A stretch of 44,033 bases of DNA, taken from Fibrobacter succinogenes (GTDB lineage: Bacteria > Fibrobacterota > Fibrobacteria > Fibrobacterales > Fibrobacteraceae). Location of the stretch: the NCBI RefSeq assembly GCF_902779965.1, contig NZ_CACZDK010000030.1:1-44033 (forward strand). Direction: 5' to 3'. The position numbers and the translations under genes were made by a program. Below the pieces are notes generated by a model. The model was not told the DNA's origin and did not search any database. It saw only the letters and a program-made list of their open reading frames with translations. Positions within the stretch are counted from its first letter, which is position 1. Every line of letters begins with the position of its first letter. This document shows, piece after piece, positions 1 to 44,033 of this stretch.

Positions 1-96
1 TTGAACGAAGAGAAAGCCAGCGTCATTAAGGCGCTGGCAGTAACAGCCCCTTCTAGGGGCAAAGCAAGCCACCCCTCTTAGGGGTGGCTTGTGACT
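1..96. repeat. Left copy of a terminal inverted repeat with three hairpins
   Basis: Bases 1-96 are the exact reverse complement of 43935-44030. The unit holds three successive palindromes: GCCAGCG/CGCTGGC (about 16-38), GCCCC/GGGGC (about 45-60), and a 12-bp perfect stem CAAGCCACCCCT/AGGGGTGGCTTG with a 3-base loop (about 65-91). It ends 8 bases from the stop codon of the minus-strand gene at 104. Read in that gene's direction it is a 3'-flanking element, and the right-end copy has the same sense relative to its own upstream gene. I see no ORF in it. A dispersed repeat at a contig break is the likeliest explanation. Confidence 0.95.
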
Positions 97-103
97 TTCG
101 ATT

Positions 104-2323
104 TTATCGTTTTAAATCCATCGTCAATTCAAGCAATACGTTTCCATTTGCATTGACATGGGCTTTGCCATCTGATGAAAATTCAGCCAATTGCTCGTTC
201 AGCATTTCTACGAGAACCGGATCAATATTTGCGCCAAAATTAAAAACAAATTTTATACACGCCACTTTGGCTGCTGATCCGTCTATAATTTCATTTTTCT
301 TTACATCGAGATACTTGACTTCACAAGGTTTTTCAAGTGAATCTCCTTTGAATACAATTTTCCATGCTTCATTATACTTTTTCACAAAATCAAATAAATC
401 GCTATAGCGTTTTTTATAGACAAACTGTTTACGCTGTTTATCATAATTTTGTTCAATAAGACCATACTTGCATTGTTCCGTGCCATTTCCATAAACAACT
501 TGTTCAAACTTTTCAACAAAACCAGGAACATTTTTGGCAGTTTCTGCCGAAAATCCATTTGTTTCTTTTTCAGTACGCTCTCGCAAATTTCGCAATGCAT
601 TCACAATAAAATAAGTTTTAGACAAAAGTTCATCCGAGAAAAAAATACTTGATTCTAAAGAACGAGGAATTACCCAATTCCCTTTTTCAAAATCATAGAC
701 AACTTGATCTTTTCTAAATTTTCCATTCAAAGAAAGCGTGCCATACTTTAGCGATAAAGCATCATAATCAACAACCATAGCGGGATTTTGAACTTCTACG
801 GAATCATGCAATAAAACGGATTCAAGATTGATACGAACTGAATAACGGAACTTGCCATATTTTTTTGACAATCCATCATAAAATACAGCCTTAAGCGGTG
901 GAATATTTAAATCCTTTACATCTGATAAAATTCTCAAATCAATCTTTTCAATATCACAAGACTCCATAATAATAAAGCCATTAGCTATGGAAAAAGCAAG
1001 CTTAATATAGGCATCAATACTAGCGTTAAAGCCCTTTCCATTTATTAGACTAGAATCAACATTATTTGCAAAAACAATAGAATCTAAAGTTATTTTATAC
1101 ACAAGCGTATTTGACTGATTATGCAATTTGGCTTTATTTATTTTACTCAAATTTTTTGAGTTTTGCATATAATAAAAATTGCTTTCATCATATTTATCAA
1201 ACATGTATTTCAAAGACTCATTCAATATCGCAATATGGCCTACAGGAGAAATTTTTCTAGAAAACCGTGCTAAATTTTTCTTCACGGTGTTAAGGTCTAA
1301 GGTTCCTTCATTACCATCTTTATCAAGGTCAATGCCATAATCCAAAGCATATTGCGTATATACACTGAGCATTCTTATCCTTTCAACAATTTCTTCTAAC
1401 GATAAAGGTTTCTTTCCGCTTGAAAACGCAAGTTGTCCAAAAAAAGGTAGTTGTACATTTTTCAATTTATCAAGTTCAATATCCACTACAAGAGATTCAT
1501 CGCGAATATTAGTCTTCACCTCTTTTTTCGTTATAAAAATTTTCAAATTACCCTCTTCAACGAAATAAGGCCCAGGTAACGAGAACGTATTCTCCCTTGT
1601 TATACCAGGAACATCCATCGTAAAAAAGTCAAATTTAGCACCAAGGGAATATCCGTCTTTTTCTTTGGCAAATACAAAATCAGCCCCAAACGTAGCCGTA
1701 ATTTGCGATTTTGCTTTAATAGTTTCAAAACTTACATTCTGTCGGTCTGTTTTTAAAATAAATTCAATTTTTAAAGAATCTTTGGAATCCCACAAAAAAT
1801 ATTCTTTGTCGTATTTTAAAAGATTAATCGTGTCTATAGGCGTACCCAAATAATAGTTTTTCTTCATTTTTAGATTTATTGCAGAGAATGGAATACTTTT
1901 TTTCTTCAACGAATCAACAACAGCCTTCACCCCCTGCATATCCACACGAAGCATTATACCAGGTTTCGCCTGAACGTGTAAAGACCGCATAATATCCGCT
2001 CTAGCATTATCGATTATTCTAATTATTTCATAAGCACTATACTCTTTTCCTGCTATTTTCAGCTTTTTTCCGACATACGGGATTATATAATTTTCGCTTA
2101 TTGCAGGTAACGAATCTAAAGTATCAACGTTCAACTTTACAATAGGATTTCCTTCTACCGGCATTCTATAATCATCAAGATCCTCATCGCAACAATCAAC
2201 TAAATTTTGTTTTTTGGGGGATGCGTTCGTTTTCGCATCGTTTATGCCAACCATTAGCAAAATAGTCATCACAAAAACAACATACCAATATTTTTTCTTT
2301 TTTGATAATCCTAAATAACGCAT
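104..2323 (-). CDS. Large exported protein, paralog A of an unrecognised three-member family
   Basis: About 739 residues. A basic N-terminus is followed by one hydrophobic segment (about residues 14-27), so the protein is exported or membrane-anchored. No known domain was recognised. The body has an internal duplication. A segment with IPYVGKKL, then KEYS and EII, starts near residue 81; a second with LPFFGQL, then EEIV, starts near residue 292. Both continue into a VKK motif. A possible third, weaker copy (FSDELL..NALRNLRE) lies near the C-terminus. The motif EGNLKIF and the phrase MVVDYDALS are shared with the neighbours at 2446 and 8673. I chose the ATG at 2323 over a GTG four codons upstream; neither has a strong Shine-Dalgarno sequence. 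Function unknown; a surface or periplasmic role is inferred only from the leader. Confidence 0.8.
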   Translation of the reverse strand: MRYLGLSKKKKYWYVVFVMTILLMVGINDAKTNASPKKQNLVDCCDEDLDDYRMPVEGNPIVKLNVDTLDSLPAISENYIIPYVGKKLKIAGKEYSAYEIIRIIDNARADIMRSLHVQAKPGIMLRVDMQGVKAVVDSLKKKSIPFSAINLKMKKNYYLGTPIDTINLLKYDKEYFLWDSKDSLKIEFILKTDRQNVSFETIKAKSQITATFGADFVFAKEKDGYSLGAKFDFFTMDVPGITRENTFSLPGPYFVEEGNLKIFITKKEVKTNIRDESLVVDIELDKLKNVQLPFFGQLAFSSGKKPLSLEEIVERIRMLSVYTQYALDYGIDLDKDGNEGTLDLNTVKKNLARFSRKISPVGHIAILNESLKYMFDKYDESNFYYMQNSKNLSKINKAKLHNQSNTLVYKITLDSIVFANNVDSSLINGKGFNASIDAYIKLAFSIANGFIIMESCDIEKIDLRILSDVKDLNIPPLKAVFYDGLSKKYGKFRYSVRINLESVLLHDSVEVQNPAMVVDYDALSLKYGTLSLNGKFRKDQVVYDFEKGNWVIPRSLESSIFFSDELLSKTYFIVNALRNLRERTEKETNGFSAETAKNVPGFVEKFEQVVYGNGTEQCKYGLIEQNYDKQRKQFVYKKRYSDLFDFVKKYNEAWKIVFKGDSLEKPCEVKYLDVKKNEIIDGSAAKVACIKFVFNFGANIDPVLVEMLNEQLAEFSSDGKAHVNANGNVLLELTMDLKR

Positions 2324-2445
2324 ATTTATTACCACATAAATTTATTATTATCCATTCACGCCTTTCAATTTGAGCGGTGTCGCCACAAATGTAATACCTG
2401 TTGTAAGTCCTGGATTTGAGTCCGGGGCTTTTCTACATCAGTCTC

Positions 2446-4746
2446 TTACTTAAATTCAACCAGTAAATCGATGGTCAATTTCCCGTCTCGGGAGAATGCG
2501 ACTTGAGCCTTTGTCGGGAATTCCGCCAGACGTTTACGCAGGATTTTTACCAGCTCCTGCCCGAAATCCGGTCGCAATCCGAAGTCCAAGTCGAACGAGA
2601 TTTTTGCATAGGCGATTTTCCCCTTGAACAAGTCCCGTTCAGCAGCGACCGCCTTTTTCTTGGCATCGAGAAATTCGATTTTGCACAGGCCTTTGGTTCC
2701 AAAGACATTTTTCCAGGCACTGTTAAATTTTTCGGCAAAATCCTGCACGTCGCCAAAGCTCCTGCGGTACTTCGCACCCATGTTTTTCACAAGGCCGTTG
2801 CTGTTGTATTTCGTAGTATCCACGAAGACGACGCGGTCCATTTTCTCGACAACCGCCGCAACGTTTTTGACAGCCTCGCCAATGGAATCCGCCGTCGCCG
2901 AACCATCCGCATGGTTGCGCAACTCACGCAGGGCGTTCCCGATGGCATAGACATGGGCGAGCAAATCTTCGCCAGTGAACGAGGTAAAACGTTTTAAAGG
3001 AGCGGGTACATTCCATTCGCCACGGTTAAAATCGTAAGTAAACTTATCCCTGCCGCCTTTGTTCTTCATGGGCAAAACAACAGAATAGCCAACCTTGAAC
3101 GAGAGGGAATCAAAATCCACGACCATAGACGGATGAGCCCTCATCACAGAATCTGCATCTTTCGCATTTATACTCGCATTATAGCGAAGCTTTCCATAAT
3201 TTTCCTCATGACCATCTCCGAACTTGGTATCAAACATTCCGACCCCCATGGAATAAACATGGTTGGACAACGACAAATCCACTTTATCGAGAATCAGGGC
3301 GTCATAGACTAGAGTGCCCCCTTTCGCGAGATAAATCAGAATTTTAACATAGACATCGACTTCGGCTTCAAAACGCTGTGTATTTTTCATATTCATATCA
3401 AATTTCGGGAGATACATCAGCTTTTGGGGCGAAATTTTAAGAACAATATAATTCTTCCCTTCATGCAACGGGACACTCCCCGTAACAGCTTGCAAAGAAT
3501 CTCCATACAACTTCACAAAATCACGTTCGTCATATTCCTTCCGCACATCCCGTAGAGTGCGGTTCAATATGGACACTCCGCCCAACGGGATTTTTTTCAC
3601 GAAAATGCTATCCATTACTTTTTTCGCATCAGAGAGATTTATCTTGTTGTCATCTCCAATAGCACAATCCACTCCATATTGAACAATGTGGAGATACTCA
3701 TCGAGATTTTCGACAATCTCCCTTATGCTGTATTTACTCTTTCCATAGGAGAATTCCTTTTTTTCAAGAAATGGGATTTCGACAATGTCCAAAGCCCAAT
3801 AATAACCCTTCAGCGAAAAATACACCTCCCCTATTTCATCTATCAACTCCAGGTTATCCTTCGCCCCATCCTTGGACAGGAAAATCTTGTAATTGCCTTC
3901 CTTGATCCGAGCCGGCCAGCCTTTCGTATTCTCGGACGTCAATCCTGGCATTTCCAGGACAAATGACTTGAAATTTGTATTCAGTTCAGGATTCTCCTTG
4001 AATTTCGAAATTTTAAAATCGAACGAAACAACAGCATTGAGGGGAGAATCTTTTTTCAGGGGTCCCAAATCCAAATGTACGCTATCCGTATTGAGCTTGA
4101 AATCGATGCCCGACAATTTGGCATACGTGTTCGACATGCAAGAATCTTCTTTCAGCGTCAGGAGATCAATGGACTCCACCTTGGAATCGGCATCATGCAT
4201 CAAGTTGAGATTGATAGACGAAAAGAAATCGGAAAACAGTCGAGAACCCATCTTCGAATTCAAGGAATCCATCGTCTTTTTGAGGCCAGGCAAGTCCAAC
4301 AACAGCGTGTCCTTGTATTCTCTCATATTGCCCTTCATGGCAAGCATGATGTTTGTCCTCACGGCATCGACCTTACCGATTATTTCAGAAACACTATACC
4401 AATAATCGCCTACTTTCAAATTTGCACTAGGACCCCAAAAATAAGAAGAGTAAATGGAGAACGTCAAGGAATGACCGCTTACGACATGCGGAATTTCAAA
4501 ATTTTCATCAACTCGGGGAATGCTCGAATCCGCGCTGGCGACTTCAAGTTTCAAGGCTGTCGAAGGATCGTTGAACTTCGCATTATTCTTGCAACAGACG
4601 ATTTTCGGAGTGTACAAATAGCGGTTCCTGGACGAATAGAAATGGTCCAAATCGGGTCTTGCCATGGACGCATGCACATTGCCAAAGCAGAGTGCAAGGA
4701 CCAACGCACCCAAAAGGCGGTGTGCAAGAAGCGTTGTCGTATTCAT
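2446..4746 (-). CDS. Large exported protein, paralog B of the same family
   Basis: 766 residues with a classical signal peptide (LLGALVLALCFGNVHA) and a good ribosome site (AAGGAATC directly before ATG). Like paralog A it has a CC pair shortly after the leader, a first repeat (IPHV, then YWYSVSEII), a second repeat (IPFLEKKEF, then SIREIVENL) and a third C-terminal segment (FTGEDLL..NALRELR). MVVDFDSLSFK and the EGNYKIFLS motif match A closely. The lower strand bias to A/T than in A suggests the copies have diverged for some time. It lies 122 bp upstream of A on the same strand, so co-transcription is possible. No function is recognisable. Confidence 0.82.
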   Translation of the reverse strand: MNTTTLLAHRLLGALVLALCFGNVHASMARPDLDHFYSSRNRYLYTPKIVCCKNNAKFNDPSTALKLEVASADSSIPRVDENFEIPHVVSGHSLTFSIYSSYFWGPSANLKVGDYWYSVSEIIGKVDAVRTNIMLAMKGNMREYKDTLLLDLPGLKKTMDSLNSKMGSRLFSDFFSSINLNLMHDADSKVESIDLLTLKEDSCMSNTYAKLSGIDFKLNTDSVHLDLGPLKKDSPLNAVVSFDFKISKFKENPELNTNFKSFVLEMPGLTSENTKGWPARIKEGNYKIFLSKDGAKDNLELIDEIGEVYFSLKGYYWALDIVEIPFLEKKEFSYGKSKYSIREIVENLDEYLHIVQYGVDCAIGDDNKINLSDAKKVMDSIFVKKIPLGGVSILNRTLRDVRKEYDERDFVKLYGDSLQAVTGSVPLHEGKNYIVLKISPQKLMYLPKFDMNMKNTQRFEAEVDVYVKILIYLAKGGTLVYDALILDKVDLSLSNHVYSMGVGMFDTKFGDGHEENYGKLRYNASINAKDADSVMRAHPSMVVDFDSLSFKVGYSVVLPMKNKGGRDKFTYDFNRGEWNVPAPLKRFTSFTGEDLLAHVYAIGNALRELRNHADGSATADSIGEAVKNVAAVVEKMDRVVFVDTTKYNSNGLVKNMGAKYRRSFGDVQDFAEKFNSAWKNVFGTKGLCKIEFLDAKKKAVAAERDLFKGKIAYAKISFDLDFGLRPDFGQELVKILRKRLAEFPTKAQVAFSRDGKLTIDLLVEFK

Positions 4747-4855
4747 GATTCCTTCTTTATAACTTTTATTCTTGACGGATAAAATAGCAAAATAAAGGAC
4801 GCGAAAGCAAATGCAAATCGCGTCTAAAATAATCGACTGGTGTAAAATTTTAGTT

Positions 4856-7120
4856 TCAGCGGTTCAGGAGAATGCGTAGCGACCGCTTGCTATGCGGGTT
4901 ACGGACGATATAGACACCGTTATTGAATCCGGCTGTGCCGAGGGAAGATTTTAAATCATCCGTCGAGAGAATTGTACCAAGCTTTTTGCCAGAGAGATCA
5001 AAAACCTGAAGACTTGCGTGCACGAAATTCAAATCGGCTTCGCGTGGCAATACCGGAATTGCGGTTCTCGACGTATCGCCCGAAGCAATCGAATCATCCG
5101 CAACGGCGTACCACTTGGCATTTTTAATGCTTGCGGTCGCATCGGTCGGGGGCGTCGTGAGGTTTGCACCGTAATTTGCATTGCCAAGCATTCCATTATC
5201 GACCATGCCGTAGAAAATTCCCTTTGAGATTTCCTTATCGAAGTTGTTTTCGAGGTCGCCGCGAAGCTGAGCCGTGCCGGAAAGTTTCTTGCCATTTACC
5301 GCCCACATCACGCCATAGACCTGTGCGTTGTCGGTCACGGTCGTATTCACGATAATCGAAATCGCACCGACTTTAGCCTTGCCGCTAATCGTTCCGCTTA
5401 CGAGCCAGGCATCCTCTTCGAGCACGGCATCGCCGCTGATGTTTCCCGCAGTCACGAGCGCTCGACCGCGTACCACAGCGTTATCGCTAATTGTTCCGCC
5501 ATTCACGACTGCAAAATCCTCGATGCGAGCGTTCCCAGAAATCGTACCGCCGTTCACGACCGCATCGGGCCCCACATAAGCCGTTGCAGCCACTTTCGCC
5601 TTGTTGCTCACGAGACCGCCGCCATTTGCATGCTTAGTATAGCCGCTTGCATTCGAAGGCTTCCAGAAGTCCTTGTTATAACCTTCGGGAACGCCGTTTA
5701 CGACTTCAATCATGTATGGATAGCGGTAAATGCTGTAGTAGAATTGGTCCCACAAAATCGTCTGCATTTCGGTCGGAGTCGCCGTCACGGCAAGCCACAA
5801 AGCCTTATCGTTCGCCTTAGTCTCGATTTCAAGATTGAAACCCGTTCCATGCTTCATTTCACTGTATCGCGGCGTGCCGTCACTGCCTTCCGCCACAAGG
5901 CCAACCGTCCAGCCCGAAGCTGGATTCGGCAATTTGTCCGGGGCGTAATTGCACCAATTGTACGTTTTTCCTTTGTAGTAGTCGGTATTGTCGCCAAAGC
6001 ATTTATATCCGCTAACAGTAGGTTTCTCTTGCACGATTCCGCGGAACTTGATTGTCACCTTCCCCGCCGTTTCTGGATAAATGCGCACAAGGTTATAACC
6101 CCAACGCTGCGGAGCCCAGTAAGAGGGCGAAACGTAACGGTCCGCGCACTCCTCGTCTGCGGTACACTCCATCTTGTTCAGCATGGTCACACGCGTATGC
6201 CTACGGTAATTGTCGCCCCAGCTTGCGTCACGACGCGTCTTAAATTCATAATCGCCATAGGATTTTTTGTACAAACTCTTTTTTGTCGGAGCGTATTCAA
6301 GCGTCGCGTTTTTCATGGCGAACTTTCCGAACTGTTCGTTCAACTGTTCTAGCGACCAGCCATAGACCATCATCATCGCGCTAAACGGAGTCTGCTCCAT
6401 GCGACCATCTTCCCCGTCGCGAATCGATTCCATCCAGATGCGGTTGACTTCGTGCGCTCCCTTGTAGCCACCTCCAAATTCTTCTTTGAGGTGTTCCAAA
6501 AATTGCCAGTTGCAATAACGGTCGCGCGTCGAACCGTAATACAAATACGGATAGTTAATCAGATATTCCGAGCAATGAGCGTCATTTGGATTGTACTGGT
6601 GCGCCATCCAATTCGCGTGGCTCTCGGCGAACCACCCCGAATGGCTGTTGTTGCCCATCCAGCCGGCAACGCCCTGCAAGCCGTGAGCGAATTCGTGCGA
6701 CGTACCCCAATAATCCTTGAGGGAACCAACGCCAATCCACATGCCGGGGCCAAATTCGTTGTTCAATCCCTTCACGTAGTCCTGGCCACCGTAAAGTGCC
6801 GCCATCACAGAGTTGTCGAACACGTAAATGTTGCTTTTGAGTTTTCGGTCCGGGCTTTTCGGGAACGGGAGCATCCAGCCGAGCGAATCGATATAGAATG
6901 AATAGACTTTTTCAAGCGACTGGAGCACGCCCTCTGCATCCGATGTCGGAATGGCAACATTATTCGCCTTGCCATCATCGCTCGTCGGCTTTTTGCAAAC
7001 CTCGAAATGTTCCGAAGAACGAATCAGCGTAAAGCCATTGCTTTCACACTGCGGAATCCAGTTTACGTCTGCGAATGCGACAACAGCGGCAACGCATACA
7101 ATTTGCGGAAATAGTCTCAT
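4856..7120 (-). CDS. Putative exported zinc metallopeptidase with beta-helix-like repeat and C-terminal sorting module
   Basis: About 754 residues, from the ATG at 7120, which gives a signal peptide (MRLFPQIVCVAAVVAFA); TTG/ATG codons up to 7138 are alternatives. Near residue 142 is HEFAHGLQ, an HExxH-type zinc motif, followed about 20 residues later by WFAESHANWMAHQ, whose Glu could be the third ligand. This resembles DUF6055-type exported proteins (family assignment from memory). Around residues 510-620 a run of short repeats (NGGTISGNARIED, GGTISDNAVVRG) looks like a left-handed beta-helix of the hexapeptide type. The last 40 residues (LQVFDLSGKKLG...GVYIVR) resemble a type IX-like C-terminal sorting domain. 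A role in degrading or binding extracellular polymer is inferred; proteolytic activity is not proven. Confidence 0.8.
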   Translation of the reverse strand: MRLFPQIVCVAAVVAFADVNWIPQCESNGFTLIRSSEHFEVCKKPTSDDGKANNVAIPTSDAEGVLQSLEKVYSFYIDSLGWMLPFPKSPDRKLKSNIYVFDNSVMAALYGGQDYVKGLNNEFGPGMWIGVGSLKDYWGTSHEFAHGLQGVAGWMGNNSHSGWFAESHANWMAHQYNPNDAHCSEYLINYPYLYYGSTRDRYCNWQFLEHLKEEFGGGYKGAHEVNRIWMESIRDGEDGRMEQTPFSAMMMVYGWSLEQLNEQFGKFAMKNATLEYAPTKKSLYKKSYGDYEFKTRRDASWGDNYRRHTRVTMLNKMECTADEECADRYVSPSYWAPQRWGYNLVRIYPETAGKVTIKFRGIVQEKPTVSGYKCFGDNTDYYKGKTYNWCNYAPDKLPNPASGWTVGLVAEGSDGTPRYSEMKHGTGFNLEIETKANDKALWLAVTATPTEMQTILWDQFYYSIYRYPYMIEVVNGVPEGYNKDFWKPSNASGYTKHANGGGLVSNKAKVAATAYVGPDAVVNGGTISGNARIEDFAVVNGGTISDNAVVRGRALVTAGNISGDAVLEEDAWLVSGTISGKAKVGAISIIVNTTVTDNAQVYGVMWAVNGKKLSGTAQLRGDLENNFDKEISKGIFYGMVDNGMLGNANYGANLTTPPTDATASIKNAKWYAVADDSIASGDTSRTAIPVLPREADLNFVHASLQVFDLSGKKLGTILSTDDLKSSLGTAGFNNGVYIVRNPHSKRSLRILLNR

Positions 7121-7365
7121 ATCACAACCCATCAACAACCCTAGAACATTCTAGGTACTATTAATATACGCTCTCGCACTCTCAAGTGCAAGAGTTAATT
7201 AATGCAAAGTAGTCTTGAGACAACGAAAAATACCGAAATTTCGACGATGATGAAATTAATAGATGCTGTAATAAAAAAACATGTTTCTGCATCACTCGAC
7301 TCCCGCGTCATTGCTCTTCGTGCATAAGCCGCAATTATCCAATGCATGAGCAAGCTCCTACGTTG

Positions 7366-7384
7366 TTCCGGACTTGAGCCGGAA
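7366..7384. repeat. Small palindromic repeat
   Basis: Perfect arms TTCCGG and CCGGAA around a 7-base loop. A related, degenerate form (AGTCCTGGATTTGAGTCCGGGG) lies near 2406-2428 between paralogs A and B. Probably a dispersed intergenic repeat. Confidence 0.6.
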
Positions 7385-7393
7385 TCTTAGTCA

Positions 7394-7444
7394 CAAAAAA
7401 TGGCGGCTCATGCTTCGACATTGCTCAGCACAGGAGTCCGCCAT
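7394..7444 (-). terminator. Probable terminator after the CE6 esterase, with a branched loop
   Basis: On the minus strand ATGGCGG(A)CTC pairs with GAGCCGCCAT, giving 10 base pairs with one bulged A, directly followed by six T. The 24-base loop can itself form TGCT/AGCA, so the structure may be branched. It lies 39 bp past the esterase stop codon. Confidence 0.65.
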
Positions 7445-7482
7445 GAAAATGCCACAATGATATAACAATTTACAGAATTCTA

Positions 7483-8538
7483 CTACTGTTTTTGGCCGCT
7501 CACGCCGTAACGACGTTCAACGCCGTTTTTCTTGAACCGGACAAACAGACTTTGTTCGCTATAATCAAAATAAAGTCTTGGCGACTGCGATTCTACCGCA
7601 CGTACACTTGGCAAGTTTCGAATGGCATTTGTGCTATCCTGAGCGGTCGTATCCGTTTTCGAAGAATCCGTCACGACAGTATCTTTCTTGCTCGTGTCAG
7701 GAGGCGGTTCCTGCGACTTGAGGATTTCGAGCATTTTTTCGGCATAGCGTTCGCCAAATTTTTCATACCCTTCACGAGTGAAGTGCAAAGTATAGCTCGC
7801 CTCTTTAAGCGCCGGGCAACCCTGTGCCGAAATCAAGTGTCCGTTCGGGATGAGGTCCGCGGCCTGTTTCACGGCATCGTTACGCCAACCCAAATCACCC
7901 GTTGGAGCAAGCTCACCAATGAGAATCGGGGTCTTTTCCGGGTCCAGTTCCAGTTCCTTGATCAAGTCGTCATAAACTTTCTTGACGCGTTTCGGCCAGT
8001 CGTTCATCTGGTAGTCCGCTTCGCCCTGATGGAACAAGAAGCCCTTGATGACGCCTTTCTGCTTTGCGATTTTGCCCATCTCCACAATGCGTTTGTACAA
8101 ATCACCGCCATATTCGTCCAGGTACTGAATCCACCAGGTATCGCCCTTGTTCTTTGCGCTTTGAACGTAAGACTTGTTGCGGTCCTTGTCAAACAAGTCG
8201 ATGCTCTGCCCGCCAATAGCTACGTTCGCGACGGCAATTTTGATGCTGTCCGGGAGTTCCTTCACCATTTTGCGTCCAAAGATATCGACAATTCCCACCT
8301 TGGATTGACTATGCCCCATCGGAGGTGCCGCCGGATAGAACTCGCCTACCTTCTGGTTGGAATGATTTGCGGCTCGCAACACCAGGAATCGCGGGTCCTG
8401 CACACGGTCTTTATCGGTTACTGTCGCCTGCCCGGACATGTTCGATTGCCCGTAAGCAAGGTAAATATGCAGGTTCGGGTCCTGCGCAAAACTTACCGCA
8501 CCGAGTACGGCAATTGACATTAGGATTTTTTTTAGCAT
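7483..8538 (-). CDS. Acetylesterase of the SASA/CE6 type (probable acetylxylan esterase)
   Basis: 351 residues, exported (MLKKILMSIAVLGAVSFAQ signal). The start is decided by GGAGG five bases before the ATG at 8538; the open frame runs further upstream to 8700, but that part is untranslated leader. The SGNH-type nucleophile motif YGQSNMSGQ is near residue 28, FHQGEADYQ near 174, and the catalytic-His region LHFTREGYEKF near 249. This is the pattern of the sialate-O-acetylesterase fold used by carbohydrate esterase family 6, to which characterised Fibrobacter acetylxylan esterases belong. It should remove acetyl groups from hemicellulose outside the cytoplasm. A Ser/Thr/Asp linker (about 280-310) leads to a short C-terminal segment (LYFDYSEQSLFVRF) that may be a sorting module. 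Confidence 0.87.
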   Translation of the reverse strand: MLKKILMSIAVLGAVSFAQDPNLHIYLAYGQSNMSGQATVTDKDRVQDPRFLVLRAANHSNQKVGEFYPAAPPMGHSQSKVGIVDIFGRKMVKELPDSIKIAVANVAIGGQSIDLFDKDRNKSYVQSAKNKGDTWWIQYLDEYGGDLYKRIVEMGKIAKQKGVIKGFLFHQGEADYQMNDWPKRVKKVYDDLIKELELDPEKTPILIGELAPTGDLGWRNDAVKQAADLIPNGHLISAQGCPALKEASYTLHFTREGYEKFGERYAEKMLEILKSQEPPPDTSKKDTVVTDSSKTDTTAQDSTNAIRNLPSVRAVESQSPRLYFDYSEQSLFVRFKKNGVERRYGVSGQKQ

Positions 8539-8600
8539 TTGTCCTCCAAACAAAAAGCTGTCACCCACGTGACAAATTATACAACCCTTGTCTTTAATTA

Positions 8601-8629
8601 TAATAAAAAAGAACCCCTTATCGAGGTTC
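8601..8629 (-). terminator. Rho-independent terminator after paralog C
   Basis: On the minus strand GAACCTC-GATAA-GGGGTTC forms a 7-bp stem (one G-T wobble) followed by six T. It lies 44 bp beyond the stop codon of paralog C and upstream of the esterase ribosome site, so the two genes are probably separate units. Confidence 0.8.
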
Positions 8630-8672
8630 CTTGAAATCATTGTGTTGTCAAAAAATGCAATGCAGCAATTCT

Positions 8673-10295
8673 TTATTCTAAAGAATTTGGAGCATTCCAC
8701 ATTCTCTTTTTGAAATCATAACTAAAGCGTTCTTTAAGGTTATTGTTATTCAAAATTTTCACAACATTACCATCATCCATAATCTTCAAAGATTCGTAAT
8801 CTATATTCAATAAAGGATGAAAATCATCAACCGATTCCGCATTTTTCGGATTAAAGCTCACAGAATAACTAAGCTTGCCTTTATTCCTTTGCGATCCATC
8901 ACCGAATACAAAAACATTCTTTCCATGCTGAATTTTTTCAACATTCGCCGACAACGCTAAATCCATTTTATCAAGATCAAGATGGTCTAAAGCAATAGCC
9001 TTACTTCCCTTGTGAACATAAAAAACAAGTTTGAAATAACAAGTCATTTCGCTATCAAAATCATGAGCATTAAACAAATCTAAGCTCACATTTCTAGCAT
9101 ACTTGAATGGTTTTAAAGTAAGTTTATACATAACTGCATTTTTTCCATCAACCAATTTAAGTCTTTTATTTTCATCTAGCACTGAATATTCATTCAGATT
9201 CACAAATTCTTCGTTATTGATTTCATGAATTTTATCGTCCGTAAGAATTTTGCCCAAAACAGCGACATTGCTCAAGAACTTAAATTTATGCAAGTACTTT
9301 TCAATTATTTTATTCAACTTCGATAATTCGATTTCGTAATCTTGAGCAATGGACAATGCAATTCCGTACTGCGTAAACTTGCTATAATCATCAGCAATTT
9401 CAGCAATATTTTTAACACTAGATTCAGCTCCATCCAATAAAAATCCGTTTCTATCCAAGAGAGGTATCTCTATAGCTTCAAGTTTTTCAAAATACTTGTC
9501 TATTGAGAATTGCACTGCTTTTACTTTATTATTAAATTCAAAATTATCTTGAGCACCACTTGATGTTATAGATATTTTCAAGTTACCCTCATTCAGTTGG
9601 AATGGTAAAATTTTACCGACCTTCGCTTGTGTAATATCGGGCAAATCCAATACAAATGAATCATAATTCGACATCAAGAAAACATTGTCTTTTGCAATTG
9701 TTGTTTTCACATCAAAAGAAACAACCGCATTGATATCCGTTTCAAAATTCATTATGGCAAAATCGACATTTTGCTTTTCAATCTTTGGATAAAATTCAAT
9801 AGCCAACGACTTACCAAGAACATCAACATGCTTCAGCACATCCTCCGATTCTTTAAAGACATCGAAAACATCCGCCGCAGAATCATTTTGAGCTTCGATT
9901 CTGATATTTATCGCCGATAAAAAATCTTCCACCTTTAGCGCATTCACAGCACCATCGTCAATCGACATGGTATCTAAAGTCTTTTTTACGCTTGGCAAAT
10001 CCAGCAAAAGCGCATTTTCAGATTTTATCATATTCGCTTGCAAAGCTTGCAAAACCTTCGCATCGAGACCGCTGACAATTTCTACAACTTCTTGGGTGCT
10101 GTATTCACGCTCACCAATTTTTAATTTTTTCCCGATATACGGAATTTCGAAATCGTCCCATAATCTAGGATACGAAACTTTTGACAACGCATTAGACAAA
10201 TTGCTACTTGTACTTTTTGAGTTAACGCCACTTACGGAGCAAGCGCTTAGTGTAAAAAGCAATAACAAAGCTGCCAAAGACAACAAATTTTTCAT
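8673..10295 (-). CDS. Lipoprotein, short paralog C of the three-member family
   Basis: 540 residues. The start at 10295 is fixed by GGAGG five bases upstream; a longer frame reaches 10322. The leader MKNLLSLAALLLLFTLSAC has a lipobox (LSAC), so this member is a lipoprotein, unlike A and B. It has the first repeat (IPYIGKKLKIG, YSTQEVVEIV, LLLDLPSVKKTLD), the EGNLKISIT motif, the second repeat (IPLLDRNGF..KNIAEI) and HPLLNIDYESL. It ends at WNAPNSLE, exactly where A and B (WVIPRSLE, WNVPAPLK) continue for about 170 more residues. The stop is followed by a clean terminator and I see no remnant of the missing part, so it is a genuine two-repeat form or an old truncation. Function unknown. Confidence 0.82.
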   Translation of the reverse strand: MKNLLSLAALLLLFTLSACSVSGVNSKSTSSNLSNALSKVSYPRLWDDFEIPYIGKKLKIGEREYSTQEVVEIVSGLDAKVLQALQANMIKSENALLLDLPSVKKTLDTMSIDDGAVNALKVEDFLSAINIRIEAQNDSAADVFDVFKESEDVLKHVDVLGKSLAIEFYPKIEKQNVDFAIMNFETDINAVVSFDVKTTIAKDNVFLMSNYDSFVLDLPDITQAKVGKILPFQLNEGNLKISITSSGAQDNFEFNNKVKAVQFSIDKYFEKLEAIEIPLLDRNGFLLDGAESSVKNIAEIADDYSKFTQYGIALSIAQDYEIELSKLNKIIEKYLHKFKFLSNVAVLGKILTDDKIHEINNEEFVNLNEYSVLDENKRLKLVDGKNAVMYKLTLKPFKYARNVSLDLFNAHDFDSEMTCYFKLVFYVHKGSKAIALDHLDLDKMDLALSANVEKIQHGKNVFVFGDGSQRNKGKLSYSVSFNPKNAESVDDFHPLLNIDYESLKIMDDGNVVKILNNNNLKERFSYDFKKRMWNAPNSLE

Positions 10296-10433
10296 ATAAT
10301 CCTCCAAGAATCTATTCATCACGACTTTTTACATCATACAAAATAGAATATAAAAAATGTAATCCCAAAAATTCGAGATCTTTCGAAAGAAACATAATGG
10401 AGCCACTCCCAAATGGAACTCAAGAAATAATGG

Positions 10434-10453
10434 ATCCTCGCTTACGCGAGGAT
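10434..10453. repeat. Palindromic repeat ending in GAGGATGAC
   Basis: ATCCTCGC-TTAC-GCGAGGAT is a perfect 8-bp stem followed by GAC. The GGATGAC/GAATGAC tail recurs at 10482-10498, near 33051, and inside tilS, so this is one copy of a dispersed family. The surrounding 10296-10557 has no gene; it also holds a 12-base palindrome, TCTTTCGAAAGA, near 10380. Confidence 0.7.
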
Positions 10454-10557
10454 GACTTTACCGGCGAAAGCTACACCATGGAATCAATCAATGATTTTTC
10501 GTTTGCGCAAGGATGACAGCTCGGGATAACACTCTTCTAAGTTTTGCTCTCAGTCTG

Positions 10558-11523
10558 CTACTTCCTTCCGATATTCTTGAAATTTGGAGCGATAATGGTG
10601 CAATTGGTATCCTTAGGAGCCTGACGATACAGCACCAAGTCCACCGTAAAGAAACCTTTAGTCGATGCACTCACAGACCACTTGCTCCCAGCAGGGCAAT
10701 CCTTGAAATTCTTGTTCAACGTTGCCGCAAATCGGCTGCCATTTACATTGTACGTAAAGTAACTCGTTGTAAGCGAATCCGGCATTTGCAGCGCTTTGGG
10801 GCCGCCGATTTTACTGTTCTTTGCAAAATATGACTTTTGAGCCTTAATGTAGAACAGCGTCTGTTGCGTCAATTCATCCGTCAAGCTCTGTGTGCTAGTA
10901 AAAAGCCCGACATTCGAGCAACCACGTACTCCAAAGACAAGCACCAGAACAAACGCCAGTGCGCATCCAATAAAAATCCAGTATTTCGGCTGGAGTTTTT
11001 TTAGCGTAGCAACCATCTTTTTGCACCAAGCAACTATTTTGCCCCACAGCCTCTTGATCCCTTTCGATACACTCTTAAACTTTTTCGAAACGCCCTTCCC
11101 GCTAATGACAGGATGCGGAGCATCACTAGCTACAGAGGTTACGGACGCCAGGCCACCTTGCCACTTGAGGAGTTTCATCGCCACAAGCACATGGCCAAAT
11201 TGGCGCGGGAATGTCAAACCAAATGCGGCAATCACCATCAAGGTCACGCTTACGACAAACAAGACGAGCAAGCCTTTATTCGCAAGCGGAAGCAAATCTT
11301 TCACTTGATCCAGAATGCCCAAAAGCTTCTTGACCCCAGAAAAGTTTTCAGATGCGAAGCGCACCATAAACGAATCGGTAAGTCCATTCCCCGTCCGCAC
11401 GGCGTTAGCGGCAATACCATAAACCATGGTCAATATGCGTTCAAAGGCAAAAAGAATCATGCCAAAAATCGCAATAAGCGAAGCTATGAAACGCACCGTG
11501 CGTATGGGAGTGAAGCCTTTCAT
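10558..11523 (-). CDS. Membrane protein with a C-terminal type IV pilin-like domain
   Basis: 321 residues from the ATG at 11523, which has AAGGAG upstream; a GTG at 11562 is an alternative. Hydrophobic segments lie near residues 7-25, 85-105 and 185-205. The last segment is followed by TDELTQQTLFYIKAQKSYFAKN and later FKDCPAGSKWSVS, a layout like the globular part of pilin/pseudopilin proteins (alpha-helix, then a 'dCpaGskW' strand). It lacks the prepilin cleavage site at its N-terminus, so it is not an ordinary pilin. Probably a Fibrobacter membrane protein that borrowed the domain. It is 132 bp downstream of aas on the same strand, across sequence rich in CAACAAC. Role unknown. Confidence 0.75.
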   Translation of the reverse strand: MKGFTPIRTVRFIASLIAIFGMILFAFERILTMVYGIAANAVRTGNGLTDSFMVRFASENFSGVKKLLGILDQVKDLLPLANKGLLVLFVVSVTLMVIAAFGLTFPRQFGHVLVAMKLLKWQGGLASVTSVASDAPHPVISGKGVSKKFKSVSKGIKRLWGKIVAWCKKMVATLKKLQPKYWIFIGCALAFVLVLVFGVRGCSNVGLFTSTQSLTDELTQQTLFYIKAQKSYFAKNSKIGGPKALQMPDSLTTSYFTYNVNGSRFAATLNKNFKDCPAGSKWSVSASTKGFFTVDLVLYRQAPKDTNCTIIAPNFKNIGRK

Positions 11524-11655
11524 TTGTTTACATTCTCCTTTTTCCTTCTTGTCTGTGGTCACTGGCCGGTGTCATCAGTCTTATTGATCGCGGTGTAGCC
11601 GCCAAACAATAATCTAACAACAACCGACAACAACTAGCAACTACGGCTCCGCCGC

Positions 11656-14600
11656 CTACTTCTTTTCCACCAATTCCTTAGCCATCTTCTTTGCGGTCAC
11701 AAAGTCAGCCTTGCCAGAACCAAGCTTCGGCATCACATCTACGTTAAACGCAACAGACGGGAGCATGAGAGGCGGCATACCGCTTGCACGCAATTCCGAG
11801 AGCACATCCTTCGGATCCTTTTCGCCCTGGTACAAAAGAACAATCTTTTCGCCCTTGGTCGCATCCGGGATTGCCGTAACAACGTAATCGCAGCCCTGCA
11901 AAACAGGCGTATCCTGAATCTTCTTTTCGACAGCGCCAAGGCTAATCATTTCACCGCCGAGCTTAGCAAAGCGGCTGTAACGGTCCACAATCGTGAGGAA
12001 GCCATCTTCATCGAGATAGCCCTTGTCACCCGTGCGGTAATAGCGAATGCCATCCTTCTGGACAATCACGCTCTTCGTGCGGTCTTCGTCCTTGAGGTAA
12101 CCCTTCATCACCTGGCAACCGCCAATGAGAATCATACCCGCTTCACCAGTCGGGAGCGGTTCGTTTGTTTCAGGGTCGACAATCAAGAACTGCGTACCCG
12201 GAAGCGCAGGGCCCACCGTACCCGGCTTGTTGTTCACCTGCAACGTGGTATAGTCATCGAACAACGTATTTTCGGTATTGACCGATGCCACCGGAGCCGT
12301 TTCCGTACAGCCGTAACCTTCGTAAATTTCCTTGCCGAACTTGAGGCGGAAGGCCGTCGCCAGTTCCGGGCGGAGAGCTTCGGCACCGGCAATGATAATA
12401 CGCACGGATTTGAACATCAACGGGTGTACGTAGCGGCTCACCGTGAACGCACGCAGGAACGTCGGGGTCGCCACCATGATTGTCACCTTGAATTCCGCGC
12501 AAACGCGAGACATCGTCTTAACGTCCGTCGGGTCGGCCACGGCCACAATCGGGCAGCCTTCCGTGAGGTTCAAAAGCGTCGTCACCGTAAGGCCAAAACT
12601 ATGGAACAGCGGGAGTTCCGAAAGCATCACATCGCCACGGCTCACATTCATGATGCAAGCAAGCTGCTGGATGTTGCCCATCATGTTGCGCTGCGTGAGT
12701 TCCACGCCCTTCGGCGTTCCTTCGGAACCGGAGCTGAACACGATTACCGCATTGTCGTCCATGGAACGATGTTTCACAAACAAGAGACGGATAAGCCAAC
12801 TCGGCATGACCATGCAAAGCACAAGGAACGCGGCAATTTTCGCCTTCGGGATTTCCTTCATGATATCTTCGGCATAGAGCAAACGCACCTTATCCGATGC
12901 CACTTGGGAGTAGTCGTTTCCACGGCCCTTCAATTTCTGCACAAACTGGCGGCTCGTAATGACGGTCGAGCATTCGGCACGTTCGCAACAGAACTTTACG
13001 TTATCGACAGATGACGTGTAGTTCAAGTTCACGTTCGTCTTGCCAATCACCCAAAGAGCAAGGTTCACAATCACGCCGGCAGGGCTCGGCGGAAGCATGA
13101 TACCCACATTCTGTTCATGCTTGCGAAGCGTCTTCTTGAGGTAACCGCGGAACGCCATCACTGCACCCATCAACTTGTAACCCGAGAAATGAGCCCCATC
13201 CGGGCTATAAATAGCAGGTCCGTTCTTCACGTACTTCTTGTAAGTGCGAATCCAGCTATCGGCAATCGGATGGACAAACGAAACGGCATAGTTCCAAGCA
13301 TCAATGGAAATACGGCGAATAATGGCACGAATTTCGTTAGGAGGCGTATCGGCAGGAAGAGCATCTCCAAAGGCAACAGTGACAGAGCGTTCAGCCGAAG
13401 CACCATACATATTGGAAGAACTGTAGCTGTAGTTACTGCCCCACAACCCCTGAATGTAGAATGGGATAATCTGAGCCTTTGTACCATCAACAGCAGATGA
13501 ATAATCAATCGTAAATGGTTCTACATGCGGGGACTTGGACACTTCGCCCGACGGGAAAATCACGACAGCCTTACCTGCGAGGAGCACTTCGTGAATCTTG
13601 TCCATCGCAATTTTGGGGTTGCGGTTGTCGATACGTATCATGCCAAGGCGCTTGAGAACAGCACGCAAATACCACTTGTCGAAATGGTCCTTGTTGCTTG
13701 CAATGCAAAGCGGACGCGGAGACGCCATCTGCACCATCGCCCAGTCGATAAAGCTATGGTGGTTACCCACGAGGAGGATCGGACCTTCGTTCGGAATATT
13801 CTGCACATTCAAGACGCGAATTCTATAGCGGCTGAACACAAAGCGGAGAAGCGTGCGGAGCATGGCCTGCGGCAAGTTGTAAATCGACCAGATAAACACA
13901 CCGACCGAAATAACAGCAAGGCCGATAAAGTAGTTCTGCGGACGAATATCCGTAGAGCGCACCAACATCGTAAACACGAATAAGAACACCACAAGCACAA
14001 GGGCCTGAATTAAGTTCGCAAGAGCAATCACGGACCCGGAGTTATTCGGGCGCGTGTTGTACTGCAACAGCGCATTGACCGGAACGAGAATGAGACCGCC
14101 AAAGAAACCGGTCATGGAATAAAGCACAACAAGAGCAACCGGATGCACAAGGAACGGCACGAGGAACATGCAAATCGAAGCGCCAAACATGCCCAGCGGA
14201 ACAAAGCCCGATTCAATAAAGTCCTTGGAGAAATGAGCCGCGACAATCGTACCGATCATGAGGCCCACAATCGCAAACGACATGTAATCCTGCATCATGT
14301 CCACGGTCGAAGAACCGGAAACGTCCTGATACACAAGAACAAACACCTGAGCCAAAGCCCAGAACATCGAAAGCGCAATAATCGAAGCTCGCAGCGTAGG
14401 CACGCGGAAACCAAGACTCAAGTGGCGCTTGACCTTGTCGATGCTCACGTTCGGGTCTTGATACTTCACGCGAGGAATCATGAAATTCGCAACAGTACCA
14501 AGCACGCTCACCGCCGTAAGAATCCACGGAATCACAACGGATTTGGAGGTAATGCGGCGCACGGCTTCGTAAGAAACAAGCTGGTCAAGGTTAATGAGGT

Positions 14601-15081
14601 TCACGCCGACAATCGCAAGCCACGATGCCGCGATGATACCGCTAATACTAAAGATTTGGAGGAATGCGTTAGCATAGCTTAAGCGACGCACTCCGAACAT
14701 TTCCTTGACAATGGCATACTTTGCCGCACTATGGATGGCAAAACCGCAGCTAAGCCCGATAGAGAGCCAGAATGCGATTCTCGGGAAATCGAGCGTCACA
14801 AGCACCGACTGCGCTATAACAAACAGCGTCATCATGAGTGACGACCAAGCCATCACCTTGTTCTTCGAGAACTTATTGGTGAAGAACCCGGCAAAGAACA
14901 CCATCAAGACGTATGGTGCAAGGAAAAAGATTTGGAGCATGAAGCTCTGCCAGATAAGACCGTTTTGTGCAAAGAACGATCCGGAGAGAATCTTTTGAGC
15001 GTAAATAAATACACCCGCCTGAACAAAAGCTGTAGCAAGGACAGATAAGAAGAATCTTACAGCACCTTTAACTTTCCACAT
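11656..15081 (-). CDS. aas: Trifunctional lysophospholipid transporter / acyltransferase / acyl-ACP synthetase fusion
   Basis: 1141 residues in three modules. Residues 1-400 are a 12-helix major-facilitator module of the LplT type (lysophospholipid flippase). Around 420-620 is a PlsC-type acyltransferase with the HxxxxD motif NHHSFIDW near 440. From about 640 on is an AMP-binding ligase with the phosphate-binding loop SSGSEGTPKG near 782 and GYGCTETAP further on. In E. coli lplT and aas are separate neighbouring genes; here they are one protein that can import 2-acyl lysophospholipid and re-acylate it at the inner membrane. The ATG at 15081 is preceded by GAGG nine bases away. Length agrees with fused forms known in other bacteria. 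No key motif is missing. Confidence 0.93.
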   Translation of the reverse strand: MWKVKGAVRFFLSVLATAFVQAGVFIYAQKILSGSFFAQNGLIWQSFMLQIFFLAPYVLMVFFAGFFTNKFSKNKVMAWSSLMMTLFVIAQSVLVTLDFPRIAFWLSIGLSCGFAIHSAAKYAIVKEMFGVRRLSYANAFLQIFSISGIIAASWLAIVGVNLINLDQLVSYEAVRRITSKSVVIPWILTAVSVLGTVANFMIPRVKYQDPNVSIDKVKRHLSLGFRVPTLRASIIALSMFWALAQVFVLVYQDVSGSSTVDMMQDYMSFAIVGLMIGTIVAAHFSKDFIESGFVPLGMFGASICMFLVPFLVHPVALVVLYSMTGFFGGLILVPVNALLQYNTRPNNSGSVIALANLIQALVLVVFLFVFTMLVRSTDIRPQNYFIGLAVISVGVFIWSIYNLPQAMLRTLLRFVFSRYRIRVLNVQNIPNEGPILLVGNHHSFIDWAMVQMASPRPLCIASNKDHFDKWYLRAVLKRLGMIRIDNRNPKIAMDKIHEVLLAGKAVVIFPSGEVSKSPHVEPFTIDYSSAVDGTKAQIIPFYIQGLWGSNYSYSSSNMYGASAERSVTVAFGDALPADTPPNEIRAIIRRISIDAWNYAVSFVHPIADSWIRTYKKYVKNGPAIYSPDGAHFSGYKLMGAVMAFRGYLKKTLRKHEQNVGIMLPPSPAGVIVNLALWVIGKTNVNLNYTSSVDNVKFCCERAECSTVITSRQFVQKLKGRGNDYSQVASDKVRLLYAEDIMKEIPKAKIAAFLVLCMVMPSWLIRLLFVKHRSMDDNAVIVFSSGSEGTPKGVELTQRNMMGNIQQLACIMNVSRGDVMLSELPLFHSFGLTVTTLLNLTEGCPIVAVADPTDVKTMSRVCAEFKVTIMVATPTFLRAFTVSRYVHPLMFKSVRIIIAGAEALRPELATAFRLKFGKEIYEGYGCTETAPVASVNTENTLFDDYTTLQVNNKPGTVGPALPGTQFLIVDPETNEPLPTGEAGMILIGGCQVMKGYLKDEDRTKSVIVQKDGIRYYRTGDKGYLDEDGFLTIVDRYSRFAKLGGEMISLGAVEKKIQDTPVLQGCDYVVTAIPDATKGEKIVLLYQGEKDPKDVLSELRASGMPPLMLPSVAFNVDVMPKLGSGKADFVTAKKMAKELVEKK

Positions 15082-15135
15082 TTACAAAATCCTCATATTT
15101 TTTGCAAAATGTTATACAGCTAAAAGATAGAAAAA

Positions 15136-16512
15136 TCACTTCATCAGCACTTCAATATCCTCAACGGTACGCGGAATATGCTCCGAAATATTTTCAAATC
15201 CGCTTTTTGTAATAAGTAAATCATCTTCGATGCGTATTCCAATACTTTCGCGATAACGCTTGCCTTCAATAGTCGCCGTAAAATCGCCATAAAGTCCCGG
15301 CTCGCAAGAGATGAGCATCCCCGGCTTGAGCACCACATCCAAGGAACGGGAACCAGGGTCTCCTTCGTGGATATGTTCCCCGATAAAGTGGCTCACCCCA
15401 TGCGGCCTCTTTTCATACAGCAACTTAAAGCTTCCCTTCGCCCCCTTTACAAGGCGGCGATCCAGCTCCATCATGATGAACTCCCAGCAAATCATGCCAA
15501 TTTCTTTCAGTGAAACACCTGGGCGCACCACACGCTGGTACACCTTCGCCGATTCCAGCACGATTTCGTACAACATTTTTTGAAGCGGATCAAACTTGCC
15601 ATTGACCGGGATTGTGCGCGAAATATCGCTATGCAAGGTGCCGAACCGCACACCAAAGTCGAAGAGGATAAATTCGCCATCGCGGAGCGCTTCGTCATTC
15701 TTCACATAGTGCAAACAACAAGCGTTCTTACCGCCAGCAGCAATCGTCGGGAAGGCAAGGTCGCCGTCTCCACGGCGCTGCATTTCGTAATTGAGGAACA
15801 GCGCCGCATCACGTTCAGTCTTCATGTTTTTCATCGCAGACAACAGCGCACGGAATGCGTCGTCGGTAATATTTTGCGCCACACGAGCATCTCCGATACG
15901 TTCCGGTTCCAGCACCAAGCGGTCTTCAAAGTGCATGTCCGCGCAGCTCATCACGCGCATTTTAAAGCGACGAAGCACGCTTTTCATCTTGACCTTGAGC
16001 TTTTCGTTGTGGTCGCCTTCGAACTTTTCGTAATAGAACGCAAAAGCATGGTCCACGGCATCCTTACCCGTTGAATATTCCACCGCTAGCGATTCTACAA
16101 AAGTCCACACATCCTCAGCCGGTCGAACCTCATCGATACCCGTCAAACGAGAAACAACATCTTCGCCATCAACAAAACCAAGGCGTTTTCCCACCCAGAA
16201 TTCTTTGAACGGATCTTTTTTAGGCACAAAAAGCGTCGAACGAGATTTACGCGGGTCCAAAACTAAATAACAACCCGCCTGATTCACGCCGGTCATGTAC
16301 AAAAACGCCGGATCCTGCACAAAGCGCGTCCAAGTTTGAACAAAGGCTTCCTCGCCCCCCGGTTCAACGGGCATTCCTGCAAAAACGCAAAACGAATCCA
16401 GTTTTTTCATCAAAGACAGTCGTCTTTTCGCATAAATTTTCTTGGAATCATAGTTTTTAGACGATAAAAAGACCTGAGAATAGGTCTGAACATCGGTTTT
16501 TCGTGAATGCAT
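15136..16512 (-). CDS. pepP: Xaa-Pro aminopeptidase (aminopeptidase P, M24B)
   Basis: About 458 residues. The C-terminal pita-bread domain shows the metal ligands expected of M24 enzymes: two Asp in FDFGVRFGTLHSDISR, His in HGVSHFIGEHIHEGD, Glu in SCEPGLYG and Glu in GIRIEDDLL. The N-terminal AMP_N-type domain includes the phrase FLYMTGVNQAGCYLVLDPRK. It removes an N-terminal residue that precedes proline, in the cytoplasm, with Mn2+ typically. The start is uncertain: ATG 16512 is used here, TTG 16518 and an internal Met (MKKLDSF) are possible, and none has a strong ribosome site. It is divergent from the lipoprotein gene at 16596, with an A/T-rich shared promoter region between them. Confidence 0.92.
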   Translation of the reverse strand: MHSRKTDVQTYSQVFLSSKNYDSKKIYAKRRLSLMKKLDSFCVFAGMPVEPGGEEAFVQTWTRFVQDPAFLYMTGVNQAGCYLVLDPRKSRSTLFVPKKDPFKEFWVGKRLGFVDGEDVVSRLTGIDEVRPAEDVWTFVESLAVEYSTGKDAVDHAFAFYYEKFEGDHNEKLKVKMKSVLRRFKMRVMSCADMHFEDRLVLEPERIGDARVAQNITDDAFRALLSAMKNMKTERDAALFLNYEMQRRGDGDLAFPTIAAGGKNACCLHYVKNDEALRDGEFILFDFGVRFGTLHSDISRTIPVNGKFDPLQKMLYEIVLESAKVYQRVVRPGVSLKEIGMICWEFIMMELDRRLVKGAKGSFKLLYEKRPHGVSHFIGEHIHEGDPGSRSLDVVLKPGMLISCEPGLYGDFTATIEGKRYRESIGIRIEDDLLITKSGFENISEHIPRTVEDIEVLMK

Positions 16513-16595
16513 ACTCAATTTTTACCTTTTTTAACATTTTTTCTGCCACAACTATATATATTTTAGCCATCAAAGACTAGAATGGAGCTTAAATA

Positions 16596-16952
16596 ATGTC
16601 TCTTAAAAAATGGAAATTAGTTCTCGCCTCTCTTTCTGTAGCACTTTTCACGGCTTGCGCAGGTTCTTCTAACTCCGGCAGCAGCGATAACGGCTACACG
16701 GGAAGCAACGAATCCTCCTCTGAATCCGCTTCTTACACGGGCTACAGCGACAACCAGTCCGAATCTGCTAAGCCGGCCGCACCGGTAAAGAAAGAACCGC
16801 CCAAGGAAGTCATCAACGAAAAGACTTTGAAGAAGACTCAGGACGAAGCTTCTGCCGCAAACGAAGACAACCACAAGCTCCGCAAGGAAATCTTCGAAGC
16901 AAGAACCAAGCTTGGTCTTCCGATTCAGCAACCTTCCACAGATGCAGAGTAG
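16596..16952 (+). CDS. Small Ser/Gly-rich lipoprotein
   Basis: 118 residues with signal peptide and lipobox (LFTAC). After Cys the mature part is low-complexity (SSNSGSSDNGYTGSNESSS), then Pro/Lys-rich (PAAPVKKEPPKEV), then a charged helix likely to form a coiled coil (about residues 75-108). Ribosome site GGAG eight bases before ATG. Its last 11 bases overlap the start of phoH in another frame, so the two are translationally coupled. Function unknown; an envelope tether is a guess. Confidence 0.8.
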   Translation: MSLKKWKLVLASLSVALFTACAGSSNSGSSDNGYTGSNESSSESASYTGYSDNQSESAKPAAPVKKEPPKEVINEKTLKKTQDEASAANEDNHKLRKEIFEARTKLGLPIQQPSTDAE

Positions 16953-17895
16953 TATAAGGCATTACTCACTGTCTGACAACCTGAAACGAGTTATTTCAGG
17001 CGAACGTGAAACGGTTTTCCGATTACTGGAGAGCCGTTTTTGCGTTGAAATACGCACCCGCCTTCCGGGACTCGACATTGTCCCGCTCGAAGACGCCGAC
17101 ATGTCAGGCATTCTTGCAGTCCTCGACCAACTTAAAATCGCCGCACGTAACGGCGAGGTTTTAGATGCTAGGCAGCTCGAACGCATGCTCGGCCCCAAAG
17201 AAGCGCCCTTTACCGAAGCCATTCCCGAAAGCCCAATCTTCAGGAACAGGTTCGGCATCAGCGTTTCGGCCAAAACACCTGCACAGGCAGAACTGGTCAA
17301 GGCAGTCGAAAACAACGACATCATTTTTGCGAAGGGCCCTGCCGGTACGGGTAAAACGTTCCTCGCCGTAACACTTGCCGTAGCAAGCCTCGAACGCGGC
17401 GAAGCCGAACGCATATGCCTTGTGCGCCCCGCCGTCGAAGCAGGCGAATCGCTCGGATTCTTGCCCGGCGACCTCAAAGAAAAAATTGCGCCGTACCTCC
17501 GTCCCATCCATGATAGCCTCTCCGAGCTGCTATCGACGGAAAAATTGCGCCGCTACGAAGAGACGGGCGCTATAGAAGTTGCTCCGCTGGCGTACATGCG
17601 CGGCCGAACCTTAAAACGAGCGTTCATCATCTTGGACGAAGCGCAAAACACGACAACCGCCCAGATGAAGATGTTCCTCACCCGCCTCGGCCCCCACAGT
17701 AAGGCGATTATCACCGGCGACACAAGCCAAATTGACCTCGCCAAGGGGCAAGTTTCCGGTCTGGAACACGCCATGAAAATCCTCAAGGGGATCCATGGAA
17801 TCGCCGAAGTCGAATTTAGCGCCACCGACGTCCTTCGTCATCATTTAGTCAAAGACATTTTGCTAGCTTACGAACAGAACGAGCTTAAAAAGTAG
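16942..17895 (+). CDS. phoH: PhoH-family ATPase (YbeZ-like)
   Basis: 317 residues from the ATG at 16942. Walker A GPAGTGKT is near residue 132 and Walker B FIILDEAQN near 230, with the PhoH-typical QMKMFLTRLG and ITGDTSQIDL after it. Length is normal for YbeZ-type proteins, which are linked to ribosome and rRNA maturation with YbeY. The frame is open further upstream to 16912, but an ATG start overlapping the previous stop by 11 bases fits coupling. pgpH follows after 11 bp. In many bacteria ybeY lies in this cluster; none is visible between phoH, pgpH and the tRNAs. Confidence 0.93.
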   Translation: MQSSIRHYSLSDNLKRVISGERETVFRLLESRFCVEIRTRLPGLDIVPLEDADMSGILAVLDQLKIAARNGEVLDARQLERMLGPKEAPFTEAIPESPIFRNRFGISVSAKTPAQAELVKAVENNDIIFAKGPAGTGKTFLAVTLAVASLERGEAERICLVRPAVEAGESLGFLPGDLKEKIAPYLRPIHDSLSELLSTEKLRRYEETGAIEVAPLAYMRGRTLKRAFIILDEAQNTTTAQMKMFLTRLGPHSKAIITGDTSQIDLAKGQVSGLEHAMKILKGIHGIAEVEFSATDVLRHHLVKDILLAYEQNELKK

Positions 17896-17906
17896 AAGAG
17901 TATTAA

Positions 17907-20183
17907 ATGAACAAGAAAGAGAAAAAAATTCACCTGTTTATCGGCTGGGTTATTTTAATCCTCATTGCCATTATCTTGTTTCCCGACAAGAACATTGCTC
18001 TCCGCGCCGAACGCCCGCACTTGGGGCAGCTCAGTACGAGAACGATAGTCGCGCCGTTCAAGTTCGAAGTTCCGAAAACCGAACAGGAAATTCAGAACGA
18101 GAAAGCTCGTGCCGCCGAGAAGGTGAATGCCATTTTCGAATTCAACGCCGACGAAACGACTCGCCTGCTGCGCGAATTGGAACAGTACCTCAAAAAGTTG
18201 GAACAGTACGGTAAATTGCAGTACGTCATCAGTTCCAGCAAAGATGACGGTAGTGTTTCGATGCAGGAGAAAGTTCAAGAAACTTCCCGCATTTACGACC
18301 AGCTAAAACAACGTCTCTCCATTACAGCCATCAAGCCGCTTAGCACAAATGCCGTTGCCCGTGATTCCTTGATGTCCGTGTTCTACCAGATGATGCAGAA
18401 GGGCGTTTCGAACACGCTGCTTGCCAAGACCGAAACCGAAGTGACGCTGTTCTGCAATAGCTACAATATCAAGCAAATCAAGAACCTCATCTACAACAAG
18501 CCCACGATTTCGCTCATCAAGGACAACGAAGAAAACACGCTGGACATCAACGAAATCCAGCCCATGCAGCGCCGCATCGACGAAGCGTTCGGCCAATTGC
18601 AAAGTTCGTTCTCCACGGAACAGGGGTTGCAGAGCGCCTTCTACGAAGCCCTTTATGTATTTACCAGCCCTAACATTTTCTATCTCGAAAAAGAAACCGA
18701 AGCACGCAAACTTGACGCGAGCAACAAGGTCACCTTAATCAAAGGCATGGTTCCGCGCGGCATGGAAATCGTGGCGCAAGGCGCACCCATCACCAAGGAA
18801 ATCTTGGAAAAAATCGACGCCCTCCAACAAGCCCAGCAGAACGAAGAAAATTCTAAAATGCTCACGGCCCCTTACGGCAACGTGCTTGTCTTTGTTATTA
18901 TCATTACGCTGCTCATCATGTTCAGCCTCTACACGCCCACGCGCACCATGTTCAAGACACCGCGCCAGTTGTGGAGCCTCGTATTCTTGACCGTGTTGCA
19001 GCTCCTCGCCTTCTGGATTATCCATAACCTTTCAGGAACGCTCAACAGGCCCGATAGCATTCTCCCCGACGCCATCGACTTCATGTGGCTGTACCCAATT
19101 ACATTTACGCCAGTGATCGCCGTTGTGCTTTACGACTTCCGCATGGGACTTGCCTTTGCAACGTTCTCCGCAGGTTTCTTTGGCATTTTGAACGGTTACG
19201 ACCTTGCAGCAACGCTCACGAGCCTTCTCGTCAACATCGCCGTCATCTCGCCGCTTTTCCGCATGCGCTACCGTGTGCAGTTTGCCTGGAGTATGATTGC
19301 AGGCGTCGTTGCCGCCGCAGCAGCCATCAGCGTAATGCTACTCCTCCGCAATAGATTCAGCTTCGTAACATTCTACCAGACACTTATCGCAGCAAGCGCA
19401 AACATCATCATCTTTACCGCAGTCGCGTCCGTGCTTTTGATCCACGTTGTCGAACGAGTCTTCAGCATTACGACAGTCCTTACGCTGATGGAAATGTCCG
19501 ACTTCAACAGGCCTGCCCTGAAACGCATTTCGGAACTCGCACCGGGCACATTCCACCACAGCATCCAGGTTTCGAACCTTGCCGAAAGCGTCGCCGAGAC
19601 CATTGGAGCCAACTCGCTCCTCGTCCGTGTCATGGCGCTCTATCATGATTTGGGCAAAACCATGCGCCCGGAATACTTCACCGAAAACCAGAAGCAAGGC
19701 GTGAACCCGCACAACAACCTTGATCCGTACCAGTCCGTAAAAATACTGACGGGCCATGTCTCTCAAGGCATTTTGCTCGCCAAGGAATACAAGATTCCGG
19801 AACTTGTCACCACAGGCATTCAGGAACACCACGGCACAACGCTCATCCAGTACTTCCACCACAAGGCAAAAGAACTCGCTAAGGAAACCGGTAAAGAAGT
19901 TAAGGAAGAAGATTTCCGCTACAAGGGCCCGCGCCCGCAAAGCATGGAAACCGCAATCCTTATGCTAGCCGACGTTATCGAAGCTACAAGCCGTTCGATG
20001 GCAGACACCTCTTCGGAAGCACTTGAATCCATGATCCACAAAACTATCTTGGACAAATTTATGGACGGGCAGTTCAACGAAAGCAATTTGTCCGTAAAGG
20101 AACTTTCAAAGCTCGAAGAAGCATTCCTCCATAGCCTTGACGGAACCTACCATACTCGCGTTAAATACCCTGGTCAGAGATAG
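17907..20183 (+). CDS. pgpH: 7TM-HD phosphodiesterase, c-di-AMP hydrolase PgpH type
   Basis: 758 residues. One N-terminal helix (about 10-27) leads to a large extracytoplasmic domain (about 30-315), a block of about seven helices (322-517), and a cytoplasmic HD domain. HD motifs are visible: [11 protein letters not shown] near 550, YHDLGKT near 580, NPHNN, and QEHHGTT. This is the layout of PgpH, which cleaves cyclic di-AMP to pApA. The partner cyclase cdaA is at 41307 in this same window. It directly follows phoH (11 bp), a widespread pairing. No terminator immediately follows, but a nested palindromic repeat lies at 20230-20303. Confidence 0.93.
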
Positions 20184-20229
20184 ACGAGAGAACGACTCTA
20201 AGAGCCTACAGACGAGAGACTAAAGTGTC

Positions 20230-20303
20230 ATGCCCGACTTGATCTCTTTGACTACTTGCAGCTATGCTGCTTAGTAGTCATGATCCGCGTATGGGGAGGG
20301 CAT
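20230..20303. repeat. Nested palindromic repeat between pgpH and tRNA-Asp
   Basis: Outer arms ATGCCC (20230-20235) and GGGCAT (20298-20303) enclose a second hairpin with TGACTACT (20249-20256) pairing AGTAGTCA (20273-20280) and an inner GCAGC/GCTGC stem. CTCCTTTTT follows, so it could also end the phoH-pgpH transcript. It reads like one palindromic repeat inserted into the loop of another. The rest of 20184-20349 has only short GACGAGAGA direct repeats. Confidence 0.65.
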
Positions 20304-20349
20304 CTCCTTTTTAAAAAGAAAAAAATTTAAAGAAAAACACCATTATCCC

Positions 20350-20378
20350 TTGACACACGAATTAATTCTTTTTATATT
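20350..20378 (+). promoter_or_regulatory. Strong sigma70-like promoter of tRNA-Asp
   Basis: TTGACA at 20350-20355 and TATATT at 20373-20378, with a 17-bp spacer, 35 bp before the tRNA. The following TGGGTC resembles the sequence after the -10 box of the promoter at 20656. Confidence 0.85.
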
Positions 20379-20412
20379 TGGGTCGTTCGGTTAAAAGACC
20401 CAACAAACCACT

Positions 20413-20488
20413 GGGGTGGTAGCTCAATTTTGGTTAGAGCACCGGCCTGTCACGCCGGAGGTTGCGAGTTCAAGCCTCGTCTATCCCG
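20413..20488 (+). tRNA. tRNA-Asp (anticodon GTC), copy 1
   Basis: 76 bases fold into a full cloverleaf: 7-bp acceptor stem GGGGTGG/CTATCCC with two G-T wobbles, D stem GCTC/GAGC, anticodon stem CCGGC/GCCGG with loop CTGTCAC (anticodon GTC), and T stem with TTCAAGC loop. The CCA end is not encoded. An identical 76-base copy is at 21008. Confidence 0.95.
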
Positions 20489-20495
20489 CGAAAAG

Positions 20496-20523
20496 ATCCT
20501 CTCGAAAGAGAGGATTTTTCGTT
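20496..20523 (+). terminator. Terminator of tRNA-Asp copy 1
   Basis: ATCCTCTC-GAAA-GAGAGGAT, a perfect 8-bp stem with GNRA loop, then TTTT. A second A/T-rich hairpin follows at 20517-20551 (TTTCGTTTATTTTGC pairing GCGAAATAAATGAAA, two wobbles). Confidence 0.9.
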
Positions 20524-20655
20524 TATTTTGCGATAGCGAAATAAATGAAATTCACCCATCGCGACAGGATGCAAGCACGCGCGTACTTTGTTCCAAGCCC
20601 AGCAGGTTTCACCTCAAAAAATTTTGATTTTTTTCAAAAAAAAGCGCAATTTCGG

Positions 20656-20683
20656 TTGACAAGATCCTGAATATTTGTATATT
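20656..20683 (+). promoter_or_regulatory. Sigma70-like promoter of the DUF3098-like gene and tRNAs downstream
   Basis: TTGACA at 20656-20661 and TATATT at 20678-20683, with a 16-bp spacer, 27 bp before the start codon. No terminator follows the small gene, so this promoter probably also feeds tRNA-Val and the second tRNA-Asp. Confidence 0.8.
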
Positions 20684-20710
20684 TGGCACGTAATCTTGAG
20701 GTTGTAGAAA

Positions 20711-20902
20711 ATGTTAAATAAAAAGAATCTTGTTCTTATAGCTATTGGCATTTTACTACTCGTCATCGGGTTCATTTGCTTGGCCACAGGCCCTGCCGAT
20801 AATCCAATCAGCCTCTCGGTTGCACCGATTATCTTGACGATTGCTTACGTAGTGATTATTCCTCTCGGAATTCTCTTCAACGGCAAGGATGAAAACAAGT
20901 AA
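20711..20902 (+). CDS. Small two-helix membrane protein, DUF3098-like
   Basis: 63 residues: a Lys-rich N-terminus, a hydrophobic helix (about 7-25), a short TGPADNPISLS loop, a second helix (VAPIILTIAYVVIIPLGIL) and a charged tail. Length, topology and the VAP..YVVIIP phrase resemble DUF3098 proteins known mainly from Bacteroidota; the assignment is from memory. Preceded by TTGAGG before ATG and by a clear promoter. It ends 6 bp before tRNA-Val, so a protein gene and two tRNAs appear to share one transcript. Function unknown. Confidence 0.8.
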   Translation: MLNKKNLVLIAIGILLLVIGFICLATGPADNPISLSVAPIILTIAYVVIIPLGILFNGKDENK

Positions 20903-20908
20903 TTATTC

Positions 20909-20983
20909 GGACGATTAGCTCAGCTGGTTCAGAGCGTCTGCCTTACAAGCAGAATGTCAGCGGTTCGAATCCGTTATCGTCCA
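20909..20983 (+). tRNA. tRNA-Val (anticodon TAC)
   Basis: 75 bases with a perfect 7-bp acceptor stem GGACGAT/ATCGTCC, D stem GCTC/GAGC, anticodon stem TCTGC/GCAGA with loop CTTACAA (anticodon TAC) and T loop TTCGAAT. It follows the DUF3098-like stop codon by 6 bp. Confidence 0.95.
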
Positions 20984-21007
20984 CTACCGAAGAATCGGAA
21001 ACGATTT

Positions 21008-21083
21008 GGGGTGGTAGCTCAATTTTGGTTAGAGCACCGGCCTGTCACGCCGGAGGTTGCGAGTTCAAGCCTCGTCTATCCCG
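21008..21083 (+). tRNA. tRNA-Asp (anticodon GTC), copy 2
   Basis: Identical over all 76 bases to the copy at 20413, 24 bp after tRNA-Val. Flanks differ on both sides, so only the gene itself was duplicated or has been kept identical by conversion. Confidence 0.95.
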
Positions 21084-21087
21084 CGAT

Positions 21088-21118
21088 AAAGCGCTTCTCA
21101 TTGAGAAGCGCTTTTCGT
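21088..21118 (+). terminator. Terminator of the tRNA-Val/tRNA-Asp unit
   Basis: AAGCGCTTCTC-ATT-GAGAAGCGCTT, an 11-bp perfect stem followed by TTCGTTT. A further hairpin GTTTGTT/AACAAAC follows. Confidence 0.9.
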
Positions 21119-21151
21119 TTGTTAAGCGGTAACGAAACAAACAAAAAGCGT

Positions 21152-21178
21152 TCCTCTCGAAAGAGAGGATTTTTCGTT
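21152..21178 (+). terminator. Second terminator copy, related to the one at 20496
   Basis: TCCTCTC-GAAA-GAGAGGA then TTTTTCGTTT repeats the terminator of tRNA-Asp copy 1 almost exactly, 34 bp after the first terminator of copy 2. It may be a leftover of a duplicated tRNA unit. Confidence 0.75.
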
Positions 21179-21221
21179 TGCTAAAGACCCTTCCTACTTC
21201 TAACTTCCTACAGTCTACTAA

Positions 21222-21974
21222 TTAAATCTGGAATCCGAACGCGGCGTTCACGTCGATGACAATTCCCTTGTCCATCTCAAAGTATTTACCCTTGCGTTCG
21301 GCATCAAAGTCGCTCGTCCAGGCATAACCTAAACCGACATCGACAAAAAACGCAAAGCGCCCCAAGAATCCTTCCCCATTGTTCAAGACTTTCTTGAAAC
21401 CGCCACTGCACATAAAGCCGTAAAGCCAGCCATCAAAACTACCATCGCGGTTCGAATGAATATGCAAATGGTTCACCAAAAGCCCTGCCTGGAAATAGCG
21501 CCAACGCCTGCCACCAACGCCATACAAACGGAAACTTTCTTGCAAACCGATATCATGAATCTTGTAGCGATCGTGTTTTCTTTCTCTATCCACTCGTACA
21601 TAATGCGGCGCCGAAATCAGAGAAATTTTCTCCATCAACTTCCACTCAAACGTCAGATTGAACAACGGATAGTCCGTAAATCCCTCCGGAACATTGAGGC
21701 CACCCCAAAAATGCGAATAAGGCACCATAAAATTAAACGGATGGATATACAGCGCAAACGTAGAATCTTTCAACGATTCGTCTTGCTCTAGAGGCTTTGA
21801 ATCCGAAGCTGGAGTTTCAGGCGCTACAGCATTTGCTTCGGCAGCCGGAGTTTCGTCCTTTACTTCAACTTCGATCTTTGCCTTTTTTTCAGCACTCGGT
21901 TTTGGTTGCGTTTTAGCAGGTTTCGCCACAGAAAATACAGACAAAGCAAGCAACAAAAGGACGACTTTTTTCAT
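21222..21974 (-). CDS. Exported protein, outer-membrane beta-barrel-like
   Basis: 250 residues. A signal peptide (MKKVVLLLLALSVFSVA) is followed by a low-complexity Lys/Glu/Pro/Ala linker (about 18-65), then a region of alternating hydrophobic and polar residues rich in Trp, Tyr, Phe and Gly (for example FAFFVDVGLGYAW). It ends in VNAAFGFQI, a terminal strand with aromatic residues typical of outer-membrane barrels. It lies 9 bp downstream of the barrel-like gene at 21984 and probably shares an operon with it. No enzyme motif is visible; a small porin-like or structural barrel is inferred. Confidence 0.75.
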   Translation of the reverse strand: MKKVVLLLLALSVFSVAKPAKTQPKPSAEKKAKIEVEVKDETPAAEANAVAPETPASDSKPLEQDESLKDSTFALYIHPFNFMVPYSHFWGGLNVPEGFTDYPLFNLTFEWKLMEKISLISAPHYVRVDRERKHDRYKIHDIGLQESFRLYGVGGRRWRYFQAGLLVNHLHIHSNRDGSFDGWLYGFMCSGGFKKVLNNGEGFLGRFAFFVDVGLGYAWTSDFDAERKGKYFEMDKGIVIDVNAAFGFQI

Positions 21975-21983
21975 ATAACAAAA

Positions 21984-22829
21984 TTAGTTAAATTTCCTCC
22001 TTTCATCTTTAAGCCAGCGTGTAACATGGACGCCATTCCACCCTAAAGAATTGTGCCTGAAACCACGCGCGTACGAAGCTCCATAACGCCCTACATTAAA
22101 TGAAAGTTGAACAGCCACTGCAAAATCAGGGAAGCGGTAAGAAGTGCTGATTTCCGCAAATTTCCAGCGAAATTTCGCCCCCACATTCAGATAATCGAAA
22201 TCACATTCCGCAAAAGCAGAAATAGTCTCATCCGTCATCCAGTGAATGCCCAGCACAGGCGCAACGCCCTCATCAGTAAAGCCACTCAGCATCGCAGCCA
22301 AATGGATTTCTCGCCATTTGTAATCGAGCCCCAACTTGAAGCGGTGACGCGACCAAAATTCTTCACCAGGCACCCATTCCATACCAAGCCCGTAACTCAC
22401 GCCAAACACAAAGCGATTCCACGGGCGAGCATACGAGAATTCCGAATACAAGTTCCGATACAGCGAATCCATGGAATGGTAAGCGACAAACGCCCCAACG
22501 CGATAAACGTCGCTCCCAAATTCCAGCGACAGATTCCACGAAGATTCATCGACTTCATCCATCCAGTAATACGAAAGGCCATACGACGGCTCCGCATAAC
22601 GCGCCGGAGTCGAATAATAACCGCCAAGCCCAACAGGCGAAAGCCCACCAGCAAGGAGTGATGCAAACGAAGCACGCCCTTCAGCGGCATTGCAAGGAGC
22701 AACGTTCAGCAACGCCACGAGAACCCCTATAACGCTCCACACGGCGTACAAAAGCTTTGCGCAACTCCAGCAGCATTTTTCAAAGCATCGCCAACACGGC
22801 TTACGGGCGCACAAGAATACCGACCACAT
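21984..22829 (-). CDS. Exported beta-barrel-like protein
   Basis: About 281 residues from the ATG at 22829; codons up to 22865 are also in frame. The N-terminus is Cys/Trp-rich, then hydrophobic (LLYAVWSVIGVLVALLNVAPCNA), then amphipathic strands with many Tyr/Trp/Phe (GLSYYWMDE, FVFGVSYGLGME, AVQLSFNVGRYGASYARGF). This resembles outer-membrane proteins of the 'PorV/surface antigen' kind only in general character. The start overlaps the end of the LTD gene by 29 bp, with GGGGGTG upstream, which suggests translational coupling. High GC compared with the accessory region. Function unknown. Confidence 0.7.
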   Translation of the reverse strand: MWSVFLCARKPCWRCFEKCCWSCAKLLYAVWSVIGVLVALLNVAPCNAAEGRASFASLLAGGLSPVGLGGYYSTPARYAEPSYGLSYYWMDEVDESSWNLSLEFGSDVYRVGAFVAYHSMDSLYRNLYSEFSYARPWNRFVFGVSYGLGMEWVPGEEFWSRHRFKLGLDYKWREIHLAAMLSGFTDEGVAPVLGIHWMTDETISAFAECDFDYLNVGAKFRWKFAEISTSYRFPDFAVAVQLSFNVGRYGASYARGFRHNSLGWNGVHVTRWLKDERRKFN

Positions 22830-24069
22830 CTTCGTACACCCCCACAGACAAAGCCACATAACCAACGCCTATTCCAAGATATTCCTGTGCAGGCACATTC
22901 ACCCATTCATTCGACATTGCTGAAACGACCGATTTCCAAACGCGACGCCCCGCAGAATCCAAAAGAGCTAGTGTTACATCATTTTCCGATTCTACACGAA
23001 TGCGAAGAGCAGCGCCTTTTTTCGAAACAACTCGCGATGAAAGTTTGTACGTAAATAGAGCTTTTCCCGGCGCATTTTCCGAAGCATTTACAGCAGCACC
23101 TCCCGACGCACTCCCCATAGCATTCCCAAATTTCGAGCCCATTCCCATCTTTTTCTGGAATCCCGGCGTAAATTCGCGTTTCCTTGTCAACGGATTGAAT
23201 CCCGACGGGCACGCCACAGTTCCTTTGTTCCAATAAACGCTATCGATCACATCATTACGGAAACAAAGGCGAAGCGAGCCTTCTACGTTATTCAAATAGC
23301 CTAACGATACTTGAATCATGCGTATATCGGGAATTCCAAGAACTTCACGCAAAGCAGACGTATCCTTGCTCACCAGCATTGTCTGGTAAGGCAGAATCGA
23401 ATCCCGCGCATTTCCTAAAGCGCCTCCACGATCGCAAAAGCGGAACTCCTGCAACGGGAGCGCATACCCGCTCGCATTATAAAGTTCCACCCACTCCGGC
23501 ATCGGTTCTTCCGGGCAATGATGGATCTCCGTCATGCGGAGCGTTCGCCCCTGCTTGCCTAGCTCGCCCGCCAAAGCCAATAGCGAATCCTCTTCTACAC
23601 CAAGTTCGTATTCCAAGTCACCCACGCCCATAGACCCTGCAACATACACCCACTCGTCCGTAAGCCCCACGCGCTGAATCGACTTGCCCGGCTTAGGCTG
23701 CGGGACCGTCACAGAATCCATGCACACACCCGACCAAACCTTCCAAACGGATTCCCTGGAATTCGGGAGCGAGACCTTCCCTAGCATGCCACACGCTACA
23801 TTTTTTCGCGGTGGACACAGCGACGAATCGTGCACCAGCACCAAACGTTCGGCCTCCGGCCACTTAAACGCCAAAATTTCCCTGCTTTCAAAACGCACAA
23901 AAAGCGAATCCCCTCGAAATTCGTCAAGCCGAATTTCGACATACTCACCCTCCAGGTCTGAAACATTTTTAGGATCCGGGAAAAATTCCACAAACATCGG
24001 ACATGAAAATGCCGATACATAAAAAGCCAAGCCGCACACAGCGACCGGCAAGACACCACATTTATTCAC
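22801..24069 (-). CDS. Exported protein with lamin-tail-like domains
   Basis: 422 residues from a GTG start with GGAGGG upstream. Signal peptide VAVCGLAFYVSAFSC. The first domain starts FVEFFPDPKNVSDLEGEYVEIRL; the second, near residue 185, has RMTEIHHCPEEPMPEWVELYNASG and FRFCDRGG. The 'EI...PEWVELYN' phrase is the signature of the lamin-tail domain (LTD), which in bacteria occurs in exported proteins and nucleases. The last 90 residues (IRVESENDVTLALLDSAGRRVWK) resemble a C-terminal sorting fold. No catalytic residues are evident. It sits in a run of four minus-strand envelope genes (25038 to 21222). Confidence 0.75.
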   Translation of the reverse strand: MNKCGVLPVAVCGLAFYVSAFSCPMFVEFFPDPKNVSDLEGEYVEIRLDEFRGDSLFVRFESREILAFKWPEAERLVLVHDSSLCPPRKNVACGMLGKVSLPNSRESVWKVWSGVCMDSVTVPQPKPGKSIQRVGLTDEWVYVAGSMGVGDLEYELGVEEDSLLALAGELGKQGRTLRMTEIHHCPEEPMPEWVELYNASGYALPLQEFRFCDRGGALGNARDSILPYQTMLVSKDTSALREVLGIPDIRMIQVSLGYLNNVEGSLRLCFRNDVIDSVYWNKGTVACPSGFNPLTRKREFTPGFQKKMGMGSKFGNAMGSASGGAAVNASENAPGKALFTYKLSSRVVSKKGAALRIRVESENDVTLALLDSAGRRVWKSVVSAMSNEWVNVPAQEYLGIGVGYVALSVGVYEDVVGILVRP

Positions 24070-24117
24070 GACACCCTCCCCAGGGCGCGCCCCTCAAGCG
24101 TAAAACGCTAGCGAGAT

Positions 24118-25038
24118 TTAGTCGACTTCATAGTCGTTAGGGAGAATATAAGGAAGAGGGTTCACCGGGTTACCGTTTTTCCAGACCTCATAATGGAGGT
24201 GCGGACCAACAGAACGTCCAGTATTGCCCATATAGCCAAGAATTTGATAACGATGTACAAACTGTCCCGGAGTCACGGCAGACATCTGCATATGCCCATA
24301 ACGGGTCTTGAGGCCATTACCATGATTCAGGACTACAAAATTCCCAAAAGAGGAACTCAGCTGGGAAATTTCAACCACGCCGTCTGCCGGCGCATAAATC
24401 GGGGTCCAACGATCGTTAGAAATGTCTATGCCCTGATGCATTTTGCCCACTTCACCGGTCACAGGATGGACACGCGGACCAAAGGCAGAAGCATAACGAC
24501 CGTTTGTAGGAGAAATAGACGGAATATAGCGTAAAACGGAGCGGCTCTGGTCGATATATTTAGTCAGAGCATTAAAAGAATTTTCGTTGTTCTGGATTTG
24601 CCCAAAAATGCGCCAAACATCTTCGTGCATCGTAGCGGTACGTTCAAACACCGGGGAACTTTTGCGCAAAAGCTGGACATTCGGTTCAATATGGCCGCCT
24701 GTCGAAAGCTTACGGGATGCTTCGTCCGGCAGCGGCAGACCGAGCTTTGCATGGAGCATTTTTTCGGCCTTGAAGAAATCCTTAGACGTATTGGAAATGT
24801 AATCCACCGTGCTCTGGATTTGCGAAAGTTCCTTGTTCAGCTTTTGACGACTTGCAAAAGCATGCTTCAAGACACCGTCATAAACTGATGTCGAAAGAAT
24901 TTGGACAAGGAAAAGGATAAAGCCTACAACAACGACGATTCGCGCAAAAAGCGAACCGCGAAGAATGAACGAAGGCATTTTCACGGTCAACGTCCGTGAC
25001 GACTTCTGAAAATGTATGGAGGCCTTAACGAAATTCAT
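24118..25038 (-). CDS. M23-family (LytM-type) cell-wall peptidase
   Basis: About 306 residues. One N-terminal membrane helix (about 32-50) and a coiled-coil segment (about 60-90) precede a C-terminal LytM domain. Zinc ligands are visible as HQGIDIS (near residue 200) and HLHYE (near 278), with the usual GRYASAFGPRVHPVTG and RYGHM around them. All four key residues are present, so it should be an active endopeptidase cleaving peptidoglycan cross-links in the periplasm, or a division activator of the same fold. The start (ATG 25038) has no clear ribosome site; a later Met (MPSFILRG) is possible. First gene of a minus-strand run of envelope proteins. Confidence 0.88.
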   Translation of the reverse strand: MNFVKASIHFQKSSRTLTVKMPSFILRGSLFARIVVVVGFILFLVQILSTSVYDGVLKHAFASRQKLNKELSQIQSTVDYISNTSKDFFKAEKMLHAKLGLPLPDEASRKLSTGGHIEPNVQLLRKSSPVFERTATMHEDVWRIFGQIQNNENSFNALTKYIDQSRSVLRYIPSISPTNGRYASAFGPRVHPVTGEVGKMHQGIDISNDRWTPIYAPADGVVEISQLSSSFGNFVVLNHGNGLKTRYGHMQMSAVTPGQFVHRYQILGYMGNTGRSVGPHLHYEVWKNGNPVNPLPYILPNDYEVD

Positions 25039-25186
25039 CAAGGGATAATGTAAATAAATGGCACGAAAATTTCAAAGGATTTATCCCTATTTTTTTATTA
25101 CAAGCCATTATTTTGCGCAATATCACTTAATTTAGCGTCGTTTAAGGCCTTTTTTTTCCCAGTTTTTTTATTTACACAAAAAAAAT

Positions 25187-25951
25187 CTAAACCGGATTAT
25201 CGCAATCGACAAATTTTGTCGGAATACTTAACTCGGTTTGAATCTTTTCGGCAAGTGCGCTCACACCAAAAATTTCGGATCTATGGTGTCCGCACGAGAC
25301 CAGATTTACTCCGTTTTCTTGGCAGAATATAGGGATCTCTTCCTTGATGCTACCAGTAACATAAGCATCGCAATTCTTTTCCATAGCTTCACGTACAGCA
25401 GATGCGCTGCAACTACCGCTACAAATCGCCACACGCTTAATTTGTTCAGAACCATAGAAGAATTTATTCTGCACACCATGTTCAAAAGCTGCATCAAGAC
25501 AGTCCAAAAATTCTTCTCTTGTCGCAGGAGTGTTCCATTCGGCAATCACGCCGATAGGCCTCATGCCTTCGTAAGCAAATTCATGAACTGGGTTCAATCC
25601 CAGATTTTTAGCGATGACCGCGTTGTTTCCGATTTCGCGGTGGCCGTCAAGCGGCAAATGGAAACCGAACACAGAAATGCCATGCACCATAAGCTTGCGG
25701 ATACGTTCACCGAACTTTCCAACCGGAAGCAGGCGTTCGCCCTTCCAAAAGCCATTCGGATGATGTACGATAATACAGTCAGCCTTCTCGGCAATGGCGG
25801 CATCAATCAACTGGTCTCGCAAGCTCACGCCTGTTACAATCTTGGAAACCTTGTCACTAGCTTCGACGCAAAGACCGTTGACGCAATAATCATTAAATGA
25901 TTTCGGGTCGAGCAGGTCGTCCAACCATGCAGAAATAAATGACAAATCCAT
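25187..25951 (-). CDS. Nif3-like dinuclear-metal protein
   Basis: 254 residues; AGGAG six bases before the ATG at 25951 fixes the start, although the frame runs to 26017. Metal-binding motifs are IIVHHPNGFWKG near residue 65, FGFHLPLDGHREIGNN after it, and SCGHHRSEIFG near the C-terminus, the pattern of the YbgI/Nif3 family sometimes called GTP cyclohydrolase I type 2. The physiological reaction of this family is unsettled. About 145 bp of A/T-rich, gene-free sequence separates it from the M23 gene. Divergent from metK. Confidence 0.9.
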   Translation of the reverse strand: MDLSFISAWLDDLLDPKSFNDYCVNGLCVEASDKVSKIVTGVSLRDQLIDAAIAEKADCIIVHHPNGFWKGERLLPVGKFGERIRKLMVHGISVFGFHLPLDGHREIGNNAVIAKNLGLNPVHEFAYEGMRPIGVIAEWNTPATREEFLDCLDAAFEHGVQNKFFYGSEQIKRVAICSGSCSASAVREAMEKNCDAYVTGSIKEEIPIFCQENGVNLVSCGHHRSEIFGVSALAEKIQTELSIPTKFVDCDNPV

Positions 25952-26114
25952 ATACATCTCCTTATTGATAAAAACATCCCGGCACCATGCCAGAATTGTC
26001 TCTCCGCCACCTAACATATTATCGTTAGCAATAGAAAATATAAATACAAAATTTTAATTTACAACAGCGCCCCCCATTTTTGAGTGAAAAAAAGCTAACC
26101 GGAGCTATTTCGCG

Positions 26115-26152
26115 TTGACACGCTCTATGCATTTAGTTAAATTTATGCATAG
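26115..26152 (+). promoter_or_regulatory. metK promoter with an overlapping palindrome
   Basis: TTGACA (26115-26120) and TAAATT (26138-26143) with a 17-bp spacer. The perfect arms CTATGCAT (26125-26132) and ATGCATAG (26145-26152) bracket the -10 box, with centre at 26138-26139. This is a typical place for a repressor operator. The leader to metK is too short for a SAM riboswitch. Confidence 0.7.
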
Positions 26153-26183
26153 ATAATTCAAAGAATTTTTATAGGAGCCCCAA

Positions 26184-27377
26184 ATGGCACATTATCTTTT
26201 TACTTCTGAATCCGTTTCTAAAGGCCACCCGGACAAGGTTGCCGACCAGATTTCCGACTCCATCCTCGACGCCTGCCTCGCCCAAGACCCGAACAGCCGT
26301 GTTGCTTGCGAAACCCTCGTGAACACAGGCCTCGTCGTTATCTCTGGCGAAATTACCACCAAGGCCGTTATTGATTTCCAGGAAATTGCTCGCAACACCA
26401 TCAAGAACATTGGCTACGTGAACCCGGACCTTCAGTTCGACTACAAGGGCTGCGCCGTGCTCGTCGCTATGGACAAGCAGTCTCCGGATATCGCTCAGGG
26501 CGTTGACGCCAAGGCTGCCGACGGCAAGGAAGACGACAAGCAGGGTGCTGGCGACCAAGGTATGATGTTCGGTTACGCCGTCAAGGAAACCAAGGAACTC
26601 ATGCCGCTCCCGATCAGCCTCGCCCACAAGCTCATGGAAGAAATCCAGAACCTCCGCGAAAAGGGCAAGATCAAGTGGCTCCGTCCGGACGCCAAGTCCC
26701 AGGTCACCGTCGAATACGACGAAAATGACAAGCCGGTCCGCGTGGACACCGTCGTTATCTCAACCCAGCACGACGAAAAGGTAAACGGCAAGGAACTCAA
26801 GCATTCCGTGATCGAAAAGGAAATCATCGAAAAGCTCATCAAGAAGGTGATTCCGGCAAAGCTTTTGGACAAGAAGACCCGTTACCTCGTGAACCCGACC
26901 GGCAAGTTCGTTGTCGGTGGCCCGCACGGCGACTGCGGCCTCACTGGCCGTAAGATCATCGTCGATACCTACGGTGGCATGGGTCGTCACGGTGGTGGCG
27001 CATTCAGCGGCAAGGACCCGAGTAAGGTGGACCGCAGTGCAGCTTACGCCGCTCGCTACGTGGCAAAGAACATTGTTGCAGCAGGCCTCGCCTACCGTTG
27101 CGAAGTCCAGCTCGCTTACGCTATCGGTTACTCCAAGCCGGTTTCTGTTCTCGTGAACACCTTCGGCACAGGCAAGATCGACGACCGCAAGATCGAAGAA
27201 ATAGTCGCCAAGAACTTCGACCTTTCTCCGGCTGGCATCGAAAAGATGCTCGATCTCCGCAAGCCGGGCTTTGTCGCAACAGCCGCCCTCGGTCACTTCG
27301 GCCGCACGGGCGCTCGCTTCACGTGGGAAAAGACCGACAAGGCTGCAGATTTGAAGGCTGCCGCCGAAGCTGTTTAA
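26184..27377 (+). CDS. metK: S-adenosylmethionine synthetase
   Basis: 397 residues, the normal length. Makes SAM from methionine and ATP in the cytoplasm. The family signatures are all present: [16 protein letters not shown] at the start, [12 protein letters not shown] near 119, [20 protein letters not shown] near 250 and [16 protein letters not shown] after it. Ribosome site GGAG seven bases before ATG. Strong C-rich codon preference (AAG, CTC, GAC) compared with its neighbours fits a highly expressed gene. Own promoter with a palindrome over the -10 box; a repeat and then a terminator follow. Confidence 0.98.
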
Positions 27378-27382
27378 TTGTC

Positions 27383-27404
27383 ATTCCCGCCTCCGAGCGG
27401 GAAT
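27383..27404. repeat. Palindromic repeat (ATTCCCGC/GCGGGAAT)
   Basis: 8-bp perfect arms around CTCCGA, preceded by GTC. The same arms with loop CTGC occur inside tilS at 37314-37333 in the opposite sense of the GTCATTCCC tail. Common dispersed intergenic repeat type. Confidence 0.85.
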
Positions 27405-27445
27405 CTACATGAACACGCGACAATATCGCGAACAACCTTTACAAG

Positions 27446-27480
27446 GCAGACCACACTCAAGCGGTCTGTTTTTGTATTTT
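27446..27480 (+). terminator. metK terminator
   Basis: CAGACC (27447-27452) pairs with GGTCTG (27463-27468), followed by TTTTTGTATTTT. Lies between metK and the ribosome site of the next gene. Confidence 0.75.
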
Positions 27481-27495
27481 AATCGAGGAGGAAAT

Positions 27496-28041
27496 ATGAT
27501 CCAACGAATTTTCGCATTATTGCTTATCGCGACTGTATTTAGCTTTGCTCATGCCGCCCCCGCAAACGATTCACGCCCTTCATATTTTCAAAAAGATTCT
27601 GTTTATGCAGAACAATATGCAGCACTCACGCAAGTCGATTTTGACGGGTACTACGAGAACTTGATCAAAACCGAAAATGAAACAATCGATAAAGCAGCCA
27701 TTGGATTTCTTATCGGAACTTTCGCAACAGGATTCGGCATCTTTACAATCACAACTGCATTCGATAACAGCGATTGCAGCGAATTGGTTGAGATGAATAG
27801 AGACATTCTAAAACTCACGGGTATCGGCCTATCAGTCGTTGGCATCACCGGTATTACATACGGGCTATATACATATTTCACAAAAACCGGAGAAAACAGC
27901 AAGCGCGCCTCATACGAACGCGCCTACGAAATCTACAAACGCAGGCGCTCCGAACTCAAGGATGGCGCTAAAGTCATTGTAGCTCCAGCCGTTGATTTGT
28001 TCGGAGGTTCCGCAGGAATGCAGTTAAACGTGTTGTTTTAA
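27496..28041 (+). CDS. Exported protein with two hydrophobic segments, unknown function
   Basis: 181 residues from the ATG at 27496, fixed by GAGGAGG five bases upstream; an open frame from 27409 is leader. Signal peptide IFALLLIATVFSFAHA. Hydrophobic segments near residues 70-92 and 115-135 (GIGLSVVGITGITYGLYTYF), then a Lys/Arg-rich helix (about 145-160), and an ending VDLFGGSAGMQLNVLF that could be a terminal beta strand. No family recognised. Expression is likely from its own promoter after the metK terminator. Confidence 0.72.
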   Translation: MIQRIFALLLIATVFSFAHAAPANDSRPSYFQKDSVYAEQYAALTQVDFDGYYENLIKTENETIDKAAIGFLIGTFATGFGIFTITTAFDNSDCSELVEMNRDILKLTGIGLSVVGITGITYGLYTYFTKTGENSKRASYERAYEIYKRRRSELKDGAKVIVAPAVDLFGGSAGMQLNVLF

Positions 28042-28119
28042 AAAGTAAATTACCGCTCTCTTTTTCACCAAATCATATTATTTTTATTCGAGTGCAAGGA
28101 TAAACCTAGAGGAGCGAGT

Positions 28120-29679
28120 ATGGCTAAAAGTATTTTTCTTGTTGGCGCAACATTTGCCGCACTAACAACAGGCTTTATCGCGACAAGCGCTTTTGCTGCA
28201 GCGCGTTCTGTCGCGCTAAACAAAAGCATTGAAACGCTTGAGCCGATGAAAGGAATCGTATTCTGGCCCGACCAAGCAAAAAGCCAAAAGAATTTGCAGA
28301 GCGCCATCTCGCTTGAATTCTCGTACTGCCTCCCCTGCGCCGTAGTAACAGGCAAAACCGGCGACAAAATCAACTACGACTGGAGCAGTTTTGAAAAGTT
28401 GCTCGACGACATCAAGAGCCGTGGGCACCAAGCCATCGTACGGTTCCGCATCGAGTATCCGAACGAAACCATCACAAATGCACCTAATTGCACCGAAGGC
28501 GTGAAGGGCGCCACCGCCGTTCCCAACTACTTCGTTACAAACAGCAATTACCAAGAAACATTCTCCGAAAACCCTGGCGGCGACGGTCCCACTTACTACG
28601 CCGACTGGAGCAGTACCGCACTCCAGTGGTTCTACAAGCAATTCTACGCTGACTTCGCTGCGAAATACGACAAGGACCCGCGTATTGCATTCGTGCAGGC
28701 AGGCTTCGGGCACTGGGCCGAATACCACATCTACGGCACCAAACTCATACTCGGCACGAACTTTCCTTCCAAGGAATACCAAAGCGAATTTCTGACACAT
28801 CTTGATACATTATTCACCGAAACACCTTGGAACATTTCGATTGACGCCGCTGACAAAACCTACTCGCCCATTGCCGAGAACAAGACTTTGCTTGGGCTCA
28901 AATTCGGGCTGTTCGACGATTCCTTCATGCACAAAGAACACGATATATCGCAAGGCGACGGAGACAACGAAAAGAATTGGCAAACAATCGGCAAAGACCG
29001 CTGGAAAACATCGCCCGCCGGCGGTGAAATCAGCTACTACGAAGACAAGGACCAGCACGAGTTCCTGAACCCCGCTGGACTTTATGGCATCACCTGGGAA
29101 GATGCCGCCAGCAAATACCACATGACATACATCATCGGCAACGACGCGCCCGAAGGCAAGTACGCCACAAAATCGCGTGTCTTTGAGGCCAGTTCCTATG
29201 CGGGCTATAAATTCGAGATTACGAGTTTTGCGGTCAACAAGATTTCGGCTGCCATCCGCGTGAAAAACGTAGGCATCGCACCACTCTACCACAACGCCTA
29301 CGTGACAGTGAAGGGCGTGCGCAGTGAAAAAACGCTCAAGGGGCTTTTGCCCGGCGAAGAGGCAACCTACACCATCTCAGGAATTTCTATTGCCGACAGT
29401 GAATCGCCTGAGCTCACCATCACCGGCGACAAACTTTTGAAAGACGCGACCATCCCCTACAAAGCAAACCTCGACGGGAAAGCAAAAGTCATTGAAGGGC
29501 TAATTGAAGAAAATGGAACAACAGCAATCGCACATAGGAACAAGAATGCCGCAAGCAAAGTTCACGAAAAGCAAGCGCAAAACGCCCGCATCGTCGATCT
29601 TAATGGCCGCGCCGTACATAGCACCAACGCTCAAAACGCAATGAAAAAATCGCCCAAAGCGTACTATAAAGTGAAATAA
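28120..29679 (+). CDS. Exported DUF4832-like glycosidase-fold protein
   Basis: 519 residues with signal peptide (GATFAALTTGFIATSAFAAA) and GGAG five bases before ATG. The N-terminal domain (about 40-340) looks like a TIM barrel: SLEFSYC, then WSSFEKLLDDIKSRGHQAIVRFR and RIAFVQAGFGHWAEYH near residue 197, whose Glu is a plausible acid catalyst. This is the pattern of DUF4874/DUF4832 proteins. A beta-sandwich-like domain (about 355-460: VFEASSYAGYKFEITSFAV, LKGLLPGEEATYTIS) and a tail with a sorting-like VDLNGRAV follow. It probably acts on a polysaccharide outside the cell; the substrate is unknown. Convergent with the NERD gene, with a shared terminator. Confidence 0.8.
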   Translation: MAKSIFLVGATFAALTTGFIATSAFAAARSVALNKSIETLEPMKGIVFWPDQAKSQKNLQSAISLEFSYCLPCAVVTGKTGDKINYDWSSFEKLLDDIKSRGHQAIVRFRIEYPNETITNAPNCTEGVKGATAVPNYFVTNSNYQETFSENPGGDGPTYYADWSSTALQWFYKQFYADFAAKYDKDPRIAFVQAGFGHWAEYHIYGTKLILGTNFPSKEYQSEFLTHLDTLFTETPWNISIDAADKTYSPIAENKTLLGLKFGLFDDSFMHKEHDISQGDGDNEKNWQTIGKDRWKTSPAGGEISYYEDKDQHEFLNPAGLYGITWEDAASKYHMTYIIGNDAPEGKYATKSRVFEASSYAGYKFEITSFAVNKISAAIRVKNVGIAPLYHNAYVTVKGVRSEKTLKGLLPGEEATYTISGISIADSESPELTITGDKLLKDATIPYKANLDGKAKVIEGLIEENGTTAIAHRNKNAASKVHEKQAQNARIVDLNGRAVHSTNAQNAMKKSPKAYYKVK

Positions 29680-29718
29680 AAATTTCGCAAAATGCGTTAC
29701 GCAAAATGCGAAATTTTT
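29678..29718. terminator. Bidirectional terminator between convergent genes
   Basis: AAAAATTTCGCA (29678-29689) and TGCGAAATTTTT (29707-29718) are perfect 12-bp arms. The loop contains a second stem TGCG-TTA-CGCA flanked by AAA on both sides. Both strands end in a T run. It begins within the stop codon of the DUF4832-like gene and serves the NERD gene from the other side. Confidence 0.85.
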
Positions 29719-29753
29719 ATAGAATTTTGCCTCATTTAGGGTTTGGAGACATT

Positions 29754-30737
29754 TTATTCTCTATACCAGCATTTAGGAAACCCACTACAGCCCCAGAATT
29801 GATTGCCAGCGTTTTCGCCTTTTTTCGCTGTTCGCAAAACTAAAGGTTTTCCACACTTGGGGCAAATTTTTTCAGTTGTATTCTCATCTTTCGAAACTAC
29901 TTTTTCTTTAGGTTTTTCAACAACTTTAGGAGTTGACTTTTCACACTGAGGTTCGGCCTTATTTGCAATAACCTCAGTAAGCATTTCCTCATATTTTTTT
30001 GCATAATCTGATTTTATCGGCTTACTACACTTAATGAAGGAATCTAACAATTCATGCATATCCTTCTCAGAAGATTTTAAAGAATCATCATCTTCTTCAA
30101 TTTTCCTTATATAGGCAACAAGCTGATCCAAACGAATAACAACCTTACGAATTTCTTCAGGAGCTTTAGAGTCATTCAAAATTGTCTTCGGATTTGCCAA
30201 GACAACAATAGACCGATATGTTTTTGGGAACAACTTATCAAACAAGCCCTGTGTTACAAAATTATTTTTGTACTCTCGACGAATTTCTTTGAGAATATTC
30301 AAATGCCTTTCGTTTTGGGAAACTGGAGACGGGAATCCTTCTTTACGGTAAAATTTTCCTTGACCCTTATGACGAATAAAATTTCCCTTTTCATCAATTT
30401 CTATATTACCATAAAGATTTTTACACTCAATAACAAAAATATGCTTTCTTGTAATCACTAAAAAATCAATTTGAGCAGAAAGACCGTTCTTTTCCAAATA
30501 GAGGTCATGCATAATAAGCATATCCATACCACTATTTTTCAATTCAAAAGCAATCTGATTTTCGCCCTTAAGCCCTGCTTCAGCAATAGCAATTTGCTCA
30601 TCGATTCTTTCTTTGATTTTTCCAGAAGCTCTTGAAGAAAGAGACTTCATCTTTTCAATAAAAGATTCTGCATCGCTATCTTCCTTAATGAATACAGGAC
30701 CAAAATATTTAAAAAATAAAGCATCAATAATACCCAT
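29754..30737 (-). CDS. NERD-domain nuclease-like protein with C-terminal zinc finger
   Basis: 327 residues. The N-terminal NERD domain spans about residues 50-190, with QIDFLVITRKHIFVIECKN giving the Asp and Glu-x-Lys residues of the PD-(D/E)xK-like fold. A linker with Lys/Glu-rich, coil-like sequence follows (about 250-285). The end is a topoisomerase-type zinc ribbon with CPKCGKPL and WGCSGFPKC. NERD domains are linked to DNA or RNA processing and some sit in phage-defence loci. Its start lies 3 bp after the stop of the PH-TM2-OB gene, so the two form an operon. A/T-rich codon use differs from metK and ftsH nearby, suggesting acquired DNA. Target unknown. Confidence 0.85.
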   Translation of the reverse strand: MGIIDALFFKYFGPVFIKEDSDAESFIEKMKSLSSRASGKIKERIDEQIAIAEAGLKGENQIAFELKNSGMDMLIMHDLYLEKNGLSAQIDFLVITRKHIFVIECKNLYGNIEIDEKGNFIRHKGQGKFYRKEGFPSPVSQNERHLNILKEIRREYKNNFVTQGLFDKLFPKTYRSIVVLANPKTILNDSKAPEEIRKVVIRLDQLVAYIRKIEEDDDSLKSSEKDMHELLDSFIKCSKPIKSDYAKKYEEMLTEVIANKAEPQCEKSTPKVVEKPKEKVVSKDENTTEKICPKCGKPLVLRTAKKGENAGNQFWGCSGFPKCWYRE

Positions 30738-30740
30738 AAT

Positions 30741-32021
30741 TTATTTCCTCAATTGTTCTTTTTTATAAACACTTTTTACACTACATTTATCCGCAGAATA
30801 TGTACTCAAAGAAAGACCTCTGCCTATACAATTTGCAATAAGACCATCGCCTTTTCGAATCTCATCTAATTTTCCAGCTTGTTTTTTAGGGAAAGTCAAT
30901 TCTATTTCTGTAACCTTACTACCTAAATTGAATATATTTATTCCACCAAGCCCTTCAAACTTAACAACGTAATCACCCCAAAAATTTTTTTCGACGGAAC
31001 GAACAGGACCTACTATAGACAACCTAGTTCCATCAAAAGTTTTATCGGCAACAGCCTCGTTTTGATTATATGTATCAACAATTTCTCGTGTACTAGCTAA
31101 TTTTCCGGTATCCTTTTTACGTTCATCCCAAAAGTCAAATCCAACAGTAACAAGAAGTTTTATCGCAACAACAAAATATATAAGAGCAAAAAAATCATTC
31201 AATCCTTTCGCTACAGGAGTAGACACCTTATCCTTAAAAAAGCTTCCATCACAAATAGAAATTAAATCACTAAGTACCCAAAGACATAGCACAGCTAAAA
31301 TCAATGAAGAAATAATATAATGATCATTTTTATTCAATAGAAATGAAAAAGCAAACAAACCCCATTTTACGTATCCATGTCCTTTTTCACCCCAATTTAA
31401 ATCATGCAAACCCACTAATCCAAACAATCCAGCAACAAGCGTTGCTGAAGTTCTACTCATCTTGGATCTATCAGCAATTGGAGGATTGACTCGTTCATGC
31501 AAATCGGTTTTATTATCCTTCGATATAGAATTTTCAAGGGTTTCTTTAGGCGGAACAAAGCCATTTTCTAATTCCTTAATCCATCGATTTCCCAATTCAG
31601 CCATAACTTTAACAGATTCTTTAGTACAATTATCAACTACAACCAATCGACTTCCCAAGTCAATCATTATTTTTCCCAAAATAAATCCCTGGGATGCCGA
31701 AATCGCCTGAACATTCTTAAGTCTTATACTTTGAGTATCAACGGATGAAGTAAGCAATGCCGCATCAAGAAAAAGAAATCGCTCCGATGTCAGAACAACA
31801 AGCCAAGTATTGGTTCCAAAATCAAAAGCATTTGAAGTAACCGTCTGCTCCATCAAGCCACTCGCTAGAGCAAAAACAATTTCTCCAGGTTCTAGGTAAT
31901 TAGGCAATACAGCAAGTTCTTTTTGCGTCCCTAAAGCATCAAAACTGACACCATTAATTTCACAAATGGCACGCCAATCAGCCTTTTCCGTTGCAATCTT
32001 ATATCTGTTATAGTCTTCCAT
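30741..32021 (-). CDS. Membrane protein with PH-like, TM2-like and OB-fold domains
   Basis: 426 residues. About 1-155 is a bacterial PH-like domain (EPGEIVFALASGLM...LVVLTSERFLFLDAAL...SIRLKNVQAIS). At about 190-300 is a TM2-like membrane part, opening with RTSATLVAGLFGLVGLHDLNWGEKGHG, with further helices to about 300. About 320-415 resembles the tRNA_anti-like OB fold (FDGTRLSIVGPVRSVEKNFWGDYVVKF). Domain calls come from memory of family patterns. It is the first gene of the operon with the NERD protein; a membrane-bound sensor for the nuclease is an inference. Upstream 32022-32240 has no other gene. Confidence 0.75.
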   Translation of the reverse strand: MEDYNRYKIATEKADWRAICEINGVSFDALGTQKELAVLPNYLEPGEIVFALASGLMEQTVTSNAFDFGTNTWLVVLTSERFLFLDAALLTSSVDTQSIRLKNVQAISASQGFILGKIMIDLGSRLVVVDNCTKESVKVMAELGNRWIKELENGFVPPKETLENSISKDNKTDLHERVNPPIADRSKMSRTSATLVAGLFGLVGLHDLNWGEKGHGYVKWGLFAFSFLLNKNDHYIISSLILAVLCLWVLSDLISICDGSFFKDKVSTPVAKGLNDFFALIYFVVAIKLLVTVGFDFWDERKKDTGKLASTREIVDTYNQNEAVADKTFDGTRLSIVGPVRSVEKNFWGDYVVKFEGLGGINIFNLGSKVTEIELTFPKKQAGKLDEIRKGDGLIANCIGRGLSLSTYSADKCSVKSVYKKEQLRK

Positions 32022-32194
32022 ATTTACGTTTTTCCATGCTAGGGCATATCTAAAATTTCACATTCGTTTTCTAATATACATTGAATTTGTTAAAACAAAT
32101 CAACAAAGCAAATAGAGTTTTATCCAAAATGGTATATGCTTTGCCTCATTCATTTTACAGGACTCAGCAACAAGCATTGCATTTTATGTGATTT

Positions 32195-32215
32195 TTACAT
32201 ATATTTATAGTGTAA
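32195..32215 (+). promoter_or_regulatory. Possible operator of the relB-yafQ pair
   Basis: TTACA (32195-32199) and TGTAA (32211-32215) bracket TATATTTATAG, a plausible -10 region, 26 bp before the antitoxin start. An overlapping inverted repeat TATGT/ACATA lies just before. RelB-type antitoxins usually bind such sites to autoregulate. Weak evidence. Confidence 0.4.
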
Positions 32216-32240
32216 TTCATTTAAAAACCACAGGAAAAAT

Positions 32241-32522
32241 ATGGCAAACCTAACAATTACACTCGATGATGAAGACAAAAAAGGCATCGCTGATTTTTGC
32301 GAACAAGTTGGAATGACTATTTCAGGCCTTTATAACGTTTTTACAAAACAAGTTCTACGTGAAGGTAGAATTCCTTTTGAAATAGGCATAAACACTCCAA
32401 ATCGCGAAACAATCAAAGCCATGAAAGAAGGCGACAAAATCTATGAGAAACTTTTGAAAAATCCCACAAAAGTTAAAACCTATACAGTCAACGAAGCTAT
32501 TCGGGAGATGAAATCTTGGTAG
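32241..32522 (+). CDS. RelB/DinJ-family antitoxin
   Basis: 93 residues. The N-terminal ribbon-helix-helix part (LTITLDDEDKKGIADFCEQVGMTISGLYNVFTKQVLREGRIPFEI) matches the DinJ pattern closely; a longer charged tail (about 55-93) would wrap around the toxin. It should bind its own promoter and neutralise the toxin encoded next door. GGA is seven bases before ATG. The last 7 bases overlap the toxin start. A/T-rich like the rest of this accessory stretch. Confidence 0.9.
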   Translation: MANLTITLDDEDKKGIADFCEQVGMTISGLYNVFTKQVLREGRIPFEIGINTPNRETIKAMKEGDKIYEKLLKNPTKVKTYTVNEAIREMKSW

Positions 32523-32812
32523 AAAAAGTGCCGCTTTACAAAATCCAATGGACATCTCAATATAAAAAGGATATCAAGCGAGCCAAAAAAAGAAATTATG
32601 ATATGAACGAGCTATATTCCGTCATATTAAAGCTCGCAAATGACGCGCCTTTAGAAGAACACTACCGAGATCACGCTCTTGACGGAAACTGGGCTGGACA
32701 CAGAGAACTCCATATCCGTCCTGATTGGCTATTGATATATCAAAAAAGGGAAAAAATACTTATACTTGAATTAACGCGCACCGGCACTCATGCAGACTTA
32801 TTCGACAAGTAA
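32516..32812 (+). CDS. YafQ-family mRNA interferase toxin
   Basis: 98 residues from a TTG start, with GGGAG in the antitoxin coding sequence about 8 bases upstream; no ATG is available near it. YafQ-type residues are present: EEHYRDHALDGNWAGHRELHIRPDWLLIYQ and the C-terminal RTGTHADLF, giving the three His and the Phe/Asp used for RNA cleavage at the ribosome. No key residue appears lost, so the toxin should be active. Overlap with the antitoxin gene keeps the pair coupled. Confidence 0.92.
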   Translation: MVEKVPLYKIQWTSQYKKDIKRAKKRNYDMNELYSVILKLANDAPLEEHYRDHALDGNWAGHRELHIRPDWLLIYQKREKILILELTRTGTHADLFDK

Positions 32813-32826
32813 GACTACCGGCTTTC

Positions 32827-33018
32827 TTATATTACAATTTTTCCAGAGCCGCTTTCTTGGATTACAATACCAGATGCTTCGCCATTCTGAATTTTTCTAA
32901 CACGATTCTGACTCCATAGCCACTAGAACCACGAATGCGCTTTACACCATTTGTTGGCTCAAATTCAACTGTAAATACAAGAAATAATTGATTTCCTCCC
33001 AAACGCAGATACGAGAAA
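32827..33018 (-). pseudogene. Frameshifted C-terminal gene remnant
   Basis: On the minus strand a protein-like stretch reads LRLGGNQLFLVFTVEFEP, then NGVKRIRGSSGYGVRIVL, and after a single-base frame change RKIQNGEASGIVIQESGSGK ending at the stop 32827-32829. The composition (alternating hydrophobic/polar, Gly-Ser) looks like the end of a Fibrobacter exported protein. There is no start codon or upstream part; the frame meets the TAG of the ArfA-like gene and a palindromic repeat. The last bases are partly duplicated (CTTTCTTxxATTACAAT occurs twice, about 32822-32837 and 32851-32866). Source gene not identified. Confidence 0.45.
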
Positions 33019-33029
33019 TAATGGTTCCC

Positions 33030-33257
33030 CTACGCTTCGCTCCGAGGATGACCGCCCCATAAAAAAGGGAAATCCCCCGCATCTGCGAGGGACTTCTTGT
33101 GTTTCAAATTTCTGTTGTACTTTGTCTTGTCGCGGGCAACTCTTGTCCGCAACGTGGCTCCGTTTTGGGAGCCGTCTATGCGTCGCATGCGCATCATATC
33201 GCTTTCTTTGGCAGTTTCAGCAACCTTGCTGAACGTTTTATCTTTATTTTTAGCCAT
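33030..33257 (-). CDS. Small basic ArfA-like protein, probable backup ribosome-rescue factor
   Basis: 75 residues; GGAGG five bases before the ATG at 33257 fixes the start. The region around residues 36-54 (LRTRVARDKTKYNRNLKHK) can be laid on the E. coli ArfA core ([21 protein letters not shown]): R-x-R-V, then K, then Y-x-R, then K-H, with the GKG part shortened. The N-terminal half is polar and helical (KVAETAKESDMMRMRR). Codons 55-63 form a terminator-like hairpin followed by a T run at codons 65-66, so most transcripts would end before the stop codon at 33030-33032. That is how arfA is built: non-stop mRNA is cleared by tmRNA, and protein accumulates only when tmRNA fails. The residues after the hairpin come from a palindromic repeat. 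The homology is my own by-eye alignment. Confidence 0.65.
   Translation of the reverse strand: MAKNKDKTFSKVAETAKESDMMRMRRIDGSQNGATLRTRVARDKTKYNRNLKHKKSLADAGDFPFLWGGHPRSEA
33061..33095 (-). terminator. Terminator hairpin inside the ArfA-like reading frame
   Basis: On the minus strand AAGTCCCTCGC-AGAT-GCGGGGGATTT forms 11 pairs (two G-T wobbles), followed by CCCTTTTTTA. It lies 29 bases before the stop codon of the same reading frame. The stem could also stop transcription on the other strand less well, as no T run follows there. Confidence 0.7.
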
Positions 33258-33316
33258 GACAGCCTCCTTATCGCCTAAATTTAATATATTCGACTTGAAC
33301 AAAAAAGGTATTTAAT

Positions 33317-34324
33317 ATGAAAAAGGCTTACACGTTCTTATTTGGCATGTTCATGTTCGCTGCTTGCAGCGACAACAATCCGACATCGGGTCTCGACAAC
33401 ACTCAAAGCACAAAAACATCGACAGCTGATTTCGGTGAAGGTTACACTTACGCCATCCCGATTAAATACGACGAAACTACAGGACGGATTTATCAGGGAA
33501 CGTACGCATGCAATTACCACCCCGATACAAAAACATTCGCTTGGGAAAAATATCCAGAATCTTTGGATCCGGGCTCTTATAAGATTGTTGGCGATTCGCT
33601 TTGGATGGGGCCTGCCGAAAAACAAGTTTCTGAAGACCCTGATGAACAACAGTTCCTTGACGTATACCACAACTACGAAACCTTGTCGTTGAGCAATGAC
33701 CACGATGGTATTTATGGAACATGGAAAGTCACCGGTTGCAAAAGGATTCTCGGCGAAACAGAAATCAAGTGTACTAAGTACATCGGTGGCATAAGCGGCA
33801 TCGCAAGAACAATGAAAATTACTAATGATTCCATTTATATCGTTACGACCGTCGATACAGACAACTTAGAACAAAACGATATCAACATCGGAAAAATTAT
33901 ATATCGTAATTTTGGTTTTGATATTGGCGACGCCGTCATTAAGCAACTGCTTATTGAAAAAACAATACAGAAGGAGTCCAAAGAATTTTTAAAGCAAACG
34001 TTCTCTATTGGCAATCAAATTTTCGAAGTAGTTTCTACTCCTAAATTCGACGCAACAGGAATGAACAATATTTCAACGATATCCAGCAAAGGAAAGACAT
34101 GCACTAACACGCAAAGATTTGGATTCATCAACGAGAAATTATGCAAAGAAGAAAGTGCAGAATTTTTATTGAGCGCTCGTGATAAAAGCGAAGACGAATT
34201 ATACTATAAGAAAGGACCTGTAGAAGGATTCAGCATAGACAACAATGACGAATTCAACGAATGCACCAAAGGACTCCCGACCGAAGAAACAAAGCAATTG
34301 TTGAACCAGTACGCCAAGAATTAA
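33317..34324 (+). CDS. Lipoprotein with CSDNNPT start, unknown function
   Basis: 335 residues; signal peptide and lipobox FAAC followed by SDNNPTSG, the usual beginning of Fibrobacter lipoproteins. A central phrase pattern (QGTYACNYHPDTKTFAWEKY, IYGTWKVTGC) recurs in the lipoprotein at 35905 (KSCQFNPETKTFSWVDLG, LFGTWNYKG), so the two are distant paralogs separated by two unrelated genes. Paired cysteines in the C-terminal half suggest disulfides. Ribosome site weak (AAAGGT). Divergent from the ArfA-like gene. Confidence 0.8.
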   Translation: MKKAYTFLFGMFMFAACSDNNPTSGLDNTQSTKTSTADFGEGYTYAIPIKYDETTGRIYQGTYACNYHPDTKTFAWEKYPESLDPGSYKIVGDSLWMGPAEKQVSEDPDEQQFLDVYHNYETLSLSNDHDGIYGTWKVTGCKRILGETEIKCTKYIGGISGIARTMKITNDSIYIVTTVDTDNLEQNDINIGKIIYRNFGFDIGDAVIKQLLIEKTIQKESKEFLKQTFSIGNQIFEVVSTPKFDATGMNNISTISSKGKTCTNTQRFGFINEKLCKEESAEFLLSARDKSEDELYYKKGPVEGFSIDNNDEFNECTKGLPTEETKQLLNQYAKN

Positions 34325-34347
34325 TTCTATCATAGAATTATTCCGTT

Positions 34348-34827
34348 ATGACTAAAATATTCTTTATTATTGTTCTGTTGTTCTTTTCCTCATGCGGGAT
34401 ATGGTGGGGAACATTTCCAGGTATTGGATATATTCCCTTCTTTCAACATTCTTCGAAAAACATGAAAACAACAATATGTAATATAGAGGGAAAAAGAATT
34501 TTCTTATTTGGTGAAGACACGAACGTTCCTTATTTCAGTTTTAAGGATGAATATCGTGTTTATCATATTCTATCTGAAGACAGCTCTAATAAAGAATATA
34601 TTGCAACATACAAATTTCCTATGACATATGGAGTTGGAGCTATAGCAGAAAATACAGATATAGCCATTGTTGAAACGCAAGAAAATATTACAATCTATTA
34701 TAGTCGTGAGCCGGTAGGTGGATTTATTATTGAACAAAATCCTTTTTCAAAAAAATTAAGGACTGAATTTCGCGATCGATTATTTGACATAAAGAGTGTA
34801 GATGGGGCGTGCTATTATAAAAAATAA
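34348..34827 (+). CDS. Small lipoprotein, unknown function
   Basis: 159 residues. Very hydrophobic leader FFIIVLLFFSSC with lipobox SSC, then a soluble part rich in beta-type residues (KRIFLFGEDTNVPYFSF, VAIVETQENITIYYSR-like). Very A/T-rich. Starts 23 bp after the preceding lipoprotein and has no clear ribosome site, so it probably shares the transcript. It was not assigned to any family. Confidence 0.7.
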   Translation: MTKIFFIIVLLFFSSCGIWWGTFPGIGYIPFFQHSSKNMKTTICNIEGKRIFLFGEDTNVPYFSFKDEYRVYHILSEDSSNKEYIATYKFPMTYGVGAIAENTDIAIVETQENITIYYSREPVGGFIIEQNPFSKKLRTEFRDRLFDIKSVDGACYYKK

Positions 34828-34848
34828 TAGCTTCAGCAAAAATAAAGT

Positions 34849-35850
34849 ATGTACGAGATTTTCAAATTAGTCATTTCAGATATAAACATTTATGGGCTCT
34901 GCATTTTTTTGCCGAGCCTTTTGGCATTATTTTTTACGGCAAAATTCAGAAATGACAAAAAGAAACTGAAAATCATTTTAACAGCAATTCCGTCAATCGT
35001 ATTATGCTATTTGCTGATTTACTGTTCCTTTACATTTATATACATTTTCATAATCTGCAGCGCACTCGCAATTTTGTACGGAGCGTCAATTGCAGTCGGA
35101 TTCTATTTTAGCAATAAGAAAGTTATCCTTTGTCTCGTTGCGATTCTACTCCTCCCCTGTTCCCTTTTATTACTCACTACTTTTGAGTATTACGAATTGA
35201 GGGAGCCTTTCGGCTATATCAAAGACAAAACCTTGCCAGACAGCCTCAGCAACAGAAACTTTGATTACGAGGTGAAGCTAAATCATGCCGATGCATGGGG
35301 CAATAACCATTACACCGTCTCTGTGCGTGGGAAGCACTTGACCGATTCCAGTGAAGATTCAATTATCTATTGCAAGCAATATAGAATGTGCACCGGTGTA
35401 ACATTTGTTTTTGAAGATTCGGCAAGCAGCGACACTCAATCCGTACAATCTACGCCACGGAATATCTGCCAGTGGAAACCATTGCCACATGAGAAAAAAG
35501 CAACATTGCTTCAACTCAAAAAATTGGCAGAGAAATATAGCAGAGAATACACATTTAGCTTTGTATTGGATGGATATACATTCGGTATCGATATTTTCGA
35601 CTTCAAAAAGAAAACGATTCGTTCACTGGAACTCGGGAACGCAACAAATTTCGATGACGAGGTCCCTAACGCCAAGGAAATTGTCAACCTCGGACTTGCC
35701 TTAATTCCGTTCAGCGATTCTGCAAACGTAGAACACAAATGCAATGACCGTCCGCCACAAATATTCGTAGAAATGAAAACCGATTCGACGCAAGATTCAA
35801 CAAAGCAAGAAATTCGAAAACCTGAACGACGCAGAGCCACGAAGCATTGA
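34849..35850 (+). CDS. Membrane protein with soluble C-terminal domain, unknown function
   Basis: 333 residues. Four hydrophobic stretches lie in the first 115 residues (IYGLCIFLPSLLALFF, AIPSIVLCYLLIYCSF, FIICSALAILYGASIAVGF, VILCLVAILLLPCSLLLL). A soluble part of about 210 residues follows, with a short Cys pair (YCKQYRMC) and a basic Arg/Lys end (RKPERRRATKH). No enzyme motif. It is 21 bp after the small lipoprotein and 48 bp before the next lipoprotein, so these four genes may act together at the envelope. Confidence 0.72.
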   Translation: MYEIFKLVISDINIYGLCIFLPSLLALFFTAKFRNDKKKLKIILTAIPSIVLCYLLIYCSFTFIYIFIICSALAILYGASIAVGFYFSNKKVILCLVAILLLPCSLLLLTTFEYYELREPFGYIKDKTLPDSLSNRNFDYEVKLNHADAWGNNHYTVSVRGKHLTDSSEDSIIYCKQYRMCTGVTFVFEDSASSDTQSVQSTPRNICQWKPLPHEKKATLLQLKKLAEKYSREYTFSFVLDGYTFGIDIFDFKKKTIRSLELGNATNFDDEVPNAKEIVNLGLALIPFSDSANVEHKCNDRPPQIFVEMKTDSTQDSTKQEIRKPERRRATKH

Positions 35851-35904
35851 TCTATTTTTTAGATTTTATATACCCCCAAACTCAACTCTAGAAGGAGTTT
35901 GTTT

Positions 35905-36957
35905 ATGAAAAAACTATTATCATTTCTTTTTGCCACTTTGGTAATTATCGCTTGCAGCGATGAAAATCCGACAAATGCATTTGGGAATAAAGATTCATCA
36001 GGTGGAAATAATAACTTTTCCGCACAAAATTCCAATTATACCGAAACATATCGTTATTTTTCTTTTTTAGACACAACACATCTTCGATTTGGAAGTACTC
36101 AAGTTCCAAAATCATGTCAATTCAATCCAGAAACAAAAACTTTTTCATGGGTTGACCTAGGATATTCGCTTTTAGTCGATCTTGATACAGTTCCCGAATT
36201 ATTTGATACAGCACCCAAATCATGTAATGGTTGTAGCAAATACTGGGGAACATTCGGATTCCATTTGTCTAACGATACGCTATATGAATGCACTGGACAT
36301 AGCGATCCATGTGAGGATCCTCCCCATGGAGATGGAGAAGCGATTGTTTATACGGGTTCATCAAAATCACTATTCGGAACGTGGAATTACAAAGGTCGTT
36401 ATATTGATGGAATTTTCAGTGAAAACAGTTTCGGAATGGAACTAGTTATAACACCAACTTACCTTTTAAATAAGTATTACTATGATTTTAATAATACTCC
36501 GGTGTATGGCTATGTTCATATTTGCGAACCATTGGATATATTGTACCCTCAAGACACTCTTTTTTCCCAATGCAGACATTATTACAACAATGTGAGTAAA
36601 TATAATGGCAAATACATGTACCACAACAAATCTACAAATACCTTCCAAGATGTTCTTGATACGGTATTTTTCTCGGAAAATTTTTGGGTAACCACAACAA
36701 ACAAGGATGTAACAATATTCATAAATAACAACCTTATACAAGTTTCTTACGACATAACCTTGTATAAGGAAAGAACCGAAGCAAGAACAACCGTTTTGTT
36801 CAAAGACAATCAATGTACTTTAATCTTCAATAGAGCAGATAACATAGATAAAGAACGCTGCGAAGAACTAACAATTGATGGAGAAACATCCGACATTTTT
36901 GACTATTCAAACAATGAAGAGTATCAAAATTGTCTTAAAAGTTTTCAATTAAACTAG
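35905..36957 (+). CDS. Lipoprotein, paralog of the one at 33317
   Basis: 350 residues from the ATG at 35905, with GAAGGAG seven bases upstream; the frame is open from 35899. Lipobox IIAC followed by SDENPTNAFG. Shares with the 33317 gene the CQFNPETKTFSW and LFGTWNYKG phrases and the overall length. Several paired cysteines (SCNGCSKYWG, CTGHSDPCEDP) may form disulfides. Function unknown. tilS follows after 10 bp and may be read from the same transcript. Confidence 0.8.
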   Translation: MKKLLSFLFATLVIIACSDENPTNAFGNKDSSGGNNNFSAQNSNYTETYRYFSFLDTTHLRFGSTQVPKSCQFNPETKTFSWVDLGYSLLVDLDTVPELFDTAPKSCNGCSKYWGTFGFHLSNDTLYECTGHSDPCEDPPHGDGEAIVYTGSSKSLFGTWNYKGRYIDGIFSENSFGMELVITPTYLLNKYYYDFNNTPVYGYVHICEPLDILYPQDTLFSQCRHYYNNVSKYNGKYMYHNKSTNTFQDVLDTVFFSENFWVTTTNKDVTIFINNNLIQVSYDITLYKERTEARTTVLFKDNQCTLIFNRADNIDKERCEELTIDGETSDIFDYSNNEEYQNCLKSFQLN

Positions 36958-36967
36958 ATTTATTAAA

Positions 36968-38287
36968 TTGATTTTTGACTTAATTGAAAATATTCGCCGT
37001 CATGGTTTCAAGCGCCTACTGCTTGCAGTTTCGGGCGGTTTGGATTCCATTTGCCTCGCGCATTATTTCATTGCAAATCGCGAAGCGCTCGATATCGAAT
37101 GGTTGGGAATTGCCCATGTGCATCACGGGCTGCGGGTCGGAACGGCCGACAGAGACGCCGCTTTTGTCGAAGCATTTGCAAGCAAATACAAGATTCCGTT
37201 TTTCTTGAAGCGTTTGGATGGCGACACGCTTAAAGCGGCCGAGGGTTCGCTTGAAGAAAACGCAAGGGATGCAAGGTACAAAGCGCTGGTCGAGATTGTT
37301 GATGAAATTGGAGATTCCCGCCTGCGCGGGAATGACAAAAGCAGCGACCCCATTCCACACAGCTCTATCGCCATCGTCACGGCGCACCATGCAAACGATC
37401 AAGCGGAAACGATGTTCATGCGACTCAAGCGCGGAACGACGCTTGCAGGGTTACGAGGGATTCAAGAAGTTCGCATTCTAAGCAATAGCCAGGGCGTTGC
37501 GGGGCTGGCGCCTGAAGCCCCGCTAGAATGGGTGATGGAAGACCGTGCAACGGGCTGCAATCAGGGGGAGACCTCCCCCACGCATCGCTTCGAGAATGAC
37601 AAAGCAGAAACAAACTGTCTACCGTCTACTTCCTACTTCCTACTAAGAATCTTCCGGCCATTCCTGAATGTGACTCGCACGGAATTGCTCGAATACGCAA
37701 GAAAGAACAAATTAACTTGGTGCGAGGACGAAAGTAATGCGGATGTGAAATTTGCTCGCAACAAAATTAGACACGAGTTTTTGCCGAATCTGGAAAGTGA
37801 ATGCCCCGGAGCAATCAAACAGCTTTGCCGCATTGCAGAACTTGCCGACAAGGCGTATGAAAAAGTGACGAGGAAATGCGACATACTTTTCGCGACATGC
37901 TTGAATAAACGTATGGATTCCCTCCCTTCGGTCGAGAATGACGCGATCCAGGATGACAACGCCCACTCCTCATACCTCAAAGAGAGCGAAGCGACCGACC
38001 CCACACCCCATACCACAATCTCGCTGGACAAGAAAAAGCTCAACAGGGTGCTCCGCGCACACGCCGATGCTGACCTTTCGGAGATGTTCCGGTTATGGCT
38101 TTCGGAAAAGGGTTTTCGGTTCCCGATTGGATTTTTCTATGGCCCGAAAGAGCCTGCTCATGTGAAAATTCCGGTCCATGCCGTTTACCGCAGGCGTTCC
38201 ATCGTCAAAATACGCCATACGGTCTGGATTTGCGAGTTCGAGGACGCGCTATCCGCTGCAAAATTTGTATTTTGCGAAAAGAAATAA
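36968..38287 (+). CDS. tilS: tRNA(Ile)-lysidine synthetase with in-frame repeat inserts
   Basis: 439 residues from a TTG start, 10 bp after the preceding gene. The ATP-pyrophosphatase loop SGGLDS is near residue 22, with HVHHGLR and ENARDARY after it, and [20 protein letters not shown], all TilS hallmarks. The enzyme converts C34 of one tRNA-Ile to lysidine so that it reads AUA. Three segments break the usual alignment: [17 protein letters not shown] (about residues 117-135), a long one between GIQEVRI and RIFRPF (about 177-225), and one after LNKRM (about 317-352). Their DNA is palindromic, intergenic-repeat type. The catalytic motifs stay intact and ftsH follows closely, so the gene is probably functional. 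Confidence 0.92.
37314..37333. repeat. Palindromic repeat inside tilS, insert 1
   Basis: ATTCCCGC-CTGC-GCGGGAAT followed by GACA, in frame, encoding DSRLRGND. Same arms as the intergenic repeat at 27383-27404. Confidence 0.9.
37474..37650. repeat. Intergenic-type repeat block inside tilS, insert 2
   Basis: About 175 bases holding two strong hairpins, GCGGGGCT/AGCCCCGC (37499-37523) and GGGGGAG/CTCCCCC (37564-37579), then CTTCGAGAATGAC and the direct repeat CTACTTCCTACTTCCTAC. A similar CTTCCTACTTCTAACTTCCTAC is found in true intergenic DNA near 21190. The whole block reads through in frame. Confidence 0.8.
37915..38025. repeat. Repeat-like block inside tilS, insert 3
   Basis: Contains GGATTCCCTCCC...GAGAATGAC and a second GGATGAC, the tails of the dispersed repeat family, followed by two GACCCCACACC-like stretches. 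In frame; encodes a polar segment between two TilS regions. Confidence 0.65.
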
Positions 38288-38297
38288 AAGGATTATA

Positions 38298-40397
38298 ATG
38301 AATAAACCTCAAAAGCCAACAGCACCGTTTAAGAACAAGAATTTTATCATCGTTCTCATCATGCTCCTCATGCTTTTCGTCATGTTCCCCATGACCGGGA
38401 AAGAATCCAACAAGGATATTACCCGCACCGAATTTTTAGCATTGATGGGAGATTCCACCAAGGTTATCACGGAGCTTACGCTTCAGAAAACTCCTGACGG
38501 CGTGATTATCGAGGGCGCTTACGAGATGTCCCCAGATGAAATAGCCATAGCCCAAAAGAACCAGAGCACTCTTGCGAGATTCACACGCGCAAGCAGCGAC
38601 ATGAAACACAAGCATTTCAAAAGCCACATGCTCGAAGTTTCGAACGAACAGATTTCGGCATGGGAAACGTTCAAAGGAGTCAAGGTCAAGGTCATTCACG
38701 AATCGACTACTTGGATTGATACGCTCATTGCATTTTTGCCCGCTATTTTGCTGATTGCTTTCTTCTACATCATGATGAGCCGTCAGATGGGCGGTGGCGG
38801 TAAGAGCCCGTTCTCGTTTGGCAAGAGCCAGGTGCGTCAGCTGAACTCGCAAAAAAAGACGACGTTCAACGATGTTGCCGGCTGCGACGAAGCGAAGCAG
38901 GACTTACAGGAACTCGTCGAATTTTTGAAGGACCCGAAGAAATACGATGCTTTGGGCGGTCGCATTCCAAAGGGTGCGCTCCTTGTTGGCCCTCCGGGCA
39001 CGGGTAAGACTCTCCTCGCCCGCGCTGTCGCTGGCGAAGCTGGTGTGCCGTTCTTTAGCATGTCCGGTTCGGACTTTGTGGAAATGTTCGTTGGCGTGGG
39101 CGCAAGCCGCGTACGTGACTTGTTTGAAACAGGCAAGAAAAACGCTCCGTGCATTTTGTTCATCGACGAAATCGATGCCGTGGGGCGCCAGCGTGGTGCT
39201 GGTCTCGGGGGCGGTCACGACGAACGCGAACAGACTTTGAACCAGTTGCTTGTTGAAATGGACGGTTTTACCGCTAACGAAGGCGTGATTTTGATTGCCG
39301 CCACGAACCGTCCGGATGTGCTCGACAAGGCACTTTTGCGTCCGGGCCGTTTTGACCGTCAGATTGTGGTGGGGCTCCCCGACCTCAAGGGCCGCGAAGA
39401 AATTTTGAAGGTGCACTTGAAAAAACGCAAGGTGCCTCTTGCTCCGGATGTTGACGTGAAGGCTGTTGCCAAGGGAACGCCTGGACTTGCCGGTGCGGAC
39501 CTCGAAAACTTGGTGAACGAAGCAGCGCTCCTTGCCGCAAGGTTCAACAACAAGAAAGTGACGATGCTCGACTTCGAAGAAGCACGCGACAAACTCAGCA
39601 TGGGTGCTGAACGCCGCACGCTCCTGATGACTGACGAAGAAAAGCGCCACACCGCCTATCACGAAGCGGGCCACGCCCTCATGACCTTGCTTTGCAAGCA
39701 TTCGGATCCGCTCCACAAGATTACGATTATCCCGCGCGGACGCGCTCTCGGCGTGACCATGAGTTTGCCCGAACGCGACCAGGTGAGCTACAGCCGCGAA
39801 TACGCCGAAGAACGCATCATGATTATGATGTCTGGCCGCCTCGCCGAACTCATCTTCTTCAACCACCAGAGCACCGGTGCTTCGAACGATATCCAGCGCG
39901 CGACAGAGCTTGCCCGCAAGATGGTCACGGAATGGGGCTTCGACGAAGAAATCGGACCTGTCTGCTACAGCCGCGCCGATGGCGAAGTGTTCCTAGGTCG
40001 AGAGATTAGCAAGCCGAAGGAAATGTCCGAAATGATGGCCGAAAAAATCGACAACGCCATCAACGGCCTAATCAAGCGCATGGACGCTGCGGCTCGCAAG
40101 CTCCTTGAAGAAAACAAGGACAAACTTATCGACCTCGCCGAAGCGTTGTTTGAATTTGAAGTGCTCGACCGCGAAGAAATCGACAGGGTCATGGCTGGCG
40201 AAAAGCTCACCGGAACAAAGAAGAGCCGCCAGTACCAGGCTATGGAAGAACTTGCAAAGAAGCGCGAAGAAGAAAACACTCCACCACCTGATCCGGGTGA
40301 CCAGCCGCCGGTCGCACCGATTGCCGACGTACAGCCCACCCCCGTCGCAGGTAATGAAACTGCAACAAACTCCGTCAAAGAAACCGAACAACAGTAA
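38298..40397 (+). CDS. ftsH: ATP-dependent zinc metalloprotease FtsH
   Basis: 699 residues from the ATG at 38298 (GGAT seven bases upstream); the frame is open further up inside tilS. Two membrane helices (about 16-32 and 150-170) flank a periplasmic domain. The AAA module has Walker A GPPGTGKT near 231, Walker [12 protein letters not shown] near 288 and the SRH region [20 protein letters not shown] near 336. The protease site HEAGH is near 454. Membrane-bound quality-control protease acting on membrane and short-lived cytoplasmic proteins. The tail is Pro-rich ([21 protein letters not shown]). Starts 10 bp after tilS, a widespread pair. Confidence 0.97.
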
Positions 40398-40405
40398 CCG
40401 CCATT

Positions 40406-41320
40406 ATGCTTAGCTCTATTCTTGAATCCACTCGTGCAATCTCTTGGAAAATTGGAAACGACATTATTCCAGCTTCGAGAATGCCGCTTGTCATGGGTAT
40501 CGTGAACGTTACCCCGGACAGTTTTTTCGATGGAGGCAAGCATAATACCCCCGAAGCCGCTTACGAACATGCGATTTCGCTTGTCGAACAAGGTGCCGTA
40601 ATTCTCGATATCGGCGGCGAAAGCAGCCGTCCGGGAAGCGTCCCCGTGAGCGAACAAGAAGAAATCGACCGCGTGTGTCCGGTTGTCGAAGCGCTGGCGC
40701 AAACGGCAACGATTTCCGAAGATCTGGACAATCCCGGTTTTAGAAAATTCTACATCTCGGTCGATACGGTCAAGGCGAAAGTCGCCGAAGAATGTATGCG
40801 CCTTGGAGCGCATATCATCAACGACATTAGCGCCTGCACGATGGACCCGAACATGATCGACACGGTCGCCCGCACCAAGGCAAGCGTGGTGCTGAACCAC
40901 ATGCGCGGAAGCTTTGGCAAAATGCAGCAGGACTTCAAGCCGTACACGAATGTCGTGAGCGAAGTTCAAGAAGAACTTTTGGCGCAAGTACAAAAGCTCT
41001 TGGATGCAGGAGTCGAACGTGAACGCATATGCATCGACCCAGGAATCGGTTTCGGGAAAACGGTTCAAGACAACATAGACTTGATGAAGTCCGTTGAGGT
41101 TATGCTCAAGGACGGTTACCCCGTCTTGATTGGCACATCGAGAAAGTCCTACATTGGCAAGATGCCGGGGCTCGAAACAAGCGATAGGCTTATCCCGACG
41201 GTGACCGCAGGCATTGTAGCCGCCCTCGGCGGTGCAAGCGTTCTCCGCGTGCACGATGTCCGCGAAGCAAAAGAATCACTTTTATATTTGGAGGCTTTGA
41301 AGTCCCATGACGCTGTTTAA
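40406..41320 (+). CDS. folP: Dihydropteroate synthase
   Basis: 304 residues. Signatures: MGIVNVTPDSFFDGG near 30-44, ILDIGGESSRPGS near 72, HIINDISAC near 135, ICIDPGIGFGKT near 208 and VLIGTSRKSYIG near 245. Joins p-aminobenzoate to dihydropterin pyrophosphate in folate synthesis. Starts 8 bp after ftsH and its last 14 bases overlap cdaA, so the three are one operon. Normal length, all motifs present. The first 25 residues are a little longer than in short versions. Confidence 0.96.
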   Translation: MLSSILESTRAISWKIGNDIIPASRMPLVMGIVNVTPDSFFDGGKHNTPEAAYEHAISLVEQGAVILDIGGESSRPGSVPVSEQEEIDRVCPVVEALAQTATISEDLDNPGFRKFYISVDTVKAKVAEECMRLGAHIINDISACTMDPNMIDTVARTKASVVLNHMRGSFGKMQQDFKPYTNVVSEVQEELLAQVQKLLDAGVERERICIDPGIGFGKTVQDNIDLMKSVEVMLKDGYPVLIGTSRKSYIGKMPGLETSDRLIPTVTAGIVAALGGASVLRVHDVREAKESLLYLEALKSHDAV

Positions 41321-42149
41321 GTTATTCGGCATCATTGATGTCCGCATGGCTGACATTCTGGACGTTCTCCTCATATCAGTCATTCTGTACTACATCTTTT
41401 TGCTGTTCCGCGGAACGCGTGCAGCACAGATGATTTTCGGTGGCTTTTTGCTCATTCTTGCATGGCTCATTGCGCAATGGTGGGAACTCCACACGCTCGT
41501 GTGGATGCTCAGTAACCTCGCCACGCTCGGTATTATTGCCATCGTGATTTTGTTCCAGCCCGAAATTCGAAGCGCACTTACCCGAATCGGCCAGAGCGTG
41601 AGCAAGGTGGACTTGCGCAACATTCTCTTCCACGCCAGCGGCCTCGATGACATTTCCCAAAAAATTTGCACCGCAGTCCAAGACCTCGCCAAGACAAAAA
41701 CAGGCGCACTCATCGTGCTCGAAAAACGCGTTGGCCTCAAGAACTACGCCGACACAGGTGAACTCCTGAACGCCCGCATCAGCTCCAGACTTTTACGCGC
41801 ACTCTTCTTCCCGAACTCCGCTTTGCACGATGGCGCCGTGATCCTCAACTGCAAAGAAATTGTCGCCGCCGGTTGCATTTTGCCGATGCCGACCGGTAAC
41901 GCCGAAGGTGATGCCGGTTACGGTATGCGCCACCGCGCCGCAAAAGCACTCGCCGCCGAAAGTGACGCCCTCATCATCATCGTCTCCGAAGAAACAGGTA
42001 AAATTTCGACCGCTTACAGAAACAACCTGAGACGCGGCCTCACCCCGAAGGAACTCAAGGCGGAAATATTCCGCCACTGGCATGACCTCTTCAACGAAGT
42101 CATCGACGAAGAACCAAGTGAAACTGAAAACGAAGCTGTAGAAAATTAA
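41307..42149 (+). CDS. cdaA: Diadenylate cyclase (c-di-AMP synthase), CdaA type
   Basis: 280 residues. Three N-terminal membrane helices (about 13-32, 39-58, 64-82) precede the DAC domain. Its two signature motifs are intact: LHDGAVIL near 172 and MRHRAAKALAAES near 210. Makes cyclic di-AMP from two ATP at the membrane; in other bacteria the signal tunes potassium, osmotic and cell-wall balance. Overlaps folP by 14 bases in another frame. The matching hydrolase PgpH is encoded at 17907 in this window. Confidence 0.95.
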   Translation: MTLFKLFGIIDVRMADILDVLLISVILYYIFLLFRGTRAAQMIFGGFLLILAWLIAQWWELHTLVWMLSNLATLGIIAIVILFQPEIRSALTRIGQSVSKVDLRNILFHASGLDDISQKICTAVQDLAKTKTGALIVLEKRVGLKNYADTGELLNARISSRLLRALFFPNSALHDGAVILNCKEIVAAGCILPMPTGNAEGDAGYGMRHRAAKALAAESDALIIIVSEETGKISTAYRNNLRRGLTPKELKAEIFRHWHDLFNEVIDEEPSETENEAVEN

Positions 42150-42163
42150 GATCTAGGAAAGTT

Positions 42164-43387
42164 ATGGCAAACAACACCAATACCCCCAATAACTCTGCAA
42201 AAAAACAAAACAAGAAAAACGGGAAACGCAATCTCGTCATCTTGATTTTAATGTTCCTTTTACTTGTCTGCTTGTTCGTTGTACAATGCCAACTCAACAA
42301 GGTGAAGCAACAAGCTCTTGAAGAACAAAAGCTTGCGGAACTCGCATTGCGCCAAAAAGAAATTCTCGACAGTCTCCGTGCAGAACAAGCTAAAGCCGAC
42401 AGTTTGAAAGCTCTCAAAGACGCCCGAATCGCAGACAGTTTACGCCTTGCCGATAGCCTCCGCCTTGCAGATTCACTCGCCAACTTGCCAAAAACGCCGG
42501 CAATCAACAAGGATAGCCTCAAGCATGTGCGCGACAGCATCCGAGCCGAAAGAAAGGCCCGCAGGGATAGCATTGACGCCTTAGCAAAAATCGAAAAAGC
42601 AAAGCAGGATTCTTTGAACAAATTGCGCGCAGCCGATAGCCTCCGCAATTCAGATAAAGTTCCGCCTACCGCCGAAATCACACCACCCGCCGGTCGCTAC
42701 TACTCCCCCATCAAGCTCAAAGTCAAGTGCGACGAGATCAAGTGCAAGACATTCGTCTCTATCGGCGATACGCTCAAACCACAAGACGCAAGTAAGGGCA
42801 TCGAATACAACAAGACGGGTTCCGTATTCTTCTTTGCTGAAGATTCCGTCGGTAACCGCAGCGCTTGGGAAGAAGCCAAATACGACATGGCTAGCGATAA
42901 CGTCTGTGGCAAAAACGCCTACCCCGTCCCAGTCGGCGGAAAAACAGTTTGCGTTGATGCCTACGAATACCCGAACCAGCCGGATGCATCGCCCAAGGAC
43001 ATGGTAAGCCAAGAAGAAGCCGCTCGCATTTGCAAGAACGAAGGCAAACACCTTTGCACAATCGAAGAATGGCAAGCCGCCTGCCGTGGCAAAGACGGAT
43101 TCAAGTACTCTTACGGCAATAGCTACAAGCAAAGCAAATGCAACACCAACACCAAATCGGCCAAAAGAAGCGGCCGCAAAACGCAGTGCCGCAGTTGGTG
43201 GGGCATGAACGATATGAATGGCAACCTTTGGGAATGGACAAGCTCTACAAGCAAGCAGCATCCGGATAAGTTCCTGGTTGCTGGTGGCGCATGGAACACC
43301 AACAACGAAAGTAGCTGCTCCGAAAGCAAATTCAGCTTCTACCCGCAAAATCAGTACCCGAGCGTTGGTTTCAGGTGCTGTAAATAG
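42164..43387 (+). CDS. Membrane-anchored FGE-sulfatase-domain protein with long coiled coil
   Basis: 407 residues: a basic N-terminus, one membrane helix (about 24-42), then a long Ala/Asp/Ser/Leu/Arg/Lys coiled coil (about 45-155) with repeated DSLR units, an Ig-like domain (about 165-240: PPTAEITPPAGRYYSPIKLKV) and a C-terminal SUMF1/FGE domain (about 250-407: ICKNEGKHLCTIEEWQAAC, NDMNGNLWEWTS, GAWNTN, GFRCC). The FGE fold here need not be an enzyme; many bacterial versions bind ligands. Probably exposed to the periplasm. Starts 14 bp after cdaA, so it likely belongs to the same operon. Confidence 0.85.
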   Translation: MANNTNTPNNSAKKQNKKNGKRNLVILILMFLLLVCLFVVQCQLNKVKQQALEEQKLAELALRQKEILDSLRAEQAKADSLKALKDARIADSLRLADSLRLADSLANLPKTPAINKDSLKHVRDSIRAERKARRDSIDALAKIEKAKQDSLNKLRAADSLRNSDKVPPTAEITPPAGRYYSPIKLKVKCDEIKCKTFVSIGDTLKPQDASKGIEYNKTGSVFFFAEDSVGNRSAWEEAKYDMASDNVCGKNAYPVPVGGKTVCVDAYEYPNQPDASPKDMVSQEEAARICKNEGKHLCTIEEWQAACRGKDGFKYSYGNSYKQSKCNTNTKSAKRSGRKTQCRSWWGMNDMNGNLWEWTSSTSKQHPDKFLVAGGAWNTNNESSCSESKFSFYPQNQYPSVGFRCCK

Positions 43388-43453
43388 AGTTTGTTAAAAC
43401 ATCGTTACACAGATTCACTAACCCAATCTTGCAAAATAATCTAATTTAAAGAC

Positions 43454-43831
43454 ATGAAAACAAAACTTATTCTCTCCGCACTTCTTTTTTCGACGTTTAC
43501 ATTCTTCGGATGCGACAATGAACAGCCCAATTACACGGGTTACTGGAAAGGCGAAGCCGATATGATTTTTGAAGTTTTCACTGAAAACAATATCGACTAC
43601 ACCATCAGAAATGTGAACGGCGACCTTACTGCTAAATACGAAGACAACGCACTCCGTGGCAAGAACTCCCTTAACATGGATATCTTGATGCGAGTCAAAG
43701 GCGACTCCGCCTACTATGAATTTGGTGAAGACGAATCCGGCAAGATTGTCACGGGTTACATGAGAATCTCTAAGGACGAATACGACAAGATTTTCAAGGC
43801 CCAGTCCGAAGCCAGAAATAGCTATAACTAA
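43454..43831 (+). CDS. Small lipoprotein, unknown function
   Basis: 125 residues with signal peptide and lipobox FFGC, then DNEQPNYTGYWKGEADMIFEV, a beginning that recalls lipocalin-like 'YWxGE' folds. The rest is a mix of short beta-type strands (NGDLTAKYEDNALRG, GDSAYYEFGEDESGKIVTGYM) and a final helix. No family assigned. The gap 43388-43453 has no other gene; it is followed by a hairpin pair and a terminator. Confidence 0.78.
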   Translation: MKTKLILSALLFSTFTFFGCDNEQPNYTGYWKGEADMIFEVFTENNIDYTIRNVNGDLTAKYEDNALRGKNSLNMDILMRVKGDSAYYEFGEDESGKIVTGYMRISKDEYDKIFKAQSEARNSYN

Positions 43832-43884
43832 GCACTGAATCGCTGGATAAATGCAGCGCGGGATGCCCGCGACTGTAAAGCAAG

Positions 43885-43920
43885 AAGCCCCGGTTTAAAA
43901 GCTGGGGTTTCTCGTTTTTC
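43885..43920 (+). terminator. Terminator after the last lipoprotein
   Basis: AAGCCCC (43885-43891) pairs GGGGTTT (43904-43910), followed by CTCGTTTTT. A separate strong hairpin CGCGGG-ATG-CCCGCG lies just upstream (about 43858-43872). Confidence 0.8.
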
Positions 43921-43934
43921 TCGTCATAAAAAAT

Positions 43935-44030
43935 AGTCACAAGCCACCCCTAAGAGGGGTGGCTTGCTTTGCCCCTAGAAGGGGCTGTTACTGCCAGCGC
44001 CTTAATGACGCTGGCTTTCTCTTCGTTCAA
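43935..44030. repeat. Right copy of the terminal inverted repeat
   Basis: Exact reverse complement of 1-96; three unmatched bases follow to the end of the window. It sits 14 bp after the terminator of the last gene, again in the sense direction of the gene before it. Confidence 0.95.
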
Positions 44031-44033
44031 GCC

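Follow-up and report, generated by a model that had tools for sequence, protein, structure and literature searches.

In-frame dispersed repeats at three loop sites of tilS in Fibrobacter

In-frame insertion of repeat DNA into genes has been described before, the best-known case being Rickettsia: there the presence of palindromic elements (RPEs) in frame within genes is established, and a guanylate kinase that carries an RPE is active (reviewed in PMC2229807). Intragenic REPs have been described in several species, often in enzymes acting on DNA or RNA, including tRNA pseudouridine synthases (Di Nocera et al., PMC3733652). The CGTC-1 REPs, which carry CGTC or the allowed variants TGTC or CCTC as a tag at one end, have been equated with RPE-6 of R. 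conorii and with dRS3 of Neisseria (PMC3733652). Heptanucleotide direct repeats (TAACTGA) are known from Beggiatoaceae, Cyanobacteria and Bacteroidetes, mostly between genes with a few inside ORFs (PMC4679880). Fibrobacter is not mentioned in PMC3733652, and we found no reports of such in-gene repeats from Fibrobacter in the open-licence literature searched.

Insert sites in the window tilS gene

The window, meaning the whole 44,033-nt stretch of Fibrobacter DNA analyzed here, carries a tilS gene (Table 1). Its product matches Pfam ATP_bind_3 (1.6e-47) and NCBIfam TilS_N (3e-49), contains the PP-loop motif SGGxDS with the invariant residues S22-G24-D26-S27 kept, and yields a structural model whose best matches are solved TilS structures. 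We conclude that the gene encodes TilS, predicted from family and motif to form lysidine on tRNA-Ile(CAU). An initial annotation had described the frame as open and the catalytic motifs as intact despite three blocks of repeats, and this is what we observe. A second intact tilS was looked for as a sign against that annotation, and none was found in the own genome (4.09 Mb, 76 contigs), where the gene is present once. The TilS_C domain (PF11734) was detected in L007 and L049, whereas L065 and the window TilS (window 38012–38287) gave no match to it; the latter two proteins end earlier than those of L007 and L049; by these comparisons the domain appears to have been lost in the window clade.

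Table 1. Features of the window discussed in the text.
Feature	Position	Strand	Description
Intergenic palindrome after SAM synthetase gene	27379..27405	+	8-bp arms as in block 1
tilS, tRNA(Ile)-lysidine synthase	36968..38287	+	One open frame, 439 aa, TTG start
Site 1 insert (aa 111-135)	37298..37372	+	Alignment and model; flanked by helix 95-119 and strand 134-137
REP-like palindrome in block 1, CGTC-1-like	37313..37337	-	TGTC-ATTCCCGC-GCAG-GCGGGAAT-C, read on the - strand
Site 2 insert (aa 170-227)	37475..37648	+	Alignment and model; flanked by strands 168-171 and 226-229
Dispersed hairpin element, site 2	37484..37585	+	GCGGGGCT..AGCCCCGC and GGGGGAGACCTCCCCC; other genome copies; fold z -2.26
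CTACTTC heptanucleotide array, site 2	37626..37643	+	18-mer with 57 exact genome matches, overlapping included
Site 3 insert region (aa 307-348)	37886..38011	+	Alignment and model; includes natural linker of ~22 aa; precedes strand at 349
Dispersed repeat ATGGATTCCCTCCCTTCGGTCGAGAATGAC, site 3, not palindromic	37913..37942	+	Genome search and fold
Dispersed repeat CTCAAAGAGAGCGAAGCGACCGA, site 3	37976..37998	+	Genome search and insert repeat survey

The three blocks had been annotated as palindromic and placed at 37300–38025. Repeats are present there, as three separate stretches and not as one block, and the palindromic character holds for block 1 and in part for block 2. DNA folds gave the block-1 palindrome and the intergenic palindrome downstream of the SAM synthetase gene identical 8-bp arms (ATTCCCGC/GCGGGAAT), an identity already recognized in the annotation, which located the latter at 27383; their loops measure 4 and 6 nt, respectively. 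Block 2 consists of the ~100-nt hairpin element followed by the heptamer array, which is not palindromic, and the folded piece of block 3 (37915–37950) showed no palindrome (z = 0.19). Copies of the ~100-nt element, with separate hairpins, were also seen in L147, L149, L152 and L167.

Searching the own genome with positions 37290–38040 yielded 52 matches besides tilS, covering all three blocks, and the repeat loci inspected were mostly intergenic. The exact arm pattern occurs 17 times in the genome, versus 0 times for a reversed control; within the window it is found at two sites only, in tilS and at 27379, with 0 expected from shuffles. When the inserts of all species were compared by blastn with intergenic DNA from a 10% sample of the own genome, 27 of 82 matched, versus 0 of 82 length-matched core pieces. 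The pattern GGATYCC..GGRATGAC was rejected as a counter for the superfamily, being too strict (13 matches). Judged by sequence, the three TilS loop segments are dispersed repeat DNA of intergenic type, as had been proposed.

The AlphaFold model has a core mostly with pLDDT >90, values <50 at 174–222 and 317–343, a dip around 120–133 and an extra low stretch at 390–407. In this model all three inserts coincide with low-confidence loops, predicted to be disordered, which is in line with the suggestion in the annotation of tolerated insertion sites at surface loops.

Block 1 resembles the CGTC-1 REPs. The TGTC variant of the tag lies at the end of both the tilS and the 27379 copy on the matching strand, both copies have an 8-bp stem starting with AT, and the many dispersed copies are mostly intergenic. 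The 4-nt loop of these REPs is seen in the tilS copy, with 6 nt in the copy at 27379, and where the REPs have a CCA tail the tilS sequence past the stem reads CTCC. As these REPs have been equated with RPE-6 (PMC3733652), the likeness to Rickettsia palindromic elements noted in the annotation finds support. Blocks 2 and 3, in contrast to the CGTC-1 REPs, consist of repeats of other kinds. REPs mobilized by RAYT differ further, as the Y1/RAYT transposase gene (PF01797) has a count of 0 in the own genome while being present in 10 of 37 genus genomes; Y1 transposase was therefore rejected as the mobilizer here.

Variation across the genus and in other genes

The TilS alignment comprised 36 genus sequences, many of them from metagenome bins, and nine outgroup sequences. 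The inserts range from 6 to 89 aa at site 1, 2 to 107 aa at site 2 and 9 to 74 aa at site 3. Five genus members (L029, L049–L052), several of which branch deep, lack the site-1 and site-2 inserts and have the natural linker of ~22 aa at site 3. Conservation in distant TilS proteins was looked for as a sign against the inserts being repeats, and the site-1 and site-2 inserts are likewise absent from other families and from the solved structures. One and the same loop holds different repeat families in different species. On a core tree with many poorly supported forks, the minimum numbers of length-state changes are at least 28, 27 and 19 for sites 1, 2 and 3, and those of presence changes at least 4 for site 1 and at least 8 for site 2, all counted on one tree. 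These comparisons indicate that the inserts are derived, in frame and recurring at common loops genus-wide. The named tilS repeats lie nearly all in one orientation (25 of 27 for the palindrome F1) and those in other genes in both; the one-way orientation of F1 runs counter to simple random insertion, though the species are not independent.

The annotation had taken the repeats to accumulate in one essential enzyme. This was not borne out: the genome search for the same repeats, which it had also called for, located in-frame copies in many further Fibrobacter genes, and TilS is therefore one of several repeat-rich proteins. The tilS repeats occur in frame within a GSCFA protein, L-asparaginase, MnmE (all three with the ATGGATTCCCTCCCTTCGGTCGAGAATGAC repeat) and a Fib_succ_major protein. 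In a 400-kb sample, with gene calls made within this analysis, an HrpA-like helicase has three in-frame inserts, and in-frame repeats are also carried by a GluQ-RS-like enzyme, an RsuA/RluB-type pseudouridine synthase, an arginase-family protein and a periplasmic binding protein. A survey around 20 places in genome G018, chosen for the heptamer CTCGTCT, showed arrays in frame in topoisomerase III, UvrA, HrpA, RNase HII, a NUDIX hydrolase, a CbiX/NAD-binding protein and two proteins without Pfam match. By eye, the HrpA inserts of the own genome and of G018 occupy one common loop. The stretch separating G3 from G4 in the GTPase domain of MnmE differs in length among the genus members compared. 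By simple count, about half of the genes on this short repeat-bearing list encode nucleic-acid enzymes, a leaning that Di Nocera et al. also saw for intragenic REPs (PMC3733652). Matches at the N-termini of TadA, a MotA/TolQ-like protein, an unassigned 333-aa protein in L165 and a DUF4130 protein were not counted, as the true start may lie downstream.

Some of the G018 arrays (L239 747–1472, L240 287–2899, L245 711–1508, L247 170–2101) encode 7-residue peptide repeats, and the peptide repeats RRETRDE and SRLSSLV sit inside the NUDIX, topoisomerase III, RNase HII and UvrA proteins. For annotation this means that variable Fibrobacter segments of this kind should be read as repeat DNA and not as domains.

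Like RPEs, the Fibrobacter repeats are dispersed between genes and lie in frame inside unrelated conserved genes. RPEs, however, are 105–146 bp long, with a long stem and terminal inverted repeats, whereas the Fibrobacter units are ~25–30 nt, and the block-2 element of ~100 nt has separate hairpins. Further differences are that the repeats belong to several families, among them heptamer arrays and repeats that are not palindromic, that palindromes are confined to block 1 and part of block 2, that common loops are refilled genus-wide, and that the host is a free-living gut member of the Fibrobacterota with a genome of ~4 Mb. We conclude that the Fibrobacter inserts work like intragenic REPs and RPEs but are not RPEs. 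The heptamer arrays share with the TAACTGA arrays a 7-bp unit dispersed between genes with a few cases inside ORFs; the latter arrays, however, affect mainly protein ends or hypothetical proteins (PMC4679880) while the Fibrobacter arrays lie in internal loops of conserved enzymes, with a unit that differs by species. Relative to the open literature searched, the new elements are the phylum, the presence of species-specific heptamer arrays within conserved enzymes at internal loops, the genus-wide reuse of loops and the occurrence of near-identical copies at more than one loop of a gene.

The in-frame repeats of Rickettsia can readily be explained by small population size. A free-living gut genus in which common loops are filled in species after species offers many natural replicates, which bear on how repeats enter genes, what proteins tolerate and how protein length changes.

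Source of the repeats and competing explanations

Heptamer units differ by species, and the type in tilS tends to equal the common type of the genome (CTCGTCT, p = 0.0008; ATCAATC, p = 0.002; rank test, uncorrected for relatedness), suggesting the own pool of repeats as the source. In G034 tilS has an array without exact copies elsewhere in the genome. Different loops of one tilS often share near copies, as in L028 (140 bp, 93.6%), L027 (159 bp, 92%) and L007 (97 bp, 92%), in a common direction and mostly in a common frame. Of the L028 composite, the heptamer part alone was found elsewhere in G018, within 20 stretches chosen for that heptamer. At site 1 an 81-nt difference separates the window from L065; it can be positioned between ATGACAAAA copies, the mark that a duplication or deletion at shared repeat ends would leave. 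Taken together, the own-pool heptamers, the loop-to-loop copies and the 81-nt difference fit copying by recombination or template switching.

We consider it very probable that intragenomic repeats insert and turn over in surface loops, where they are tolerated and filtered by selection; that they are translated and nearly neutral we infer. Dispersed Fibrobacter repeats, comprising REP-like palindromes, other short repeats and heptanucleotide arrays, would enter genes and intergenic DNA alike. Stop-free copies that arrive in frame in disordered surface loops, of which TilS has three, would be tolerated, build up and turn over. Recombination or template switching among repeats may give rise to new copies, also from loop to loop within one gene, and lengths would shift by duplication or deletion of units at shared motifs such as ATGACA. 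Selection would then remove the events that break the frame.

Alternatively, an enzyme could actively copy composites of heptamer and palindrome in frame, from intergenic DNA into genes and from loop to loop. We regard this as unlikely; if true, it would keep generating loop diversity in enzymes that process nucleic acids.

A still less likely explanation is that TilS has recruited the inserts for a function (tRNA binding, regulation or stability), so that selection maintains them and does not just tolerate them. They persist in most of the genus, many repeat-bearing genes encode nucleic-acid enzymes, and the inserts could conceivably compensate for the loss of TilS_C in the window clade. However, F1 occurs in each of the three frames (10, 9 and 6 times) and so encodes no conserved peptide, different families occupy the loops, and lengths at site 2 run from 2 to 107 aa. 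In addition, L021 and L023, nested among the insert bearers of the tree, are nearly empty at sites 1 and 2, and the predicted disorder of the inserts also speaks against recruitment.

We give very little credence to the segments being untranslated, removed from the RNA or bypassed by the ribosome in the manner of introns or mobile bypassing elements, as palindromes and repeats midway in a conserved gene might suggest. A skipped segment would not need an open frame, yet the inserts are stop-free in 36 of 36 sequences: they contain 0 stops in 3115 codons, versus 115 and 172 when the remaining forward frames are read, the frames having been picked as open frames matching TilS, each one uninterrupted ORF. 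Moreover, an Rfam search gave no match above the gathering score, the ~100-nt element included.

Misjoining of repeats into tilS by assembly or binning is the least credible explanation, for despite the many metagenome bins, one of which (G001) holds two different tilS genes, the loops are filled, always in frame, in G004, G008, G014, G030 and G033 (20 contigs, 99–100% completeness), and the window control genes for FolP and a PgpH-like protein are without inserts, each with one uninterrupted match in every genus genome searched where it was found. The two tilS genes of G001, on contigs C17 and C76, probably reflect a mixed bin and not a true duplication.

Two further observations concern the tilS region. 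Between 35400 and 39000 the window shows mosaic identity to L065, at 0.98–1.00 over most of 35400–37000 and 37700–39000 and 0.71–0.95 across 37000–37700, which may place a recombination break close to tilS sites 1 and 2. In the C-terminal half of L051 TilS, a stretch (SGSRNEFGTTTRDVFGMT) has the look of a repeat inserted at a fourth site.
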